Source of the DNA: Chryseobacterium sp. G0201
GTDB lineage: Bacteria; Bacteroidota; Bacteroidia; Flavobacteriales; Weeksellaceae
NCBI RefSeq assembly: GCF_003815655.1
Contig: NZ_CP033917.1
Location: forward strand, 3,348,001 to 3,412,000
DNA: 64,000 nucleotides
Direction: 5' to 3'
A model generated the notes under the pieces. That model had not been told where the DNA came from. It saw only the letters and a program-made list of their open reading frames with translations, and did no database searches. This document shows positions 1 to 64,000 of the stretch, one piece after another (the first letter of the stretch is position 1; each line of letters starts with the position of its first letter). The position numbers and the translations under genes were made by a program.

Positions 1-567
1 GTCATTCGTCCACAAACTGAAGAATTACATGATTATAGAGGGTATGCTGGACAGGTCATTTCTGGAATGTATAAAAAAGGCGATGAAATAACGGTTCTTC
101 CTCAAAATATTCAAACCAAAATCTCAAAAATAGAAACAGGTGGAAAAGAAGTGGAATCTGTTTTCACCAATCAGCCTGCCGTTTTGCATATTGAAGATGA
201 TATTGATATCAGCCGAGGAGATTTTTTAGTAAAAACTGACGATCTTCCGAAAGTTGAAAATGAAATAGAAGCCGTTGTCTGCTGGCTCGATAAAAAAGAA
301 CTGAACGAAGGAAATAAATACTTCATTCAACATAAAAGCAAAGTTTTAAAAGCGATCATCAAAGAAATTGAATATAAAATTGATGTCAATACACTTGAAA
401 AAACACCAATTAATGAAAGTATTAAACTAAATGAAGTGGTAAAAGTTCGCTTGAAAACGGCTTCACCATTGGTTTTTGATAGTTTTGAAGATAGTCGTGA
501 TACCGGAAACGCTGTTTTGATCGACGAGACAAGTAATTCAACGGTTGGAGCAGTAATGATTTTATAA
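1..567 (+). CDS. cysN: Sulfate adenylyltransferase subunit 1 (CysN), C-terminal part
   Basis: The reading frame is open from base 1 (VIRPQTEELHDYRGYAGQVISG...), so the gene starts outside the window and only about 188 C-terminal codons are present. These residues resemble the two beta-barrel domains that follow the GTPase domain in CysN, the GTP-hydrolysing subunit of ATP sulfurylase, which activates sulfate to APS with CysD. The G-domain itself is not visible here. The stop codon is one base before the next gene, a TauE/SafE permease, which suggests co-transcription in a sulfate-assimilation operon. An ATG at 67 lies inside the domain and is not the start. A CysN/CysC fusion is ruled out by the end of the frame at 567. 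Confidence 0.88.
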   Translation, partial: VIRPQTEELHDYRGYAGQVISGMYKKGDEITVLPQNIQTKISKIETGGKEVESVFTNQPAVLHIEDDIDISRGDFLVKTDDLPKVENEIEAVVCWLDKKELNEGNKYFIQHKSKVLKAIIKEIEYKIDVNTLEKTPINESIKLNEVVKVRLKTASPLVFDSFEDSRDTGNAVLIDETSNSTVGAVMIL

Positions 568-568
568 T

Positions 569-1456
569 ATGGTAATTTCCAGGAAAGTTCAGATCAGGTT
601 AAACGTCCTGTTGATAACCGCTGTAATAGTTGCTATTGCAGTTTTTTCCATGTATGAATTTGGTTACCTAGATGAACTTTTAACCATTTTAGAAAAGGAT
701 AATCATATTTTTTACTGGATGCTTTTAGTTGGTGTTGTGGCAGAAATTGTAGCCGGATCAATGGGGATGGGTTATGGCGTGATTTGTACGACGACTCTTT
801 TATTTCTGAATATTCCGCCGCATATTGTGAGTGCAAGTATTCATTCTGCAGAAAGTTTTACAACAGCTGCGGGAAGTATAAGTCATTTTAAATTGAAGAA
901 TATAAGCGTAAGTTTGGTTAAAAAGTTAGCCATTCCTGCGATTATAGGAGCTGTTATCGGAGCTTTGAGTCTGACGTATGTGGGTGAATATTATTCAAAA
1001 ATTACTAAAACCGTTATCGCTTTTTATACCTTATATCTTGGAATCCAGATTTTGTCAAATGCTTTTAAACCTAAACAGAATAAAGCTTTGAAAAGAAAAA
1101 CCAACTTAACAAGATTAGGATTAATCGGTGGTTTTATAGATTCTTTTGCCGGTGGAGGATGGGGACCTTTGGTTACCGGAACTTTAATTAAAAATGCTTT
1201 TACGCCAAGATTTGCTGTTGGAAGTTCAACGGTGGCCAAATTTATTTTAACCATAACTGCTGCGATCACTTTCTTTTTTACATTAGGAATTCAACATTGG
1301 AATATTATTTTAGGTCTTTTGATTGGTGGGATTATCACAGCACCTTTTTCGGCGATGCTTACCGCGAAACTTCCGGTGAAAAAAATGTTCATTGTGATTG
1401 GAACTTTGGTGATTGTGATGAGTTTTATTACAATTTATAAATCTGTTTTCAGTTAA
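569..1456 (+). CDS. TauE/SafE (TSUP) family sulfite/anion permease
   Basis: This 295-residue protein is strongly hydrophobic with about eight predicted membrane helices. It shows the two-fold repeat typical of the TSUP family: a glycine-rich GSMGMGYG motif near residue 65 with a following HSAES segment, and a second copy, GGFIDSFAGGGWGP, near residue 190. TSUP proteins move sulfite, sulfate or sulfonates across the inner membrane. The ATG lies one base after the cysN stop, so translation is probably coupled, and the location points to a role in sulfate uptake or sulfite export beside assimilation. The direction of transport cannot be read from sequence. Confidence 0.85.
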   Translation: MVISRKVQIRLNVLLITAVIVAIAVFSMYEFGYLDELLTILEKDNHIFYWMLLVGVVAEIVAGSMGMGYGVICTTTLLFLNIPPHIVSASIHSAESFTTAAGSISHFKLKNISVSLVKKLAIPAIIGAVIGALSLTYVGEYYSKITKTVIAFYTLYLGIQILSNAFKPKQNKALKRKTNLTRLGLIGGFIDSFAGGGWGPLVTGTLIKNAFTPRFAVGSSTVAKFILTITAAITFFFTLGIQHWNIILGLLIGGIITAPFSAMLTAKLPVKKMFIVIGTLVIVMSFITIYKSVFS

Positions 1457-1545
1457 AAAAAACTGTTGATTGTGGAAAACTAAAATAGGTAAAAATGTAT
1501 TTCAATTTTGAAAATACTTTACTTTTACACCATAAAAAACAGAAC

Positions 1546-1836
1546 ATGAATTTACACGTTGTTGCGCTTTTTAAGTTGAATGAAAATTACTTAATGGATG
1601 CGGTAGAATTATTTCAAACTTTGGTAAGAGAAACCAGAAAAGAAGAAGGTTGTCTGCAATATGATCTTGTTGAAGATAAAGACAATAAAGGAACTTTTCT
1701 AATGGTCGAATTATGGGAAAGCGAAGAACACTGGAGCCGTCATAACGGGCAGGATCACCTTTTGAATTTCAGAAAAGATATTTCTAAAATGCTGGAAAGC
1801 TCAACTCAGGTATATAGAGGACGCAAGATTTTGTAG
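1546..1836 (+). CDS. ABM-family (antibiotic biosynthesis monooxygenase-like) quinol monooxygenase
   Basis: The 96-residue product is a single ferredoxin-like ABM domain: MNLHVVALFKL at the start, the RKEEGCLQYDL core, and a LWESEEHWSRH segment containing the conserved Trp and His positions. Relatives include YgiN-type quinol monooxygenases, haem-degrading IsdG-like enzymes and proteins of unknown role. The open frame extends upstream to 1495, but homology to the family begins at the ATG at 1546, which I take as the start. It stands alone between the sulfur genes and a strong terminator. No IsdG catalytic Asn/His/Trp triad could be confirmed by eye, so substrate is unknown. Confidence 0.75.
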   Translation: MNLHVVALFKLNENYLMDAVELFQTLVRETRKEEGCLQYDLVEDKDNKGTFLMVELWESEEHWSRHNGQDHLLNFRKDISKMLESSTQVYRGRKIL

Positions 1837-1875
1837 CAGATTTGTAAAGATTTTTGCGGATAGTTTTAAAACTAA

Positions 1876-1903
1876 TTTCTAATATCTAGCTTCTAATATC
1901 TAA
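1876..1903. repeat. Heptamer repeat, four degenerate 7-bp units
   Basis: Four consecutive units of seven bases, TTTCTAA, TATCTAG, CTTCTAA, TATCTAA, lie between the ABM gene and its terminator. The 7-bp periodicity is seen directly. Similar heptamer tracts occur at 1991-2041 and on both sides of the four-helix-bundle gene at 23142-23480. Confidence 0.7.
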
Positions 1904-1916
1904 ATTAAAATAAATT

Positions 1917-1953
1917 TTAAAAGGCTGCTTACAATTTGTAGGCAGCCTTTTAT
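1917..1953. terminator. Bidirectional rho-independent terminator
   Basis: The arms AAAAGGCTGC and GCAGCCTTTT enclose a loop that can itself pair (TTACAA/TTGTAG). T-runs follow on both strands. It lies between the convergent ABM gene and the gene ending at 2048. Confidence 0.85.
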
Positions 1954-1990
1954 TAGAAAAAATAGAAAGTATTAAAATTTTATTTTTGAA

Positions 1991-2041
1991 AGTGAATAGT
2001 GAATTCACTTTGTTGTCAATTTTTAAATTTCACAATTCACT
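1991..2041. repeat. Inverted heptamer repeat
   Basis: AGTGAAT occurs twice in tandem at 1991-2004. The complementary units TTTCACA and ATTCACT close the element at 2028-2041, with TCACTTT between. The element can fold back on itself. It belongs to the same style of 7-bp repeat as 1876-1903 but has a different unit. Confidence 0.6.
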
Positions 2042-2047
2042 TTTGCA

Positions 2048-3319
2048 TTATTTTACAATCAGTTTTTTGGTTTCTGTGTTTCCTCCGAAAGTTATTTTCA
2101 CAAGATAATTTCCTGCGGTAAGGTGAGAAAGATTCAAATCTTGCTTGTAGAAACCTGTCTGATTGGTTAATTCTGCCGTGTATACTTTTTTACCCGAAAG
2201 GTCGTATACTTCTACATTACCTTTATTATTCGCTTTTTCTTTAACATCGAATAAGACGGTAACGTGTTTATCAGCAGTTGTCGGGTTTGGATAAATACCG
2301 AATGAAGCTTTTTTATTAGCCATATCCGTAACTCCCAATGTTGAAGTGATATTTTTGTATTTGAAATACATATTACCAGTAGATTGACCTCCGTTTGAGA
2401 CAAAATACATTCTGTAATAGTCATTTCCTTTTTTAATATAGTACACTACATCACTGTAAACTCCTGAAACAGGCTTCCATGAGTGACCGATTGATGTAAT
2501 ATTGCTTGAAAAATTAACTGCTGCAGGAGCCGTAAAAGTAGATGTTGCCTGAGTTTCCGGCTGTACTTTTGCAACTGTGATGCTCGGATTTTGGATAACT
2601 CCTGAAAGCGGATACATCATGATGTTATTATAGAAAGTATAATACTTTGTAAACATCAAATCCCAAGCATTTTTTGCAGGTTCCAGATTAGCTACTTTAT
2701 CATTCGTTGTGAAAGAGAAATAGTTGAAAAAAGCATCGTCTGTTCCGTTTGCCAATGTTTTTGTTTGGGTAGCGTCCCAGGTTGTTCCGTTCCATTTAGA
2801 ATATTTGAAAGTATAACCTCCAAAATAATCCTGAATGGCAAATTTTATATATGTGTTATTTGGATATTTTAAAACAAATATAATTGTTCCTTCAATGTGG
2901 TGATTTGCCCCATTGTACTGTCCCCATCCGTATGGAGCAGAGCCTTGCTCAAAAGCACCTTCCTGAATAGTAGTTGTATTATCCGGATTATAAAGTGGTT
3001 CTCCCCAAGTTGATAAATTAGCGATATTGATATTATCCCAGTCTGCAAGGTTGTTTGAAGCCTGATACACCATAATATCTTTAGCATCATTGATTCTTGT
3101 TCCGAAATTCATTGCCGAATTTCTAAAAAATGCCACATCCCATGAATTGGCAGGTTGAGAAACAATATTATTTCCGGGTAAACTAAAAAATACACGGTTC
3201 TGGTATCCTGAACCCATAGAAAGATCTACCTGTGTATATCCGTTAGCATCTGTTTGAGCCAACACGGTTTGTTGAACTGATAGAGCAAATAGAGAAGATA
3301 AAAGTAGTTTTGTTTTCAT
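2048..3319 (-). CDS. Secreted HmuY-like protein with T9SS type A sorting domain
   Basis: The 423-residue protein begins with a Sec signal peptide ending ...VLAQ. Its body carries segments that match the HmuY lipoprotein encoded at 6590: RVFFSLPGN followed by NSWDVAFFR near residue 58, NAWDLMFTKYYTF near 217, and a late YYIKKGNDYYRMYF. HmuY proteins bind haem and pass it to a TonB receptor. The last 80 or so residues (FGIYPNPT...LVKITFGG...KLIVK) form a type A sorting domain that sends the protein through the type IX system to the surface or medium. The promoter element at 3344-3397 matches that of the haem operon. I infer a secreted haemophore; haem binding itself is unproven. Confidence 0.75.
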   Translation of the reverse strand: MKTKLLLSSLFALSVQQTVLAQTDANGYTQVDLSMGSGYQNRVFFSLPGNNIVSQPANSWDVAFFRNSAMNFGTRINDAKDIMVYQASNNLADWDNINIANLSTWGEPLYNPDNTTTIQEGAFEQGSAPYGWGQYNGANHHIEGTIIFVLKYPNNTYIKFAIQDYFGGYTFKYSKWNGTTWDATQTKTLANGTDDAFFNYFSFTTNDKVANLEPAKNAWDLMFTKYYTFYNNIMMYPLSGVIQNPSITVAKVQPETQATSTFTAPAAVNFSSNITSIGHSWKPVSGVYSDVVYYIKKGNDYYRMYFVSNGGQSTGNMYFKYKNITSTLGVTDMANKKASFGIYPNPTTADKHVTVLFDVKEKANNKGNVEVYDLSGKKVYTAELTNQTGFYKQDLNLSHLTAGNYLVKITFGGNTETKKLIVK

Positions 3320-3343
3320 AATATCTTAATGTTTATTTTTCCT

Positions 3344-3397
3344 TATTTAGAATGATTCCACAAAACTATATAAATTATTTTAACTATTCTAAATAAA
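3344..3397 (-). promoter_or_regulatory. Promoter with inverted operator arms shared with the haem operon
   Basis: TTATTTAGAA at 3344-3353 and TTCTAAATAA at 3388-3397 are exact inverted copies, 54 bp end to end. The left arm is part of TAGAAT-G-ATTCCA (3349-3361), a near-perfect 6-1-6 palindrome of the size used by Fur-family repressors. On the minus strand a perfect TAnnTTTG box (TAGTTTTG) sits at 3369-3362, next to it. The same layout with identical arm spacing recurs at 4361-4414. Fur as the binder is an inference. Confidence 0.7.
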
Positions 3398-3485
3398 AAC
3401 ATGATATTTATCGTGTTTGCTCATTAATAAATATGAAAACTCATTTAATAATGATCTTTAACAACTTATTTTAATTTTTGTTCAT

Positions 3486-3525
3486 AAAAAAAGCTGATCT
3501 ATGAAATTCATAAATCAGCCATTTT
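3486..3525 (-). terminator. Rho-independent terminator of the gene ending at 3550
   Basis: Read on the minus strand, GGCTGAT and ATCAGC arms with a self-pairing TATGAA/TTCATA interior precede a run of T residues. It separates the two minus-strand secreted-protein genes into independent transcripts. Confidence 0.8.
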
Positions 3526-3549
3526 AAATGTAAGTTAGTCTAATAAATC

Positions 3550-4350
3550 TTACTTTTTAATAAATTTTGATTTCACTACTGAACCTTCTGCAGTTTCAAT
3601 AATGATATAGTAAACGCCTGTTTGAAGAGCGCTGATATCGAATGTTTGTCCTTTTAATTTACCTTCAGCTACTTTTTGGCTTCCGGCAGAATAAACCTGA
3701 ATATTTTTAGGATCTTTCTTAGTTACAAACTGTAAAGCAGTGTTTTCAGCGTTTACAGCGAATTTGATTTCTTCTTTAGATTTTGCAGCATCAGAAACAG
3801 CTAGAGTAGAAGCGGTGTTGTAAACTACATTATCGATTTGAAGTGCTGTGTGAGCAGCAGTTGGAGTAAATTTAAAAACAATATATGTAGAAGAAGATGC
3901 AGGAACAGGAACTGTTACGTTCTGATACGTTTCACTTGTTAATGAAATTGGAGTTCCTAAAGATACAAATGTTGTCATATCTGTTGGGCTTGATGCCAAA
4001 CCTACTTCAAGAGTTCCGTTACCTCCTGATCCTGTAGCTTTTGCAGCAACAAAAGTTAACGTTTTGTTTCCTGTTGGAGCAACGATCTGTGGAGCGATCA
4101 AATATGAAGGTGCACTTGTGTTGTTTCCAGAATATGCCTGAACTGCTTTATCAGTTGCATTGGTAACGATCATTAGTGGTCCGGGAGGAAATGGCAGAGG
4201 ATTTGGCGCTATAACAGCTGTCCATCCGTTTTGAGGGAAAGTTGTACTTCCTGCAGTAAACCCGTCAAAGTTCTCATTAATAGTAGCTACTTGTGCATTA
4301 GCTGTCATAGCCGTAAGCATTAAAGTTCCAAAAAGTAGTCTTAATTTCAT
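3550..4350 (-). CDS. Secreted choice-of-anchor J (cleaved-adhesin-like) protein with T9SS sorting domain
   Basis: The start at 4350 gives a 266-residue protein with a clean signal peptide (MKLRLLFGTLMLTAMTANAQ). Upstream codons in the open frame look like non-coding promoter sequence. Residues 24-175 (INENFDGF...PQNGWT...SYLIAPQI...TALQIDNVVYN) match the choice-of-anchor J / cleaved-adhesin fold, the family that includes the haemagglutinin domains of Porphyromonas gingipains. The C-terminus (VYSAGSQKV...GVYYIIIET...SKFIKK) is a type A sorting domain. It is transcribed divergently from the haem receptor and shares its operator region, so I infer a surface protein that binds haem proteins or cells under iron limitation. 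No enzymatic motif is visible. Confidence 0.75.
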   Translation of the reverse strand: MKLRLLFGTLMLTAMTANAQVATINENFDGFTAGSTTFPQNGWTAVIAPNPLPFPPGPLMIVTNATDKAVQAYSGNNTSAPSYLIAPQIVAPTGNKTLTFVAAKATGSGGNGTLEVGLASSPTDMTTFVSLGTPISLTSETYQNVTVPVPASSSTYIVFKFTPTAAHTALQIDNVVYNTASTLAVSDAAKSKEEIKFAVNAENTALQFVTKKDPKNIQVYSAGSQKVAEGKLKGQTFDISALQTGVYYIIIETAEGSVVKSKFIKK

Positions 4351-4360
4351 AACGTTATCT

Positions 4361-4427
4361 TTATTTAGAATTATTCTACAAAAGTAATAAATTATTTTTA
4401 ATTGTTCTAAATAAAGCCCTATATTTG
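4361..4427. promoter_or_regulatory. Divergent haem-operon promoter with paired operator arms
   Basis: TTATTTAGAA at 4361-4370 and TTCTAAATAA at 4405-4414 are exact inverted arms 54 bp end to end. The left one lies in a perfect 6-1-6 palindrome, TAGAAT-T-ATTCTA (4366-4378). Minus-strand TACTTTTG (4386-4379) is the -7 box for the gene at 4350, just beside that palindrome. Plus-strand TATATTTG (4420-4427) is the -7 box for the receptor at 4445, and the right arm lies immediately before it. A repressor on both arms would silence both genes. Fur is the likely candidate by analogy only. Confidence 0.75.
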
Positions 4428-4444
4428 TCGAAAATTTTGCATCT

Positions 4445-6580
4445 ATGAAGAAGAAAGTGCTTTCTATACTGTCTTTATCCACTGTTTTTTGGATGAGCGC
4501 ACAGGAAAAAGATTCTCTTAATCAGAAAAAAATAGAAGAAGTTGTCATTACCGGACAATACATGCAGCAATCTATTAATAAATCTATCTATAAAGTTGAG
4601 GTTATTGATGCTGAACAGATTAAAAATATGGCAGTTACAACTGCAGCAGAAGTTTTAAATCAAAATCTTAATATATTAATTGAGCCAAGTAGCGGAAGTG
4701 GAGATTCTAATGCCAGTATCATGGGGCTTAGCGGCGCTTACACAAAAGTACTTATTGATAACATTCCGGTTGTAAACGACAGAGGAATGGGAAACCAGGT
4801 AGATCTTAGTAAAATCAATGTAAATAATATTGAACGTATCGAGATCGTGAAAGGTGCAATGGGTGTAGAATACGGGAATAATGCTGTTGCAGGTGTTATT
4901 AACATTATTACCAAGAAAAATTATTCTAAAAAATTCAATGCTACCCTTTCTTTACAGGAAGAAACGATAGGAAAAGATTACGATTGGTTCAAAAAAGGAA
5001 ATGGACGACATGTTCAATCTTTAAACTTAGGATATAAATTATCCGAAAACTGGACCATCACAGCAGATATTAATCATAATGATTTCCAGGGATATAAGGG
5101 TAAATATAACGGGTACAAATATTTCACAGAAGGAAACGACGGAAACAGAGGTTATGAATGGTTACCAAAAGATCAAGTCACAGCCAACGCAGCGATACGT
5201 TACGCTAAAAATAATACAACTTTCTATTATAAGGTCAATTATCTGAACGAAGAAGTAAATTTCTACAATCAATTAATAGAAGATTTACCTTTAGGTGGAG
5301 GAAACAGAACGTATATTTCTAAAGACAAAGATTATTTTACAAACAGATGGATTCATCAGTTTAATATTCAGACGAAATTAGGGTCAAGAATCAACTATAA
5401 CGGGGATTTCTCTTACCAGACCCAAGAAAGAAAGTCTCAGGATTATATTTATGATGTCCCAAACAGACAGGAGATTTCCAGAGCAGACAAATCTACTTAT
5501 TTTGATTCTAAAGTGCTTTATTCAAGAGGGATGTTCAGTAATTTCCTTGATAGCGATAAAATAAACTTTCAGGTTGGTTACGAATTAGACAGGACTAGCG
5601 GTTTTGCTAATAACTCGGTTTTCGCAGGGAATACAAATCTTGACAATGTAAACAGAGCGATTTTTAATTATGCAAATTTCGTTTCAGCGGAATGGAGAGT
5701 TAATAATTGGTTCTCATTACGTCCGGGAGTAAGATTAGCTTTAAGTGATAAATTCGACAGCCAGTACAATTATTCATTAACTACAAGATTCAATACTACT
5801 GCAAATTCTGATCTTCGTGTTGTTTTTGGTTCTTCAAACAGATTTCCGACTTATGAGGAACTTTACACTTATGTAGTTGACAACAACCACGACATCAGAG
5901 GGAACGAAAATTTAAAGCCCGAAACAGGATATTCTCTAGGTGTATTCTGGGATTATAAAACGACAACGGCAAATTCTTGGAATTTCAATTTCAGTGCATC
6001 GGGAATGTATCTTGATGTGAAGGACAGAATCGAGGAGGTGATCATCAGCAACAGTCCTTTAAGATATACTTATTTAAATATAGATAAATACAGATCTCTG
6101 TTATTTGGAGGAGGAATTACTGCTAAAAAAGATCAATTATCTCTAAATGCAGGAGTTTCGGTAATGGGAATTTCTCAGGTTCTAAATGCCGGCGACATTG
6201 TATCTCCAAATGATTACAATTTTTATACAGAAGCAAATTTATCTGCAAACTATACTTTAGCCAAAACAAAAACATTATTTGCCCTTTATTACAAATATAC
6301 TGGAGTCAGAAAACAATATGTTCAGGAAGCTTCATCCAATCTTGCAGCTGATCCGAAATTTATTTTAGGTGAGGTAGGAGATTTTAATATGATGAATTTT
6401 ACTGTAACACAGCCTTTCTTTAATAATCATTTAGAATTAAGCTTAGGTATTAAAAATATTTTCGATGTGTCAACTGTAAGAAACTCGGTGATCAGTGGTA
6501 ATGCACATAATGCAGGTGCAAATGATCAAAACCTTTTGTATGGAAGAAGTTATTTCGCACGATTAAATTATAATTTTTAA
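4445..6580 (+). CDS. hmuR: TonB-dependent haem receptor (HmuR-like)
   Basis: A 711-residue outer-membrane receptor with signal peptide (ending FWMSAQ). A TonB-box-like EEVVITG at about residue 31 is followed by a plug domain that includes IMGLSGAYTKVLIDNIPV and the VEYGNNAVAGVINIITKK motif near residue 142. The beta barrel ends in a C-terminal aromatic (RLNYNF). Its position as first gene before HmuY, HmuTUV and HmuS points to haem as the ligand, which would be imported into the periplasm with TonB-ExbBD energy. No exb/ton genes are in the window. The FRAP/NPNL haem motif could not be pinned down with confidence; SSNRFPTYEEL near 465 lies where it would be expected. Confidence 0.85.
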   Translation: MKKKVLSILSLSTVFWMSAQEKDSLNQKKIEEVVITGQYMQQSINKSIYKVEVIDAEQIKNMAVTTAAEVLNQNLNILIEPSSGSGDSNASIMGLSGAYTKVLIDNIPVVNDRGMGNQVDLSKINVNNIERIEIVKGAMGVEYGNNAVAGVINIITKKNYSKKFNATLSLQEETIGKDYDWFKKGNGRHVQSLNLGYKLSENWTITADINHNDFQGYKGKYNGYKYFTEGNDGNRGYEWLPKDQVTANAAIRYAKNNTTFYYKVNYLNEEVNFYNQLIEDLPLGGGNRTYISKDKDYFTNRWIHQFNIQTKLGSRINYNGDFSYQTQERKSQDYIYDVPNRQEISRADKSTYFDSKVLYSRGMFSNFLDSDKINFQVGYELDRTSGFANNSVFAGNTNLDNVNRAIFNYANFVSAEWRVNNWFSLRPGVRLALSDKFDSQYNYSLTTRFNTTANSDLRVVFGSSNRFPTYEELYTYVVDNNHDIRGNENLKPETGYSLGVFWDYKTTTANSWNFNFSASGMYLDVKDRIEEVIISNSPLRYTYLNIDKYRSLLFGGGITAKKDQLSLNAGVSVMGISQVLNAGDIVSPNDYNFYTEANLSANYTLAKTKTLFALYYKYTGVRKQYVQEASSNLAADPKFILGEVGDFNMMNFTVTQPFFNNHLELSLGIKNIFDVSTVRNSVISGNAHNAGANDQNLLYGRSYFARLNYNF

Positions 6581-6589
6581 AATTTTAAA

Positions 6590-7675
6590 ATGAAAAAAAT
6601 ACTATTTGGTCTTTTGATAGGAGCATCTTTTATTTCACAGTCTTGCATTAATGATAATGAAGATCCTGTTGCAGTGTCTCCGATAGAGGGTTCAATTGTA
6701 AGTCCGCTAGTAGGTGGTGCTACAGAGCCGAATCAGGTTTGGTTTGATCTGAGTGAAGGAAAAGAAGTTCTTACAAAAAGAACAGATTGGGATCTTGCAT
6801 TTTATTCAGGAAGCAATTTCAAAGTAGTTTTGAATTCATCAATTATGATTGCTGCAGGAAAAATCCCGAGTGCTACCAATATCGATCAGGTTACAGAAGC
6901 TAGTGTGGCTACTTTGAAGACTCAGGTTCAGGTTGCGAATTTCAATCCTGCGAACGAAATTTATATTGATAATGTTAAAGGTAATTTCCCTACAGATTAT
7001 ACAGCGATCGAAGATGTAAAGGCTGTCGATTCTGAAAATGCTATCTACTTAGTAAACATGGGAAAAGAAATTTTCACAGGTGCCGTTCCGATAGGCTCTG
7101 TTTCAACAGGTGGTGACAGCAGAGGCTGGATGAAAGTTCAGGTTGTAAGATCCGGAGACGGCTACAAAGTAAAATATGCAGAAGTAGGCGCAACGACTCA
7201 TAAGGAATTGATTATTGCAAAAAATGCAGCTTACAATTATAATTTTGTGAGTTTAAAGAATAATAAAGAAGTATTTATTCAGCCGGAAAAAAAGAAGTGG
7301 GATATCTGTTTTACTGTATTTACTAACATTATTACAGGTGCAGGAAGTTATATCTATGCAGATTTTGTAACTCACAATAATGTAGGTGGAGTTGGAGCAT
7401 ATGAGGTAGTAGTTACTTCGGGGTCAGGTGTAGAAGCTTACAATAATTTCAAATCTTCAAATATCGATCAGTCTAAATTTATTTATAACGATCAGAGAAT
7501 AATAGGATCAAATTGGAGAAACCCTGTTGGTACAAACGGATTAGAAGTGTATGGTGATCGTTTCTATGTTATTAAAGATACAGATGGGTATTACTTTAAA
7601 TTGAGATTTACAAGATTAACCGATAGTAAAACTGGTGAACGTGGTTTCCCGCAATTCGAATACAAACCCTTATAA
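6590..7675 (+). CDS. hmuY: HmuY-family haem-binding lipoprotein
   Basis: The product has 361 residues and a lipoprotein signal peptide (FISQSC, lipid Cys at residue 19). Two HmuY-type segments are visible: QVWFDLSEGKEV followed by TDWDLAFYSG near residue 68, and KKWDICFTVF near 238 with YADFVTHN after it. It ends in FYVIKDTDGYYFKLRFTRL. HmuY proteins on the outer membrane capture haem and deliver it to HmuR, whose gene ends nine bases upstream. This one is longer than the roughly 216-residue P. gingivalis HmuY and appears to carry extra sequence before the second segment. Histidine ligands cannot be assigned from sequence alone. Confidence 0.82.
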   Translation: MKKILFGLLIGASFISQSCINDNEDPVAVSPIEGSIVSPLVGGATEPNQVWFDLSEGKEVLTKRTDWDLAFYSGSNFKVVLNSSIMIAAGKIPSATNIDQVTEASVATLKTQVQVANFNPANEIYIDNVKGNFPTDYTAIEDVKAVDSENAIYLVNMGKEIFTGAVPIGSVSTGGDSRGWMKVQVVRSGDGYKVKYAEVGATTHKELIIAKNAAYNYNFVSLKNNKEVFIQPEKKKWDICFTVFTNIITGAGSYIYADFVTHNNVGGVGAYEVVVTSGSGVEAYNNFKSSNIDQSKFIYNDQRIIGSNWRNPVGTNGLEVYGDRFYVIKDTDGYYFKLRFTRLTDSKTGERGFPQFEYKPL

Positions 7676-7698
7676 AATAAATCAAATAATAGTATATC

Positions 7699-8577
7699 AT
7701 GAAAAAATTCATTCTTGCAGCTTCTGTGCTTGTTGCAGTGTATTCTTGCAAAAAAGAAGAAGGTGCTAAAAAAGAAAATTCTACGGAAGTAAGTTCTGAA
7801 ACTCCAAAATCTACTCATAAAATTGTTACTCTTAATGGAGGAATTACTGAAATCGTAAGCGCTCTGGGTCACGAAAAAGAAATCGTAGGAACTGATGTTA
7901 CAAGTACTTACCCGGAATCTTTAAAGGCTACGGCTAAAGATCTAGGTCACGTAAGATCAATGACGATTGAGCCGATCATGGCGGTTTCTCCAACATTAAT
8001 TTTAGCTTCAGATAAAGATATTAACCCAGATTTAATGGGTAAAATCAAGTCTTCAGGAATCAAAGCTGAAGTTTTTAAACAAGAATTTACAGTTGACGGA
8101 ACTAAAAAATTGATCGCTGAGGTTGCAAAAGCAATCGGTAACACAGATTATCAAAAATTAAACGATAAAATCGATGCTGATTTAAAACAAGTTCAGCCTA
8201 TCGCTAAAAAACCAAAAGTATTGTTCATCTACGCAAGAGGAAATATGTTGATGGTTTCAGGTACAAAAACTCCAATGGATGCATTGATAGGTTTTGCAGG
8301 TGGTGAAAATGCGGTGAAAGATTTCGAAGATTTCAAACCATTAACTCCGGAAGCGGTTGTTAAAGCTAATCCAGATGTATTATTCTTCTTCTCAAGCGGT
8401 TTACAAGGTGCCGGAGGAAACGAAGGTGCATTGAAAATGCCTGGTGTTTCTCAAACAAATGCGGGTAAAAACAAGAAGATTATTGCTATGGATGGAGGCC
8501 TGGTTTCAGGTTTCGGACCAAGATTAGGAGAGGCTGCTGTTGGATTAAACAAATTATTAATTGAAAACACAAAGTAA
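7699..8577 (+). CDS. hmuT: Haem ABC transporter substrate-binding lipoprotein (HmuT)
   Basis: This is a 292-residue periplasmic binding protein with lipobox VAVYSC (Cys at residue 16) followed by a Lys/Glu-rich linker. The fold is the class III (cobalamin/iron/haem) type: VTLNGGITEIVSALGHEKEIVG near residue 36, then RSMTIEPIMAVSPTLIL and YARGNMLMVSG near 176. These segments are characteristic of HmuT, which takes haem from the receptor and docks on HmuU. It overlaps the permease gene by 17 bases, so the two are translated together. Confidence 0.88.
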   Translation: MKKFILAASVLVAVYSCKKEEGAKKENSTEVSSETPKSTHKIVTLNGGITEIVSALGHEKEIVGTDVTSTYPESLKATAKDLGHVRSMTIEPIMAVSPTLILASDKDINPDLMGKIKSSGIKAEVFKQEFTVDGTKKLIAEVAKAIGNTDYQKLNDKIDADLKQVQPIAKKPKVLFIYARGNMLMVSGTKTPMDALIGFAGGENAVKDFEDFKPLTPEAVVKANPDVLFFFSSGLQGAGGNEGALKMPGVSQTNAGKNKKIIAMDGGLVSGFGPRLGEAAVGLNKLLIENTK

Positions 8578-9601
8578 ATTATACTTTTATCTTACTATAA
8601 GTACCATACTGCTGGTTATCATAGCAGTATGGTCACTTAATACAGGGGTTTACGACTTTGGAGGTAAATCCGCGTTTGAAGTTTTAGGAAAAGTAATACA
8701 AGGAGATTCGGGTTTATCATTAAGTGATAAATATGTAGTTTGGGACGTAAGAGCTGCCAGAATTATCATGGCGATTCTTATCGGAAGTATGCTCGCAGTT
8801 TCGGGAACGGGATTGCAGGGATTGTTTAAAAATCCTTTGGCGACGGGTGATTTGATAGGATTAACTTCGGGTGCGACATTGCTTGCTGCAATTGCTATCG
8901 TTTTAGGAGGGCATTTCAAACAATATCTTCCTGAAGCTGTACAATTTTCACTGGTGGGAATTTCGGCTTTTATAGGAGCTTTTTTATCAATGATGCTGGT
9001 GTACAGGATTTCGACAAGCGGAGGAAAGACAAATGTTGTCATGATGTTGTTGACCGGGGTTGCGATCACAGCAATCGGCTTTTCGATTACAGGTTTTTTG
9101 ATCTATATTTCAAAAGACGACCAATTAAGAGATTTAACGTTCTGGAATTTAGGGAGTTTAGCCGCTGCAACATGGACGAAGAATATTATTTTGACAGTAG
9201 TTTTAATCATTTCCTACATCATTTTAATTCCAAAAGGAAAAGCATTAAATGCGATGATGTTAGGTGAAAAAGATGCACAGCATTTAGGAATTAACGTTGA
9301 AAGATTAAAGAAACAGATCATTATCATGACTGCATTAATGGTCGGAAGCTGCGTTGCATTTTCAGGAACGATTGGTTTTGTAGGTCTTATTGTACCTTAT
9401 ATTTTAAGACTTTTATTTAAATCAAATTACGCTTTCATTTTGCCGCTGTCAGCCATTTTCGGAAGTATTTTGCTGTTGACGGCAGATACTTTCAGCAGAA
9501 GTATTGTTGAGCCTTCAGAACTGCCGATCGGTATTTTGACGGCATTAATGGGAGGTCCGATTTTTATTGCAATTTTGGTTAAATTCAAAAAATCAATGTA
9601 A
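8561..9601 (+). CDS. hmuU: Haem ABC transporter permease (HmuU, FecCD family)
   Basis: A 346-residue FecCD-type permease with about ten hydrophobic helices. Family motifs include WDVRAARIIMAILIGSMLAVSGTGLQG near residues 60-86, NPLATGDLIGLTSGA, and GTIGFVGLIVPYILRLL near 270, which contacts the ATPase. The start is a TTG at 8561, within the last 17 bases of hmuT. There is no in-frame ATG before the first helix would be lost, so the TTG is required. Translational coupling to hmuT probably compensates for the weak start codon. Confidence 0.87.
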   Translation: MKTQSKLYFYLTISTILLVIIAVWSLNTGVYDFGGKSAFEVLGKVIQGDSGLSLSDKYVVWDVRAARIIMAILIGSMLAVSGTGLQGLFKNPLATGDLIGLTSGATLLAAIAIVLGGHFKQYLPEAVQFSLVGISAFIGAFLSMMLVYRISTSGGKTNVVMMLLTGVAITAIGFSITGFLIYISKDDQLRDLTFWNLGSLAAATWTKNIILTVVLIISYIILIPKGKALNAMMLGEKDAQHLGINVERLKKQIIIMTALMVGSCVAFSGTIGFVGLIVPYILRLLFKSNYAFILPLSAIFGSILLLTADTFSRSIVEPSELPIGILTALMGGPIFIAILVKFKKSM

Positions 9602-10374
9602 TGATTAAAGCAAACCAAATTAATTATAAACATAAAGAATTCCATATTCTGGAGGGCGTCGACGTCTCTTTGGAATATGGGGAGTTCTTGGCAATTGTTG
9701 GTCCTAATGGAGCCGGAAAGTCAAGTTTATTAAGTGTTTTGGCGAATGAAGTAAAATCTGGTAAGCAAAATATTTTATTTAAAGATAAACCGATTACGGC
9801 TTGGGATATTAAAGAATTATCGAAGCATAAAGCCAAATTTTCTCAGCACAACAGCAATGACATTCCTTTGGAAGTGAAAGACGTTGTCATGATGGGACGT
9901 TACCCGTATTTCGATGCACAGCCAAGAAAAGAGGATCTTGAAGCAATGAATAATATGCTGTATGAAACAGATGTTTTTCATTTGAAAGACAGGGAGTACA
10001 ACACTTTATCAGGCGGGGAAAAACAACGTGTTCATCTGTCAAGAGTATTGGCGCAACTGCAAAATGAAATTGCCCACAAATTACTTTTCTTAGACGAACC
10101 ATTGAATAATTTAGATGTAAAACATCAATATAAAGCTTTAGAAATAATTAAAAAATTCACTCAAAAGGCTAATTCTGCCATTGTTGTTCTTCATGATTTA
10201 AATCTTGCAGCACAATATGCAGACAAAATATTATTAATGAAATCAGGAAGGGTAGCAGCATACGGAACACCGGAGGAAGTTTTCACTGCAAAAAATATCA
10301 GTGAAGCATACAATTTCCCATGTACTATTTGCGATCACCCGATTACCAATAACCCAATGATCATTTTTGGATAA
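9601..10374 (+). CDS. hmuV: Haem ABC transporter ATP-binding protein (HmuV)
   Basis: The product is a 257-residue ABC ATPase. Walker A is GPNGAGKSSLL (residues 34-44), the signature LSGGEKQRVHLSRVLAQL lies near 137, Walker B LLFLDEPLNNLD near 161, and the H-loop VVLHDLNLA near 198. It powers haem import through HmuTU on the cytoplasmic face. Its ATG shares a base with the hmuU stop (TAATG), so the cassette is tightly coupled. Confidence 0.9.
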   Translation: MIKANQINYKHKEFHILEGVDVSLEYGEFLAIVGPNGAGKSSLLSVLANEVKSGKQNILFKDKPITAWDIKELSKHKAKFSQHNSNDIPLEVKDVVMMGRYPYFDAQPRKEDLEAMNNMLYETDVFHLKDREYNTLSGGEKQRVHLSRVLAQLQNEIAHKLLFLDEPLNNLDVKHQYKALEIIKKFTQKANSAIVVLHDLNLAAQYADKILLMKSGRVAAYGTPEEVFTAKNISEAYNFPCTICDHPITNNPMIIFG

Positions 10375-10376
10375 CC

Positions 10377-11027
10377 ATGGAAAAAGATGAACTAAAAATT
10401 CTGGCTAAAAATCTTGCCAATCCACAGGGAGAAAAAGGCAAAGAGATCGGTGAAATGATGAATGCCACCAACATCGGAATGACATTAGAAAGTATCAAAA
10501 TGCTTTTGATAGAAGACGATGAACACATCCTTGAAATAGGCCACGGAAATGCAGGACACCTGAAAAGTATTTTAAATGTTGCTAATAATTTAAAATATAC
10601 AGGAATCGATATTTCTGAAACAATGCAAAATGAAGCTATAAATTTAAATAAAGAATTTAAAGATCAGGCCGATTTTGTATTGTACGAAGGTGAAAAAATT
10701 CCTTTTGAAGATGAGATTTTCGATAAAATATTTACCGTGAATACCGTCTATTTCTGGAAAAAACCTGTTGAGTTTTTAAATGATATTTACAGAGTTCTGA
10801 AAGATAAAGGAACTTTTGTTCTCACTTTCGGACAGAGAGATTTCATGGAAAAATTACCTTTCACACAATTCGATTTTACATTGTATAATACGGATGAAAT
10901 GGAAGAAACGGTTTCCAAAAGTCATTTTAAAAGAATGAAAATCTCTGAAAAAGAAGAAGAAGTGAAAAGCAAAACAGGAAACGAAACAATAACGAGAAAT
11001 TATACAGTTTTAACCATAAAAAAATAA
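10377..11027 (+). CDS. Class I SAM-dependent methyltransferase in the haem operon
   Basis: A 216-residue protein of the UbiE/Methyltransf_11 type. The SAM motif is HILEIGHGNAGHLKSIL (residues 57-73), motif II is TGIDISETM, and the post-motif region YEGEKIPFEDEIFDKIFTVNTVYFWK is typical. It starts two bases after hmuV and ends five before hmuS, so it is part of the haem transcript. The substrate is unknown. Location suggests a small molecule or haem/tetrapyrrole-related target, but this rests on context only. No membrane segment or signal peptide is seen. Confidence 0.78.
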   Translation: MEKDELKILAKNLANPQGEKGKEIGEMMNATNIGMTLESIKMLLIEDDEHILEIGHGNAGHLKSILNVANNLKYTGIDISETMQNEAINLNKEFKDQADFVLYEGEKIPFEDEIFDKIFTVNTVYFWKKPVEFLNDIYRVLKDKGTFVLTFGQRDFMEKLPFTQFDFTLYNTDEMEETVSKSHFKRMKISEKEEEVKSKTGNETITRNYTVLTIKK

Positions 11028-11032
11028 AATAA

Positions 11033-12061
11033 ATGAGCACATTAGTAAACGATCTAAAAGGAAAATGGGACGCTCTGAAAGCTGAAAACCCACATTTAAG
11101 AATAAGAAATGCTGCCGTAGAGCTGGGCGTAAGCGAAGCTGAATTATTAGCAACAAACATTGGCGAAGGCGTAACCGTTTTAAAGCCGGAATTTAAAGAT
11201 ATTTTAACTGAAGCAGAAAAATTAGGAAAAGTAATGGCTCTTACGCGTAACGAAGAGTGCGTTCACGAGAGAAAAGGGACTTATCTTAATGGAGATTTCA
11301 GCAGTCCTCACGCTCAACTTTTTGTAGGTGAGGATATCGATTTAAGAATTTTCCTTAATCACTGGAAATTCGCTTTCGGAGTGGTAGAAGGTGACAAAAA
11401 AAGTCTTCAGTTCTTCGGAAAAGACGGATTGGCTTTACACAAAATTTATTTGACAAAAGACAGTAATGCAGAAGCTTTCGATGCTATCGTTGAAAAATTC
11501 AAAGCTGAAGATCAAAATCAAGTATTAGAGTTTGAAGCAGTTGCTCCAAAAGCTCCCGAAAAAGCTGATTCTGAAATTGATGCTGAAGGTTTCAAAAAAG
11601 CATGGACAGAATTAAAAGATACTCACGATTTCTTCATGATGACACGAAAATTCGGAGTGAGCAGAACTCAGGCGTTGAGATTGGCTCCTGAAGGATATGC
11701 TAAAAAAATTGACAGTGCAAAAGTGGTAACAGTTCTTGAAGATGCTTCTGAAAACGGTCTTCCGATCATGGTTTTCGTTGGAAACAGAGGAATTATCCAG
11801 ATTCATACAGGAGACGTTAAGAAAACACTTTGGCATCAACAATGGTTCAACGTAATGGATCCTGATTTTAATTTACACCTTGATGTAACGAAAATCGCAG
11901 AAGCTTGGATCGTTAAAAAACCAACTGAAGACGGTGAAGTTACAGCAATTGAGGTCTTCAACAAAGAAGGCGATTTTATCGTTCAGTTCTTCGGAAAAAG
12001 AAAACCAGGAATTCCTGAATTACAAGAGTGGAAAGACCTTGTAGCAGAATTAGAAAAATAA
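11033..12061 (+). CDS. hmuS: Haemin-degrading factor / haem-trafficking protein (HmuS/HemS)
   Basis: A cytoplasmic protein of 342 residues with the internal duplication typical of HemS/HmuS/ChuS. The first half contains LRIRNAAVELGVSEAELLAT (residues 20-39) and VMALTRNEECVHERKG; the second half contains FFMMTRKFGVSRTQALRLAP and FVGNRGIIQIHTGDVKK near residue 250. Relatives bind haem delivered by HmuUV and either degrade it or hand it on. It ends the operon and is followed by a terminator. The sequence does not show whether it is an oxygenase or only a carrier. Confidence 0.88.
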   Translation: MSTLVNDLKGKWDALKAENPHLRIRNAAVELGVSEAELLATNIGEGVTVLKPEFKDILTEAEKLGKVMALTRNEECVHERKGTYLNGDFSSPHAQLFVGEDIDLRIFLNHWKFAFGVVEGDKKSLQFFGKDGLALHKIYLTKDSNAEAFDAIVEKFKAEDQNQVLEFEAVAPKAPEKADSEIDAEGFKKAWTELKDTHDFFMMTRKFGVSRTQALRLAPEGYAKKIDSAKVVTVLEDASENGLPIMVFVGNRGIIQIHTGDVKKTLWHQQWFNVMDPDFNLHLDVTKIAEAWIVKKPTEDGEVTAIEVFNKEGDFIVQFFGKRKPGIPELQEWKDLVAELEK

Positions 12062-12079
12062 TAATTAGATGATTTTTTT

Positions 12080-12115
12080 AAGGCCGTTTTGGAATTTTCA
12101 AGGCGGCTTTTTGTT
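12080..12115 (+). terminator. Terminator of the haem operon
   Basis: AAGGCCG (12080-12086) pairs with CGGCTTT (12104-12110) with one G-U pair, followed by a T-rich tail. It lies 19 bases after the hmuS stop. Confidence 0.75.
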
Positions 12116-12121
12116 TCATTT

Positions 12122-12223
12122 AAACACAATTAACACAAATATTTCCTTACTAATCACACTAATTTTAAAGTTATGTTTAATATTATTTGTGATATTTGTG
12201 AAAACAATTCGTGACATTAGTGT
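12122..12223. repeat. Inverted 9-bp-periodic intergenic repeat
   Basis: The left end reads AACACAATT, AACACAAAT in 9-bp steps and then CTAATCACA, CTAATTTTA. The right end reads TTTGTGATA, TTTGTGAAA and then TTCGTGACATTAGTG, which is the approximate inverse (CACAAAT/ATTTGTG, CACTAAT/ATTAGTG). It fills the gap between hmuS and the chaN-like gene. No ORF is seen in it. Confidence 0.55.
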
Positions 12224-12253
12224 CTAAAAAAAATTCATTAAATTTAAATAAAA

Positions 12254-13126
12254 ATGAAAAATATTTTCATAGCTATATTTTTGATAAGCTTCAGTATTAT
12301 CAATGCTCAAAACTTCAAAGCCTATCAATTTTATGATCAAAAAGGAAAAGAAATCAATACTGATAAGTTAGTTAAAGAGCTGGCTGAATACGATGTTGTT
12401 TTCTTTGGTGAAAATCATAACAGTTCGATCAATCACTGGCTGCAATTAAAGATTACTAAAGCATTATATCAATATAAAAAAGGTCAGCTTATTTTAGGGG
12501 CTGAGATGTTTGAAAGAGATAACCAATCTCAATTAAATCAATATTTAAACGGAAAATTTGATGCTAAAGCATTGAAAGATTCAGCGCGTTTATGGAATAA
12601 CTACGCAACAGATTACAAACCGTTGGTTGACTTTGCGAAAGATAAAAAGTTGAATTTTATTGCCACGAATATTCCAAGAAGATATGCTTCTCAAACTTCA
12701 AAAGAAGGCTTGGAATCGTTAAATAATCTTACAGCTAAAGAGAAAATGTACATCGCTCAATTGCCGATCAAAGTAACATTGGACACTCCGGGTTACCCAG
12801 AAATGAAAAAAATGATGGGTGATCATGCAGAAGAGATGAAAGTGATGAATTTCATTTCGGCACAGGCAACAAAAGACGCTACAATGGCTGAATCTATTCT
12901 AAAAAATATTCAGTCCGGAAAGACCTTTATCCATTACAACGGAAATTATCACAGCAAAGAATTTGGCGGAATTTATTGGTATATCAAACAGAAAAATCTA
13001 AACCTGAAAATGGCAGTAATCTCTGTTTTTGACTCCGAAGATCCTGAATTGAAAGTTCCTGAGAAAGATTATATACCAACGAATTTTAATCTGATTATTC
13101 CGGGTGATATGACGAAGACTTTTTAA
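12254..13126 (+). CDS. chaN: ChaN-family haem-binding/iron-regulated protein
   Basis: A protein of 290 residues with a Sec signal peptide (...SFSIINAQ). The ChaN fold is marked by VVFFGENHNSSINHWLQL (near residue 49), LILGAEMFERDNQSQL and a late FIHYNGNYHSKEFGG. ChaN proteins (PhuW in Pseudomonas, Campylobacter ChaN) bind haem as dimers and are often iron-regulated. It follows the haem operon after a terminator and repeat, so it has its own transcript or is read through. Unlike many relatives it lacks a lipobox and would be soluble in the periplasm. No operator like those at 3344 and 4361 is seen upstream. Confidence 0.82.
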   Translation: MKNIFIAIFLISFSIINAQNFKAYQFYDQKGKEINTDKLVKELAEYDVVFFGENHNSSINHWLQLKITKALYQYKKGQLILGAEMFERDNQSQLNQYLNGKFDAKALKDSARLWNNYATDYKPLVDFAKDKKLNFIATNIPRRYASQTSKEGLESLNNLTAKEKMYIAQLPIKVTLDTPGYPEMKKMMGDHAEEMKVMNFISAQATKDATMAESILKNIQSGKTFIHYNGNYHSKEFGGIYWYIKQKNLNLKMAVISVFDSEDPELKVPEKDYIPTNFNLIIPGDMTKTF

Positions 13127-13146
13127 AATATAGTGTTTTAATCAAT

Positions 13147-13171
13147 AAAAGCGGGCTTTAGCACGCTTTTT
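13147..13171 (+). terminator. Terminator after the chaN-like gene
   Basis: AAAAGCG and CGCTTTT arms flank GGCTTTAGCA and are followed by T residues, 20 bases after the stop. Confidence 0.75.
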
Positions 13172-13180
13172 ATGCATAAT

Positions 13181-13256
13181 GTTTGTCATTCTGAATGAAA
13201 TGGAGTGAAGAATCTACTTTAGGAATATAGATTATTCCTTCGTCAGAATAACAAAC
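13181..13256. repeat. Dispersed element with inverted ends (GTTTGTCATTCTGA family)
   Basis: GTTTGTCATTCTGA at 13181-13194 and TCAGAATAACAAAC at 13243-13256 are inverted copies with one mismatch. The interior GAAGAATCTACTTTAGG is typical of a short repeat scattered through many bacterial genomes. The first 17 bases from 13175 (CATAATGTTTGTCATTC) recur exactly at 44431-44447. Confidence 0.7.
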
Positions 13257-13303
13257 GCTGTGTTTGAAAGACATTAGCTATATTTGTTTTATATTATTCA
13301 AAA

Positions 13304-13933
13304 ATGAAAAAACTATCCTTTCTATTCATACTTTTCATCGGTTTAATGAATGCTCAGAAATTAACTTCAACCGAAATTTCCATTATTAATCAAGGGGATA
13401 AAAATTCTGCTTTACCAATTTATCAGACCACGGATTCTGATCAACATAAAACTTTGTTAAGTCTTTCTACAGAAATTGATCCCAAAGATCCCAACACCGC
13501 AACTTTGGTTAAAAGAATGAAAGAATCGTTACTTTCAACTGACGGTGGAGTAGGAATTGCCGCGCCTCAAATAGGAATCAATCGAAAAATAATCTGGGTT
13601 CAGCGTTTTGATAAACAAGATGAACCGTTGGAATATTTTATTAATCCTATGATCGTTTGGAGATCGGAATTGCAGAATCTTGGCCCGGAAGGTGACTTGT
13701 CGATTCCTGAATTTAGAGATCAGTTTTACAGAAGTAAAGTGATTCAATTAGAATATGTTGATCTGAAAGGACAGAAATATTCAGAAATTGTGGAAGGTTT
13801 TACAGCAGTGATTTTCCAGCATGAAATAGACCATCTTTTCGGAATTTTAATATCAGATAAAAAGGAAGAAGAGAAAAATAATTCTTATAAACCGGTTGAT
13901 GCTTATAAGAAAAGTGATTCGATGACGAGATAA
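13304..13933 (+). CDS. Secreted peptide-deformylase-like protein, Cys ligand replaced by Asp
   Basis: This 209-residue product has a Sec signal peptide ending LMNAQ. It carries peptide deformylase motif 1, GVGIAAPQIG (residues 82-91), and motif 3, QHEIDHLFG (172-180), with His173, Glu174 and His177. Motif 2, normally EGCLS, reads EGDLS (129-133), so Asp131 stands where the metal-binding Cys should be. Cytoplasmic deformylases remove formyl groups from nascent N-termini; an exported form with an altered ligand must do something else or act on peptides in the periplasm. It may be a metal-dependent amidase or a non-catalytic relative. The start is the only ATG before the signal peptide. Confidence 0.78.
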   Translation: MKKLSFLFILFIGLMNAQKLTSTEISIINQGDKNSALPIYQTTDSDQHKTLLSLSTEIDPKDPNTATLVKRMKESLLSTDGGVGIAAPQIGINRKIIWVQRFDKQDEPLEYFINPMIVWRSELQNLGPEGDLSIPEFRDQFYRSKVIQLEYVDLKGQKYSEIVEGFTAVIFQHEIDHLFGILISDKKEEEKNNSYKPVDAYKKSDSMTR

Positions 13934-13983
13934 TAATTATATTTTTAATTGTATAGTTTAATATTTAATTCTTATTTCAAATT

Positions 13984-14220
13984 TCAGGATTTAATTTCCT
14001 TTTCAAGTTCTTTGCTCTCATTTTGGTTTTTTACGATGAAGTAAACGAAAAGTAATGGCAAAAATGTGACAAATCCGAAACCATTTTTTATGACGCTGTA
14101 AATTACAACTCCTATTAATACGCCAATAATTACAGCATTTATTATATTGCTGGATTTTAGTTGTTTCTTTTTTGCTAATAATTCCTGATCGCTTAATTGA
14201 GCAAATTCATTTTCTTTCAT
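13984..14220 (-). CDS. Small two-helix membrane protein, unknown function
   Basis: A 78-residue protein: a charged N-terminal stretch (LSDQELLAKKKQLKS), two adjacent hydrophobic helices (about residues 26-45 and 48-64), and a Lys/Glu-rich tail. Similar small proteins with an N-terminal 'S(D/N)EEL' stretch followed by two helices are common in flavobacteria and lack an assigned role. It stands alone, convergent with the deformylase-like gene. No Cys is present. Confidence 0.65.
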   Translation of the reverse strand: MKENEFAQLSDQELLAKKKQLKSSNIINAVIIGVLIGVVIYSVIKNGFGFVTFLPLLFVYFIVKNQNESKELEKEIKS

Positions 14221-14340
14221 TTATCTAAATGTTTAATTGTTTCAGGTTATTTGTTTTTTTAATTTTTGTTTAAAAGCTCTATAAAATTAAATATTTTCAA
14301 CTTAATATTAGTTTTATTTTCTCTTTTATATTTAAAAACA

Positions 14341-14372
14341 AAAAAAATCTGCTTCGAAAAGAAACAGATTTT
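14341..14372 (-). terminator. Terminator of the ohr operon
   Basis: Minus-strand AAAATCTG/CAGATTTT arms around TTTCTTTTCGAAG, followed by a T-rich run, 24 bases after the ohr stop. Confidence 0.78.
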
Positions 14373-14395
14373 ATTTATAATTAAAAGATTAAAAC

Positions 14396-14818
14396 TTAGT
14401 TATTGGTAACTGAAAGTTTTATTTCAATATTATTTCTTGTTGCATTAGAATATGGGCAGATCTGATGAGCCTGATCCGTTAATGATTGAGCTTCTTCAAT
14501 CGTTACTCCCGGAATATTAACGTCTAATTCTACAGCCAGTCCGAAACCTCCGTTTTCGATCTGTCCGATGCTTACTTGAGCCGTAACAGTTGTTTCACCG
14601 GTTTTTGTTTTAGTTAAACTGATAATTCTGTTCAATGCACTGTCAAAACACGCTGAATATCCTGCTGCAAAAAGCATTTCTGGATTGGCAAAATCATCGT
14701 TTGCCCCACCTAAAGCTTTCGGCATTTTAACTTCAAGATCTAGAACTCCGTTTTCGCTTTTTACTTGTCCGTTTCTGCCACCTTTAGCAGTAACTTTTGT
14801 TGTATATAATGTTTTCAT
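14396..14818 (-). CDS. ohr: Organic hydroperoxide resistance protein (Ohr)
   Basis: An OsmC/Ohr-family peroxidase of 140 residues. The peroxidatic Cys57 lies in AAGYSACF and the resolving Cys121 in HQICPYSNATRNN, the usual Ohr spacing. Ohr reduces organic and lipid hydroperoxides in the cytoplasm using lipoylated proteins as electron donors; lipB lies about 1.3 kb away on the same strand. Its ATG follows the ohrR stop directly with no gap. The operon is probably induced by organic peroxide through the OhrR-type palindrome at 15955-15982. Confidence 0.9.
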   Translation of the reverse strand: MKTLYTTKVTAKGGRNGQVKSENGVLDLEVKMPKALGGANDDFANPEMLFAAGYSACFDSALNRIISLTKTKTGETTVTAQVSIGQIENGGFGLAVELDVNIPGVTIEEAQSLTDQAHQICPYSNATRNNIEIKLSVTNN

Positions 14819-15253
14819 TTATTTTTCTATTTTGTTTAATATTTTTTGGATGCTTTCTTTAAGTTGTATCAGATCTTCCGGTTCAACCCCTATTTTTTCC
14901 TGAATTTTACTTGGAATTTCACAAGCCTTTTGTTGTAGCCCTTTTCCAAGTTCTGTAAGAAAAGCTTCTACAACTCTTTCATCTTCTTTTTTTCTTTTTC
15001 TTGCGATAAATCCTTTTGCCTCAAGCCTTTTCAGCAGAGGAGTAAGAGTACCGCTGTCGAGGAATAATTTATCTCCAATATGGCTCACGGGAAGTCCGTC
15101 ATTCTCCCAAAGCACCATCATCACGAGATATTGAGGGTAAGTAATGTCTATCTCATCAAGAAAAGGTCGGTATAATCCCGTAATTTCTTTTGCAATCGCA
15201 TACAATGGAAAACAAATCTGGTTTTCTAATTTTAACTGCTTTAAATTTTCCAT
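14819..15253 (-). CDS. ohrR: MarR-family organic peroxide sensor (OhrR)
   Basis: A winged-helix MarR regulator of 144 residues. Cys14 in the N-terminal QICFPLYA motif is the reactive sensing Cys of OhrR, and the DNA-binding region YPQYLVMMVLWENDGLPVSHIGDKLFLDSGTLTPLLKRLEAKG matches OhrR over residues 40-82. Oxidation of this Cys by organic peroxide releases OhrR from DNA. It sits between the nitroreductase and ohr in one operon. No second Cys near residues 120-130 is seen, so it is probably of the one-Cys type that forms mixed disulfides. Confidence 0.88.
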   Translation of the reverse strand: MENLKQLKLENQICFPLYAIAKEITGLYRPFLDEIDITYPQYLVMMVLWENDGLPVSHIGDKLFLDSGTLTPLLKRLEAKGFIARKRKKEDERVVEAFLTELGKGLQQKACEIPSKIQEKIGVEPEDLIQLKESIQKILNKIEK

Positions 15254-15281
15254 AAGGCTAAGTGATTTGATTGATAAAATA

Positions 15282-15914
15282 TTATTTTTTAATGATAAAT
15301 TCCTCCATCGGAACTCTCACTTTCTTCATTGTAGAAAGCCAGTCTTTTTCGGCATCTCTGTAACCAAGATATAAAAGGCTTACACTTTTTAGTCCTAATT
15401 CTTTAAGGTTAAGAATTTCATCAACAACTTCATTACTGAATCCTTCTGCAGGTGTACTGTCAATTTTCAACTCAGCAGCCTGAGCCATCGCTAATCCTAA
15501 AGAAATGTAGGTTTGACGGGCTGTATGCGCAAAGTGTTCTGCAGGAGTCTGAGCTCCGTACAATTTTTTCAGCATATCGGTATAGCTGTTGAAACGTCCT
15601 TTTGGCAGATCTCTTACATCTGTATGATGATCGTAAACTTTATCAATTTTTTCGTTAGAATAACTGTCCCAAGCGGCAAATACCAAAACATGAGAACTGT
15701 CTCTCATTACTTCAGGGTTTAATGCACCTTGTACCATCTTTTCTTTCAATTCCTGATTTTCTACAACGATAATGCGGAAGGGCTGAAGTCCTGATGAAGT
15801 AGGAGCCAATCTCGCCGCTTCTAAAATTTTATATAAATCTTCCTGTGATACTTTTTTTGATGGATCATATGCTTTTACTGCATGTCTCCAGTTTAAATCT
15901 TCTATTAATGACAT
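15282..15914 (-). CDS. Nitroreductase-family NAD(P)H-dependent oxidoreductase
   Basis: A flavoprotein of 210 residues in the NfsB/YfkO group. LNWRHAVKAYDPSKKVSQEDL starts the domain, LAPTSSGLQPFRIIVV (residues 36-51) binds FMN, and RQTYISLGLAMAQAAEL lies near 132. Such enzymes reduce quinones or nitro compounds with NAD(P)H. As first gene of the ohrR-ohr operon it is probably induced by organic peroxides and may detoxify electrophilic products. Substrate is unknown. The promoter lies over the palindrome at 15955-15982. Confidence 0.85.
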   Translation of the reverse strand: MSLIEDLNWRHAVKAYDPSKKVSQEDLYKILEAARLAPTSSGLQPFRIIVVENQELKEKMVQGALNPEVMRDSSHVLVFAAWDSYSNEKIDKVYDHHTDVRDLPKGRFNSYTDMLKKLYGAQTPAEHFAHTARQTYISLGLAMAQAAELKIDSTPAEGFSNEVVDEILNLKELGLKSVSLLYLGYRDAEKDWLSTMKKVRVPMEEFIIKK

Positions 15915-15942
15915 TGTTTGTTCTTATTTTAAATTTCTGTCA

Positions 15943-15982
15943 CAAAGGTATAACAAAATTAAATTGTATACAATTTAATTTT
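15943..15982 (-). promoter_or_regulatory. OhrR-type operator and promoter of the peroxide operon
   Basis: Bases 15955-15982 form a perfect 28-bp palindrome with half-site AAAATTAAATTGTA. This contains the AATTGTA/TACAATT core known from OhrR operators in Bacillus and Xanthomonas. On the minus strand TACCTTTG (15950-15943) is a perfect -7 box, and TTG (15973-15971), 20 bases upstream and inside the palindrome, would be the -33 element. A bound repressor would block the promoter. Confidence 0.85.
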
Positions 15983-16072
15983 AATAAATATATTTTTGAT
16001 AAAATCTATAATATATATAGAACTAATGTTGATGCAGAAAAAGTATAAGCCTAACATGTTTAGACAAAAATA

Positions 16073-16095
16073 AAACCCATTGTAAGAATGGGTTT
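16073..16095 (-). terminator. Terminator of lipB
   Basis: AAACCCATT/AATGGGTTT arms around CTTAC (minus strand) followed by TATTTTTG, starting six bases after the lipB stop. Confidence 0.8.
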
Positions 16096-16100
16096 AAATA

Positions 16101-16832
16101 TTATTTTTTGAATTTTAATTCCGCTTCAAAAACATCTGCAAAATGCTTTCTGATCTTACCTTTAATATCTTCCATTTCTTCGGGGGTCAATTCTCTTTCA
16201 AGTTCTCTTTTTAAAGAAGTTACCTGTTTGTCTTTGATACCGCAAGGAACAATGTATTCAAAATAGCGCATATCAGTATTGATATTCAAGGCAAAACCAT
16301 GTAAAGTCACCCAACGGGAAGCTTTTACACCCATTGCACAAATCTTTCTTGCGTAAGGTTTTCCAACATCCAGCCAAACGCCTGTTTCTCCGGGAGAACG
16401 CTCACCTTTCAAACCGTATTCATTGATTGTTCTGATGATTACTTCTTCAAGATTTCGCATGTATTTGTGAATATCCGTAAAGAAATTTTCAAGGTCTAAA
16501 ATAGGGTAGCCAACGATTTGTCCGTAACCATGATACGTAATATCGCCGCCACGGTTAACTTTTACGAAAGTAGCATCGATTTCCTTTAACTGATCTATTC
16601 CGGCCAGCATGTTTTCTTCATGTCCGCTTTTTCCTAAAGTGTAGACATGTGGATGTTCCACCAAAAGAAAGTGATTGGAAGTGGTGATATGTTGTTCAGT
16701 AGGTAGATCGCGGTTTTTTATTTTGGTATCAATAATATCTTTCATCAGCTTTTCCTGATAATCCCAAGAGGGTTGATATTCTTTTACGCCAAGATCTTCA
16801 AATTCTACTACTTTATTTTGATGTGTATTCAT
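16101..16832 (-). CDS. lipB: Lipoyl(octanoyl) transferase (LipB)
   Basis: The 243-residue enzyme transfers octanoate from acyl carrier protein to lipoyl domains, the first step of protein lipoylation. The family motif RGGDITYHGYGQIVGYPILDL lies near residues 94-114. The catalytic Lys is in ARKICAMGVK, and the acyl-binding Cys is in EYIVPCGI near 200. Length and motif order are normal. It is separated from trpA by about 80 bases and has its own terminator. LipA is not in the window. A link to the nearby Ohr peroxidase, which needs lipoylated reductants, may be coincidental. Confidence 0.93.
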   Translation of the reverse strand: MNTHQNKVVEFEDLGVKEYQPSWDYQEKLMKDIIDTKIKNRDLPTEQHITTSNHFLLVEHPHVYTLGKSGHEENMLAGIDQLKEIDATFVKVNRGGDITYHGYGQIVGYPILDLENFFTDIHKYMRNLEEVIIRTINEYGLKGERSPGETGVWLDVGKPYARKICAMGVKASRWVTLHGFALNINTDMRYFEYIVPCGIKDKQVTSLKRELERELTPEEMEDIKGKIRKHFADVFEAELKFKK

Positions 16833-16910
16833 GCTGTCGATGTCTGTTTTCTTTTAATGATAGGGAATCGTGATTTCATATCATTTTTTGACATACAAAT
16901 TTAGTGAATT

Positions 16911-17645
16911 TTAACCTTTTATGGAATTAATAAAATCTATGGCATTTATCTTCCAATCTTTATTTTGCAAAAGAATATTCACGAAAGCAGTCCCGATAAT
17001 TCCGCCATCGGCTTTTTCAGTGACGTTTTCAAAATCTTGCTTTGATTTTATTCCAAAACCAATCATGACAGGATTTTTCAAAGGAAGAGAAGCTAATTTT
17101 GAAAGATAATCTTCATTTTTCAATACAGCATTTTCATTTCCTGTTGTAGATGAGGAACTTACCGCATATAAAAATCCTGAACTTAAAGAATCCAGATAAA
17201 GAATTCTTTCGTCAGAAGTTTCAGGAGTTACTAAAAACGTGAAATTCAGATTGTATTTTTCTAAAATTTTATGGTATTTTTTTTCGAATTCAATAGGCGG
17301 AAGATCCGGAATAATTAATCCAGAAACACCACTTTCTGAGCATTCTTTACAGAAATTTTCAAATCCAAAACTTAAAACAGGATTGATATATCCCATTAAA
17401 ATTACAGGAATTCGAATTTCATTTTTGATCGATTTTAACTGTGATAAAAGTTTTTCGATCGTCATTCCATTTTTCAACGCCAGTTCATGAGCTTTTTGAA
17501 TAACGGGTCCGTCTGCAACAGGATCAGAATAAGGCATTCCGATCTCCATCATATCTGCTCCGGCATTTTGAATAAGTTGTATAATATCAGCGGTATCTTC
17601 CAGTTGCGGAATTCCTGCTGTGAAATATATGTTTAGTTTTTTCAT
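16911..17645 (-). CDS. trpA: Tryptophan synthase alpha chain
   Basis: A 244-residue (beta/alpha)8 subunit that cleaves indole-3-glycerol phosphate to indole. The catalytic Glu is in DMMEIGMPYSDPVADGPVIQ (residues 31-50) and the second acid in SGLIIPDLPPIEF. The phosphate-binding GFGIKSKQD and GGIIGTAF lie near 200 and 220. It is the last gene of the trp operon and is separated from trpB by 179 bases holding a dispersed repeat. It is slightly shorter than the E. coli enzyme (268), as is usual in Bacteroidetes. Confidence 0.94.
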   Translation of the reverse strand: MKKLNIYFTAGIPQLEDTADIIQLIQNAGADMMEIGMPYSDPVADGPVIQKAHELALKNGMTIEKLLSQLKSIKNEIRIPVILMGYINPVLSFGFENFCKECSESGVSGLIIPDLPPIEFEKKYHKILEKYNLNFTFLVTPETSDERILYLDSLSSGFLYAVSSSSTTGNENAVLKNEDYLSKLASLPLKNPVMIGFGIKSKQDFENVTEKADGGIIGTAFVNILLQNKDWKINAIDFINSIKG

Positions 17646-17746
17646 TTAAATTGTTTAAAAAATTAAAGAAAAATAAGTTTTTAAGTTAAAATTTTTCTTC
17701 CTGAAAGTTATTTGAATTGACAAAAAGTTGTTTTGAATCCTACCAT

Positions 17747-17815
17747 GCGATCCGGCTTGAACGGAGCTCTTTTTACGAAGTAAAAAAGCGGGAGTGGAAG
17801 ACGGAATTTATCGCC
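17747..17815. repeat. Dispersed intergenic repeat inside the trp operon
   Basis: Between trpB and trpA lies TTGAACGGAGCTCTTTTT, a small hairpin (CTTTTTAC/GTAAAAAAG) and GCGGGAGTGGAAGACGGAA. The order and several words match the element at 44566-44660 (TTGGAACGATATCCTTTTT ... ATAGTGGAAAGCGGGAT). I recall related sequences in many flavobacterial intergenic regions. No ORF lies in it. Confidence 0.65.
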
Positions 17816-17824
17816 AAAATGAAT

Positions 17825-19003
17825 TTATAAATTCTTCAAATACGTCTCCATATCCTTGTCGCCGCGACCACTTAAACAGATGACAACAATGTCATTTTCG
17901 TTGAATTTCTTCTTGTCTAAAACGGCCAAAGCGTGGGCACTTTCCAAAGCGGGAATGATGCCTTCTAATTTTGTCAGTTCAAAAGCACATTTTAAGGCTT
18001 CATCATCATTGATACTGAAAAACTCAGCACGGTTTTCTTTGAATAAATGCGCATGGAAAGGCCCGATTCCCGGGTAATCTAATCCTGCGGAAATTGAGTG
18101 GGGCTCGATGACCTGTCCATCCTCCGTTTGCATCACCAAACTTTTGCTACCATGCAAAACGCCTAAAGTTCCGAGAAAAGTTGTCGCTGCCGACTTTCCT
18201 GAATTGACTCCTAAACCTCCGGCTTCTGCGGCGATAATTTTCACATTTTCTTCATTCACAAAATGGTAAAAAGTTCCTGCTGCATTGCTTCCGCCGCCAA
18301 CACATGCAATTACATAATCGGGATTTTGTCTGCCGATTTGTTCGTTAAGCTGTTCTCTGATTTCCTTTGAAATAATGCTTTGAAATCTTGCCACCAAATC
18401 AGGAAAAGGATGCGGTCCAACCACGCTTCCGATCACATAATGAGTCGTTGTTGAATTGTTGATCCAGTCTCTTAATGCTTCGTTTACAGCATCTTTTAAA
18501 GTTTTTGAACCTGAAGTTGCCGGAATAACTTCTGCACCCAGCATTTTCATTCTGGCAACATTCGGAGCTTGTCTTTGAATATCGATTTCACCCATGTAAA
18601 CGATACATTCCAAACCTAGTAAAGCACAAGCCGTAGCGGTTGCAACGCCGTGTTGACCGGCTCCGGTTTCAGCAATAATTCTATTTTTCCCGAGACGTTT
18701 TGCCAATAAAACCTGCCCTAAAGCATTGTTAATTTTATGAGCTCCGGTATGATTGAGATCTTCTCTTTTAAGATAGATTTTGGTATTGTATTTCTGACTT
18801 AAATTTTTCGCAAAATACAATGGAGTAGCACGTCCTACATAGTTTTTCAAAAGATCTTGATATTCAGTCTGAAAATTTTCTGATTCTATGATTTCAAGGT
18901 AGTTTTTTTGTAATTCTTCAACATTCGGATAGAGCATTTCGGGGATAAAAGCACCTCCAAATTCTCCGTAATATCCATTTTTATCAGGATTTTTATAGTC
19001 CAT
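17825..19003 (-). CDS. trpB: Tryptophan synthase beta chain
   Basis: A PLP enzyme of 392 residues that joins indole and serine. [13 protein letters not shown] lies at the N-terminus, the PLP Lys is in [15 protein letters not shown] (near residue 88), and [17 protein letters not shown] follows. The phosphate loop [13 protein letters not shown] lies near 228 and the C-terminal CLSGRGDKD near 380. Length and motifs are those of TrpB1. It is preceded, unusually, by a GNAT gene and a hypothetical gene rather than directly by trpF. Confidence 0.95.
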
Positions 19004-19015
19004 TTCTTCTTCTTT

Positions 19016-19552
19016 TTATTGTATTAAATAAGCATTCTTTTCAGAACTTAACTGATTTAAAAGTTCTTTTTTCTCTTCAGATAAATTGAAAATCAAAATA
19101 TCGTCATCATCGGATGACACCCATTCGGAGCCGCTTTTTTCTTTGATTAATTTAGCTTTATGCAAAATACTGATGTCACATTTGTCATAGAAAGGTCTTA
19201 ATTCAGACATGCAAAAACCAATAGTTTCCAGATTTCTTTCGGTAATATTATGAATGATATATTTAATCAATTCTTTGCCATGACCTTTTTTCTTTTGCCC
19301 AGAAACCAATCCAACTGCTTCTGCAAAATGATATTTTTTGTCTGAAATCTGTAAAATGAAATCAAAGTTAAGGCGCATCAAAGCCAATATTTTTTCCTCT
19401 GAATCAATAAGAAAATGAAATTCTGAATCTTTAAAAAAAGATCGGAAATATGAAGGTTCCATAGAATCCCAATCTGAAATATCCCAAAGATTCAATATAA
19501 TTTCTATTTCGTTTTCAGTTAATTCATCTGGCTTTTTAACTTGATATTTCAT
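19016..19552 (-). CDS. GNAT-family N-acetyltransferase inserted in the trp operon
   Basis: A 178-residue protein with a GNAT core. The acetyl-CoA loop is VGLVSGQKKKGHGKELIKYI (near residues 85-104; QxxGxG form), preceded by the beta strand FILQISDKKYHFAEA, and the region ETIGFCMSELRPFYDKC matches motif B. The substrate is unknown. The gene overlaps the preceding hypothetical gene by 17 bases and lies 12 bases before trpB, so it is co-transcribed with tryptophan biosynthesis. No known trp enzyme is a GNAT, and I infer an accessory or passenger gene. Confidence 0.72.
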   Translation of the reverse strand: MKYQVKKPDELTENEIEIILNLWDISDWDSMEPSYFRSFFKDSEFHFLIDSEEKILALMRLNFDFILQISDKKYHFAEAVGLVSGQKKKGHGKELIKYIIHNITERNLETIGFCMSELRPFYDKCDISILHKAKLIKEKSGSEWVSSDDDDILIFNLSEEKKELLNQLSSEKNAYLIQ

Positions 19553-20060
19553 CCGTTAGCTTTTTAATAAATTCAATATTGTAATTATATTGTTGCTTGG
19601 TTATGAGTTTTTTATAATGTAATAAATTGATTTTGCTGATCAAATCAAATAAGGTGGTCTTATCTAATTTTGAGTTGTACATGGTAATTGCAATCTCCAG
19701 ATTATCAATTAAAAAGTAGGAGTCAAAATTTTCATACAGTAAAAAAATCTTAGCATAAATGTTTCCAAAATCATAGGTAACATTTGATTTAACTCTATTA
19801 TCTAAAAATTTATCGGAAATAATAACAAGATAATAACTGTTCCATAAATTGATTGTATCGAAAAAATGCTGTGTATCTTTTTCATCATAATGTCTAATGA
19901 TATTGATAAAATCAGTTAATAAGCCATCGAGTTCCCAATGCTCGAAATTATTATCATTTTTAGACACAAAATTATATAAAGCCTGAACTCTTTCGTTTTC
20001 AAACTTTGGCGGAAATAATCTTTTATAGAAATTTTTTCTTATTAAATGTATGTTCATCAT
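19536..20060 (-). CDS. Hypothetical protein in the trp operon
   Basis: The product has 174 residues and I do not recognise it. It has no signal peptide or membrane helix and is rich in Asn, Asp, Lys, Tyr and Phe (e.g. WNSYYLVIISDKFLDNR, YENFDSYFLIDNLEIAITMY), suggesting an all-helical cytosolic protein. Base composition is a little more AT-rich than trpF and trpB. It starts 9 bases after trpF and overlaps the GNAT gene by 17, so these two genes look like a single inserted pair. Confidence 0.6.
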   Translation of the reverse strand: MMNIHLIRKNFYKRLFPPKFENERVQALYNFVSKNDNNFEHWELDGLLTDFINIIRHYDEKDTQHFFDTINLWNSYYLVIISDKFLDNRVKSNVTYDFGNIYAKIFLLYENFDSYFLIDNLEIAITMYNSKLDKTTLFDLISKINLLHYKKLITKQQYNYNIEFIKKLTDEISS

Positions 20061-20069
20061 CCCGTTTTT

Positions 20070-20708
20070 TTACATTTTAGCTTTAAATAAGCTTATTTTA
20101 TCTAAATCTTTATTCCCTGCTTTCAATTCAAACTTTGAATTGATATCTAATGCAATGGGTTTTTGATTTAAAATTTTAATATTATCTATATTTTCGTCTG
20201 AAATTCCGCCGCTCAAAAAATAGGGAAGTGGAATTTCAATTTGATTTAAAATATTCCAGTCGAACTGTTTTCCTGTTCCTCCGAAAGCTTTGCTGTCTGT
20301 ATCAAAAAGTAAATAGTTGCTGGTATTTAGTTGGTGGTTGATCGTTTCCTGAATGCTACTTGCGCTTTCCGGTTTCTCATTTCCAATCCTTAAAACTTTT
20401 ATGATCCCAATTTCAGAATTCAGTTTTTCTTTTAATTCAGAAATAAAATTTTCGCTTTCATCGCCGTGAAGCTGTATAAAATTCAAATTTGCTTTTTGTG
20501 CGATTTCAATTATTCTGCTAATCTTTTCATTTACAAAAACGCCAACTTTTCCTCGATGGTTAACATTTGAAATATCTTCTAAACTTAAATGATTCAAAAC
20601 ATATCTCGGTGATTTTTCATAAAATATAAAGCCAAGAAAGTCTGTATTCATGGAAATTAATTCCTGAATCTGATCCAATTTTGTTAATCCGCAGACTTTA
20701 AGTTTCAT
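20070..20708 (-). CDS. trpF: Phosphoribosylanthranilate isomerase
   Basis: The 212-residue (beta/alpha)8 enzyme isomerises phosphoribosylanthranilate to CdRP, the third step of tryptophan synthesis. The catalytic Cys is in LKVCGLTKLDQI at residue 5 onward, followed by DFLGFIFYEKSPRYV and VGVFVN. The catalytic Asp lies in LLFDTDSKAFGGTGKQFDW (near 133-151) and the phosphate loop in PYFLSGGI. Its ATG overlaps the trpC stop by four bases. Confidence 0.93.
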   Translation of the reverse strand: MKLKVCGLTKLDQIQELISMNTDFLGFIFYEKSPRYVLNHLSLEDISNVNHRGKVGVFVNEKISRIIEIAQKANLNFIQLHGDESENFISELKEKLNSEIGIIKVLRIGNEKPESASSIQETINHQLNTSNYLLFDTDSKAFGGTGKQFDWNILNQIEIPLPYFLSGGISDENIDNIKILNQKPIALDINSKFELKAGNKDLDKISLFKAKM

Positions 20709-21481
20709 GAAACTGTTTTTATAAATTCTTCAAACGTATTTGCGGGGTTTTTATTTTTCATAAAATATTCGCCCATTAAAAATCCGTCAAACCCTTTTTC
20801 TTTTAAATAATTGAAATCTTCAATATTGTAAATTCCGCTTTCTGCGACGGATAAAGCATCTTTTGGGAGTAGATTTTTTAAATTCACAGAATGCTGTAAA
20901 TCGACTTTAAAATCTTTTAAGTTTCTGTTGTTAATTCCAACCAAATCAATTTTTGAGTTAAAATGTTTCAATTCTTCTTCGGTGTGAATTTCCAATAACA
21001 CTTCCAAACCCAATTCATGAGAAAGCTCTGTAAATTCCTGAACCTGATTGACTGAAAGACAAGACGCAATTAATAAAATAACATCGGCTCCCATACTTTT
21101 TGCTTCATAAAACTGATATTCATCCACCATGAAATCTTTTCGTAAAATTGGAATGTTGATGTGATTTCTTACACTTAAAATATCTTCAAAACTTCCACCG
21201 AAAAAATCCTTATCCGTCAAAATAGAAATTCCACTCGCCTCAAATTTTTCATAAGCCGAAGTAACATCTAAAGATGACACCTGATCATTAATAATTCCTT
21301 TTGAAGGAGATTGTCTTTTAAACTCGGCAATAACTCCGCTTTTACTTTTTATAGATTCTTTTAAGGAACCAGTACTTCTTCCAAAGAACTCGGAATTCTT
21401 CAATTCTTCAATAGAAATTTTTGATTTTGAAGCTGTAATTTCTTCCTTTTTCCTTTCTATTATTTTATCTAATATCGTCAT
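20705..21481 (-). CDS. trpC: Indole-3-glycerol phosphate synthase
   Basis: A 258-residue (beta/alpha)8 enzyme that closes the indole ring. VIAEFKRQSPSKG (near residue 50) holds the conserved Glu and Lys, ILRKDFMVDEYQFYEA the catalytic Lys near 112, and LVGINNRNLKDF and SVAESGI follow at the expected places. It is separate from trpF, not fused as in E. coli. Its start lies 20 bases after trpD. Confidence 0.94.
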   Translation of the reverse strand: MTILDKIIERKKEEITASKSKISIEELKNSEFFGRSTGSLKESIKSKSGVIAEFKRQSPSKGIINDQVSSLDVTSAYEKFEASGISILTDKDFFGGSFEDILSVRNHINIPILRKDFMVDEYQFYEAKSMGADVILLIASCLSVNQVQEFTELSHELGLEVLLEIHTEEELKHFNSKIDLVGINNRNLKDFKVDLQHSVNLKNLLPKDALSVAESGIYNIEDFNYLKEKGFDGFLMGEYFMKNKNPANTFEEFIKTVS

Positions 21482-21501
21482 TATTTTGCATTTAAAAGTA
21501 A

Positions 21502-22530
21502 TTACTCCAACAACAACTCCAAGCTTTTCAATGCTTTTCCGCTTTCTAAGCTTTCCTGAGCCAACAAAAGACAGTCGTCATAACTTCCGAATTTATTGGT
21601 ATGATGTAAAGCAACCGCAGCATTAGCTAAGATCACAGAATTTTGCTGTTTTGTTCCTCTTCCTTCCAAAATATCTCTAAAAATCTTGGCAGATTCCTGC
21701 GTTGTTTCGCCAGCTTTTATACTTTCTTGGGAGATGGAGTCAAAACCTAAATCTTCCGTTGAATAGATTTCTTCTCCATTTTTAGTGATAATTTTGGTAT
21801 CGTGGGTCAAACTTATTTCATCATATCCGTCTAAACTATGAACCAAAATGAAATCTCGCTCATCTTTTTGTAACAGATATTGGTAAATTCGGGCAATTTC
21901 AAGATTGTAAACTCCGATCATTGAAAATTGTGGCTTCGCAGGATTGACCAACGGACCTAACAAATTGAAAAATGTTCTCAAACCTAAAGACCTTCTCAAT
22001 GCTCCCACAGATTGTAATGCGGGATGAAAGTAGGGTGCATGTAAAAAGCAGATATTGGCTCTTTCAAGATCTCTATTCAGCATTTCGGAGTCATTTTTAA
22101 AGATATAACCCAATTCCTCCATAACATTTGATGCTCCTGTGGTAGTTGATGCTCCGTAATTTCCGTGTTTGGTTACTTTTTGTCCAGCTCCGGCTACTAC
22201 AAAACTGGCTAGTGTTGAGATATTGATGGTATTTTTACCGTCACCTCCGGTTCCAACAATATCTATTGCGTCATCGGCATCCAGATTTACAGTAGCTGCC
22301 ATTTGTAGCAAAGCTTCTCTGAAACCTTCCAACTCCTTCAAAGTAATATTTCTCATCAGAAAAACACTGATAAAAGCAGTTACTTCAATCACATTGAATT
22401 TATTTTGAGCGATCTCAATCATAATCGCCTTAGCTTCAGATTTTGATAAGGTATGATGATTGAACAGGTATTCCAAGATTTCTTTCATTTGTGGGATTTT
22501 TATGGTTGAGGGAAATTCTATTGTTTTCAA
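21502..22530 (-). CDS. trpD: Anthranilate phosphoribosyltransferase
   Basis: The 342-residue enzyme adds phosphoribose from PRPP to anthranilate. The PRPP-binding motif DIVGTGGDGKNTINISTLAS spans residues 84-103, KHGNYGASTTTGASNVMEELG lies near 120, and the anthranilate-site Arg is in GALRRSLGLRTFFNLLGPLVNP. Its ATG overlaps the trpG stop by four bases (ATGA). It is not fused to TrpG. Confidence 0.94.
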   Translation of the reverse strand: MKTIEFPSTIKIPQMKEILEYLFNHHTLSKSEAKAIMIEIAQNKFNVIEVTAFISVFLMRNITLKELEGFREALLQMAATVNLDADDAIDIVGTGGDGKNTINISTLASFVVAGAGQKVTKHGNYGASTTTGASNVMEELGYIFKNDSEMLNRDLERANICFLHAPYFHPALQSVGALRRSLGLRTFFNLLGPLVNPAKPQFSMIGVYNLEIARIYQYLLQKDERDFILVHSLDGYDEISLTHDTKIITKNGEEIYSTEDLGFDSISQESIKAGETTQESAKIFRDILEGRGTKQQNSVILANAAVALHHTNKFGSYDDCLLLAQESLESGKALKSLELLLE

Positions 22531-23141
22531 TTTAAAAGAAAATTTTTAATTATTGCTTCTCCGTCTGGAGTTAAAATACTTTCAGGGTGGAACTGAACAC
22601 CATGTACATCATAAGTTTTATGTTGTAAAGCCATGATCATTCCGTCTTTGTCTACTGCGGTAATTTCCAGTTCCTGCGGGAAATTTTTGGGATCTACAGC
22701 CCAACTGTGATATCTTCCGACTGCTAAACCACTTGGGATATTTCTAAAAAGTTTAGTGTCATTTTTCACTAATTCTGCCGAGGTTGCCACACCGTGAAAA
22801 ATCTCAGAAAGATTAATTAAGCTTCCTCCAAAAGCTTCTGCAATGGCCTGTTGGCCAAGACAAACGCCTAAAATACTTTTTGTAGGAGCATATTTTTTAA
22901 TAACTTCCAACAAAATTCCCGCTTCTTCAGGAATTCCCGGGCCTGGAGACAGAATTATTTTATCATATTTATTGATTTCTTCCAAAGAAATTTGATCATT
23001 TCTAACCACATCAACTTTTTGATCTAAAACTCTTTCGATGATTTGAACGAGGTTGTAAGTAAAGCTGTCGTAATTGTCGAAAACTAATATCTTAGTTGAT
23101 GGTTGATTGTCTATTGTTGATTGTCTTATAGTGTTTTCCAT
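22527..23141 (-). CDS. trpG: Anthranilate synthase glutamine amidotransferase subunit
   Basis: A 204-residue class I amidotransferase. ILVFDNYDSFTYNLV starts the conserved domain at residue 18, ILSPGPGIPEEAG follows, the nucleophile Cys is in ILGVCLGQQAIAEAFGG and the catalytic His in VQFHPES. The first 16 residues (MENTIRQSTIDNQPST) are encoded by a heptamer repeat at 23094-23125 and are not expected in the family; there is no Met between them and the domain. The start codon directly follows the stop of the four-helix-bundle gene, so translation is probably coupled. Confidence 0.92.
   Translation of the reverse strand: MENTIRQSTIDNQPSTKILVFDNYDSFTYNLVQIIERVLDQKVDVVRNDQISLEEINKYDKIILSPGPGIPEEAGILLEVIKKYAPTKSILGVCLGQQAIAEAFGGSLINLSEIFHGVATSAELVKNDTKLFRNIPSGLAVGRYHSWAVDPKNFPQELEITAVDKDGMIMALQHKTYDVHGVQFHPESILTPDGEAIIKNFLLN
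23094..23125. repeat. Left heptamer repeat of the four-helix-bundle cassette
   Basis: Plus-strand units AGTTGAT, GGTTGAT, TGTCTAT, TGTTGAT, TGTC show clear 7-bp periodicity. ATGGTTGATTGT at 23099-23110 is the exact inverse of ACAATCAACCAT at 23529-23540. The repeat is translated as the N-terminus of trpG. Confidence 0.75.
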
Positions 23142-23480
23142 TTATTTGTTTCTGTAATAATTAATAAATCCGTTTAACAACTTTTTGCAAATGATTATTT
23201 GATTTAAGATCGTTGTAAATTTTTCGTTGTTTAAATAATTTTGGTCTGATGATAAATAAAACTGAGTTTCCAATTCATATAAAGAACCTCTTGCAATAAA
23301 AAGAAAATGTATTGTTTCTTTCGATGTATTTCTTCCACAGCCTTCAGCAATGTTAGATGGAACAGAAATGGCACATCTCCTAATTTGATTTGTTAGTCCA
23401 AATAATTCTTCTTTAGGATAATTTTTAGTTGAATCATAAACTAGATTAGTAAGCTTTCTTGATTCAATCCAAACATCCAA
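23142..23480 (-). CDS. Four-helix bundle protein (S23 / IVP family) inserted between trpE and trpG
   Basis: A 112-residue protein with the family pattern: VWIESRKLTNLVYDSTKNYPKEELFGLTNQIRRCAISVPSNIAEG (residues 3-47), then GRGTS-like GRNTSKETIHFLFIARGSLYELETQ and a final helix. The family was first seen in 23S rRNA intervening sequences and also resembles the Avd protein of diversity-generating retroelements; its function is unclear. It is not part of any known trp operon chemistry. It is flanked by inverted heptamer repeats, and its stop codon abuts the trpG start. Confidence 0.85.
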   Translation of the reverse strand: MDVWIESRKLTNLVYDSTKNYPKEELFGLTNQIRRCAISVPSNIAEGCGRNTSKETIHFLFIARGSLYELETQFYLSSDQNYLNNEKFTTILNQIIICKKLLNGFINYYRNK

Positions 23481-23516
23481 ATTTGTGTATTCTATATATT
23501 GTGTTTTTACGTGTAG

Positions 23517-23551
23517 TATTAACTAACAACAATCAACCATTATCTATCACC
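23517..23551. repeat. Right heptamer repeat of the four-helix-bundle cassette
   Basis: Read on the minus strand, the units are GGTGATA, GATAATG, GTTGATT, GTTGTTA, GTTAATA. The core ACAATCAACCAT (23529-23540, plus strand) is the exact inverse of the left repeat. The trpE stop codon lies within this tract. Confidence 0.75.
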
Positions 23552-24963
23552 AAATTACTTGCTTTTTCAACTGCTTTTTTCAGAGCGTTCAGTTTATTGT
23601 TGACTTCTTCCAATTCACTTTGTGGATTTGATTTTGCAACCAATCCGGCTCCGGCCTGATAATATAAAGTATTGTTTTTGCTTAAAAAGGTTCTGATCAT
23701 GATGGCTTGATTACAGTCACCATTCAACCCGATCATTCCGATGCAGCCACCGTAATATCCACGGGAATCTTTTTCATATTTATTGATTAATTGTAGCGCT
23801 TTGTGTTTCGGGGCACCGCTTAAAGTTCCCTGTGGGAAAGTGGTGGCAACCATTTCAAAAGGATTTGTATTTTCAGGTAAATCCGCGGTAACTTCGCTTA
23901 CCATGTGAATAACGTGTGAGAAAAGCTGGATTTCTTTCAGTTTGGTAACGGTTACATTTTTTCCTAGTTTTCCCAGATCATTTCTTGCAAGATCTACCAA
24001 CATTGTGTGTTCTGCATTTTCTTTAGCATCAGCTTTTAATTCTTCAATGGATTGAAGATCAGTTTCAAAATGTCCAGTTCTTTTGAATGTTCCTGCAATT
24101 GGGTGAATGATCGCTTTGTTGTTTTTAATAATTAACTGACTTTCAGGGCTTGAACCGAATAACTTGTAGTTTCCGTAATCGAAAAAGAATAAGTAAGGGG
24201 AAGGATTAATATTTCTTAAAGCGCGATAAACGTTGAACTCATCTCCCTGAAATTTCTGTTCAAATCTTCTGCTTAATACCAATTGAAAAACGTCTCCTCG
24301 CATGCAGTGCTTTTGGGCTGTCTCTACTAATTCAAGGTATTCTTCATTAGTAATATTTGAGGTTTCTGCTCCGTTTTTTTTGAAAGGATAAACAACAGAA
24401 TTTTGATTTTTAATGATGCTTTCCAATAAATAAAGCTCGGATTTCACGCCTTCAATCTGATTTTCAATAATGTACATTTCATCGTTGTAATGATTGATGG
24501 CAATAACATATTGATAAAGTCTGTAACGGAGAATTGGAATCTCAACTTCAGGACTTTGAGCTTTAAAATTAACATTTTCAAAGAACTGTACTGCTTCAAA
24601 ACTTGTATATCCAAAAAGGCTTTGAGCAGTTTGCTCAACAGGATCATTTGTTTTTTCGCATTCGAAAATTTTAGTGAAATCTTCAAAAATGTCAGCAACT
24701 TTATGCTCTATAATGAATTGCTTGATGGGTTCCTGTTTCGGAAGTTTTATTTCAAATTCGTTAAGATTTTTGATTTCGATTCCAGCTACAGCGTTGATGG
24801 CTATAAATGAAAAGTTATTGTCAATATTCTTAGAATCCGAACTTTCCAAAAGAATAGTATCTCTGAACTTATCACGAAGCTGCAGATAAATATTCATGGG
24901 TGTTTTCAGATCTCCCAGCGTTTTTTTGGAAACGGTTTTTATCTTTATTTTTTTGTTAAACAT
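23533..24963 (-). CDS. trpE: Anthranilate synthase component I
   Basis: The 476-residue chorismate-binding enzyme makes anthranilate with TrpG. LLESSDS near residue 38 resembles the Trp-feedback LLES motif. The catalytic core includes GDVFQLVLSRRFEQKF (near 225), NPSPYLFFFDYGNYKLFGSSPE, PIAGTFKRTG, LVDLARNDLG and a late GCIGMIGLNGDCNQAIMIRTF. The last residues (SNLVIDNG) and the stop are contributed by a heptamer repeat. Expression is probably attenuated by the leader at 25132-25064. Confidence 0.94.
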   Translation of the reverse strand: MFNKKIKIKTVSKKTLGDLKTPMNIYLQLRDKFRDTILLESSDSKNIDNNFSFIAINAVAGIEIKNLNEFEIKLPKQEPIKQFIIEHKVADIFEDFTKIFECEKTNDPVEQTAQSLFGYTSFEAVQFFENVNFKAQSPEVEIPILRYRLYQYVIAINHYNDEMYIIENQIEGVKSELYLLESIIKNQNSVVYPFKKNGAETSNITNEEYLELVETAQKHCMRGDVFQLVLSRRFEQKFQGDEFNVYRALRNINPSPYLFFFDYGNYKLFGSSPESQLIIKNNKAIIHPIAGTFKRTGHFETDLQSIEELKADAKENAEHTMLVDLARNDLGKLGKNVTVTKLKEIQLFSHVIHMVSEVTADLPENTNPFEMVATTFPQGTLSGAPKHKALQLINKYEKDSRGYYGGCIGMIGLNGDCNQAIMIRTFLSKNNTLYYQAGAGLVAKSNPQSELEEVNNKLNALKKAVEKASNLVIDNG

Positions 24964-24990
24964 TTGCAGTTTTATTTTTTTTGAATTGAT

Positions 24991-25031
24991 TGTAAATAAA
25001 AAAAGACTTCAACGAAAATCGTCAAAGTCTT
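24991..25031 (-). terminator. Trp attenuator terminator
   Basis: Minus-strand AAGACTTTGACG and CGTTGAAGTCTT (25031-25003) pair over 12 positions, two of them G-U, with loop ATTTT. A T-rich run follows. The hairpin is 33 bases after the leader stop codon and about 40 before trpE. An antiterminator pairing of AACAGCC (just after the leader stop) with GGCT in the Trp-codon region is possible but not resolved by eye. Confidence 0.85.
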
Positions 25032-25063
25032 ATATATTGTAGTATATTATTTCGGCTGTTGAT

Positions 25064-25132
25064 TTAGCAACATGATAATAACTTCAGACCCGACGAAGAG
25101 TTTGAAAGCCACCACCAAATATTGTTGCTCAT
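25064..25132 (-). CDS. trpL: Trp operon leader peptide with three Trp codons
   Basis: A 22-residue open frame begins MSNNIWWWLSN and ends KLLSCC, with TGG TGG TGG at codons 6-8. It lies between a perfect promoter -7 box (25153-25146) and an intrinsic terminator (25031-25003), upstream of trpE. This is the classical layout of leader-peptide attenuation: when charged tRNA-Trp is scarce, ribosomes stall at the Trp codons and the terminator fails to form. An in-frame ATG at 25141 would add three residues, but it lies only four bases from the -7 box and is probably at or before the transcript start, so I favour 25132. The peptide itself is unlikely to have a function. Confidence 0.9.
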   Translation of the reverse strand: MSNNIWWWLSNSSSGLKLLSCC

Positions 25133-25145
25133 ATTAAACATGGGA

Positions 25146-25153
25146 CAAATTTA
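25146..25153 (-). promoter_or_regulatory. Promoter -7 box of the trp operon
   Basis: TAAATTTG on the minus strand is a perfect TAnnTTTG box. T-rich sequence with TTTG words lies upstream at plausible -33 spacing. It is placed so that the transcript starts just before the leader peptide. Confidence 0.75.
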
Positions 25154-25214
25154 GAAAAAAAATTAATACAAAAATCAAAAAAAGAGAAAATAAAAAAACT
25201 TAAAATGGTTGCTA

Positions 25215-25859
25215 TTATTTTAGTTGTTTTAATTCTTTCTTTAATTCATCGATTTTAATTTTATAATTTTCGTCTTCATAAGATTTTAGATAATATTCTA
25301 AAGCAAAAATGTATTCTTCTAAGAATTCTTTATTTGTTGGGTCTGCTTCATATTTTATCTTAGCTTTTTGTATTGGGGCTTCTTTTTCGTATTTATTTTG
25401 CATTTTTCCTTCATCAGATTGATAATAAAGAATCACAATATTCTTTTCGTATCCGGGAATATACTTTACAGGAAAGGTTTTATTCACTTGCGGAATTCTT
25501 ATTGCGTTTTCTATAGGATAAATTGCTGCCGTTGTTGTGGAGAAAAAAGTATCAATGTATTTTCCGTCCTGTTTTTTTACAATAGCTTCATAATCATGAA
25601 TATATTGTTCATTTAACGTAGAATTTGTTTCAACATCGGAAGTGATAATTGCCGTACTTTCAATTCCGTATTTATTTAAAAACCATGCGTTTAGAAATTG
25701 TCCGCCAAATCCATTTAAAATTGCCAAAGGAATTATTGGGATCAGAAATAATGCTTTTTTTGTAAGCCAAGAGACTAATCCAAAAAATAAAAAGAGAATG
25801 ATCACAGTATAAAAACCATGATGACTCGCAAAAAACAGAATTTTTGAAATGATTATCAT
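25215..25859 (-). CDS. Hypothetical membrane-anchored protein
   Basis: A 214-residue protein not recognised. Two hydrophobic segments (about residues 15-30 and 36-52) near the N-terminus are followed by a soluble part with a beta-rich stretch (FFSTTTAAIYPIENAIRIPQVNKTFPVKYIPG) and a Lys/Glu/Tyr-rich helical tail that may form a coiled coil. The soluble portion resembles DUF3592-like extracytoplasmic domains only vaguely. It lies upstream of, and in the same direction as, the trp promoter. Confidence 0.55.
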   Translation of the reverse strand: MIIISKILFFASHHGFYTVIILFLFFGLVSWLTKKALFLIPIIPLAILNGFGGQFLNAWFLNKYGIESTAIITSDVETNSTLNEQYIHDYEAIVKKQDGKYIDTFFSTTTAAIYPIENAIRIPQVNKTFPVKYIPGYEKNIVILYYQSDEGKMQNKYEKEAPIQKAKIKYEADPTNKEFLEEYIFALEYYLKSYEDENYKIKIDELKKELKQLK

Positions 25860-26086
25860 AGTTTAAATTTAATATTATCTTGGAGATAAATTGTCATCAT
25901 ATATAATTTTTCTATTATTAATTGATGGTAAATGAGAGAATAATCAATAAGTTAATTCAAAATTTACTATAAATATCTTAAAAAAGTGGATATTTTTTTT
26001 AATGTTGCTTTTCATTTTCAAAGTATCATCCATAAGAAATATCTTTAAAGTAGAGATTTGTCATTAGCTTGAAAGGTTATTTTTTA

Positions 26087-26094
26087 TATTTTTG
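26087..26094 (+). promoter_or_regulatory. Promoter -7 box for the lipoprotein-cytochrome c genes
   Basis: TATTTTTG matches TAnnTTTG, 17 bases before the ATG at 26112. The roughly 250 bases upstream (25860-26086) hold no other feature that I can see. Confidence 0.6.
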
Positions 26095-26111
26095 CTCTAA
26101 ATTAGAAAACA

Positions 26112-26333
26112 ATGAAAAAAGTATTAGCAATTGCATTTATCGGAAGTTTATTTGTAGTAAACTGTTCTAAAAAAACTGACCATTCTTTACAAGACAGCAA
26201 CACAATGCTTGAAGAGCCGGAAGCAACAACTGTAGTAGATTCTACGGCTAAACCTGCTGCTGCACCCGCTGTAACTCCTGCAACAACACCTGCTCCTGAA
26301 GCTGCTAAAACAGATTCTACAGCGAAAAAATAA
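26112..26333 (+). CDS. Small lipoprotein, Pro/Ala/Thr-rich
   Basis: A 73-residue protein with lipobox LFVVNCSKK (Cys at residue 18). The remainder is low complexity, rich in Ala, Pro, Thr and Asp, ending EAAKTDSTAKK, and is expected to be disordered in the periplasm. No enzymatic domain is present. Its stop overlaps the start of the cytochrome c gene (TAATG), so the two are one operon. It may be a spacer or accessory lipoprotein of the cytochrome; this is inference. Confidence 0.65.
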   Translation: MKKVLAIAFIGSLFVVNCSKKTDHSLQDSNTMLEEPEATTVVDSTAKPAAAPAVTPATTPAPEAAKTDSTAKK

Positions 26334-26704
26334 TGAAAAAATTATTTTTAACAGGATGCGTAAGTTTACTTATTCTTTCCTGTTCTAAAAAAGAAACTCC
26401 AGTTGATGCCACATCTTCTGAAACAACTACCGTTTCGGAACCTGCAAAAACCAATCTTTCGGGCGATCAGATCATCGAAACGTTGGATTGTTCGGGGTGT
26501 CACAGTGTGAATGAAAGAATGATAGGACCTTCTTACAAGGAAATAGCAGAAAAATATTCTGAAAAAGATATTGAACTGCTGGCTTCCAAGATCATAGAAG
26601 GCGGAAGCGGAGTTTGGGGAGGCGTTCCGATGTCACCTCATCCACAGGTATCTAAAGAGGATGCCAAGAAAATGGTAGAATATATTTTAAGTCAGAAAAA
26701 GTAA
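26333..26704 (+). CDS. Cytochrome c lipoprotein (c551/c552 type)
   Basis: A 123-residue protein. The lipoprotein signal is LLILSCSKK (Cys 16) with a Thr/Glu-rich linker. A single class I cytochrome c domain follows: haem-binding CSGCH (residues 53-57), GPSYKEIAEKY, and WGGVPMSPHPQVSKEDAKKMVEYIL, where the Met is the axial ligand. It would carry electrons in the periplasm. Partner oxidases are not adjacent; the cydAB genes in this window do not use cytochrome c. Confidence 0.85.
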   Translation: MKKLFLTGCVSLLILSCSKKETPVDATSSETTTVSEPAKTNLSGDQIIETLDCSGCHSVNERMIGPSYKEIAEKYSEKDIELLASKIIEGGSGVWGGVPMSPHPQVSKEDAKKMVEYILSQKK

Positions 26705-26706
26705 AT

Positions 26707-27633
26707 ATGACTACTGAAAAACTCAGTCTGCACGCAAGAAATCAGCATCGTGATCCTTATGATTTTGGTGAGCTCATTTCCTGCGTGCCAGAACTGAAAC
26801 AGTATGTTTTTATTAATTCTTATCAAACTGAAACGATTAATTTCAGCATTCCAAAGGCGGTAAAGTTGCTTAATAAAGCTTTATTGAAACATTTTTATAA
26901 TGTGCAGAATTGGGATATTCCTGACTCAAATCTTTGTCCGCCCATTCCGGGAAGAGCAGATTATGTGCATTATGTTGCAGATTTATTAGCCGAAAAACAA
27001 AATGAAATTCCCACCGGAACTTCCATAAAAGGCTTGGATATTGGGACAGGAGCCAATCTTGTATATCCTTTAATTGCCAACAGATCTTATGGATGGAAGA
27101 TGTTGGGAACCGATATCAATAAAGATTCTTTGGAAAATGCACAACAGATTTTAGATCACAATCCTGATTTATCATCTGTTATTCAATTAAAAAAACAGTC
27201 TGATTCTCATTTTATCTTCAAAAATATTTTAGGTCCAAAAGATAAATTCACATTTTCTATGTGCAATCCTCCTTTTCATGATTCTGAAGAATCGGCGTTA
27301 AAAGGAAATCTTAGGAAAACAAAAAACATTAACAAATCCAAAGTTCAAAAACCTCTCCTTAATTTTGGAGGACAACAGTCTGAACTGTGGTGTGAAGGCG
27401 GTGAATTGGCTTTCATCTCAAAAATGATCGAGGAAAGTTCTCTATATTCCTCACAAATTCTGTGGTTTACGTGTTTGGTTTCTAAAAAAGATAATTTACA
27501 TAAGCTAACTTCTATTTTAAAGAAAGTCAAAGCTTTAGATTTCAAAACCATTGATATGGCTCAAGGGCAAAAAATAAGCAGAATATTAGCATGGACATTT
27601 ATTCCTCAAAAAGATCGTAAAGATTGGTTCTGA
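26707..27633 (+). CDS. rlmF: 23S rRNA (adenine(1618)-N(6))-methyltransferase (RlmF)
   Basis: A 308-residue SAM enzyme that methylates A1618 of 23S rRNA. LHARNQHRDPYDFGELISCVPELKQYV at the N-terminus is typical of RlmF. The SAM-binding region is IKGLDIGTGANLVYPLI (near residue 106) and the N6-adenine catalytic motif is NPPFH (near 187). FGGQQSELWCEGGELAFISKMIEES follows as in E. coli YbiN. It starts three bases after the cytochrome gene. Confidence 0.92.
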   Translation: MTTEKLSLHARNQHRDPYDFGELISCVPELKQYVFINSYQTETINFSIPKAVKLLNKALLKHFYNVQNWDIPDSNLCPPIPGRADYVHYVADLLAEKQNEIPTGTSIKGLDIGTGANLVYPLIANRSYGWKMLGTDINKDSLENAQQILDHNPDLSSVIQLKKQSDSHFIFKNILGPKDKFTFSMCNPPFHDSEESALKGNLRKTKNINKSKVQKPLLNFGGQQSELWCEGGELAFISKMIEESSLYSSQILWFTCLVSKKDNLHKLTSILKKVKALDFKTIDMAQGQKISRILAWTFIPQKDRKDWF

Positions 27634-27663
27634 TCAATTTAAATTAATTTTTTTTGAATAAAA

Positions 27664-27692
27664 AAGCCCTACAAAATTTATCTGTAAGGCTT
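27664..27692 (-). terminator. Terminator of the beta-roll surface protein gene
   Basis: Minus-strand AAGCCTTACA and TGTAGGGCTT arms around GATAAATTT, followed by a T-run. In the other direction it may also stop rlmF transcription. Confidence 0.65.
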
Positions 27693-27713
27693 CTGATTTT
27701 TAAATATTTAAGA

Positions 27714-29309
27714 TCAATTATATTCAGCTTTTAAATATAAATTATCTGTTCCGGAACCATAAGTTGCTCGCACAGATTGTGAACTTGAACAAGATACCGA
27801 ACCGAAAATATCAAGTCTATAGGTTCCTGCCGGAAGATTAATATGAGGATTGGCAGAACTATAATATGCTCCGGTTAAATTTGAGGTAACACTCACACTA
27901 TTTGAATGTGAAACCGATGATAATCCCATATTATCCTGAATAATAGTAGCTCCCGTAGAATCTGAAATTCTTGCCCAGGTAAATGAAATTCTTGGAGTTC
28001 CGTCGGCGATTACGGTTCCTGTTGCTGTTGTAAATGTTGTTGACATTGAGTAAAACATTGAAACAACGGCCGGACGTGTAATGGTAAATGTTGTATTAAA
28101 TAATGATCCAATTGTAGAACCTATCGCAGCTGCAGTAGCCGTTACAGTTAAGTTTACAGGAGTTGCATTAGGAATAGCATTAGTGTTTGAAATTAGAAGT
28201 TCTGAAGATTTTCCTTGATAAATATCACCTGTTGCGGTATCTAATACTAAAGGAACGGAAGTCGCCGGCGTTGTTGGAGTAACGGCCTGTAAATTTGATA
28301 CTCTTATAGGAGCAGCAGCCGCATTTACATCAAGTTTTCTTGCAGGAGCAGGTTGATTTATTCCTATATTTCCTGCAGGAGCAGTTACAGTTCCATTCAT
28401 TCCTGTTCCAAAAAGCAAGTTTCCAACATTCATCTGATTGCTTGTTGTTGCAGACTGTATTTGGGTTGTATTTCCTATGGCAATATTATTCCCTCCTGTG
28501 GAAATATTATTTCCTGCTGTATCGCCTAATAAAGTGTTGTTTACACCTGTTGTGATTGCGGCTCCTGCATTGATGCCAATTGCAATATTAGAATTTCCTC
28601 CTGTATTTGCCAGTAAAGCATTGTCTCCAATGGCAATATTCCTTTGTACTGCAGAAGCACCGGTATTAGAAAGGGCATTTCCTCCGATGGCAATATTGGT
28701 GCCTCCGGTTGTAATTCCTCTTCCTGTATTAATGCCTATTCCTACGTTTCTTATTCCTGAAGTTACGGTGCTTAAAGAGTTGTTTCCTAAAGCTGTATTT
28801 CCGGATCCTGTTACCGCTGTTGGAATTGAACTTACGCCAAAGGATGTATTGGTTGTGGTTAATAAACCTGCCTGTACATTATTTCTTTTAAAAATAAGGT
28901 CTTGATTGTCTGCTGTTCCTAAATAATTGGTAGAAGAATTTGTTCCGGTGTTTCCTAAAATATTCCATGCTAAAGCATTAATAGAGGCGGGGGTTGTTAA
29001 TTTCTGCCAAACACCGGCTTCAAAATAATAGTAACCCACTGATGTAATGTTTACGGCTTGTCCTGCGGCGGTTCCCGTTGCTGGATCGTTAATGTAAATT
29101 AACGTCCCTGTAGGAATGGCAGACATGACCTGCGCTCTTTGCCTGTCTACCCTCGGAGCAATTAATCCGTCTACATTGGTGGTAGTTCCTGTAGCATTTT
29201 TTGCTACAATGTCTAATGATGACGTTGGATTTGATGTGTTGATACCAATTTGCGCATTGATGGATCCTGTAGAACCAATTAATGAGATTGTTATAATAAT
29301 TTTTTTCAT
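27714..29309 (-). CDS. Secreted beta-roll (YadA-head-like) surface protein
   Basis: This 531-residue protein has a signal peptide (...GSTGSINAQ), then IGINTSNPTSSLDIVAKN and an RQRAQVMSAIPTGTLIYIND segment that also occurs in the 36811 gene. Residues about 160-310 hold many copies of a NIAIGxNA(L/G)/TALGNNSL repeat of about 14 residues. These form the left-handed parallel beta-roll of YadA heads and phage tail fibres. The C-terminal third is a Ser/Thr-rich beta domain. No T9SS sorting domain is seen, so the anchoring route is unclear. It is probably an adhesin-like or fibrous surface protein. Confidence 0.7.
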   Translation of the reverse strand: MKKIIITISLIGSTGSINAQIGINTSNPTSSLDIVAKNATGTTTNVDGLIAPRVDRQRAQVMSAIPTGTLIYINDPATGTAAGQAVNITSVGYYYFEAGVWQKLTTPASINALAWNILGNTGTNSSTNYLGTADNQDLIFKRNNVQAGLLTTTNTSFGVSSIPTAVTGSGNTALGNNSLSTVTSGIRNVGIGINTGRGITTGGTNIAIGGNALSNTGASAVQRNIAIGDNALLANTGGNSNIAIGINAGAAITTGVNNTLLGDTAGNNISTGGNNIAIGNTTQIQSATTSNQMNVGNLLFGTGMNGTVTAPAGNIGINQPAPARKLDVNAAAAPIRVSNLQAVTPTTPATSVPLVLDTATGDIYQGKSSELLISNTNAIPNATPVNLTVTATAAAIGSTIGSLFNTTFTITRPAVVSMFYSMSTTFTTATGTVIADGTPRISFTWARISDSTGATIIQDNMGLSSVSHSNSVSVTSNLTGAYYSSANPHINLPAGTYRLDIFGSVSCSSSQSVRATYGSGTDNLYLKAEYN

Positions 29310-29420
29310 AAAATTGAATTAAATGATGTTGGTTTAATAGAATCTATAATTCATATAGATGGGATATAAATATAGCATTATCTTGGCATATACGATATTT
29401 TTAATCTGATGGATTTTTTA

Positions 29421-29452
29421 TTGACTCATAAGGCTAAAAACAATTATCTTTG
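29421..29452 (+). promoter_or_regulatory. Promoter of lysS
   Basis: TTG at 29421-29423 and TATCTTTG at 29445-29452 are 21 bases apart and match the Bacteroidetes -33/-7 consensus. This places the transcript start just upstream of 29475 and argues against the earlier ATG at 29409, which precedes the promoter. Confidence 0.75.
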
Positions 29453-29474
29453 CACGTTATTGAAATATAGAGAA

Positions 29475-31175
29475 ATGCAATTATCAGAACAGGAAATAAT
29501 ACGAAGAGAAAAGCTTAATAAACTTGTTGAAATGGGGATTAACGCATTCCCTGCGGAAGAATATACAATCACAGACACTACAGAATCTATAAAACAGGAC
29601 TTCGCTGAAAGTAAACACGTGAAGATCGCTGGTAGATTGATGTCCCGCAGAATTCAAGGGAAGGCTTCTTTTGCTGAATTGCAGGATTCTACAGGTAAAA
29701 TTCAGGTATATTTCAACAGAGACGAGATCTGTACAGGAGAAGATAAAACGTTATATAATGAAGTATACAAGCACCTTTTAGATATCGGTGATATTATCGG
29801 TATTGAAGGAGATTTGTTTACAACTCAGGTGGGTGAGAAGACAGTTTTGGTTAAAAACTTTACGCTTCTTACCAAAGCTTTACGTCCGCTTCCTCAAGCT
29901 AAAACTGACGAAAACGGAGTAGTGCATGACGCATTCAACGATCCTGAAATGAGATACAGACAGCGTTATGTAGATTTAACGGTAAATCCTCATGTGAAAG
30001 AAGTTTTCGTGAAAAGAACAAAATTGTTCAATGCCATGAGAAATTTCTTCAATAATGCAGGATATTTTGAGGTTGAAACTCCAATTCTTCAGTCGATCCC
30101 TGGTGGAGCTGCTGCAAGACCGTTTATGACGCATCACAATGCGTTGGATATTCCATTATATTTAAGAATTGCGAACGAATTATATCTGAAAAGATTGATC
30201 GTTGGTGGTTTCGACGGTGTTTATGAATTCTCAAAAAACTTCAGAAATGAAGGGATGGACAGAACGCACAACCCGGAATTTACAGCAATGGAGATTTATG
30301 TAGCCTACAAAGACTACAACTGGATGATGGATTTCACAGAAAAATTATTAGAATTCTGTGCAACTCAGGTTAACGGAAGTACAGAATCAACTTTCGGCGA
30401 ACATAATATCAGCTGGAAAGCTCCTTATCCAAGAGTTTCTATGACGGAAGCTATTCAGAAGTTTACAGGTTTCGATATTACAGGAAAAACTGAACAGGAA
30501 TTGTTTGATTTTGCTAAATCTATCGGAATTGATGTAAACGAAACCATGGGTAAAGGAAAATTAATCGATGAAATTTTTGGTGAAAAATGTGAAGGAAACT
30601 TCATTCAGCCGACTTTCATTACAGATTACCCGATCGAAATGTCGCCTCTTACTAAAAAACATAGAAGCAAAGAAGGTCTTACAGAGCGTTTTGAATTAAT
30701 GGTTTGCGGTAAAGAAATCGCGAACGCTTATTCTGAGCTTAATGACCCGATTGATCAAAGAGAACGTTTTGAAGAGCAGTTGAAATTATCTGAAAAAGGT
30801 GATGATGAAGCTGGTCAGTTCATTGACGAAGATTTCTTGAGAGCGTTGGAATACGGGATGCCGCCAACGTCTGGTTTAGGAATCGGAATGGATAGATTAA
30901 TTATGTTCTTAACAAATAATGCATCTATTCAGGAGGTATTATTCTTCCCTCAAATGAAACCTGAAAAAGCAGTCGTTCAAATTGAATTGGGAGAAGATGA
31001 AAATGCAATCCTAGACATTTTAAAAACTCAGGAAGAAGCATTTTCTCTAGCTGAAGTGAAAGAAAAAAGCAAACTTTCCGGTAAAAAATGGGATAAAGCT
31101 TCTAAAGTTTTAACTAAAAATAATTTGGTTAAAGTTGAGAAAGTTGATGAAAATGTTTTCATGAAATTGGTTTAA
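29475..31175 (+). CDS. lysS: Lysyl-tRNA synthetase (class II)
   Basis: From the Met at 29475 the enzyme has 566 residues. The OB-fold anticodon domain (VKIAGRLMSRRIQGKASFAELQD, near residue 50) comes first. Class II motif 2 is FRNEGMDRTHNPEFTAMEIY (near 255) and motif 3 is GLGIGMDRLIMFLTN (near 470). After the usual end of the catalytic domain (VLFFPQMKPEK) about 65 further residues form a helical, winged-helix-like domain that E. coli LysS (505 residues) lacks. The open frame extends to 29409, but the promoter lies between. Confidence 0.94.
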   Translation: MQLSEQEIIRREKLNKLVEMGINAFPAEEYTITDTTESIKQDFAESKHVKIAGRLMSRRIQGKASFAELQDSTGKIQVYFNRDEICTGEDKTLYNEVYKHLLDIGDIIGIEGDLFTTQVGEKTVLVKNFTLLTKALRPLPQAKTDENGVVHDAFNDPEMRYRQRYVDLTVNPHVKEVFVKRTKLFNAMRNFFNNAGYFEVETPILQSIPGGAAARPFMTHHNALDIPLYLRIANELYLKRLIVGGFDGVYEFSKNFRNEGMDRTHNPEFTAMEIYVAYKDYNWMMDFTEKLLEFCATQVNGSTESTFGEHNISWKAPYPRVSMTEAIQKFTGFDITGKTEQELFDFAKSIGIDVNETMGKGKLIDEIFGEKCEGNFIQPTFITDYPIEMSPLTKKHRSKEGLTERFELMVCGKEIANAYSELNDPIDQRERFEEQLKLSEKGDDEAGQFIDEDFLRALEYGMPPTSGLGIGMDRLIMFLTNNASIQEVLFFPQMKPEKAVVQIELGEDENAILDILKTQEEAFSLAEVKEKSKLSGKKWDKASKVLTKNNLVKVEKVDENVFMKLV

Positions 31176-31205
31176 AAATTTAGATCACTAAAAATAAATT
31201 ATAAA

Positions 31206-31231
31206 AAAATCCTGAAATTTTTCAGGATTTT
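31206..31231 (+). terminator. Terminator of lysS
   Basis: AAATCCTGAAA/TTTCAGGATTT hairpin followed by a long T-run, about 30 bases after the stop. Confidence 0.88.
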
Positions 31232-31290
31232 TTTTGTTTTTAATAAACTATAAAGTGATATTTTCCGTTTTTCTACAAAACCTAAAACTG

Positions 31291-32103
31291 ATGAAACTCA
31301 TTCTGTTTTGCCTTCTGATTTTCTCTTCTGTCGGGATTGATGCGCAAATGCTCACATCGGTTTATTTTGAGCATGACAGTTCGGAACTTAATGAAGAATC
31401 TAAAAAGAAATTGGATAGTCTGGCTCAATTAAAAACCAATTTAACATTCAGCGTTTTTGGGAATTGTGATCCTTCGGGAAGTGTAGGATATAACAAGGTT
31501 TTATCCGAAAAAAGAGCCAATACAGTCAGTAAATATTTACAGGAAAAAATCGGAAATACTATCAATTTGAAAAGTACTGTTGGCTTAGGCGATGAAAAGC
31601 AGATCAATGACAGCAGTACAGATGAATTGCGAGGAAAAAACAGAAGAGTAGATGTATTTATTGAACAGGGACAGGAAATTTCACAAAAAGAATTTCCTAG
31701 TTTTTTGAATACAAACATTTCAGAAATGAAAGTGAAAGAAACATTTTCGTTGCCTAACGTTAATTTTATTGGAAACCGTCATGTCTGGCTTCCAAACGGT
31801 AACGAAAGTGTTAAGCAGCTCTTAAAAATAATGAAAGAAAATCCGACATTGGAGATCGAATTACAAGGTCATATTTGCTGTGATTACGAAAATTTTGATG
31901 GTAAAGATATTGATTTGGGAACCTTTAATCTTTCCTGGACGAGAGCTAATGCAATTAAGGAATTTCTACAAATGCAAGGAATCGATTCTAGCCGAATAAA
32001 AGCCGTTGGACTAGGTCATCTTAATCCATTAATTTATCCTGAACGTACAGAAGCAAATCGTGTTAAGAATAGGAGAGTGGAAGTTGTTTTGATTAAAAAA
32101 TAA
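31291..32103 (+). CDS. OmpA-family protein with two OmpA-like domains
   Basis: Starting at 31291 the product has 270 residues with a signal peptide (...SSVGIDAQ). Two peptidoglycan-binding OmpA-C domains follow. The first holds VYFEHDSSELNEESKKKLDSL, NKVLSEKRANTVSKYL and RGKNRRVDVFI (residues 23-125). The second holds GHICC, LSWTRANAIKEFL and RTEANRVKNRRVEVVLI. There is no beta barrel. Duplicated OmpA domains without a barrel are unusual, and the protein may cross-link peptidoglycan in the periplasm. The frame continues upstream to 31234, but the signal peptide defines the start. Confidence 0.82.
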   Translation: MKLILFCLLIFSSVGIDAQMLTSVYFEHDSSELNEESKKKLDSLAQLKTNLTFSVFGNCDPSGSVGYNKVLSEKRANTVSKYLQEKIGNTINLKSTVGLGDEKQINDSSTDELRGKNRRVDVFIEQGQEISQKEFPSFLNTNISEMKVKETFSLPNVNFIGNRHVWLPNGNESVKQLLKIMKENPTLEIELQGHICCDYENFDGKDIDLGTFNLSWTRANAIKEFLQMQGIDSSRIKAVGLGHLNPLIYPERTEANRVKNRRVEVVLIKK

Positions 32104-32105
32104 AA

Positions 32106-32128
32106 AAACCGCCAAAGTTTGACGGTTT
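32106..32128. terminator. Bidirectional terminator
   Basis: AAACCGCCAAA/TTTGACGGTTT hairpin with A and T runs at its sides, between the convergent OmpA-like gene and cydB. Confidence 0.8.
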
Positions 32129-32141
32129 ATATCGTGAAATA

Positions 32142-33146
32142 TTATTTTCTCAACTTACTAAATGAAGCCATCAGATAAAACAAAAACGGCAAAATAAATA
32201 ACGAACCCAGCATCAAAGCCCAACCCAATGCTGAAATTGTTTTTGGGGCAGCTACATGCTGTAGTAATGAAAGATATTGTCCGTTTCCTAATAAAATAAT
32301 GTTGGGATTATGCTGATAAGTTGCAGCAACTAAGATCATGATAATTTGAAATCCTGCCAAAGCCCTTACCGGAAGCAGTTTTCTGTTGTGCATGGCTTTT
32401 AATATTAAGCCTAAAGCAACTGTTGCAAAAACGGTGGCCATAACTCCTAAAGGCTTTGAGAAAACCCACGTTACCAAAGGAATGTCTGAAAGATAAGCCG
32501 TTAAGAATACCAAAGCTCCGGTAATCACTACGAAGATCATCGTTTGGTGTGATTTTTTGATCATTAAACCTAATTCCAGTCTGTCGGTTGTTTCTCTCAA
32601 AGAAAAAATAGACGCCAGATAGGCACAAAGTGAAACGGTAAATAAACCAACCGCCACTCCAAACCAATTCAGCCAGCTGAAAATATACAGATCTAAAAAT
32701 GTCGTTGCATCGGGATTGATAGATCCGGAAACCGTTGCAGCAGCAATTAATCCTAAGAAAAAAGGTGTTAAAAGACTCGCATAATAGAAGATCTGAGTGT
32801 ATAAAACCTGCCAATTATCTTTTACTGCATCATAATGTCTGAAAGTAAAAGCTGTACCCCTTGCAATGATCCCCAAAAGCATTAAAACCAATGGAATATG
32901 AAGATAAGTTGACATTGTTGTATAAATCTCAGGAAAACCTACAAAAAGTATCACAATTGCGATAATCAGCCACATATGATTCGCTTCCCAAACAGGTGCG
33001 ATAGATTCATACATGATTTCTTTGGTTTTGTCACGGGCTCTTTTTTTGGTGAAAAGTTCAACAATTCCTGCTCCGAAATCGGCACCTCCTAAAATCACAT
33101 ACAAACAAATGGATAGCCAGAGAAAGCCTATAACTACGTAAATCAT
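32142..33146 (-). CDS. cydB: Cytochrome bd quinol oxidase subunit II
   Basis: A 334-residue integral membrane protein with about eight or nine helices. The N-terminal FLWLSICLYVILGGADFGAGIVELFT, YESIAPVWEANHMWLIIAIVILFVGFPEIYT and GIIARGTAFTFRH are conserved CydB segments. It partners CydA in quinol oxidation with reduction of O2 to water, without proton pumping, at high oxygen affinity. Its ATG overlaps the cydA stop (ATGA). No short CydX-like frame is visible after it. Confidence 0.93.
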   Translation of the reverse strand: MIYVVIGFLWLSICLYVILGGADFGAGIVELFTKKRARDKTKEIMYESIAPVWEANHMWLIIAIVILFVGFPEIYTTMSTYLHIPLVLMLLGIIARGTAFTFRHYDAVKDNWQVLYTQIFYYASLLTPFFLGLIAAATVSGSINPDATTFLDLYIFSWLNWFGVAVGLFTVSLCAYLASIFSLRETTDRLELGLMIKKSHQTMIFVVITGALVFLTAYLSDIPLVTWVFSKPLGVMATVFATVALGLILKAMHNRKLLPVRALAGFQIIMILVAATYQHNPNIILLGNGQYLSLLQHVAAPKTISALGWALMLGSLFILPFLFYLMASFSKLRK

Positions 33147-34486
33147 GACTTCATATTTTTATCGTTAAACTGAGTATCGGTAGGGTCATACAGCTTCGGA
33201 ACCATTTGTATTTGTCTTCTCAAAAGGAAAATAATAATTAATGATAACGAAACGAAAATTGCGGTAAAAAAGTAAAAAGAATACTGTATTCCCGGCATTG
33301 GGGTAACGGCATCAACTGTTCTCATAATTCCATAGATGATCCATGGTTGTCGGCCGACTTCAGTTACTGTCCAGCCCGCTTCCAATGCGATATATCCGAA
33401 AGGGGTGGCGAAGAAAAATGTTTTTAACAACCAGTTTTTAGTAAGCCATTCCTTTTTAAAGAAAACAGCATATAAATAAACTGATCCTATACATATCATG
33501 ACAACTCCAAAGAAAATCATGATTTGAAAAGCATAATGAACAACGGAAACCGGTGGCCATTCATCTCTTGGAAAATCATTAAGACCTTTTACTTCGGAAT
33601 TAAAATCGTTACTTACTAAAAAGCTCAATACTTTTGGGATCTTTATGGCATATTTCACTTCTCCTTTTTCTTCATCCGGAATTCCTCCCAAGACAAAAGC
33701 CGCGCCTTTTTCTGTTTCGAAATGGGCTTCCATTGCGGCTAATTTAATAGGTTGTCTTTCTGCGACTGACTTTGCGGCAACATCTCCCGTCAATGGAGCA
33801 CCAAAAGCACCGATCAATGCAAAAGCAGCGGCAATTTTAAATGCTTTGGTATGAAACTCTACATTTTTCTTTTTCATGATTAAATAAGCATGAACTCCCG
33901 CTACCACAAATCCTGTCGCACAAAATGCCGCAACCGTCATGTGTAAAGCCTGCGGAAACCAGGCATCATTAAACATCGCTTTTATAGGATCTATATTGAC
34001 ATATTGTCCATTAATATAATCAAAACCTGAAGGGGAATTCATCCAGGCATTGGCTGCAACAACCAAAATTCCTGAAGCTAAACCACTTAAGCCGACTAAA
34101 AATCCGCAAAACCAATGGAACCATTTGTTAAATTTATCCCATCCGTAAAGGAAAAACCCAATGGCGATGGCTTCAATAAAAAAGGCGGTTCCTTCCAATG
34201 AAAATGGCATTCCGAAAATAGGTCCGGCATGTTTCATAAATCCGGGCCATAGAAGTCCTAATTCAAATGAAAGCATTGTCCCGGAAACGGCTCCGGTCGC
34301 GAATAGAATAGCAACCCCTTTGCTCCAGGCTTTTGTGAGACCTTTATAGATCTCATTATTGGTCTTTAGGTATTTCCAGTGAGCAAAAGCCATTAAAAAA
34401 GGCATAACCATACCAACACAAGCAAAAACAATGTGGAAACCTAGAGATATGGCCATTTGTGCACGAGCTGCAAGAAAATCGTCCAT
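33143..34486 (-). CDS. cydA: Cytochrome bd quinol oxidase subunit I
   Basis: A 447-residue subunit with nine or so helices. His18 in ISLGFHIVFACVGM is the haem b595 ligand. DAWFPQALHMTVAAFCATGFVVAG holds the b558 His near residue 180, and GWTVTEVGRQPWIIYGIMRT near 375 is the conserved GRQPW motif. It is shorter than E. coli CydA (522), consistent with a short Q-loop of the CIO type. It is divergent from gyrB. It probably serves respiration at low oxygen. Confidence 0.93.
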   Translation of the reverse strand: MDDFLAARAQMAISLGFHIVFACVGMVMPFLMAFAHWKYLKTNNEIYKGLTKAWSKGVAILFATGAVSGTMLSFELGLLWPGFMKHAGPIFGMPFSLEGTAFFIEAIAIGFFLYGWDKFNKWFHWFCGFLVGLSGLASGILVVAANAWMNSPSGFDYINGQYVNIDPIKAMFNDAWFPQALHMTVAAFCATGFVVAGVHAYLIMKKKNVEFHTKAFKIAAAFALIGAFGAPLTGDVAAKSVAERQPIKLAAMEAHFETEKGAAFVLGGIPDEEKGEVKYAIKIPKVLSFLVSNDFNSEVKGLNDFPRDEWPPVSVVHYAFQIMIFFGVVMICIGSVYLYAVFFKKEWLTKNWLLKTFFFATPFGYIALEAGWTVTEVGRQPWIIYGIMRTVDAVTPMPGIQYSFYFFTAIFVSLSLIIIFLLRRQIQMVPKLYDPTDTQFNDKNMKS

Positions 34487-34652
34487 AATAATTAATTTTT
34501 GAGTAAATAAATTTAAGCATAAATTATTGATGTTTAATATGATTTAAAACAGTATGGTCTGTGCGGAAATTGCTATAACTTTGTTTCTTTTTAATTAAAA
34601 AAATCCTGTCCGTTTTTGTTAAAAACTCTACTTTTTTTTGACACTTTTTAAC

Positions 34653-34683
34653 TTTGATAAATCGAAAAAAATCACGATATTTG
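34653..34683 (+). promoter_or_regulatory. Promoter of gyrB
   Basis: TTTG (34653-34656) and GATATTTG (34676-34683; one mismatch to TAnnTTTG) are 19 bases apart, the typical Bacteroidetes spacing. The rest of the 233-base gap to cydA has no other clear feature. Confidence 0.72.
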
Positions 34684-34686
34684 TAG

Positions 34687-36654
<1,968 letters not shown>

Positions 36655-36678
36655 TTGATCTTGATTTAAATAAATTTT

Positions 36679-36707
36679 AAAGACTTCAGAAATGAAGTCT
36701 TTTTTTA
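36679..36707 (+). terminator. Terminator of gyrB
   Basis: AAAGACTTC-AGAAAT-GAAGTCTTT perfect hairpin followed by T residues. A near-copy lies at 37701-37729. Confidence 0.88.
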
Positions 36708-36775
36708 TGCATTTTAAATATTTTAATATCGATTTATATCTATTAAAAATTATTTCTTCATAGTATGAAAAAAGT

Positions 36776-36783
36776 TATATTTG
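36776..36783 (+). promoter_or_regulatory. Promoter -7 box of the secreted protein at 36811
   Basis: TATATTTG is a perfect TAnnTTTG box 27 bases before the ATG. No clear TTG is seen at -33. Confidence 0.6.
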
Positions 36784-36810
36784 TAGCTGAAAAATACAAA
36801 TATTACAAAC

Positions 36811-37680
36811 ATGAAAAAAATTATTATGCTCGCCTCTTTAGCGGGTTTATTTACGGGTATGAATGCTCAGGTAGGTATTAATACTCCAAACCCAAAAGCA
36901 TCATTAGATGTTATAGGCAAACCGACTAATCCTTCAAGTTTAGATGGTATTATCCCTCCAAGAATAACAGGAGATCAGTTGAGGGCTAAGACTTACACAG
37001 CTGCTCAGACAGGAGCACAGGTGTATGTAACAGCACCAGATAGTGCCCCGGCAGGGCAAACTGTGAATGTGAAAAGTATAGGAAACTATTATTTTGACGG
37101 AACTGTATGGAAGTATACAGCGGGAACTGATAATAATTTACCTAATGGTACAGGAACTCTAATTATGATTAATGGAGTTGTGCAGGTAGCACAGGAGATG
37201 TCGATGAGATTGGCTAAAGACTGGACAATCCCTACTAGTTCTGACAATCCTGCAGGAGGTGTCAATCGAAATCCTATTGGTCAAATGACTGTTGAATTAA
37301 TTGATAATTACAATACTTTTACAGGAACTGCAACTACAAATTCATTTAGGGTAAATGCTGATGGTACCTATTTAATTAGTATGAATTTCCCGATACAGGT
37401 ACAAAGTAATGGCCCATTAAGCGGAAATTTATATTATGGGATATTTAATGTCACAGATAATACATGGAATTCTTTCGGTTTAGATACGGTAAAAGATTTG
37501 GGTAATGGGGAAGTGAAAAATTATAGCTATTTAGTAGCAATGGATTTACAAGCTTCTAAAACGTATTCGTTTTATGTAGGACAACAAACCAGTAACACAT
37601 CTACATTATTAATGAGAGGTTTATCAACATTAAATGGTAATAATTCACTAACATTTTTCTCTGTAAAAAGATTAAAGTAA
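36811..37680 (+). CDS. Secreted protein sharing an N-terminal module with the beta-roll protein
   Basis: This 289-residue protein has a signal peptide (...FTGMNAQ) followed by VGINTPNPKASLDVIGKP, RITGDQLRAKTYTAAQTGAQVYV and IGNYYFDGTVWKY. This N-terminal module also opens the 27714-29309 protein. The C-terminal 140 residues (TGTATTNSFRVNADGTYLISMNFPIQV ... SLTFFSVKRLK) look like a C1q/TNF-like jelly roll. There is no T9SS sorting domain. Function is unknown; a surface or secreted fibre-type protein is likely. The gene is bracketed by near-identical terminators. Confidence 0.65.
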   Translation: MKKIIMLASLAGLFTGMNAQVGINTPNPKASLDVIGKPTNPSSLDGIIPPRITGDQLRAKTYTAAQTGAQVYVTAPDSAPAGQTVNVKSIGNYYFDGTVWKYTAGTDNNLPNGTGTLIMINGVVQVAQEMSMRLAKDWTIPTSSDNPAGGVNRNPIGQMTVELIDNYNTFTGTATTNSFRVNADGTYLISMNFPIQVQSNGPLSGNLYYGIFNVTDNTWNSFGLDTVKDLGNGEVKNYSYLVAMDLQASKTYSFYVGQQTSNTSTLLMRGLSTLNGNNSLTFFSVKRLK

Positions 37681-37700
37681 AACATCTTAAATATCAATTA

Positions 37701-37729
37701 AAAGGCTTTAGAAATGAGGTCTTTTTTTA
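37701..37729 (+). terminator. Terminator, near-copy of the gyrB terminator
   Basis: AAAGGCTTT-AGAAAT-GAGGTCTTT differs from the 36679 hairpin at four positions, and every change keeps pairing through G-U. A run of seven T residues follows. Confidence 0.7.
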
Positions 37730-37767
37730 TTTTTAAAATTTATTTTTAACATTTATTAAGATTTTGT

Positions 37768-37775
37768 TACCTTTG
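37768..37775 (+). promoter_or_regulatory. Promoter -7 box of the DUF3857 gene pair
   Basis: TACCTTTG is a perfect TAnnTTTG box, 16 bases before the ATG at 37792. Confidence 0.65.
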
Positions 37776-37791
37776 CATAATTTTAATAACT

Positions 37792-39684
37792 ATGATGAAA
37801 ATACTTTATATTGGAGCCTTTTCTATAGCTTCCCTATACTACGCACAAAACTATCCTGCTTCTGCAATTCCTGAAAATTTAAAGAAAGATGCAAATGTTG
37901 TTATCCGAAAAGATTTTACAACAATTCAGATTAATAAAATTGATGATGTAAAATATCAGTATAACAGAGCTACAACTGTTCTGAGCAAAGACGGAGATGA
38001 AAAAGCTGTTGTCTATATTCCTTATGAAAAAGGTGATCAAATATCTGATGTTAAAGTAATTGTTTACGATGAATCAGGGAAGAAAATAAAATCATATTCA
38101 AAATCTGATTTTGGTGATTATGCGAATAATTCGCAAGGAGTGTTCTATTCTGATGACCGATTTTTAGGCTTAGTATATACTCCTGCTCAATATCCGTATA
38201 CGATTGAATATTCTTATCAGATCTCTGATGAAAATACGATTTTCATTCCGGATTTTATGCCTTTTTCAACAACCAATACATCTGTTGAAGAAAAGCAGTT
38301 TAAGATCATTAATAAATCGGGGATCGATCTCAGAACAAAAATTTATCCTTCAAAATATAATTACGCGTCAGTAATTGAAAATAATAACGGAACAGAAAAA
38401 GTGTATACTTATAAAAATGTTCCTGCAATTGATGAGATTAATTTACTGCCTCAGCCAGAAAAAATATTACCAAAAGTAAGTTTTTCATTGGCGAAATTTA
38501 ATCTTGAAGGTAAACAGGGAAATCTTACAACCTGGTCGGACTTCGGTTCGTGGTACTACAATAGTATCCTGCAACCGGTTTCTGTGTCTACACCAACCAT
38601 TAAAGCTGAGATTGCAGGCCTTAATTTGCAAGGTTCTACAGAAGAAAAGGTGAAGAAAATATATCAATATATGCAGACGAAGACCAGGTATATTGCGGTA
38701 GCTTTAGGTATCGGAGGCTGGCAGCCAATGACTCCTGATGAGGTTGATAAAAAAGGATATGGAGACTGTAAAGGTCTTACCAACTATATGAGAACTCTTT
38801 TAAATGAGGCGGGTATCCCGTCTTATTATTCGGTAATTAATTCAAGTCGTTCTGATATTTCTTTCGATCCTGATTTTCCAAAAATGGGAGGAAACCATGC
38901 TATTTTAATGGTTCCTACAGAAAAAGGAAATATTTGGCTTGAAAATACCTCTCAACAGATAGCTTTCAATCATTTAAGTTATAATACAACAGATAGAAAT
39001 GTGCTTTCAATCAAAAAGGATGGGATTGAGCTTATCAATACTCCTGTTTCTTCAGCAGACAAGAATAAAGAAAAGCAGATTTTAAAAGTTAAAATTAATG
39101 AAGATAACAGCTTAACGGGCGTAGGTGAATTTACTTATACAGGAAGTCAGTATGATTATAACATGGGATTTGCTAGTTTATCCCCAAAAGAAAAGAATGA
39201 AGCGATAAAAAAACGATTGGATGTTTTGAATTGCGAAAAAGTAGAAATGAAAAACTTCGTTAACGATCGTGATAATGCTTTTGCAGCCTATAATGTTGAT
39301 TTTAAATCAAATAATTATTCTAAAAATGCAGGAAGTAGCATAATATTCAGAGCTGTGCCGATATTTTCAAATAATATTTATAAAACAGAAGAAAACAGGG
39401 AATTGCCTTTTGAAATCGGACAGTCTTTTGAAGATGAATATGAAATTAATTTTACCATTCCGAACAGTTTCAAAATAGACGAAGTTCCTAATGATGTAAA
39501 CCTTACTTCTGAATTCGGAACTTACAAATTAAGCTTTGTAAAAAATGGAACTGAGCTGAAAGTAAGTAGAAAAATCCGTGTTAATAAAGGAATTTTCCCA
39601 AAAGAAAAATACAATGATTATATCAATTTCAGAAAAAAAACTATAGGTAACGATAACTCAAAAATTTTAATTACTAAGATCTAA
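37792..39684 (+). CDS. DUF3857 / transglutaminase-like periplasmic protein with Cys and His
   Basis: A 630-residue protein with a signal peptide (...SLYYAQ). The N-terminal DUF3857 domain (residues 30-230; KAVVYIPYEKGDQISDVKVIVYDESGKKIKSY) precedes a transglutaminase-like core. The catalytic Cys326 is in GYGDCKGLTNYM and His369 in GGNHAILMV; the usual Asp position reads WLENTS. A DUF3858-like C-terminal beta domain follows. Such proteins are common in Bacteroidetes and poorly characterised; a peptide-bond protease or cross-linking role is assumed. A second family member follows three bases later. Confidence 0.82.
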   Translation: MMKILYIGAFSIASLYYAQNYPASAIPENLKKDANVVIRKDFTTIQINKIDDVKYQYNRATTVLSKDGDEKAVVYIPYEKGDQISDVKVIVYDESGKKIKSYSKSDFGDYANNSQGVFYSDDRFLGLVYTPAQYPYTIEYSYQISDENTIFIPDFMPFSTTNTSVEEKQFKIINKSGIDLRTKIYPSKYNYASVIENNNGTEKVYTYKNVPAIDEINLLPQPEKILPKVSFSLAKFNLEGKQGNLTTWSDFGSWYYNSILQPVSVSTPTIKAEIAGLNLQGSTEEKVKKIYQYMQTKTRYIAVALGIGGWQPMTPDEVDKKGYGDCKGLTNYMRTLLNEAGIPSYYSVINSSRSDISFDPDFPKMGGNHAILMVPTEKGNIWLENTSQQIAFNHLSYNTTDRNVLSIKKDGIELINTPVSSADKNKEKQILKVKINEDNSLTGVGEFTYTGSQYDYNMGFASLSPKEKNEAIKKRLDVLNCEKVEMKNFVNDRDNAFAAYNVDFKSNNYSKNAGSSIIFRAVPIFSNNIYKTEENRELPFEIGQSFEDEYEINFTIPNSFKIDEVPNDVNLTSEFGTYKLSFVKNGTELKVSRKIRVNKGIFPKEKYNDYINFRKKTIGNDNSKILITKI

Positions 39685-39686
39685 AC

Positions 39687-41621
39687 ATGAGAAAAATATT
39701 ATTAATCGCCTTTTGCTCAATGAATTTTGTTTTTATTGATGCACAAAAACACGAATATCTAGATCCTCCAAAATTTAATGATGCAGATCTATCAAAGCAA
39801 AAATCAGCATTAGATGAAAATGCTCCTGCTGAAATTATATATAGATCTGTACATTTTATGATCGATAATGCTACAGGACAGCTTAATAAAAAATATTTTT
39901 ATAGAATTAAAATTTATAATAAAGATAAAGCCGAGGATTGGTTGAATCTCGAAATCCCACTCTATCAAAATTCGATTGGAGAGGAAAAATTAAATAAAAT
40001 AAAAGCTTTTACGTATAATCTTGAAAACGGATCGGTAGTTACAACTAAGGTTGAAAAAAACTCAAAATTTAAAAGCAAAGAAAGTAAGTCTGTTTCAATT
40101 GCTAAATTTGCATTTCCGAATGTTAAAGACGGATCTATTATAGAATATCAATACGAAATAGCTTCTCCTTTTTTATATAGAATACAGGAAATCTTAATAG
40201 AAACAGACGCACCATCATTATATACGGAATATGTATTAGATACTCCGATTAATATTTCATATAATATCAATTATACAGGGTCTTTGTCTCCCAAATATAA
40301 AGAAGTTGAAGAAACAAATTTATATGGTGCGCAGTATAAGACATATAGATTTGCATATGATAATCTTAAGCCTTTTAAGACAGAGAAATTTATTAAAAAT
40401 GACAGAAATTACAGGACTAAAATAAGTGCAGAAATTCATTCTACAAATAATTATGGCCAATTAACAATGTATTCGTCATCTTGGGAGCAAATAAAAGATA
40501 GACTTTATGAAAATGAATATTTCGGTGGGGAACTTAAAAAAGGAAAGCTGGCAAAAGAAAGCATTCCTTCAAGTATTTCAAGTATAAAAAATGATATAGA
40601 AAGAGCGAATGCAATTTTTGAATATGTAAAAAAAACATATACCTGGAATAAAAATAGGGATATTTATACTGATGATGGAATTAAAAAATTAATAGATACA
40701 AAGACGGGAAATGCAGCTGAAATAAATCTTTTATTAGTTTTAATGCTTCGTGAGTCTGGAATTAAGGCAGAACCTGTTGTTATTTCTACAATTGATAATG
40801 GATTAATTAATATCATAGCTCCTAATGTTACAAATTTAAATTTTGTAATTGCCGCTATTGAAACTAAAGATGGTTATCATTTATATGATGCCACTTCCAA
40901 GCAATCATCAATGGATCAATTACCTCCAAGAGACTGGAATAGTTTTGGAATCTTATTATCAAAAAGCGAGGTAAAACACATACAGATGGTAAATGCAAAA
41001 CCAAGTTTTACTTACCTTACGGCCAATGCAAAGATTAATGAAGACGGAAGTATTTCAGGAACTTATTCCGACAAAGATACCGGAAGTTATGCGATGTTCG
41101 CAAAGGAAAGTTATGATGATAATAATGACAAATACAAGAAGCAATACAAAGAAAATTTTGCCATAGATTTTACAGGAATCGATTCTAAAGTTCTTGAAAG
41201 TGGCGATTTTGAAAGTACAATGAAATTCTCTTCTGATAATCTTATTGACCGAGTTGGGAAGAAGATGATTATTAATCCGATGTTGTTTTTAAACAAAAAT
41301 TCAAATGAATTTGATCAGACGGAAGAAAGAAAATACACAATCGATTTTATTTCCCCTTATACAAGAGTGAAAAAAGTTGTATTAGAAATTCCTGAAGGAT
41401 ATACAATTGAAGAACTTCCAAAGAGTAAAAAGATTGTTACAGATGACAAAGAAATAGCCTATAGCTATGTTATTGAACAGAAAGGAAATACGCTTGAAAT
41501 CATCTCAACAACTTCTGTAGGAAGCGCGGATTATCCAAAAGAATATTATCCTGCCTTCAAACAAATTTGGGGAGTAGCTTCAAAAAGTGAAAATCAGGTT
41601 ATAAGCTTAATTAAAAAGTAA
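39687..41621 (+). CDS. DUF3857 / transglutaminase-like protein lacking Cys and His
   Basis: A 644-residue protein with a signal peptide (...NFVFIDAQ) and the same three-domain plan as the preceding gene. The core aligns with it, but GDCKGLTN is replaced by GNAAEINL, so Ala343 stands at the Cys position. GNHAILMV is replaced by LNFVIAAI, losing the His; the Asp position (YHLYDATS) is kept. It is probably not a transglutaminase or protease and may be a binding partner of its neighbour. The AT-rich, Lys/Asn-rich coding differs little from the region. Confidence 0.78.
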   Translation: MRKILLIAFCSMNFVFIDAQKHEYLDPPKFNDADLSKQKSALDENAPAEIIYRSVHFMIDNATGQLNKKYFYRIKIYNKDKAEDWLNLEIPLYQNSIGEEKLNKIKAFTYNLENGSVVTTKVEKNSKFKSKESKSVSIAKFAFPNVKDGSIIEYQYEIASPFLYRIQEILIETDAPSLYTEYVLDTPINISYNINYTGSLSPKYKEVEETNLYGAQYKTYRFAYDNLKPFKTEKFIKNDRNYRTKISAEIHSTNNYGQLTMYSSSWEQIKDRLYENEYFGGELKKGKLAKESIPSSISSIKNDIERANAIFEYVKKTYTWNKNRDIYTDDGIKKLIDTKTGNAAEINLLLVLMLRESGIKAEPVVISTIDNGLINIIAPNVTNLNFVIAAIETKDGYHLYDATSKQSSMDQLPPRDWNSFGILLSKSEVKHIQMVNAKPSFTYLTANAKINEDGSISGTYSDKDTGSYAMFAKESYDDNNDKYKKQYKENFAIDFTGIDSKVLESGDFESTMKFSSDNLIDRVGKKMIINPMLFLNKNSNEFDQTEERKYTIDFISPYTRVKKVVLEIPEGYTIEELPKSKKIVTDDKEIAYSYVIEQKGNTLEIISTTSVGSADYPKEYYPAFKQIWGVASKSENQVISLIKK

Positions 41622-41688
41622 GTATTTGTAAATCAGTTTTTTAATTAAAGTTTTATAGCTAAAATTAATAAAATTTCAAAATTATTTT

Positions 41689-41716
41689 AAAACCATTCAT
41701 TTTTTGAATGGTTTTT
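41689..41716 (+). terminator. Terminator of the DUF3857 gene pair
   Basis: AAAACCATTCA/TGAATGGTTTT hairpin followed by T residues. The next gene starts 26 bases later, so it may also be partly read through. Confidence 0.8.
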
Positions 41717-41741
41717 GTATTTAATAGAAAAAATTAAAATT

Positions 41742-42569
41742 ATGAAAAATACGATAGCTATTGTAGCGTTATCTTCTTTCTTTGTTTTTTCGGCCTGCAA
41801 AAAGACAGAGACAACAAATCCAAGCGGTGAGAAAACAGAAGTAATACAACCTGAAAAATTTACGGTTGATTCTGTAAAGGTAGAAGATTCAATAAAACTG
41901 ACTGATTCTTTACAATTAAAATATAGTTCAAAAATGTTGGTATTTCCTTCAATTAAGGATAAAAAATTATTAGACAGTATTTATTTTGCAAATAAAAATA
42001 TCAATGATTTCTCTAAAAAAGGGATAGAAAATTTAGTTAAAAAAGAAAAAGACGACTTTTATAATTCTATTAAAAAAGATTCAAAAGACTGGATTTCCGA
42101 TATAAAGTACTCTCAGGAATGGTATACAAGTTCTTCTATGGATCTTAAATCTAATGTAAATGATTTTATGCATATTCAATATATTTGGGGATCATATGAA
42201 GGTGGAGCACATGATAATTATGGCTATAATGAGAGGGTTTTCGATTTAAAAAACAACAAAAAAGTTGAACTGAAAGATATTACTTCAATGCCCAAAAATA
42301 AACTTGAGACACTGCTTATGAAGAATATCAATAAAATCAACAGCGGTACAACGGATGAAAATGGAAAAGTAAATAATTCGGACATGCTATTAGTAGACAT
42401 GATTCCGGCAACAAATAACTTCTATTTTGATGATAAAAATCTATATTTCCATTACAGTCCTTATGAAATAACTGCTTTTGCGGCTGGAGATATTATCATA
42501 CCAATTTCATGGGAAGAGTTAAAAGGAACTTTAAATCCAGAATTTAAAAATAGAATGAAAATCAAATAA
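41742..42569 (+). CDS. RsiV/DUF3298-family lipoprotein
   Basis: From the Met at 41742 the product has 275 residues with lipobox FVFSAC. The C-terminal half matches the RsiV/DUF3298 fold: MHIQYIWGSYEGGAHDNYGYNERVFDL, LKDITSMP and a late NFYFDDKNLYFHYSPYEITAFAAGDIIIPISWEEL. RsiV of Bacillus is an anti-sigma factor that binds lysozyme through this fold, but most relatives in Bacteroidetes are lipoproteins of unknown role. No anti-sigma domain is present here. A divergent paralogue follows. Confidence 0.78.
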   Translation: MKNTIAIVALSSFFVFSACKKTETTNPSGEKTEVIQPEKFTVDSVKVEDSIKLTDSLQLKYSSKMLVFPSIKDKKLLDSIYFANKNINDFSKKGIENLVKKEKDDFYNSIKKDSKDWISDIKYSQEWYTSSSMDLKSNVNDFMHIQYIWGSYEGGAHDNYGYNERVFDLKNNKKVELKDITSMPKNKLETLLMKNINKINSGTTDENGKVNNSDMLLVDMIPATNNFYFDDKNLYFHYSPYEITAFAAGDIIIPISWEELKGTLNPEFKNRMKIK

Positions 42570-42572
42570 TAT

Positions 42573-42599
42573 CAAAGCTCTCTTTACAGGGAGCTTTTT
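42573..42599 (+). terminator. Terminator between the RsiV-like paralogues
   Basis: AAAGCTC/GAGCTTT arms around TCTTTACAGG, then T residues, three bases after the stop. Confidence 0.78.
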
Positions 42600-42640
42600 C
42601 TTTGGAACATTTTTTGACCTACATAGCAAAACACAGTCGT

Positions 42641-43453
42641 ATGAAAAATGCAGCAATTATTCTGGTCACTTTAGTATTTCTAACGTTTTTCTCCTGTAAA
42701 GAGATAGGATTTAAAAATAAACACATAAAATCCAATATTCCGGTAAATTTTACTATTGATTCTGTTATTGAGGAAGATTTTACAAAACTTTTGGACTCTA
42801 TTACTGTGAAATATTCTTCACAGTTATTGGTATTTCCAACTTTAAAAGATCAAAAACTGCTTCATACCATTTATGAAAAAGACAATATTAAGGACTTTTC
42901 AAAAGAGGGCTTGAAAAAATATTTGGAAGCAAAAAAGAACGAATTGTATTCTAAACTTAAAGGTTCAAATAAACTAATTCATTTAAAGCATCTTCAAAAA
43001 TGGGAGAAAACCTCTCAAATGAATCTTAAATTCAATAAAAACGACTATTTACACATCCAATACTATGAAAGTCTGTTCATTGGGGGAATCTGTAATTATT
43101 ATACCTACTCTGAAAAGGTTTTTGATCTCAATAATAATAAAAAGCTGAAACTTAAGGATATCACTTCAATTCCGGAAGATAGACTTTCTGAAATATTAAG
43201 TAATAATATTGATAAAACAACGATGATGCAGCAGATGAAAAAATACGATGTTGATGAATATAATGCACTATTAGCAGAGAGAATTCCTTTAGCTGAGAAT
43301 TTCTATTTCGATGAAAATAATCTGTATTTTCATTATAATAAGGATGAAATTAAAAAAGGATATTCAATTGGTGATATTATTATCCCTGTTTCTTGGAATG
43401 ACCTGAGCGGAACCTTGAATATCGAATTTAAAGACCGAATGATGCTTAAATAA
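42641..43453 (+). CDS. RsiV/DUF3298-family lipoprotein, divergent paralogue
   Basis: Starting at 42641 the protein has 270 residues and lipobox LTFFSC. It aligns with the preceding gene throughout: FTIDSVIEEDFTKLLDSITVKYSSQLLVFPTLKDQKLL, VFDLNNNKKLKLKDITSIP, ENFYFDENNLYFHY and the end GTLNIEFKDRMMLK. The conserved YEGGAHDNYGY segment is altered to FIGGICNYYTY, so it may have lost the ligand site of the family. The upstream open frame (TTG at 42602) overlaps the terminator and is not used. Tandem duplication is the likely origin. Confidence 0.75.
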   Translation: MKNAAIILVTLVFLTFFSCKEIGFKNKHIKSNIPVNFTIDSVIEEDFTKLLDSITVKYSSQLLVFPTLKDQKLLHTIYEKDNIKDFSKEGLKKYLEAKKNELYSKLKGSNKLIHLKHLQKWEKTSQMNLKFNKNDYLHIQYYESLFIGGICNYYTYSEKVFDLNNNKKLKLKDITSIPEDRLSEILSNNIDKTTMMQQMKKYDVDEYNALLAERIPLAENFYFDENNLYFHYNKDEIKKGYSIGDIIIPVSWNDLSGTLNIEFKDRMMLK

Positions 43454-43515
43454 CGGGTAGTATTAGATTATAATTAAATAATTTTAAAATACTTCTCAAT
43501 AACAGCACAATTTTT

Positions 43516-43523
43516 TACTTTTG
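43516..43523 (+). promoter_or_regulatory. Promoter -7 box of the lipid kinase gene
   Basis: TACTTTTG is a perfect TAnnTTTG box only five bases before the ATG at 43529. The message may therefore be nearly leaderless. Confidence 0.6.
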
Positions 43524-43528
43524 TACCA

Positions 43529-44380
43529 ATGGAAAAAGTAGCCTTTATCATCAACCCTTTTTCGGCCAAAAAAAATTACCAGCCATTTCTTAATGAACTG
43601 ATAAAAAAGGTTGGAAATCCGCTGTATTATGTTTCGGAATCTATTCAGGGAACAGATGATTTTATTCATGACAACTTTAATACAATTGATATTTTTGTAG
43701 CGATAGGAGGTGATGGAACGATTTCTACGGTAGCAAAAAACCTTATCAGTACAGAAAAAATTCTGGCTATTTTTCCTGCCGGTTCAGGAAATGGTTTTTC
43801 CAATGAAACAAAGTTCAGTAAAAATTTGGATGAACTTTTAGGGAAAATTAAAGAAAAAAAATCAAGAAAAATAGATACATTTACTGTGAATGACAGGCTT
43901 TCGATCAACGTTTCAGGAACAGGATTTGATGGAAAAGTAGTCAAAGAATTTGAAAAAACCGACCGCGGATTCAAAAACTATATCAAAGTTTCACTTAAAA
44001 CTTTCTTCAATTACAAACCGATTAAGGTTAAATTTTCAGATGAAAAATATCAGCAATATAACGGTAAATATTTAATGCTGAATATCGCCAACACACGCCA
44101 GTTCGGTAACAACGCATATATTGCCCCAAACGCAAGTAAAAGTGACGGCTTGGTAGATATGGTTTTGGTTAAGAAATTTCCCCTGACTTATTCTGCACTC
44201 TTCGCCTACAGAATGTTTACAAAGAAACTGAAAGATGATGATTACGTCACTTATCTCCCTGTTTCTGAAATTGAATTTAAAGTAAACACCAAAAACTGGC
44301 ATTTAGATGGAGAATTCAACAAAATAAAATCTCCAATCCATGTAAAAGTTCAGCCCTCAAGCTTGAATATTTTGATTTAG
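43529..44380 (+). CDS. Diacylglycerol kinase-family lipid kinase
   Basis: The product has 283 residues and belongs to the DagK/YegS/BmrU family. Motifs are FIINPFSAKKNYQPF at residue 6, the nucleotide-binding DIFVAIGGDGTISTVAKNL near 52-70, FPAGSGNGFSNE near 83, and SINVSGTGFDGKVVKEF. The C-terminal WHLDGEF matches the family's metal/Asp region. It phosphorylates diacylglycerol or a related lipid at the inner membrane; the precise lipid cannot be told. It is single and followed by a repeat-rich gap. Confidence 0.85.
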   Translation: MEKVAFIINPFSAKKNYQPFLNELIKKVGNPLYYVSESIQGTDDFIHDNFNTIDIFVAIGGDGTISTVAKNLISTEKILAIFPAGSGNGFSNETKFSKNLDELLGKIKEKKSRKIDTFTVNDRLSINVSGTGFDGKVVKEFEKTDRGFKNYIKVSLKTFFNYKPIKVKFSDEKYQQYNGKYLMLNIANTRQFGNNAYIAPNASKSDGLVDMVLVKKFPLTYSALFAYRMFTKKLKDDDYVTYLPVSEIEFKVNTKNWHLDGEFNKIKSPIHVKVQPSSLNILI

Positions 44381-44415
44381 GTCATTGCGAGGAGCGAAGC
44401 GACGAAGCAATCTCA
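44381..44415. repeat. Dispersed GTCATTGCGAGGAGCGAAGCG-type repeat
   Basis: The sequence GTCATTGCGAGGAGCGAAGC followed by GACGAAGCAATCTC belongs to a short GC-richer repeat found in intergenic regions of many bacteria. It lies directly after the lipid kinase stop. Confidence 0.65.
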
Positions 44416-44437
44416 ATAATAAATTTTTACCATAATG

Positions 44438-44519
44438 TTTGTCATTCCGGAGGAATCTAGACGTGAATCTTTCCATATTATCTTCTAATACTATGGTTAG
44501 ATACTTTCAGGATGACAAA
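44438..44519. repeat. Dispersed element with inverted TTTGTCAT ends
   Basis: TTTGTCATTCCGG at 44438-44450 faces TTCAGGATGACAAA at 44506-44519 as an imperfect inverted repeat. The interior AGGAATCTAGACGTGAATC resembles 13181-13256. The words CATAATGTTTGTCATTC are shared exactly by both elements. Confidence 0.65.
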
Positions 44520-44565
44520 GTATGTGTTAAGTTTTTATGACGATAATTTAAATTCCGACCAATAT

Positions 44566-44660
44566 CTAGCCCCGATTGGAACGATATCCTTTTTCTGAAA
44601 TGGTTTTGAAAAAAAAGCGTTGGCGAAAAAAATATAGTGGAAAGCGGGATTAAGCTCCTT
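44566..44660. repeat. Dispersed CTAGCCCCGATTGGAACG-type repeat
   Basis: CTAGCCCCGATTGGAACG, ATATCCTTTTT, a spacer with a run of A residues, then ATAGTGGAAAGCGGGATTAAG. It is related to 17747-17815. I recall such sequences as frequent intergenic repeats of Flavobacteriaceae. Together with the two preceding repeats it fills the 285-base gap. Confidence 0.65.
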
Positions 44661-44665
44661 AAAAA

Positions 44666-45946
44666 TCAAACTTCCAATTTCTTCTCAATCTCATTTGGAT
44701 GATCCAGACAATATTGTAACTGATCTTTATCCAATTGCTTTTCCCAATTGGCAACAACTACAGTTGCTACAGAATTTCCGATCACGTTCGTCAAAGCACG
44801 ACATTCACTCATAAATTTATCAATTCCAAGAATCAGAGTCATTCCTGCAATCGGAATTTCAGGAACAACAGCCAATGTAGCGGCTAAAGTAACAAATCCA
44901 GCTCCTGTAACTCCTGCGGCACCTTTTGAACTTAGCATAGCAACCAAAAGTAAAATTAATTGTTTCTCAATTGAGAGATCAATATTTAAAGCCTGTGCAA
45001 TGAATAATGATGCCAATGTCATGTAAATATTGGTTCCATCAAGATTAAAAGAGTAACCGGTCGGAACTACCAAACCTACAATTGCTCTTGAACAGCCTGC
45101 TTTTTCAAGCTTTTCCATAATTCCTGGAAGAGCAGATTCTGAAGAACTTGTTCCTAAAACCAAAAGCAGTTCTTCTTTCAGATAATACATTAATTTGAAA
45201 ATACTGAAACCATTGTACCACGCTACGGCTCCCAAAACTAAAACCACAAAAAGGGAAGAAGTAATATAAAAGGTTCCGACTAAAAATATTAGATTCAAAA
45301 CAGAATGAAGTCCATATTTTCCGATGGTAAAAGCCATTGCTCCAAAAGCTCCGATTGGCGCTAGTTTCATCAACATATGAACGATTTTAAAGATCGGAGT
45401 AGAAAGATCCTGTAAAAAATCTGTTATTTTTTGGCTTTTTTCTTTCGTTAAAACTAAGGCAGTTCCCATTAAAATGGCCACAAGAAGAACCTGCAAAATA
45501 TTTTCTCCAACCAACGGACTGAACAACGTTTCAGGGATGATATTCATGATAAAGCCTGTTAAGGTCGTTTCATGAGCTTTCTGCTGATATTGTGAAACAT
45601 CGCCTGAAAGAGTAGCAGGATCAATATTTAAACCATGTCCCGGCTGCAAAATATTCCCAACAATTAAACCAATAATTAAAGCCAAAGTGGAAAAAGTAAA
45701 GAAATAAATCATTGCTTTTATGGCAATCCTTCCCACTTTTTTGAGATCGGTCATATGAGCGATTCCTAAAGTAAGTGTAATGAAAATTACGGGAGCAATG
45801 ATCATTTTTACCAATTTGATAAATCCGTCGCCTAGTGGTTTCATTTTTTCACCCAGTTCAGGATAGAATCTGCCTAAAAGAATACCTGCAATGATTGCTA
45901 TAATAACCTGAAAATAAAGCTGCTGATAGATTTTTTTTGCTTTCAA
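44666..45946 (-). CDS. Dicarboxylate/amino acid:cation symporter (DAACS family)
   Basis: A 426-residue transporter of the GltP/DctA fold. Segments include [28 protein letters not shown], the hairpin [24 protein letters not shown] (Ser-rich motif, near residue 255), [25 protein letters not shown], and the substrate/Na region [24 protein letters not shown] near 385. It imports glutamate, aspartate or C4-dicarboxylates with Na+ or H+. Gamma-glutamyltransferase, which releases glutamate outside, is encoded just upstream on the same strand. Confidence 0.88.
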
Positions 45947-46019
45947 AACGAAAAATTTATGATTTTAAAGGCGGAAAATTAAGCAAATTTATCTTTACAG
46001 ATGATAAAAGTCATGAAAA

Positions 46020-46050
46020 GTTTCGGCGGGGCTGAAAGCCCCGCCGAAAC
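46020..46050 (-). terminator. Strong GC-rich hairpin after ggt
   Basis: GTTTCGGCGGGGC and GCCCCGCCGAAAC pair perfectly over 13 bp with the loop TGAAA. On the minus strand it lies 24 bases after the ggt stop and is followed by TTTTC, so it probably terminates ggt. Its GC content is unusual for the window. Confidence 0.7.
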
Positions 46051-46074
46051 AGATATATAATATGGTATCGTAAA

Positions 46075-47760
46075 TTATTCAATCGCTACAGAATCATCGC
46101 CACGGCCATCTGCAACAGCATGAATCGTTCCATTGTCATCAATGACGATCATTTCTGTCTTTCCTATATATTTTACTTTTTCAATAACATAATTTTTAGC
46201 TTTTAACTCTGAAATGGTAGCTTCCGGGAAATTATTTTCGACAGAAACCGTTTCAGGAAGCCATTGGTGATGAAATTTCGGAGCATTCACGGAGATATTG
46301 GCATTTAATTTAAAATCAACAACATCTACGATAGATTGATATACAGAAGTTGGAATTGTAGTTCCTCCAGGAGTTCCAACCACCATATAAGGCTTTCCAT
46401 TTTTTAGGATAATAGTTGGTGTCATGGAAGAAAGCATTCTTTTATTAGGCTGGATAGAATTAGCTTCACCACCTACAGCTCCAAACATATTGGGAACACC
46501 CGGTTTTACGGAGAAATCATCCATTTCATTATTTAAAAAGAATCCGGCACCTGTTACTAATACTTTGCTGCCATAATATCCATTAAGAGTTGTTGTTACT
46601 GCTGCTGCATTTCCATCTTTATCAATAACTGAAATGTGCGTTGTTTCGGTTGATTCTTTCGGTTGTTTAATGATTTTTCCAACCTCTGAACTTGGAGTTG
46701 CTTTATTAAAACTGAAACTTTTCCATCTGTTTTTTAAATAATCATTAGAAATCAAATAAGAAGTTTTATCCTCAATAAAGTCAGGATCGCCCATATATTC
46801 GGCTCTGTCGGCATAGGCTCTTCTTTCAGCTTCTACCATGATCTGTACGGCAGGAGTGGAGTTTTGCTGATATTTTTCTAAGTTTTCAAAAGCAGCCATT
46901 CTCAACATTTGAGCTAAAAGAACTCCTCCGCTTGAAGGTAAAGGCATGGTAACGACATTGCTTCCTTTATAATCAAATTCCAGAGCTTTTCTTTCGGCAA
47001 CTTTATAGTTTTTTAAGTCTTCTAAGGTGATAATTCCGTTTCCTCTTTTCATTTCGGCAACCAAAAGATCGGCTGTTTTTCCTTCATAAAAACCTTTAGC
47101 ACCTAATTTCTGAATTAATTTTAAGGTTTCTGCCAATTCTTTCTGAACCAAAAGATCTCCGGCTTTCCACGGGGTATCTTTTACAAAAAGGATTGAAGAT
47201 TTATTATGTTTTTGAAAATGTTCTTTTTGGGAATTCAGCATATCTGCTTCATGATCTGTGATCGCAAATCCTTTTTCAGCCAAATCAATTGCAGGCTGAA
47301 TGATTTGACTCATAGGAAGTTTACAGTATTTTAAGGTCGCGAAAAATCCGGCAATACTTCCGGGGATTCCAACTGCCAGTCTGCCGTTTTGGGATAAATC
47401 GGTGTTTGCTTTACCGTTTTTGTCAAGATACATATCTCTTGAGGCTTTTTTGGGAGCTGTTTCACGATAATCGAGAGTAAATTTTTCTCCATTATTTTTA
47501 ACTCCGACTAAAAATCCGCCGCCACCGATATTTCCGGCTTGTGGATAAACAACAGCTAGAGCGTATTGCGTGGCAGTAATTGCATCGTAGGCATTTCCAC
47601 CCATTTTAAGGATTTTTGCACCAGCTTCACTCGCCAATGGATGTGCGGAAACAACGACGCCTTTATTTTTTACTTTAACTTCTTTTACAATGTTGATATC
47701 GATGTATTGTGCTGAAACCGAATGAGAAAACAGGATAAGCGAAATAATTAACTTTTTCAT
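46075..47760 (-). CDS. ggt: Gamma-glutamyltransferase
   Basis: A 561-residue Ntn hydrolase with a signal peptide (...SHSVSAQ). VVSAHPLASEAGAKILKMGGNAYDAI opens the domain. Self-cleavage occurs before the Thr of TTHISVIDKDGNAAAVTT (near residue 373), giving large and small subunits. NNEMDDFSVKPG and a late GTPGGTTIPTSVYQ form the substrate pocket. It breaks down glutathione and other gamma-glutamyl compounds in the periplasm. The symporter gene downstream could take up the released glutamate. Confidence 0.92.
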   Translation of the reverse strand: MKKLIISLILFSHSVSAQYIDINIVKEVKVKNKGVVVSAHPLASEAGAKILKMGGNAYDAITATQYALAVVYPQAGNIGGGGFLVGVKNNGEKFTLDYRETAPKKASRDMYLDKNGKANTDLSQNGRLAVGIPGSIAGFFATLKYCKLPMSQIIQPAIDLAEKGFAITDHEADMLNSQKEHFQKHNKSSILFVKDTPWKAGDLLVQKELAETLKLIQKLGAKGFYEGKTADLLVAEMKRGNGIITLEDLKNYKVAERKALEFDYKGSNVVTMPLPSSGGVLLAQMLRMAAFENLEKYQQNSTPAVQIMVEAERRAYADRAEYMGDPDFIEDKTSYLISNDYLKNRWKSFSFNKATPSSEVGKIIKQPKESTETTHISVIDKDGNAAAVTTTLNGYYGSKVLVTGAGFFLNNEMDDFSVKPGVPNMFGAVGGEANSIQPNKRMLSSMTPTIILKNGKPYMVVGTPGGTTIPTSVYQSIVDVVDFKLNANISVNAPKFHHQWLPETVSVENNFPEATISELKAKNYVIEKVKYIGKTEMIVIDDNGTIHAVADGRGDDSVAIE

Positions 47761-47816
47761 TTTTAAAAATTATAATCGAATTTACAATTTTGTTTTAGAA
47801 TAGGGTCTAAAATTTC

Positions 47817-47824
47817 TATTTTTG
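47817..47824 (+). promoter_or_regulatory. Promoter -7 box of the threonine dehydrogenase gene
   Basis: TATTTTTG is a perfect TAnnTTTG box, 26 bases before the ATG at 47851, in the gap divergent from ggt. Confidence 0.65.
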
Positions 47825-47850
47825 CTTTTGATCATAATAAAAAAGTAAAA

Positions 47851-48816
47851 ATGGAATCCTATACGGAAAGAATACTAATTACGGGTGCTCTGGGACAGAT
47901 CGGCACCGAGCTTACGAATAGACTTGTAGAGATCCACGGAGCGGAAAATGTAGTTGCTTCTGGATTAGACAGATGGCAAAAAGGCATTACTGCTGCAGGC
48001 CATTACGAAAGAATGGACGTTACGAATACTCAGTTGGTAAAACAGGTCATCAAAGATTACGACATCACAACTGTTTATCATTTGGCTTCATTATTGTCGG
48101 GAACTTCTGAAAAGCAGCCAATTTTTGCATGGAAATTAAACCTTGAACCTCTTCTTCAGTTTTGTGAAATGGCAAAAGAAGGTCTTCTTAAAAAGATATT
48201 CTGGCCAAGTTCTATCGCTGTTTTCGGGAAAGGAATTCCTAAAGAAAATGTTGCGCAGGATGTTGTTTTGAATCCTACAACGGTGTATGGAATTTCTAAA
48301 ATGGCAGGTGAAAAATGGTGCGAATATTATTTCGACAAGTATGGAGTAGATGTAAGAAGTATCAGATATCCGGGATTGATTTCATGGAAAACTCCGGCAG
48401 GTGGAGGTACTACAGATTACGCTGTTGAGATTTTTTATGAAGCAATTGAAGAAGGAAAATACACAAGTTTCATTTCTGAAAATACAGGAATGCCGATGTT
48501 GTATATGGACGATGCGATTAACGCAACATTGAAATTAATGGAAGCTCCAAAAGAAAGTTTAACGGTTCGTTCTTCTTATAATTTGGGTGGAATGTCTTTC
48601 ACTCCAAAAGAATTGGCAGAAGAAATTAAGAAAGAAATTCCAGAATTTGAGATCGATTACAAACCGGATTTCAGACAGGCAATTGCAGATTCTTGGCCGG
48701 CATCGATTGATGATTCTGTAGCGAAAAAAGATTGGGGATTAACCTATGATTTCGGAATTTCTGAAATGTCTAAAGACATGATCAAGAACCTTAAAGTGAA
48801 ATTGAGTAAAGATTAA
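47851..48816 (+). CDS. Short-chain (epimerase-type) L-threonine 3-dehydrogenase
   Basis: A 321-residue extended SDR. The NAD-binding GALGQIGTELTNRL lies at residue 12 onward, the catalytic YGISK with Lys near 150, and YPGLISWKTPAGGGTTDYAVEIFYEA near 180-205. That last segment is specific for the UDP-glucose-4-epimerase-like threonine dehydrogenases described from Flavobacterium and Cytophaga. It oxidises L-threonine to 2-amino-3-oxobutyrate in the cytoplasm. The partner ligase (kbl) is not in the window. Confidence 0.85.
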   Translation: MESYTERILITGALGQIGTELTNRLVEIHGAENVVASGLDRWQKGITAAGHYERMDVTNTQLVKQVIKDYDITTVYHLASLLSGTSEKQPIFAWKLNLEPLLQFCEMAKEGLLKKIFWPSSIAVFGKGIPKENVAQDVVLNPTTVYGISKMAGEKWCEYYFDKYGVDVRSIRYPGLISWKTPAGGGTTDYAVEIFYEAIEEGKYTSFISENTGMPMLYMDDAINATLKLMEAPKESLTVRSSYNLGGMSFTPKELAEEIKKEIPEFEIDYKPDFRQAIADSWPASIDDSVAKKDWGLTYDFGISEMSKDMIKNLKVKLSKD

Positions 48817-48901
48817 TTTACCTAAAGTTAAACTTTAATTAAAATACATTTTAACATCTGATTATTAATTAAATAGAATTGTTATCTAAAACTTAGTTTA
48901 A

Positions 48902-49654
48902 ATGATATTATTCACTTTTAACATTATAAATATTGAAGCAGGAGTGAAAAACGACCTTCAAATCACTGATGAAGAAAGACTGAAAATTACAGAAGATAAT
49001 ACAAAAGCTATTCTTAGAATTTTAGATATTCATGATGTGAAAGCAAGTTTTTTTGTTGAGATTTCCATTACTGAAAAACTTAAAAATCTGATAAAAGCAA
49101 TTTCATCCCAAGGGCATGAAATTGCTTTTTATAATAAAAATTCCAGTCTTCCGGAAATTGAGGAAGCAAAAAAAAATACACAGGATCTTCTCGAAAAACA
49201 AATCCGCGGAATACGCCAAAAAGATTTTAAGCAACCTCAGGAAAGTTTAAAATTGTCGGAATTTAATTATGTTTCCAATATCGATAATGCAAATATTCTT
49301 TTCCCGTTTAAACGTCTAAAAAGAAATACAGAAATCACAGAAGAGGACGGATTGAGTATTATTCCTGAAAGTATTTCTCCTTACTTTCAATTGCCGTATA
49401 ATGATTTTATGTTTCAGATCTTACCGATGAAATATTATAGAAATATGGTTTTTGAAACATTGAAGAATGATGACTTTGTTTTGATCTATCTTAATTCCTG
49501 GCAGTTCACCGATTTCAAGAAATATCAGTTTGATATTCCGTATTACAGAAGCTTATTTTCGGGCAGAAAAATGGAGGACAAATTAGATGCCCTCCTTACC
49601 TGGATCAACGAGAATGACATGGCCACTTCTCGTATGAAAGATTATATATTTTAA
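48902..49654 (+). CDS. Polysaccharide deacetylase-like protein with degenerate catalytic motifs
   Basis: A 250-residue protein with the plan of the NodB/DUF3473 group: a first strand ILFTFNIINIEAG, ILDIHDVKASFFVEISITEKLKNLIKAISSQGHEIAF near residue 47-85, IRGIRQKDFKQP, and a late DFVLIYLNSWQF. The catalytic Asp of the TFDxE motif is Asn here (TFNII), and the metal-binding H-x3-H after GHEIA is replaced by FYNKNS. The Arg of IRGIRQ is kept. It therefore looks enzymatically dead or changed in chemistry. No signal peptide is seen, so it is cytoplasmic. Confidence 0.72.
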   Translation: MILFTFNIINIEAGVKNDLQITDEERLKITEDNTKAILRILDIHDVKASFFVEISITEKLKNLIKAISSQGHEIAFYNKNSSLPEIEEAKKNTQDLLEKQIRGIRQKDFKQPQESLKLSEFNYVSNIDNANILFPFKRLKRNTEITEEDGLSIIPESISPYFQLPYNDFMFQILPMKYYRNMVFETLKNDDFVLIYLNSWQFTDFKKYQFDIPYYRSLFSGRKMEDKLDALLTWINENDMATSRMKDYIF

Positions 49655-49710
49655 TAGGTTGCAGGAATTAGGTTTTAGGGCTTAGGTAAAAACTCTGGAC
49701 TTTAAATATT

Positions 49711-50916
49711 TTAAGCCAATTCAAAAAGCGTAATTTCCGGCAAAACTCCAACTCTTCCGGGATAACCTAAAACGCCGAATCCTCTGTTTACATAAAGCAT
49801 TTTTCCTTCGCTTTCATACAAATCAGCCCATTTTGGGTAACGATATTGTACAGGTGACCATTTTATGTTTTTTAGATCCAATCCAAACTGCATTCCGTGT
49901 GTGTGACCAGAAAGTGTCAAATGAACGTCTATCGGGTGTTTTTTAACCACGTAATCGAAATGAGTAGGGTCATGGCTCATTAATATTTTTGTTGCTGATT
50001 CCGGAACTCCTTTTAAGGCGTCATCAAGCTTTCCAAATTGAGGGAAAGGTTTTAATCCCCAGTTTTCAACTCCCAGAATGTAGATTTTTTCGCCGTTTTT
50101 CTCGATTATCCTATGCTCGTTGCGAAGCATATCAAAACCGGCTTGTTTTTCGTAATCGATTAGTGTATCAAGATTTTTCTTTTTGGCATCTAATGAAGTC
50201 CACGTTACATAATCTGCATAATCGTGATTTCCGAGTACGGCAAACTTACCATCCTTCGCTTTAATTTTTGAAAATAAATGAATAAACGGTTTGAATTCAT
50301 CTGCAACATTATTTACCATATCTCCTGTAAATAAAACTAGATCAGGATTTTGCTCATTAATTAAATCAATCGCATGTTGCAATTTACTTGGATCAGAGAA
50401 ACTTCCGCTATGAACGTCTGAGATTTGTATGATTTTATATCCTTTAAAGCTTTTCGGAAGATTAGTGAAATTTATTCTCACTCTTCTTACTTTATGGCGG
50501 TATTTTCCGAATGTAATTCCATCAATAAACAAAGCTGAAAGTACACCTCCAAGACCAAGTCCCATAATGCTTAGAAATTTTCTTCTTTCCGGGAAAAAGT
50601 TCTCAGTTGGTCTCGTTAGTCCAATTAAATAACCTCCTGTTCTGAAAATATCATCAATCAATAAAAACAGAACGATGAAAATTTTAGGCAAAATAAAGAT
50701 TAAAAATAGCGAGATCATGATTTGTGCTCTCATCGTACTTCTGTCTGATCTTTGGAAGTGGGAAACTTCATAAGCGAAGAATCCGTATATCGCTAAAGAT
50801 ATTACCCAATACCCAATTCTTATCCAGAGATTATCTGTTAACGTTCTTATTGCCTGATAGATATAAACTTCTAAAAATAAGAAGATCGCGGCAATAAATA
50901 AAAAATTTCTTTGCAT
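49711..50916 (-). CDS. Membrane-bound metallophosphoesterase
   Basis: The Met at 50916 gives 401 residues. Four or so N-terminal helices precede a calcineurin-like domain: ISDVHSGSFSD (metal site 1, near residue 168), DLVLFTGDMVNN, VLGNHDYADYV, LMSHDPTHFD and LTLSGHTHGMQFG. All metal-binding Asp, His and Asn motifs are intact. Relatives (YkuE/YaeI-type) act on lipid-linked or UDP-sugar phosphates at the inner membrane; the substrate is not identifiable. The open frame reaches 50937, but the helix starts at 50916. Confidence 0.85.
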   Translation of the reverse strand: MQRNFLFIAAIFLFLEVYIYQAIRTLTDNLWIRIGYWVISLAIYGFFAYEVSHFQRSDRSTMRAQIMISLFLIFILPKIFIVLFLLIDDIFRTGGYLIGLTRPTENFFPERRKFLSIMGLGLGGVLSALFIDGITFGKYRHKVRRVRINFTNLPKSFKGYKIIQISDVHSGSFSDPSKLQHAIDLINEQNPDLVLFTGDMVNNVADEFKPFIHLFSKIKAKDGKFAVLGNHDYADYVTWTSLDAKKKNLDTLIDYEKQAGFDMLRNEHRIIEKNGEKIYILGVENWGLKPFPQFGKLDDALKGVPESATKILMSHDPTHFDYVVKKHPIDVHLTLSGHTHGMQFGLDLKNIKWSPVQYRYPKWADLYESEGKMLYVNRGFGVLGYPGRVGVLPEITLFELA

Positions 50917-50928
50917 AATAATGTTTAA

Positions 50929-50962
50929 AAAAAGCACAAAGAATAACTTCCCTGTGCTTTTT
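50929..50962 (-). terminator. Terminator of the FabH-like gene
   Basis: AAAAAGCACA/TGTGCTTTTT hairpin with T-run on the minus strand, 22 bases after the stop. Confidence 0.82.
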
Positions 50963-50983
50963 ATATTTTTTAATTAAATATTC

Positions 50984-52051
50984 TTAAGGAAATCTATAAA
51001 CGATAGCATTGATGTTCATTCCGGCACCAACCGAAGCCATAACAATGTTACCTTTATCTTTAAACGAATGACCCTCCATTTTTCCTTTAATTATTAAATC
51101 AAATAATGTAGGAATTGTTGCTACAGAAGAATTTCCAAACTTCTGGATCGTCATAGGAGAGATAGAATGGTCGTAATTTTTTACATTATAAAGCCTGTGA
51201 AGTCTCTCTATCATCGCGTAATCCATTTTAGCATTTGCCTGGTGGATCAATACTTTGTCGATATCTTCAATAGAAAGTCCGGCATCATCAATTGTTTCTT
51301 TGATCGCTACGGGAACATTTTTAAGAGCGTACTCATAAATTTTTCTCCCAAGCATTCTGATATAGAATTTTTCTTGATTCGCTTCTTTGTTAAGAGATCC
51401 TCCGCTTACTAAATAATCGAGTTCAGGACCGTTATCACAAATTGTATTGTGGTTAATGATTCCTACATTTTCTTCTTCAGTAGCTGTTACAACAACTGCT
51501 CCGGCTCCATCTGCAAAAATCATTTTATTTCTGTCGTAAGGATCTGTAACGCGGCTCAAGGTCTCGCTACCAACAACAAGGATCGTCTTGGCAACGTTAG
51601 CTTTAATTAAATTATCAGCCAAAATCATTGCTTCCACCCATCCCGGACATCCGAAAATCATGTCATAAGTAATGCACTTTCTGTTTCTGATGCCTAAGTG
51701 GTTTTTTACTCTCGCTGCCATTGTTGGCATGAAATTCACAAGACCAGCTGTACTCACCTCACCAAAATTACTAGCGTAAATGATGTAATCAATTTCCTCG
51801 GGATTTACTTTTGCATCTTCAATGGCAATTTTGGATGCCTCGTAACCAATCCTTGAGTTAGAATTATCGTCTTCAATATATCTACGTTCTTCAATTTCTG
51901 TAATTTCTACAAATTTTGAGATGATTTCTTCTGCAGGTTTTTCTATTTTTTCACCTTCATCCGTATAGAACTCAGCATCCATGAAATAGTCTCTACCAAT
52001 AATTCTATTAGGAATATAAGATCCGGAACCAATAATGATCGTATTCGGCAT
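50984..52051 (-). CDS. 3-oxoacyl-ACP synthase III family protein (FabH-like)
   Basis: A 355-residue thiolase-fold enzyme. The nucleophile Cys is in MIFGCPGWVEAM (near residue 132), His in VLIHQANAKMDYAM (near 272), and Asn in FGNSSVATIPTLF (near 311), so the FabH C-H-N triad is complete. It is some 30 residues longer than housekeeping FabH, with an N-terminal insert (MDAEFYTDEGEKIEKPAEEI). It may start a specialised fatty acid or aryl polyene product. It stands alone without fab genes, so the general fabH is probably elsewhere. Confidence 0.82.
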   Translation of the reverse strand: MPNTIIIGSGSYIPNRIIGRDYFMDAEFYTDEGEKIEKPAEEIISKFVEITEIEERRYIEDDNSNSRIGYEASKIAIEDAKVNPEEIDYIIYASNFGEVSTAGLVNFMPTMAARVKNHLGIRNRKCITYDMIFGCPGWVEAMILADNLIKANVAKTILVVGSETLSRVTDPYDRNKMIFADGAGAVVVTATEEENVGIINHNTICDNGPELDYLVSGGSLNKEANQEKFYIRMLGRKIYEYALKNVPVAIKETIDDAGLSIEDIDKVLIHQANAKMDYAMIERLHRLYNVKNYDHSISPMTIQKFGNSSVATIPTLFDLIIKGKMEGHSFKDKGNIVMASVGAGMNINAIVYRFP

Positions 52052-52123
52052 TCGTTTAAATGATTTTTTTTAAAGACGCAAAGTTAATAATTAATATTAA
52101 TAAGAAAGAATTAAAAATATTAT

Positions 52124-52131
52124 TAAATTTG
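52124..52131 (+). promoter_or_regulatory. Promoter -7 box of the 52154-54237 operon
   Basis: TAAATTTG is a perfect TAnnTTTG box, 22 bases before the ATG at 52154. Confidence 0.65.
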
Positions 52132-52153
52132 CAAAAATTGTACTTTACAATCT

Positions 52154-52723
52154 ATGAAAAATAATCCATCTTTAAAAGGTTTAGCGATTGCTGTTGTGGT
52201 GTTTATGATGGCCTTTGGGATTTACTTCTTCTTTTTAGCTAAGAAAAATTATTACTTAGTAGATAATCCGACTCCCAATACCTATTATTACAAGATCAAC
52301 AACGGTTCCGAAGGAATTATTTCTGCAGGACAGTTTGTGCATGTAGATCTTAAACAGGGTAAAAATGCTATTAAAGTTTTTGATCAGAATAAGAAATTAC
52401 TCTATGATTCTGCATTTGAAGTGAATAAAATTCGTGGGCTTTTGAATATTGCTCATGAAGATTATTATGTTAATCGTCAATATTATGGATACAATCTTAA
52501 AAAAGATTCATTACTTTTGGCACTGGATAAGACCGTTATAGACGGAAAACAGTATTTTGGAGCGCCAAAACGCTTCAATAAGCTTTATACAGAAGATTTT
52601 TACTACAATGTGGATGAAGATTATGACAAAATGATCAAAAACATCCAACAGGTAGAATCAAGATCAAAGATCTTCAGAAAACAAGATTTCCTTAATTATT
52701 ATAAAGAATATTACAAGTTTTGA
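52154..52723 (+). CDS. Hypothetical membrane-anchored protein
   Basis: A 189-residue protein with one N-terminal helix (LKGLAIAVVVFMMAFGIYFFFLA, residues 8-30) and an extracytoplasmic Tyr/Lys/Asp-rich domain. The beta-like segment NPTPNTYYYKINNGSEGIISAGQFVHVDL may be a small Ig-like fold. I do not recognise the family. Its stop overlaps the ubiE/menG start, and porT follows, so it is co-transcribed with those genes; a link to the envelope or T9SS is possible but not shown. Confidence 0.62.
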   Translation: MKNNPSLKGLAIAVVVFMMAFGIYFFFLAKKNYYLVDNPTPNTYYYKINNGSEGIISAGQFVHVDLKQGKNAIKVFDQNKKLLYDSAFEVNKIRGLLNIAHEDYYVNRQYYGYNLKKDSLLLALDKTVIDGKQYFGAPKRFNKLYTEDFYYNVDEDYDKMIKNIQQVESRSKIFRKQDFLNYYKEYYKF

Positions 52724-53451
52724 CAAACGATATCAACAAAGTGACGCCCTACAACTCTGAGGCTACAAAGAAAAGCCAGGTAGAGGATATGTTCGACAAT
52801 ATTGCACCGAAATATGATCTTTTGAATCATGTTTTATCCATGAAAATTGATGTTTTATGGAGAAATACATTGGTGAATATGATGAAAAAAGATAACCCGC
52901 AGGAAGTGCTGGATGTGGCTACTGGAACGGGAGATCTGGCAATTACCATTGAAAAAGGAACCGGTGCTAAAGTAATTGGTTTGGATTTATCGCAACAAAT
53001 GTTAAATGTTGGCGTTATTAAAATAAAAAAACTTAAATTAGACGGCAAAATTTCCATGCAAAAAGGGGATGCAGAAAATTTACCTTTCGAGGACAATAGA
53101 TTCGATGCTGTTTCCGTTGCATTTGGAGTAAGGAATTTTGAGAACCTTACCAAAGGTTTGGCAGAGTTAAGAAGGGTAGTAAAGGATAACAAGAGTGTTT
53201 ACATACTGGAGTTTTCAAAGGTTGAGGGGTTTTTAGCACCATTTTATATGTTTTATTTCAAAAATATATTACCTGCCATCGGCAGACTGGTTTCTAAAGA
53301 TAATAGGGCATACACATACCTTCCGGATTCTGTGAATGCTTTTCCTTTCGGGGAAAAGATGAGACAGATTCTTTTAGATACAGGATTTAAAAAAGTTGAA
53401 TATAAAAAACTAAGTTTAGGTATAGCCACAATTTATAAAGCAACAAAGTAA
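52720..53451 (+). CDS. ubiE: Demethylmenaquinone methyltransferase (MenG/UbiE)
   Basis: A 243-residue SAM enzyme that makes menaquinone in the last step of its synthesis. The UbiE signature is YDLLNHVLSMKIDVLWRN (near residue 33), motif I EVLDVATGTGDLA, and DAVSVAFGVRNFENLTKGLAELRRVVK (near 126-152). The start is TTG at 52720, in TTGA overlap with the stop of the preceding gene. The next in-frame ATG would cut the conserved N-terminus, so TTG is required. The product serves the cytochrome bd and other chains. Confidence 0.92.
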   Translation: MTNDINKVTPYNSEATKKSQVEDMFDNIAPKYDLLNHVLSMKIDVLWRNTLVNMMKKDNPQEVLDVATGTGDLAITIEKGTGAKVIGLDLSQQMLNVGVIKIKKLKLDGKISMQKGDAENLPFEDNRFDAVSVAFGVRNFENLTKGLAELRRVVKDNKSVYILEFSKVEGFLAPFYMFYFKNILPAIGRLVSKDNRAYTYLPDSVNAFPFGEKMRQILLDTGFKKVEYKKLSLGIATIYKATK

Positions 53452-53454
53452 CCT

Positions 53455-54237
53455 ATGAATAAATTTCTATTAAAAGCACTGGTTTTAGCCTCAGTAAATA
53501 TTGCTGTTTTTGCAGACGCGCAATTTAGAACCCGAAACAGAATGGACAAGTTGGAAGATTTCGACCAGCAGGTATTCAGTTGGGGGTTTTATTTAAATGG
53601 TAATATAGTAGACTACCGTATAGTTCTTAATCCAAGATACGGTATGGACGGAAACCAAAATCTTGTTTCATCTAAAAATAGTAAAAGTTTCGGGGCGGGA
53701 TTGATCGCAAAATGGAGACTTAACGATTATTTAGATCTTAAAGTTGAACCAGGCTTGCAATTTGCTCAGAGGGAATTAACTTTTAATACACAGTCAAACG
53801 ACCAGTACGCTGCAGGAACTTTGACGAATTCACCTTTTATTCCAATTCCGTTGAATGATAAAGACAAAACAAGACAGATTAAATCTACTTTGGTGGATAT
53901 CCCTGTAATGTTGGAACTTCATGGTCAAAGATGGTATAATTCAAGACCTTACGTTGCTGCCGGTGTGAACTATATTGTAAATTTACAGTCTAATTCTGAT
54001 TCTACGGATGATAACTTGCAACAAGTGTTCAGATCTACAACGCATAACTTTGCATGGTCTGCTGAGATGGGTATTCAGTTTTATTTCAATAAATTTAAAT
54101 TGACTCCCGCGATTAGAGGAACATTCATCATGAACAACGAGTTGGTGGCAGATAATGCCAATACACCTCCTTATTGGACGGCTGCAATGTCTACACTACA
54201 AACAAGAGCTGTATTCTTTGTATTGAAATTTGAATAA
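53455..54237 (+). CDS. porT: Type IX secretion outer-membrane protein PorT
   Basis: A 260-residue protein with signal peptide (...VFADAQ) and a beta-barrel body. FDQQVFSWGFYLNGNIVDYRIVLNPRYG, LRLNDYLDLKVEPGLQFAQREL-like sequence, STLVDIPVMLELHGQRWYNSRPYVAAGVNY and a terminal RAVFFVLKFE are characteristic of PorT, an essential T9SS part in the outer membrane. It follows ubiE by three bases, an arrangement conserved in flavobacteria. It is needed for secretion of cargo such as the sorting-domain proteins encoded at 2048 and 3550. Confidence 0.88.
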   Translation: MNKFLLKALVLASVNIAVFADAQFRTRNRMDKLEDFDQQVFSWGFYLNGNIVDYRIVLNPRYGMDGNQNLVSSKNSKSFGAGLIAKWRLNDYLDLKVEPGLQFAQRELTFNTQSNDQYAAGTLTNSPFIPIPLNDKDKTRQIKSTLVDIPVMLELHGQRWYNSRPYVAAGVNYIVNLQSNSDSTDDNLQQVFRSTTHNFAWSAEMGIQFYFNKFKLTPAIRGTFIMNNELVADNANTPPYWTAAMSTLQTRAVFFVLKFE

Positions 54238-54259
54238 GAAAAATAAGCTTAAAAAATAT

Positions 54260-54287
54260 AAAGGAGGTGTGTTACATCTCCTTTTTT
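54260..54287 (+). terminator. Terminator of the ubiE-porT operon
   Basis: AAAGGAGGTG/CATCTCCTTT hairpin (one G-U pair) with a T-run, 22 bases after porT. Confidence 0.82.
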
Positions 54288-54318
54288 GTTGGAAAATCAA
54301 AATATAGGGACTTTTATT

Positions 54319-54348
54319 TTTGTTACTGTCATTATTTTTTTATTTTTG
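54319..54348 (+). promoter_or_regulatory. Promoter of the zapB-like / zapA genes
   Basis: TTTG (54319-54322) and TATTTTTG (54341-54348) are 18 bases apart, both perfect matches to the Bacteroidetes consensus. Confidence 0.75.
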
Positions 54349-54375
54349 CTAATAGTTAGAATATAGAAACCTGAA

Positions 54376-54678
54376 ATGCTTCAAGATTTAGAAAACAATT
54401 TTTCAGAATTAGAGAAAAAGATTTTGAATTTACAAAAGAACTATCAAAATCTTAATGAAAGATTAACAGAACTAAATACAGAGCATGAAGAATTGAAGAA
54501 GAAATACGACGAAGAGAGAAAAAAAAATCAGGTATTAGCAGAAGAACAAAAAAATATAAAACTTTATTCAGCAATATCAGGAAACCCTGAACACAATAGG
54601 TTAATGAAAAATCACATCAACAGATTGGTAAAAGAGGTAGATTTCTGTATTGCTCAGCTTCAAAACAGTGGATTATAA
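54376..54678 (+). CDS. Coiled-coil protein, ZapB-like
   Basis: A 100-residue protein that is almost wholly coiled coil over residues 1-60 (LEKKILNLQKNYQNLNERLTELNTEHEELKKKYDEE), then a short helical tail (MKNHINRLVKEVDFCIAQLQ). Size and location directly before zapA suggest a cell-division accessory protein of the ZapB type. The stop codon overlaps the ATG of zapA. Sequence alone cannot prove this role, as coiled coils diverge fast. Confidence 0.7.
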   Translation: MLQDLENNFSELEKKILNLQKNYQNLNERLTELNTEHEELKKKYDEERKKNQVLAEEQKNIKLYSAISGNPEHNRLMKNHINRLVKEVDFCIAQLQNSGL

Positions 54679-54965
54679 TGGAGGTAAGAAGAATAACCAT
54701 CAATATCGCAGGAAGAGTGTATCCGCTGAATGTGCCCGCAGCAGAAGAAGAAACTTTGCGCAAAGTGGGGAAGCAAATTGAGAATATGATTAAAGATTTT
54801 GAACAAAACTTCGATGTAAGAGATAAACAAGATGCTTTGGCGATGTGTGCCCTGAAATTGGGAACAAATGCTGAAGTGGTATCTCTGAACTACGAAAAAA
54901 ATATAAATTCAACCAACGAAAGATTAGTAAGCATTAATCAATCGTTGAATGAAATTGGAAAATAG
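54678..54965 (+). CDS. zapA: Cell division protein ZapA
   Basis: A 95-residue protein beginning VRRITINIAGRVYPLNVPAAEEETLRKVGKQIENMIKDF, the ZapA fold, with a C-terminal coiled coil. ZapA binds FtsZ and bundles filaments at midcell. The 6S RNA gene lies directly downstream, as it does after zapA in E. coli. Confidence 0.88.
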   Translation: MEVRRITINIAGRVYPLNVPAAEEETLRKVGKQIENMIKDFEQNFDVRDKQDALAMCALKLGTNAEVVSLNYEKNINSTNERLVSINQSLNEIGK

Positions 54966-54986
54966 ATTTTTTTTTCCAGAAAACCT

Positions 54987-55148
54987 GCCTACAATAATTC
55001 TAACACATTAAAGGTAAACTCAACGCTAAAAAATTACCGAACAAACATCCATCGAATGGCGCGCCGGTTATCCGGATTACAGACAGTGGAGATCAGTTCA
55101 AATCGTGTTGATTAGGAGTTTACTCTATATCACTGGATTATTGTAGGC
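54987..55148 (+). ncRNA. ssrS: 6S RNA (6S-Flavo type)
   Basis: GCCTACAATAATTC (54987-55000) and GGATTATTGTAGGC (55135-55148) form a terminal stem of about 14 pairs that closes a 162-nt RNA. Inside is a large, mostly unpaired region with a short CCGG-TTAT-CCGG hairpin (near 55064-55075). A T-rich run follows at 55149. The position between zapA and rny fits the 6S-Flavo family. 6S RNA binds the housekeeping RNA polymerase holoenzyme and mimics an open promoter. The gap has no ORF. Confidence 0.87.
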
Positions 55149-55190
55149 TTTTTTATTTTAATATTAACATAGACAATTAAAACTCAATAT

Positions 55191-56759
55191 ATGACAACAG
55201 CCATTATAGTCGGCGTTATTTGTTTAGTAGTTGGTGCAGTGCTGGGAATGCTTTTCTCTAAAAGCTCACTGAATACTAAAGCAAAATTTATTATAGATGA
55301 TGCACAGAAAAATGCCGAAAACCTTATAGAAAAAGCTAACGTACAAGCCGAATCGATAAAAAAAGAAAAGAACCTTCAGGCTAAAGAAAAATTCCTTGAA
55401 TTAAAATCTCAGCATGACGCAGATATCCAATCGAGAGAGAAGAAAATGCAGGAGGGTGAAAAAAGGATCAAAGACAAAGAAAATAAGCTTAATGACGAGC
55501 TTAGCAAAGCAGGGAAGCTTGAAAAAGACTTGGACAGACAGATCGCTGATTATGCCAAGAAAACCGAAATTCTAGATAAAAAACAACAAGAATTAGACGT
55601 AGTTACTTCTAAAAAAGTTGAAATTCTTGAAAAAATATCCAACTACACAGCAGAAGAAGCTAAAGCTGAATTGGTAGAATCAATGAAAGCTGAAGCTAAA
55701 ACAAGAGCTCAGGCTCACGTTCAGAGCATCATGGAAGAAGCTCAGTTGAATGCTAAAGGTGAAGCGAGAAAAATCGTTATACAAACGATCCAAAGAATCG
55801 GAACTGAACAGGCTATCGAAAATTCAGTATCAGTTTTCAATATTGAATCTGATGAAGTAAAAGGTAGAATTATCGGTAGAGAAGGTAGAAATATTCGTGC
55901 TTTAGAAGCGATAACAGGCGTTGAAATCATCGTTGATGATACGCCGGAAGCTATTCTTCTTTCATGTTTCGATCCTGTAAGAAGAGAGATTGCAAGATTA
56001 TCACTTCACAGATTGGTAACAGACGGTAGAATTCACCCTGCAAGGATTGAAGAAGTTGTTGAAAAAACAAGAAAACAAATCGAAGAGGAAATTATTGAAG
56101 TTGGTAAGAGAACCATCATTGATTTAGGAATCCACGGTTTACACCCGGAATTGATCAAGATTGTTGGTAGAATGAAATACCGTTCTTCTTACGGACAAAA
56201 CTTATTACAGCACTCTAGAGAGGTAGCAAATATCGCTGCAACAATGGCTGCTGAACTAGGATTAAATGTAAAATTAGCAAAAAGAGCTGGTCTATTACAT
56301 GATATCGGTAAAGTTCCGGAGCAGGAGTCTGAACTTCCTCACGCTTTATTAGGGATGCAGTGGGCTGAAAAATACGGTGAAAATGCAGAAGTTATCAATG
56401 CAATTGGAGCTCACCACGACGAGGTAGAAATGACATCTTTATTATCTCCAATCATTCAGGTTGCAGATGCTATTTCAGGAGCAAGACCGGGAGCAAGAAG
56501 ACAGGTTCTTGAATCTTACATCCAAAGATTGAAAGATCTTGAAGCTGCAGCGTTAAGTTTTGAAGGAGTTTCAAGTGCTTATGCGATCCAGGCGGGTAGA
56601 GAGTTGAGAGTAATGGTAGAAAGCGGAAGAGTAAATGACGAAATCGCTTCTCAGTTATCTTACGACATTTCTGAAAAAATCCAGAACGAATTAACCTATC
56701 CTGGACAGGTAAAAGTAACAGTAATCAGAGAAACGAGAGCTGTGAATATTGCAAGATAA
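55191..56759 (+). CDS. rny: Ribonuclease Y
   Basis: A 522-residue membrane-anchored endoribonuclease. One N-terminal helix (residues 4-22), a long Lys/Glu-rich coiled coil (to about 200), a KH domain ([30 protein letters not shown], near 222-251) and an HD domain with the metal-binding [10 protein letters not shown] (near 369) occur in order. It starts mRNA decay at the inner membrane. Length and motifs match the B. subtilis enzyme. Confidence 0.94.
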
Positions 56760-56781
56760 TAATCGATCAAAGATATTTTAT

Positions 56782-56812
56782 AAAAACCTTTCAAGAAATT
56801 GAAAGGTTTTTT
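56782..56812 (+). terminator. Terminator of rny
   Basis: AAAAACCTTTCAA/TTGAAAGGTTTTT hairpin with T-run, 22 bases after the stop. Confidence 0.88.
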
Positions 56813-56832
56813 ATTTTTATCAAAATTTAAAA

Positions 56833-58074
56833 ATGCAAGAACTGTCATTATCTTCAAAACTGAAGTACATTTTTTCTATTCCCGTAATCATTGCTGCTCT
56901 TGGCTATTTTGTGGATATTTATGATCTGCTTTTATTTGGGATCGTTAGAATTCCGAGTTTAAAGGCTTTAGGCTTAAATCCTGATGTAGACGGGACTTTC
57001 ATCCTCAATTGTCAAATGATTGGATTGTTAATCGGAGGTATTTTCTGGGGTGTTTTCGGAGATAAAAAAGGACGATTATCTGTATTGTTCGGATCGATCT
57101 TGGTATATTCTTTAGCGAATATTGCCTGTGGATTTTTACCACATTTTCCAAAAGAGCATTTGGTGTATTCTTATGCCGGATTAAGATTCATCGCAGGAAT
57201 TGGGCTTGCCGGCGAACTTGGAGCGGGAATTACACTGGTTTCTGAAAGCTTACCAAAGAGTTTAAGAGCGATCGGAACTTCAGTCGTGGCCGGTTTTGGA
57301 TTAATGGGAGCTGTGGTAGCTCAATTAACCGTAGAATTAGCCGGAGGTTGGAATATTTCTTACATCATCGGTGGAGTTCTCGGAATTATGCTTTTATTTT
57401 TAAGAATAAGTGTTTCAGAATCGGGTATTTATAAAAATATTGAGATGAAATCTGTTTCCAAGGGAAATTTTCTCTCTTTCTTCACTAATAAAGATCGGTT
57501 CATAAGATATATAAAATGTATCGCTGTCGGGTTGCCAACTTGGTATTGCATCGGGATTCTAGCTGTGTTAGCGAACCAATTTGCCCCTGAATTCGGAATT
57601 AAAGATCTCAACCCGGGAAAAGCGATAATGTGGGCGTATGTAGGTATTTCCGTTGGAGATTTAGCGAGTGGATTTATTTCTCACGCATTAAAATCTCGTA
57701 AAATGGCTATTTTCTACATGCTGATGTTCACTTTGCTCGGCGTTGCAATTATGCTCTTCGGAAATACGGATACCGAAACAAAATATTACCTTTTCTGCGT
57801 CTGGCTTGGTTTAGGAACCGGATATTGGGCGATGTTTGTGACATTAGCGGCAGAACAGTTCGGAACGAATATCAGAAATACGGCGACAACTACGGTTCCG
57901 AATATGGTAAGAGGGTTGGTTCCGGTCATGATTTTGGCTTTTGATCTTTTTAAAAATAATTTTTCAGTGATCGTTAGTGCTGCGATTGTCGGTGTCATTG
58001 TTTTTGCTTTGGCACTGTATTCTGCATTGACGATTTCCGAGACGCACGACAAAGATTTGGATTTTACAGAATAA
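56833..58074 (+). CDS. Major facilitator superfamily transporter
   Basis: A 413-residue protein with about twelve membrane helices. Motif A, GVFGDKKGRLSVLFGS, lies in the loop between helices 2 and 3 (near residue 74), and RFIAGIGLAGELGAGITLVSESLP (near 118) is typical of the metabolite:H+ symporter group. A Lys-rich loop splits the two halves. Substrate is not identifiable. It lies 20 bases downstream of the rny terminator, alone. Confidence 0.82.
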   Translation: MQELSLSSKLKYIFSIPVIIAALGYFVDIYDLLLFGIVRIPSLKALGLNPDVDGTFILNCQMIGLLIGGIFWGVFGDKKGRLSVLFGSILVYSLANIACGFLPHFPKEHLVYSYAGLRFIAGIGLAGELGAGITLVSESLPKSLRAIGTSVVAGFGLMGAVVAQLTVELAGGWNISYIIGGVLGIMLLFLRISVSESGIYKNIEMKSVSKGNFLSFFTNKDRFIRYIKCIAVGLPTWYCIGILAVLANQFAPEFGIKDLNPGKAIMWAYVGISVGDLASGFISHALKSRKMAIFYMLMFTLLGVAIMLFGNTDTETKYYLFCVWLGLGTGYWAMFVTLAAEQFGTNIRNTATTTVPNMVRGLVPVMILAFDLFKNNFSVIVSAAIVGVIVFALALYSALTISETHDKDLDFTE

Positions 58075-58176
58075 GGTGTTTAAATAATATTTCTCTATTT
58101 TTATCGTTATTTAAATAGTAATTCAATTGATATCAATGGATTATTAAATAAAAAATAAATTATGTTGCAAATAATA

Positions 58177-58184
58177 TATTTTTG
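58177..58184 (+). promoter_or_regulatory. Promoter -7 box of the bacteriocin-like peptide
   Basis: TATTTTTG is a perfect TAnnTTTG box, 50 bases before the ATG at 58235. Confidence 0.55.
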
Positions 58185-58234
58185 TTTAACTTTGAGATGA
58201 TTAAACTATATTGTTAACTTCAAAACCAAATCAC

Positions 58235-58420
58235 ATGTCAAACAACATTTTAAAAAACGCCAAGAAATTAAGAAAAGATGATCTTAAAAACATCATCGGA
58301 GGAATCGGTAAAATAGGAACTCCGGATTTATCGCTTTGCGGATGTAGCTGCACAGGAGCAGTGACAGGACCTAAATATTGCTCACAATATATCGGTTGTC
58401 CGCAGGTAATTACTTGCTAA
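58235..58420 (+). CDS. Cys-rich bacteriocin-like peptide with double-glycine leader
   Basis: Starting at 58235 the product has 61 residues. The leader (MSNNILKNAKKLRKDDLKNIIGG) ends in Gly-Gly, the cleavage site of C39-peptidase transporters. The 38-residue core (IGKIGTPDLSLCGCSCTG ... YCSQYIGCPQVITC) contains six Cys. Similar peptides are numerous in Chryseobacterium and are usually annotated as bacteriocin-like. No peptidase-transporter or modification enzyme is encoded nearby, so export must rely on a machine elsewhere. Antimicrobial action is unproven. The earlier TTG at 58211 would add eight residues and is unlikely. Confidence 0.75.
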   Translation: MSNNILKNAKKLRKDDLKNIIGGIGKIGTPDLSLCGCSCTGAVTGPKYCSQYIGCPQVITC

Positions 58421-58476
58421 GCAATTTTTAGAATTATTTCAACAAGAAATAAACATTTCCACATTTAATACGCAAG

Positions 58477-58508
58477 AGCCTTCTGGAATTTTCCAAAAGG
58501 CTTTTGTA
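58477..58508. terminator. Bidirectional terminator
   Basis: AGCCTTCTGGAA/TTCCAAAAGGCT hairpin (one mismatch) between the peptide gene and the convergent YeiH gene, with T-rich flanks. Confidence 0.78.
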
Positions 58509-58511
58509 TTT

Positions 58512-59447
58512 TTAATGGATGATATACAATAAACTACCCACACTTATGGTGATCCAGAGCATGATAGCAACCGCCAAAGGCTTTATCCCAATTGTTTTTA
58601 ATGTTTGAAGGGATAGGGTAGAACCAATGAAGAACAGCGTAAGATTCAACCCGGATTTTGCTAAAACAGTTATTACAGAACCAAAACTTTCAAAAAAAGG
58701 AAAATAGGTATTCAGTAAAATCGCAAGAATAAAGTAGCCGATGAAATAAGGGATTTTAATTTTCGATTCTTTATTTTTAAAAATAAACATCGTCATAATT
58801 GATACCGGAATAATCCATAAAGCACGAGCCAACTTTACCGTTGTGGCCATTTTTAAAGCCTCATTTCCATATTTACTTGCTGCTCCTACAACAGAACTCG
58901 TATCATGAATTCCAACGGCGCACCACAGCCCGAATTGCTCTTGTGAGAGATTCAGAAAATGTCCGATCGGAGGATACACAAAAAGTGCGACAGAATTTAA
59001 TGTAAAAATAATGGCAAGAGCCAACGAAATTTGCTTCGTACTAGGTTTGATGATTGGAGAGGTTGCAGCAATAGCGCTTCCGCCACAGATCGCGGTTCCG
59101 ACAGAAATTAAATAAGATAATGATTTATCCAGCTTAAAGATTTTTCCTAAAAAATATCCTAAAATCATGACGGTTGCAATACTGATGACTGTTAAAACCA
59201 ATCCTGTTTTTCCGGCTTGTAAGGCTTCATTTAATTTTAATCCGAAACCTAATCCTACAATGGAGATCTGCAATAACAGATGAATATATTGATGCAAATT
59301 TTTTTCAAACGGATTGCCTATAAAAACAGCTAAAATAATTCCTAAAGCCAAAGCGATCGGAGATGAAACAAATGGGATCAGACAAAGTATTGCCAATCCA
59401 ACGAAAATTATTCTCTGCGAAGTTTCATTTTGAATGAAATTCTTCAT
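58512..59447 (-). CDS. YeiH-family putative sulfate exporter
   Basis: A membrane protein of 311 residues from the Met at 59447 (a Met at 59468 would add seven). It has about nine or ten helices. GNPFEKNLHQYIHLLLQISIVGLGFGLKLNEAL, LISVGTAICGGSAIAATSPIIKPS (the family signature, near residue 132) and WCAVGIHDTSSVVGAASKYG are typical. The YeiH family is called putative sulfate exporter on thin evidence; YeiH in E. coli is controlled by the LysR protein YeiE. The LysR gene directly upstream on the same strand fits that pairing. Confidence 0.85.
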   Translation of the reverse strand: MKNFIQNETSQRIIFVGLAILCLIPFVSSPIALALGIILAVFIGNPFEKNLHQYIHLLLQISIVGLGFGLKLNEALQAGKTGLVLTVISIATVMILGYFLGKIFKLDKSLSYLISVGTAICGGSAIAATSPIIKPSTKQISLALAIIFTLNSVALFVYPPIGHFLNLSQEQFGLWCAVGIHDTSSVVGAASKYGNEALKMATTVKLARALWIIPVSIMTMFIFKNKESKIKIPYFIGYFILAILLNTYFPFFESFGSVITVLAKSGLNLTLFFIGSTLSLQTLKTIGIKPLAVAIMLWITISVGSLLYIIH

Positions 59448-59493
59448 ATTGTAAAGTCTTGAAATCATGCTTCAAAATTCCACAATATATTAT

Positions 59494-59509
59494 TACGATG
59501 TAAATCGTA
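59494..59509. promoter_or_regulatory. Possible LysR-type binding site before the YeiH gene
   Basis: TACGAT-GTAA-ATCGTA is a perfect 6-4-6 palindrome in the 83-base gap between the LysR and YeiH genes. LysR proteins bind interrupted palindromes of this kind. The binder is inferred from location. Confidence 0.5.
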
Positions 59510-59530
59510 TTTTGTTATTAATGATAACTT

Positions 59531-60412
59531 TTAGTTATAACTAATGAATTTTAAAAACAGTTGAATCAATTCAGATTGTTCACCTTTTGGAAGTATAAAA
59601 TGGAAGTTCCTTTCGATACTGAAATTTTTAATATCAATGATAGTTAAGATGTTGTTTTTCAATTCGTTTAAGATAGTGCTGATGGATAAGAAAGCAAGAC
59701 AGTCCGAGTGTAAAAGGTAATTTTTAATACTTTCGCTGCTTCCCAATTGAATGACGGTTTTCAAATCATCAATATTAATTCCTTTTTCTTTTAAACGATT
59801 TTGAATAAATTCCTGTGTTCCGGAGCCTTGTTCACGAAAAATTAAATCTAAATTATATAAATCTTTCAGACTTAAGGTTTTGTTGGCTAAAGGATGATTG
59901 GTTTTGGCAACAAGTACAATTTCATCGGCTTTAAAAGGTCTATATTCAAAATAAGAAGACTGAGATTCTCCTTCAATGATGCCTAGATCGATCTTACCAT
60001 TTTTCAAAAGCGCGGAAATACTTTCTGTGTTATGAGTAATCAGTTCGATCTTGATGTCTTTATAATAAGAATTAAATTTCGCCAGAATTTCAGGTAAAAT
60101 ATATTGAGCAATCGTTGTACTTGCCCCAATAATGAGTTTTCCTTTGTGCTGCTGATTGATTTGATTAATCTCAAACTCCAGATCACGATAAATATTTCTG
60201 ATCTTTTCTGCATATTCGTATAAAATTTTTCCGCTTTGAGTTATTTGGATGGAAGTTCCTTTTCTGTCAAAAAGTTTGGTATTGAGTTGATTTTCAATTT
60301 CTTTAATATGTTTGGTTACGGCAGGCTGAGAAATATTCAGCTCTTCCGAAGCTCTTGTAAAGCTCAGTCTGGAAGCAACGGTATGGAAAACTTTTAATCT
60401 GTAATCAAACAT
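59531..60412 (-). CDS. LysR-family regulator (YeiE/CysB-like)
   Basis: A 293-residue regulator. The N-terminal winged helix is FDYRLKVFHTVASRLSFTRASEELNISQPAVTKHIKEIENQLNTKLFDRKG (residues 2-52), followed by a periplasmic-binding-protein-like effector domain (GKLIIGASTTIAQYILPEILAKF near 91). It is similar in plan to YeiE, which controls the yeiH gene and sulfite response in enterobacteria. It is immediately upstream of the YeiH gene and ends nine bases downstream of the isomerase gene, so all three may be one transcript. Confidence 0.86.
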   Translation of the reverse strand: MFDYRLKVFHTVASRLSFTRASEELNISQPAVTKHIKEIENQLNTKLFDRKGTSIQITQSGKILYEYAEKIRNIYRDLEFEINQINQQHKGKLIIGASTTIAQYILPEILAKFNSYYKDIKIELITHNTESISALLKNGKIDLGIIEGESQSSYFEYRPFKADEIVLVAKTNHPLANKTLSLKDLYNLDLIFREQGSGTQEFIQNRLKEKGINIDDLKTVIQLGSSESIKNYLLHSDCLAFLSISTILNELKNNILTIIDIKNFSIERNFHFILPKGEQSELIQLFLKFISYN

Positions 60413-60421
60413 ATCGGGAAT

Positions 60422-61294
60422 TTATTTAAAGAAAAAATTGTGATTATGGATATAATCTCTGCTCATTTTAATGCTTTCAAAAATATCTTTATCACTCGAA
60501 TCCTGCTCAACAAACCAGTGTTTTAAGCCTGCTTTTTCTCGGGCTTCAAAAATTCTTTTAAAATCAATAATTCCGTTTCCTATTTCAGCAAAATCTTTTG
60601 TATCCTTTTTCATGTCTTTCACGTGCCACAAAGGAAAACGGTTGGGATATTTTTCAAAATACAATAAAGGATCAAGCCCAGCTTTCGAGATCCAGTAAAG
60701 ATCGAGTTCCATTTTCACAAGATCGGATGAAGTTTGATTTAAAATAAAATCATACACACTTTGATTTTCATCGAATTTTTCAAACTCAAAATCATGGTTG
60801 TGATACGCAAACTTAATTCCGCTTTTTTTAGTTGTTTCTCCACATTTTTCAAATAATTCGGGCAACTTTTTATAGTTTTCGATGGTTCTTTCTTCATCAA
60901 AAAGATAAGAACAGACTATGTATTTTGAGCCGATGAACTGTAAATCTTCAACCGATTTTTCCCAATTGTGTAATAATGTTCCTTTTTCATGATGAAGAAT
61001 TCCTGTTGTATGATGCGAACTGATAACTTTTAGTCCAGTATTTTTTAGAATAGACTGAAATTCGGCTCTGCTTTTTCCAAAAAAAGTTCCGTTGTAACCA
61101 TAAATTTCCAAGTCTTGAAAGCCTAAAGCTGCAAGTTTTTCCAAAGCCTTTTCCAGATCATCTGAAATTGCATCACGAATGGTGTAAAGTTGTATTGCCA
61201 ATGGTTTTTTATTCGTTTTAACAAGAGGAATTCCGCAGGAAAATAATCCTAAAAGTCCAAATGAAGAAAGTTGTATGAAATCTTTTCTAAGCAT
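60422..61294 (-). CDS. Lipoprotein-like sugar phosphate isomerase/epimerase (TIM barrel)
   Basis: A 290-residue AP-endonuclease-2-type TIM barrel. The N-terminus (MLRKDFIQLSSFGLLGLFSCG) has a lipobox-like FSC at residue 19, suggesting export. Metal-site motifs are LEIYGYNG, SSHHTTG, FAYHNHDFEFE (near 170), KMELDLYW (near 200), LWHVKDM and FVEQD (near 265). Such proteins act on sugars or inositols; substrate is unknown. It follows the thioesterase gene by 11 bases. Confidence 0.78.
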   Translation of the reverse strand: MLRKDFIQLSSFGLLGLFSCGIPLVKTNKKPLAIQLYTIRDAISDDLEKALEKLAALGFQDLEIYGYNGTFFGKSRAEFQSILKNTGLKVISSHHTTGILHHEKGTLLHNWEKSVEDLQFIGSKYIVCSYLFDEERTIENYKKLPELFEKCGETTKKSGIKFAYHNHDFEFEKFDENQSVYDFILNQTSSDLVKMELDLYWISKAGLDPLLYFEKYPNRFPLWHVKDMKKDTKDFAEIGNGIIDFKRIFEAREKAGLKHWFVEQDSSDKDIFESIKMSRDYIHNHNFFFK

Positions 61295-61305
61295 TTTCTA
61301 GCAAA

Positions 61306-61773
61306 CTATAAAAAAGGTTTCATTTCATCTTCGATCTGCGTTCTGAGATCCATCAGGCGTTTTGCATATTGTTCCTGCTGTTTTTCGTGTTCAGTTTCAG
61401 GAACCCATTTTGGGACAGGAAGTTTTTTCCCGTTCTCATCTACCGCCACAAAAACAATGATACAGTGTGTTTTCTTATCGAAAGTAGGCTGTTTTAAGTT
61501 TCTTGAGAAAACATTGATCGAAATATGCATACTTGAAGAACCTGTGTAAATTACTTGTGCTTCCACCTTTACAATTTCCCCGATTTTGATAGGTTCATAG
61601 AAACGTATTCCGCCAACATACACTGTTACGGAATAATTTCCGCTCCATGTGGTTGCGCAAGCGTATCCGGCTTGGTCGATCCACTTCATTACACTTCCTC
61701 CGTGAACATTCCCTCCATAATTAACATCTGAAGGCTCAGAAATAAACTGAAAAGTGATTGGCTTGTTATCCAT
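61306..61773 (-). CDS. Acyl-CoA thioesterase (YciA/ACOT-like hotdog)
   Basis: A 155-residue single hotdog domain. VNYGGNVHGGSVMKWIDQAGYACATTWSG (residues 18-46) holds the catalytic Asp and the conserved HGG, and VGGIRFYEPIKIGEIVKVEAQVIYTGSSSMHISINVFS follows. A Lys/Glu-rich helical tail closes the protein. It hydrolyses acyl-CoA esters in the cytoplasm; chain length cannot be told. It is first in a possible four-gene minus-strand transcript running to the YeiH gene. Confidence 0.86.
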   Translation of the reverse strand: MDNKPITFQFISEPSDVNYGGNVHGGSVMKWIDQAGYACATTWSGNYSVTVYVGGIRFYEPIKIGEIVKVEAQVIYTGSSSMHISINVFSRNLKQPTFDKKTHCIIVFVAVDENGKKLPVPKWVPETEHEKQQEQYAKRLMDLRTQIEDEMKPFL

Positions 61774-61892
61774 TATTATAAAATTTTAATAAAGGTATTT
61801 AATAATTCTTAAAATGGCAGATTAAATCATACTTTTGGAGGTTGGAACTTTCGTAAGAGTTTCATTTAACAAAAAATAACTTAAAAAAATAA

Positions 61893-62246
61893 ATGAAAAA
61901 AGTATTTTATCTTAATACATGTGACACTTGTAGAAAAATATTAGCACAGTTTAGTCTTAAAGATTGGGAACTTCGTGAGATCAAAAAAGAGCCTATAACG
62001 ATTGAAGAATTAGAAGCGATGCATAAAATTGCAGGATCTTACGAAGAATTATTCAGTAAAAAATCTACTCAGATCAAATTGAGAGAGCTAGATCTGAAAA
62101 CGTTGGGAGAGGAAGATTTTAAGGAGCTTTTGCTTGATCATTATACGTTCCTTAGACGTCCTGTATTCCTTACTGATAAAGAGATCTTTATCGGAAATGA
62201 TAAAAAAAATATTGGAGAATTGAGAGATCATTTTCACTCAAACTAA
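61893..62246 (+). CDS. ArsC/Spx-family thioredoxin-fold protein
   Basis: A 117-residue protein with the ArsC fold: VFYLNTCDTCRKILAQF (CxxC at residues 10-13), then LREIKKEPITIEELEAMHKIAGS and a late FLRRPVFLTDKEIFIGNDKKN, where the Arg of LRRPV matches the ArsC substrate arginine. Such proteins may be arsenate reductases, Spx-like regulators or neither. No ars genes surround it, so an arsenic role is not supported by context. Confidence 0.8.
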   Translation: MKKVFYLNTCDTCRKILAQFSLKDWELREIKKEPITIEELEAMHKIAGSYEELFSKKSTQIKLRELDLKTLGEEDFKELLLDHYTFLRRPVFLTDKEIFIGNDKKNIGELRDHFHSN

Positions 62247-62291
62247 TATCATTACATCATCATTTGCTGTTCTGATTAGATAAGAATTTCA

Positions 62292-62633
62292 ATGAAGTAT
62301 TTGGTTTCCATATTGATTTTTATTTCGTTTAGCCTGAGTGGGCAAACGGTTTATAAAATACCTTCAGGGGCAAAATATCATCTGTCTACCTGTAAAATGG
62401 TTAATAATTTTTCTTCACATCTTGATGTGGCTCAGGCAGTGAAAATGGGTTTGGAACCTTGCAAAAAATGTCATCCGCCAAGACCATCTGTGTATGGAAT
62501 TGTTTCTAAACCTAAAAAAGTAAACGGAACCAATAAAGGAAATCGTTGTCTCGGAACCACAAAAAGGGGAACGAGATGCAAATATGATACTCAAATAGGA
62601 AACGATTATTGTTTTCAGCATGCACCTAAATAA
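62292..62633 (+). CDS. Secreted Cys-rich protein with DUF5763-like C-terminus
   Basis: A 113-residue protein with signal peptide (...FSLSGQ). An N-terminal segment, KIPSGAKYHLSTCKMV ... GLEPCKKCHPP, resembles the metal-binding part of Ada-type domains. A second motif, CLGTTKRGTRCKYDTQIGNDYCFQHAP, resembles the DUF5763 pattern (C-x7-C-x10-C-x2-H). Both look like zinc sites. Function is unknown. It lies 45 bases after the ArsC-like gene. Confidence 0.72.
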   Translation: MKYLVSILIFISFSLSGQTVYKIPSGAKYHLSTCKMVNNFSSHLDVAQAVKMGLEPCKKCHPPRPSVYGIVSKPKKVNGTNKGNRCLGTTKRGTRCKYDTQIGNDYCFQHAPK

Positions 62634-62753
62634 TGTCAGTCTCTCAGACTGACAGCAATTTTCTTGTGAAAAAGATTAATTTTTTAATTAAGAGTTTAAA
62701 TAAACATCTTAATCTTAAAATTTGCAATGTATTTTATAGAAAATAAAAAACAA

Positions 62754-62784
62754 AAAAACCGCAGAGCTTTCTGCGGTTTTTATT
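62754..62784. terminator. Bidirectional terminator before gcvT's end
   Basis: AAAAACCGCAGA/TCTGCGGTTTTT hairpin with A- and T-runs between the convergent Cys-rich gene and gcvT. The T-run on both strands suits either direction. Confidence 0.88.
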
Positions 62785-62802
62785 ATTAAGCATATCTTTT
62801 AA

Positions 62803-63879
62803 TTATACAAAAGGAGTTTTCACCACTTTTGCAGGGATGTTTTTATTTCTTACCTGAATAAAGATCTCTGAACCTAGTTTGAAGTGAGGCTTGTCAACAT
62901 AAGCCAATCCTAAACCGATCTTCTTCATTGGAGACTGAGTTCCGGAAGTTACTTTCCCGATCACGTTTCCTTCAGCATCTACAACAGGATAGTCGTGTCT
63001 TGGAACACCTTTATCCTGAAGTTCAAAACCTACTAATTTTCTTGTAATACCTTCTTCTTTTTGTTTTGCGAAAAAATCTTTAGACACGAAATCTTTATCA
63101 AATTTTGTGATCCATCCTAATCCTGCTTCAATTGGAGAAGTAGTATCATCGATATCCATTCCGTAAAGACAGAATCCTTTTTCAAGTCTCAAAGTATCTC
63201 TGGCAGCCAATCCACAAGGAATAATTCCTTCAGATTCTCCGGCTTTAATGATCTCGTCCCACAATTTTTCAGCGCTTTCATTTTGGAAATAAATCTCAAA
63301 ACCACCGCTTCCCGTATAACCTGTGTTAGAAATAATGACATCATTTACACCTGCTACAGATCCAACTGTGAAGTTGTAGTAAGGAATCTCAGAAAGGTTT
63401 GTATCTGTCAGTTTTTGAAGAATTTCAGTAGCTTTCGGCCCCTGAATTGCCAATAACGACATATCATCAGAAGCATTCGTCAATACAGCATCAAAATTGT
63501 TGTATTTTACGATGTGATTCCAGTCTTTTTCAATGTTTGAAGCATTTACAACCACGAAATACTTTTCATCTTCCATTTTGTAAACGATAAGATCATCTAC
63601 AATTCCTCCATTTTCGTTTGGAAGACAAGTATATTGAGCTTTTCCGTTCTCTAAAGCATCTACGTTGTTGGTTGTAACCAATTGCAGAAGATCTTTAGCT
63701 CCGGGACCTTCAACGAAAAATTGTCCCATGTGAGATACGTCGAATAATCCTGCTTTTTCTCTTACCGCAAAATGCTCTTCTGTAACTCCGGAATATTGTA
63801 CAGGCATTTCAAAACCTGCGAAAGGTACTATTTTCGCTCCCAGAGAAGCGTGTTTGTCGTACAAGGCTGTTTTCTTCAT
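62803..63879 (-). CDS. gcvT: Aminomethyltransferase (glycine cleavage T protein)
   Basis: A 358-residue folate enzyme that transfers the aminomethyl group of glycine to tetrahydrofolate. [23 protein letters not shown] at the N-terminus, [10 protein letters not shown] near residue 45 (with the catalytic Asp further on, [14 protein letters not shown] near 90-103), [16 protein letters not shown] and [12 protein letters not shown] are characteristic. Length is normal. The rest of the glycine cleavage system is not present, and no glycine riboswitch is visible in the short upstream gap. Confidence 0.94.
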
Positions 63880-63887
63880 ATTTATTT

Positions 63888-64000
63888 CTATTTCTTTATT
63901 TTAAAACTGTTAAAAGTATCATTAAAAAGGGTCATGTAATTTCCGTTCCAGTATTTCTGACCACAGTTGATGGAAACAATATACAGATCTTTATCTTTTT
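63888..64000 (-). CDS. C-terminal end of an unidentified gene upstream of gcvT
   Basis: On the minus strand an open frame enters from the right edge and ends with TAG at 63890-63888. Its 36 visible codons read like coding sequence ([22 protein letters not shown] ...FKIKK). The gcvT ATG is eight bases after the stop, so the two would be co-transcribed. Too little is present to name it. Confidence 0.5.

Follow-up and report, generated by a model that had tools for sequence, protein, structure and literature searches.

The window analysed in this study is a stretch of 64,000 nucleotides from Chryseobacterium sp. G0201 (contig NZ_CP033917.1, positions 3,348,001 to 3,412,000 of the forward strand). 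It contains a haem uptake operon and two leftward genes for secreted proteins, as follows.

Positions 2048 to 3319, minus strand: HmuY-like protein of 423 aa with a type IX type A sorting tail
Positions 3550 to 4350, minus strand: choice-of-anchor J protein of 266 aa with a gingipain-adhesin-like fold and a type IX tail
Positions 4445 to 6580, plus strand: hmuR, TonB-dependent receptor with a Plug domain
Positions 6590 to 7675, plus strand: hmuY (PF14064; type IX tail not matched)
Positions 7699 to 8577, plus strand: haem ABC substrate-binding protein (PF01497)
Positions 8561 to 9601, plus strand: haem ABC permease, an ORF named by eye from position and sequence
Positions 9601 to 10374, plus strand: haem ABC ATPase (NF010068, over cut-off)
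Positions 11033 to 12061, plus strand: HemS/ChuX haem-handling protein (PF05171)

In the rightward run the ATPase gene is followed by genes for a methyltransferase, the HemS/ChuX protein and a ChaN-like haem-binding protein. The 423-aa and 266-aa proteins are called here the haemophore and the adhesin-like protein, respectively.

The tails of the two secreted proteins score 59.2 and 29.4 bits against TIGR04183 (cut-off 23). The PF18962 tail was found at E ≤ 0.1 in 27 of 27 orthologues of the 423-aa protein and 21 of 21 of the 266-aa protein, the 266-aa protein of the window itself staying under the Pfam cut-off (23.8 vs 27). In a profile comparison based on shallow alignments, the 423-aa protein matched the neighbouring hmuY product with a probability of 98.3% (E 1.2e-14). 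PF14064 was detected at E ≤ 0.1 in 6 of the 27 orthologues, and the window protein gave no PF14064 match at E 0.1 or better. Its structural model (mean pLDDT 78.7) aligned with PinO (Z 12.4, rmsd 2.9 over 126) and with HmuY (Z 10.5, rmsd 3.3 over 130). A Foldseek search with this model gave no match below 0.001, and HmuY was seen on realignment only. Judged by profile and modelled fold, the 423-aa protein is a HmuY homologue. Its best match among named genomes was in Chryseobacterium limigenitum (95% identical).

The model of the 266-aa protein (mean pLDDT 81.8) has a jelly-roll fold. Its top three structural rows are the cleaved adhesin domains K1, K2 and K3 of Lys-gingipain (Z 15.7, rmsd 2.5 over 144; 15.2, 2.8 over 146; and 14.9, 3.0 over 146), with which the carbohydrate-binding 2y64 (Z 14.9) and meprin (Z 14.8) tie, CBM4 and MAM chains lying within Z 1 of the K1-K3 rows. 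A weak profile match to Lys-gingipain 3m1h (E 5.7e-4) was also obtained. PF07675 (cleaved adhesin) was found in one of 21 adhesin-like orthologues (E 0.047) and not in the window protein, and the score for the T9SS DNase family NF052644 (63.4 bits) was under the curated cut-off of 260. In Lys-gingipain, K1-K3 are part of a protease, whereas the 266-aa protein is one domain without a protease. Passages of PMC11500903 link P. gingivalis proteins with the cleaved adhesin domain to haem binding and haemagglutination. The secreted proteins may bind haem or haemoglobin, and for the 266-aa protein haemoglobin is a candidate ligand.

Two elements with identical inverted arms, TTATTTAGAA and TTCTAAATAA, at identical spacing had been predicted at this locus. 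Both are present and each is 54 bp long.

Positions 3343 to 3396, no strand: element A, upstream of the HmuY-like type IX gene
Positions 4361 to 4414, no strand: element B, between the adhesin-like gene and hmuR

The arms start at 3343 and 3387 in element A and at 4361 and 4405 in element B. Element B was found exactly where it had been placed, and element A, first given as 3344-3397, lies one base further left. At up to three mismatches the only arm pairs in the window are A and B; 100 dinucleotide shuffles of the window gave on average 0.08 pairs at this threshold, and none of the 100 held two. Exact arm pairs with 30-40 bases between the arms occur in the whole 4.81-Mb genome at A and B only, and a reversed control pattern had no match.

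Each element had been read as one operator with one 6-1-6 core. The far arm is instead the outer half of a second box. When each element was scanned with the published 19-bp Fur box of Riemerella anatipestifer and the two best windows were taken, two 19-bp sites close to that box were found in each.

Positions 3345 to 3363, no strand: Fur-type box A1, centred on 3354, with 4 mismatches to the Riemerella box; it shares bases with the downstream end of the leftward -7 box
Positions 3376 to 3394, no strand: Fur-type box A2, centre 3385; 5 mismatches; outer half intact, inner half degenerate
Positions 4363 to 4381, no strand: Fur-type box B1, centre 4372; 2 mismatches to the Riemerella box
Positions 4394 to 4412, no strand: Fur-type box B2, centre 4403; 3 mismatches; upstream of the hmuR -7 box

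The centres of the two boxes are 31 bp apart in both A and B. This distance, about three helix turns, would put a pair of Fur dimers on the same side of the DNA. The palindrome of box 2 is poor; in element B, ATTTAGAACAATTAAAAAT is box B2 as read on the minus strand. The final positions of box 1 depart from the palindrome, and this may be because of the overlap with the leftward -7 box (TAnTTTTG).

All three -7 boxes described in the original prediction were located.

Positions 3361 to 3368, minus strand: -7 box TAGTTTTG of the HmuY-like gene
Positions 4379 to 4386, minus strand: -7 box TACTTTTG of the adhesin-like gene
Positions 4420 to 4427, plus strand: -7 box TATATTTG of hmuR

One repressor acting on three promoters had been proposed. 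The -7 boxes agree with three promoters, one leftward at A and two at B, and more than one regulator may act on them. Element A serves one promoter only because an hmuR-like -7 box has been lost there: by eye, none of the 50 A copies that have the right arm carries an hmuR-type -7 box. In the hmuR-facing copies of relatives TATATTTG is present in 56 of 60. The leftward -7 box, examined in 90 elements, has six of eight columns invariant and one at 89/90, the eighth being free.

The exact arm pair is widespread in the genus. It was found in 101 of 118 genomes, at no more than three places per genome, and was absent from 17; the reversed control gave none. In a scan of the order, 29 of 296 genomes, representing 4 of 90 genera, had the exact pair: 22 belong to the genus of the window, five to one other genus of the family, and two are single genomes elsewhere. 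From the matches of these two scans a part, 49 loci, was fetched, and 47 of them lie beside hmuR, the adhesin-like gene or the haemophore-like gene. The other two come from other families and are not at the hmu locus, one of them lying 36 bp from the start of a TonB receptor gene. Scattering of the arms over unrelated genes, which would count against the prediction, was not seen, 47 of 47 loci from the carrier genera being at the haem locus.

Relatives were then collected by a scan for the 423-aa protein, which gave 63 loci; 61 were used and the distant L094 and L095 were dropped. With an element counted at two or fewer mismatches per arm, it was found in 48 of 52 A regions and 52 of 60 B regions examined. 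The length is 54 bp in 90 of the 100 copies and 53, 55 or 56 in the rest, the A copies comprising 41 of 54 bp and seven of 55 bp. There were 12 misses. In seven, the adhesin-like gene and hmuR are about 250 bp apart and box 1 has decayed; four of these seven have two adhesin-like copies. The other five are three Epilithonimonas loci with box 2 in reversed orientation, one locus that lacks the left arm, and Moheibacter. Because box 2 is turned round in three loci named as Epilithonimonas that have the adhesin-like gene, it is a unit of its own. The 90 elements of 54 bp had been picked on their arms alone, and the inner halves of their boxes are nearly invariant as well. Mean information was 1.81-1.88 bits in the boxes, 1.18-1.39 in the spacer, 0.68-1.08 in the left flank and 0.44-0.76 in the outer right flank.

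The gene content around the elements varies. The adhesin-like gene is absent in nine loci; in eight of them the haemophore gene faces hmuR over one element or its remains, and in the ninth the two genes are 390 bp apart. A tenth locus has neither the adhesin-like gene nor hmuR nearby. Other loci (L112, L114 and L124) lack the haemophore gene and keep the adhesin-like gene, the element and hmuR; a haemophore search in their genomes (G114, G008 and G064) gave weak matches only. One genome of the other carrier genus has three successive elements, along with the haemophore gene and two copies of the adhesin-like gene (G207, L235). The presence of the adhesin-like gene requires at least six changes on the haemophore tree, so more than one order of events is possible and the adhesin-less arrangement is not concluded to be ancestral. 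As a separate observation, about 375-420 extra bases lie between the adhesin-side element and hmuR in L047, L048, L051, L054 and L076, and both boxes are kept on the adhesin side of these loci.

Similar boxes are found elsewhere in the genome. The box TTATTTAGAATNATTNNA has six exact places, two of which are box 1 of A and B, and the reversed pattern has none. The four places outside the hmu locus are at two siderophore receptor genes, one Fe-S assembly gene and one gene for an AMP-binding enzyme; both receptors exceed the TIGR01783 cut-off. Two unlinked siderophore receptor genes have a B2-like form, TTATTTAGAATAATTAAA, 33 and 0 bases ahead of their start codons. At locus L160 (1501-1518), the centre of an exact box is 14 bp from the start of a gene for an Fe-S assembly protein of the SufA/IscA type.

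Looser matching carried less information. At one mismatch TTATTTAGAATNATTNNA is near background, with 17 listed places vs 12 reversed (at one or fewer mismatches, 25 matches by count correspond to 23 places in the list), and at two or fewer any excess is slight (107 and 113 vs 106 and 83 for controls). The start of an iron or haem gene lies less than 100 bp from the site centre at 8 of 19 sites vs 1 of 12 controls (one-sided p 0.05), the four places inside A and B being excluded, distance being taken from site centre to ORF start, neighbours being classed by Pfam scans with some further-off neighbours left out, one control being ferritin-like and one real site lying by a haem-binding protein. 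When TonB or PepSY genes alone were counted, the numbers were 5 of 19 vs 0 of 12 (p 0.07). An earlier Fisher test (7/19 vs 0/12, p 0.019) was dropped because its controls had been classed by eye. A search with the palindromic 17-mer TTTAGAATNATTCTAAA at three mismatches was useless, with 318 places per strand vs 272 for the reversed control. A one-mismatch box was also observed at L167 (1501-1518), between a gene for a protein with a haem-binding domain and a divergent peroxidase gene (KatG type by eye).

One further type IX gene, unlinked to the hmu locus, has a box with one mismatch just before it.

L238 1316-3047, equal to G000:C1 609115 to about 610846: FG-GAP type IX gene, with a Fur-like box right behind the -7 box

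The product, an FG-GAP protein of 570 aa, has a type IX tail (TIGR04183, 51.1 bits vs a cut-off of 23) and is present in 49 of 78 genomes of the genus. The 30 best of these 49 matches, which are mutually related, all retain the box, each time with an identical single mismatch (30 of 30 loci). When the letters of the upstream 100 bases were shuffled, an equal match arose in 0.1% of cases.

Three genes of the genome encode Fur-family proteins over the PF01475 cut-off. The main Fur protein is 79% identical to that of G167, apparently R. anatipestifer. The second is nearest to Fur models and the third to a Zur model; all three are under the NCBIfam equivalog cut-offs, and these names are tentative. 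G167 is taken to be R. anatipestifer because its box lies at distances of 25 and 78 bases from two start codons, the values printed for strain YM.

The Fur regulon of R. anatipestifer is the closest known system. Purified Fur of this species shifts boxed promoters and binds a fragment with the hmuR promoter, and with iron present, hmuR, hmuY and the divergent neighbour are 2.3- to 2.6-fold higher once fur is lost (PMC5609570). Passages of other papers report that Fur binds rhuB, whose iron response is lost in a fur mutant (PMC10986502), and that the hmu genes and the adjacent gene respond strongly to iron (PMC5429918). The sequence GATAATGATAATCATTATC, quoted in a passage of PMC7976709 as the Fur box of R. 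anatipestifer YM, differs from that in the YM paper itself. The two systems are alike in that they belong to the same family, use the same 19-bp box, have hmuR and hmuY among the genes concerned (up in the fur mutant) and show co-regulation of a gene that diverges from them over an intergenic region with Fur boxes. G167 differs in that the gene divergent from hmuR encodes a DUF6607 protein without a type IX tail, and in that its two boxes are, by eye, about 46 bp apart with their better halves facing inward. RAYM_06185, which is divergent from hmuR, was considered as an orthologue of the haemophore and dropped, since in G167 it is the DUF6607 protein, with box distances as in Table 5 of PMC5609570. 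In two genomes of another genus (L201 and L202), two Fur-like boxes lie between a TonB receptor gene and a DUF6607-type gene that diverge from each other. L201, the one that was scanned, is apparently the hmuR locus of R. anatipestifer, and the arrangement suggests a role of DUF6607 in iron or haem uptake.

From these comparisons we consider it likely that each 54-bp element is a twin Fur operator, that iron-loaded Fur represses the three promoters and that the elements were duplicated together with a cargo gene. The original prediction had offered Fur as the binder. This gains support from the match of the boxes to one on promoters shifted by R. anatipestifer Fur and from the presence of a Fur gene, though Fur may not act alone. 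When iron is plentiful, Fe-Fur dimers would occupy both boxes of each element. Occupation of box 1 would block the leftward promoter by overlapping the downstream end of its -7 box, and occupation of box 2, just upstream of the hmuR -7 box, would block the rightward promoter. When iron is short, Fur would leave, and the type IX haemophore, the gingipain-like adhesin and the haem importer would be made together. Elements A and B would be copies of one divergent promoter, duplicated with the cargo gene, and the copy that no longer faces hmuR would have lost that promoter and kept both boxes. Fur binding in this species, repression and duplication are all what we infer from sequence.

A regulator other than the main Fur, namely another member of the Fur family or a haem-responsive protein such as CdhR, which is named in a passage of PMC10434189 as acting on hmuYR, might own the element alone or beside Fur; we regard this as rather unlikely. 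In R. anatipestifer, hmuR, hmuY and the divergent gene respond to iron 7.7- to 8.4-fold in the fur mutant vs 6.7- to 7.9-fold in the wild type (PMC5609570, Table 4). A second iron regulator is therefore possible. The genome has three Fur-family genes, and Fur models are the nearest for the second one too; the exact arm pair is confined to the hmu locus; and a palindrome of another kind lies beside element A. All of this would suit another regulator. However, the Fur box that these boxes match is a published one backed by mobility shifts, two siderophore receptor genes and an Fe-S gene have exact boxes of this type, and the third Fur-family protein comes closest to a Zur model, a tentative name. 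Fur acting at twin boxes remains our preferred reading.

The palindrome beside element A is conserved.

Positions 3397 to 3418, no strand: conserved palindrome AAACATGATATTTATCGTGTTT, at the place where the hmuR -7 box would be

To the right of box 2 the A copies align with the hmuR promoter, and GAY-N4-RTC replaces the -7 box in 47 of 53; in 33 of those 47 it is symmetrical (GAT..ATC or GAC..GTC). An extended form of the palindrome has one exact match in the genome. We take the palindrome to be Crp/FNR-like in look. A terminator of the adhesin-like gene is an unlikely identity for it, as a stem and T-run of that gene's own lie near 3486-3522 (by eye) and the palindrome recurs, by eye, without a leftward gene upstream in some of the loci with the gap of about 250 bp (L039, L042, L043, L046 and L089). 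The stem with T-run at window positions 3486-3522 looks by eye like the terminator of the adhesin-like gene. At the Riemerella-like locus L201 a similar palindrome, TGATATTTATCA, lies between its two Fur boxes.

The likeness of A and B could come from duplication only, box 2 of A being a functionless relic. The copies do look homologous and the hmuR -7 box is gone in A. Nevertheless box 2 is as conserved in A as in B, with mean bits per position of 1.81 (41 A copies) and 1.82 (B copies), over haemophores down to about 60% identity; by eye it is lost in none of the 52 A regions, the copies having been picked by their arms. We consider the relic very improbable. That the arms form an RNA or DNA hairpin (an attenuator or cruciform) instead of protein sites is hardly credible: they are exact inverted repeats at nearly fixed spacing, but, going by the -7 boxes, the leftward transcript includes just the left arm and the hmuR transcript has no arm at all, three Epilithonimonas A copies have their second arm in direct orientation, and the inner box halves are conserved too.

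Type IX cargo has been joined to haem uptake in other Bacteroidota. According to passages of PMC9618737, the HmuY of Flavobacterium columnare likewise has an HmuY-like domain with Por_Secre_tail and is secreted by the type IX system; here, by comparison, the type IX copy is divergent from hmuR and there is a separate operon hmuY without a matched tail. Passages of PMC10434189 report 104- and 87-fold induction by iron shortage for a Prevotella intermedia type IX protein encoded next to hmuY and for Porphyromonas gingivalis PG0495. These also join type IX cargo to haem uptake, but their gene layout is different and those passages mention no Fur box. In passages on relatives, the hfp haem operon of F. 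psychrophilum is described as iron-repressed (PMC9331221), and a Tenacibaculum genome paper names hmuR and hmuY homologues (PMC5561996). The terms hmu, T9SS and type IX are absent from the main text of an Elizabethkingia anophelis iron paper (PMC7221216), and our literature search found no published Fur box or twin box at the Chryseobacterium hmu locus. Published work thus already covers Fur boxes, a type IX HmuY and type IX neighbours of hmuY that iron shortage induces. To these the present analysis adds a twin-box element and cargo gained in the manner of a cassette, within a known kind of system.

Taken jointly, these observations allow a wider proposal, which we put forward tentatively and hold to be possible but somewhat doubtful as a whole. 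The twin-Fur divergent promoter may be a cassette that is copied with type IX cargo (the haemophore, and the adhesin, sometimes twice), adding secreted proteins to the iron-starvation programme. The unlinked FG-GAP type IX protein would have its own single box. The dead -7 box in A may have turned into a second palindromic operator (TGAT-N4-ATCA-like) for another regulator.

In conclusion, the elements would provide a genus-wide link, at the level of sequence, between the iron sensor Fur and proteins secreted by the type IX system. Induction of type IX proteins by iron shortage could be traced to named promoters and testable boxes in a genus that is mostly environmental. A promoter and its cargo gene may have been gained and lost as a unit.
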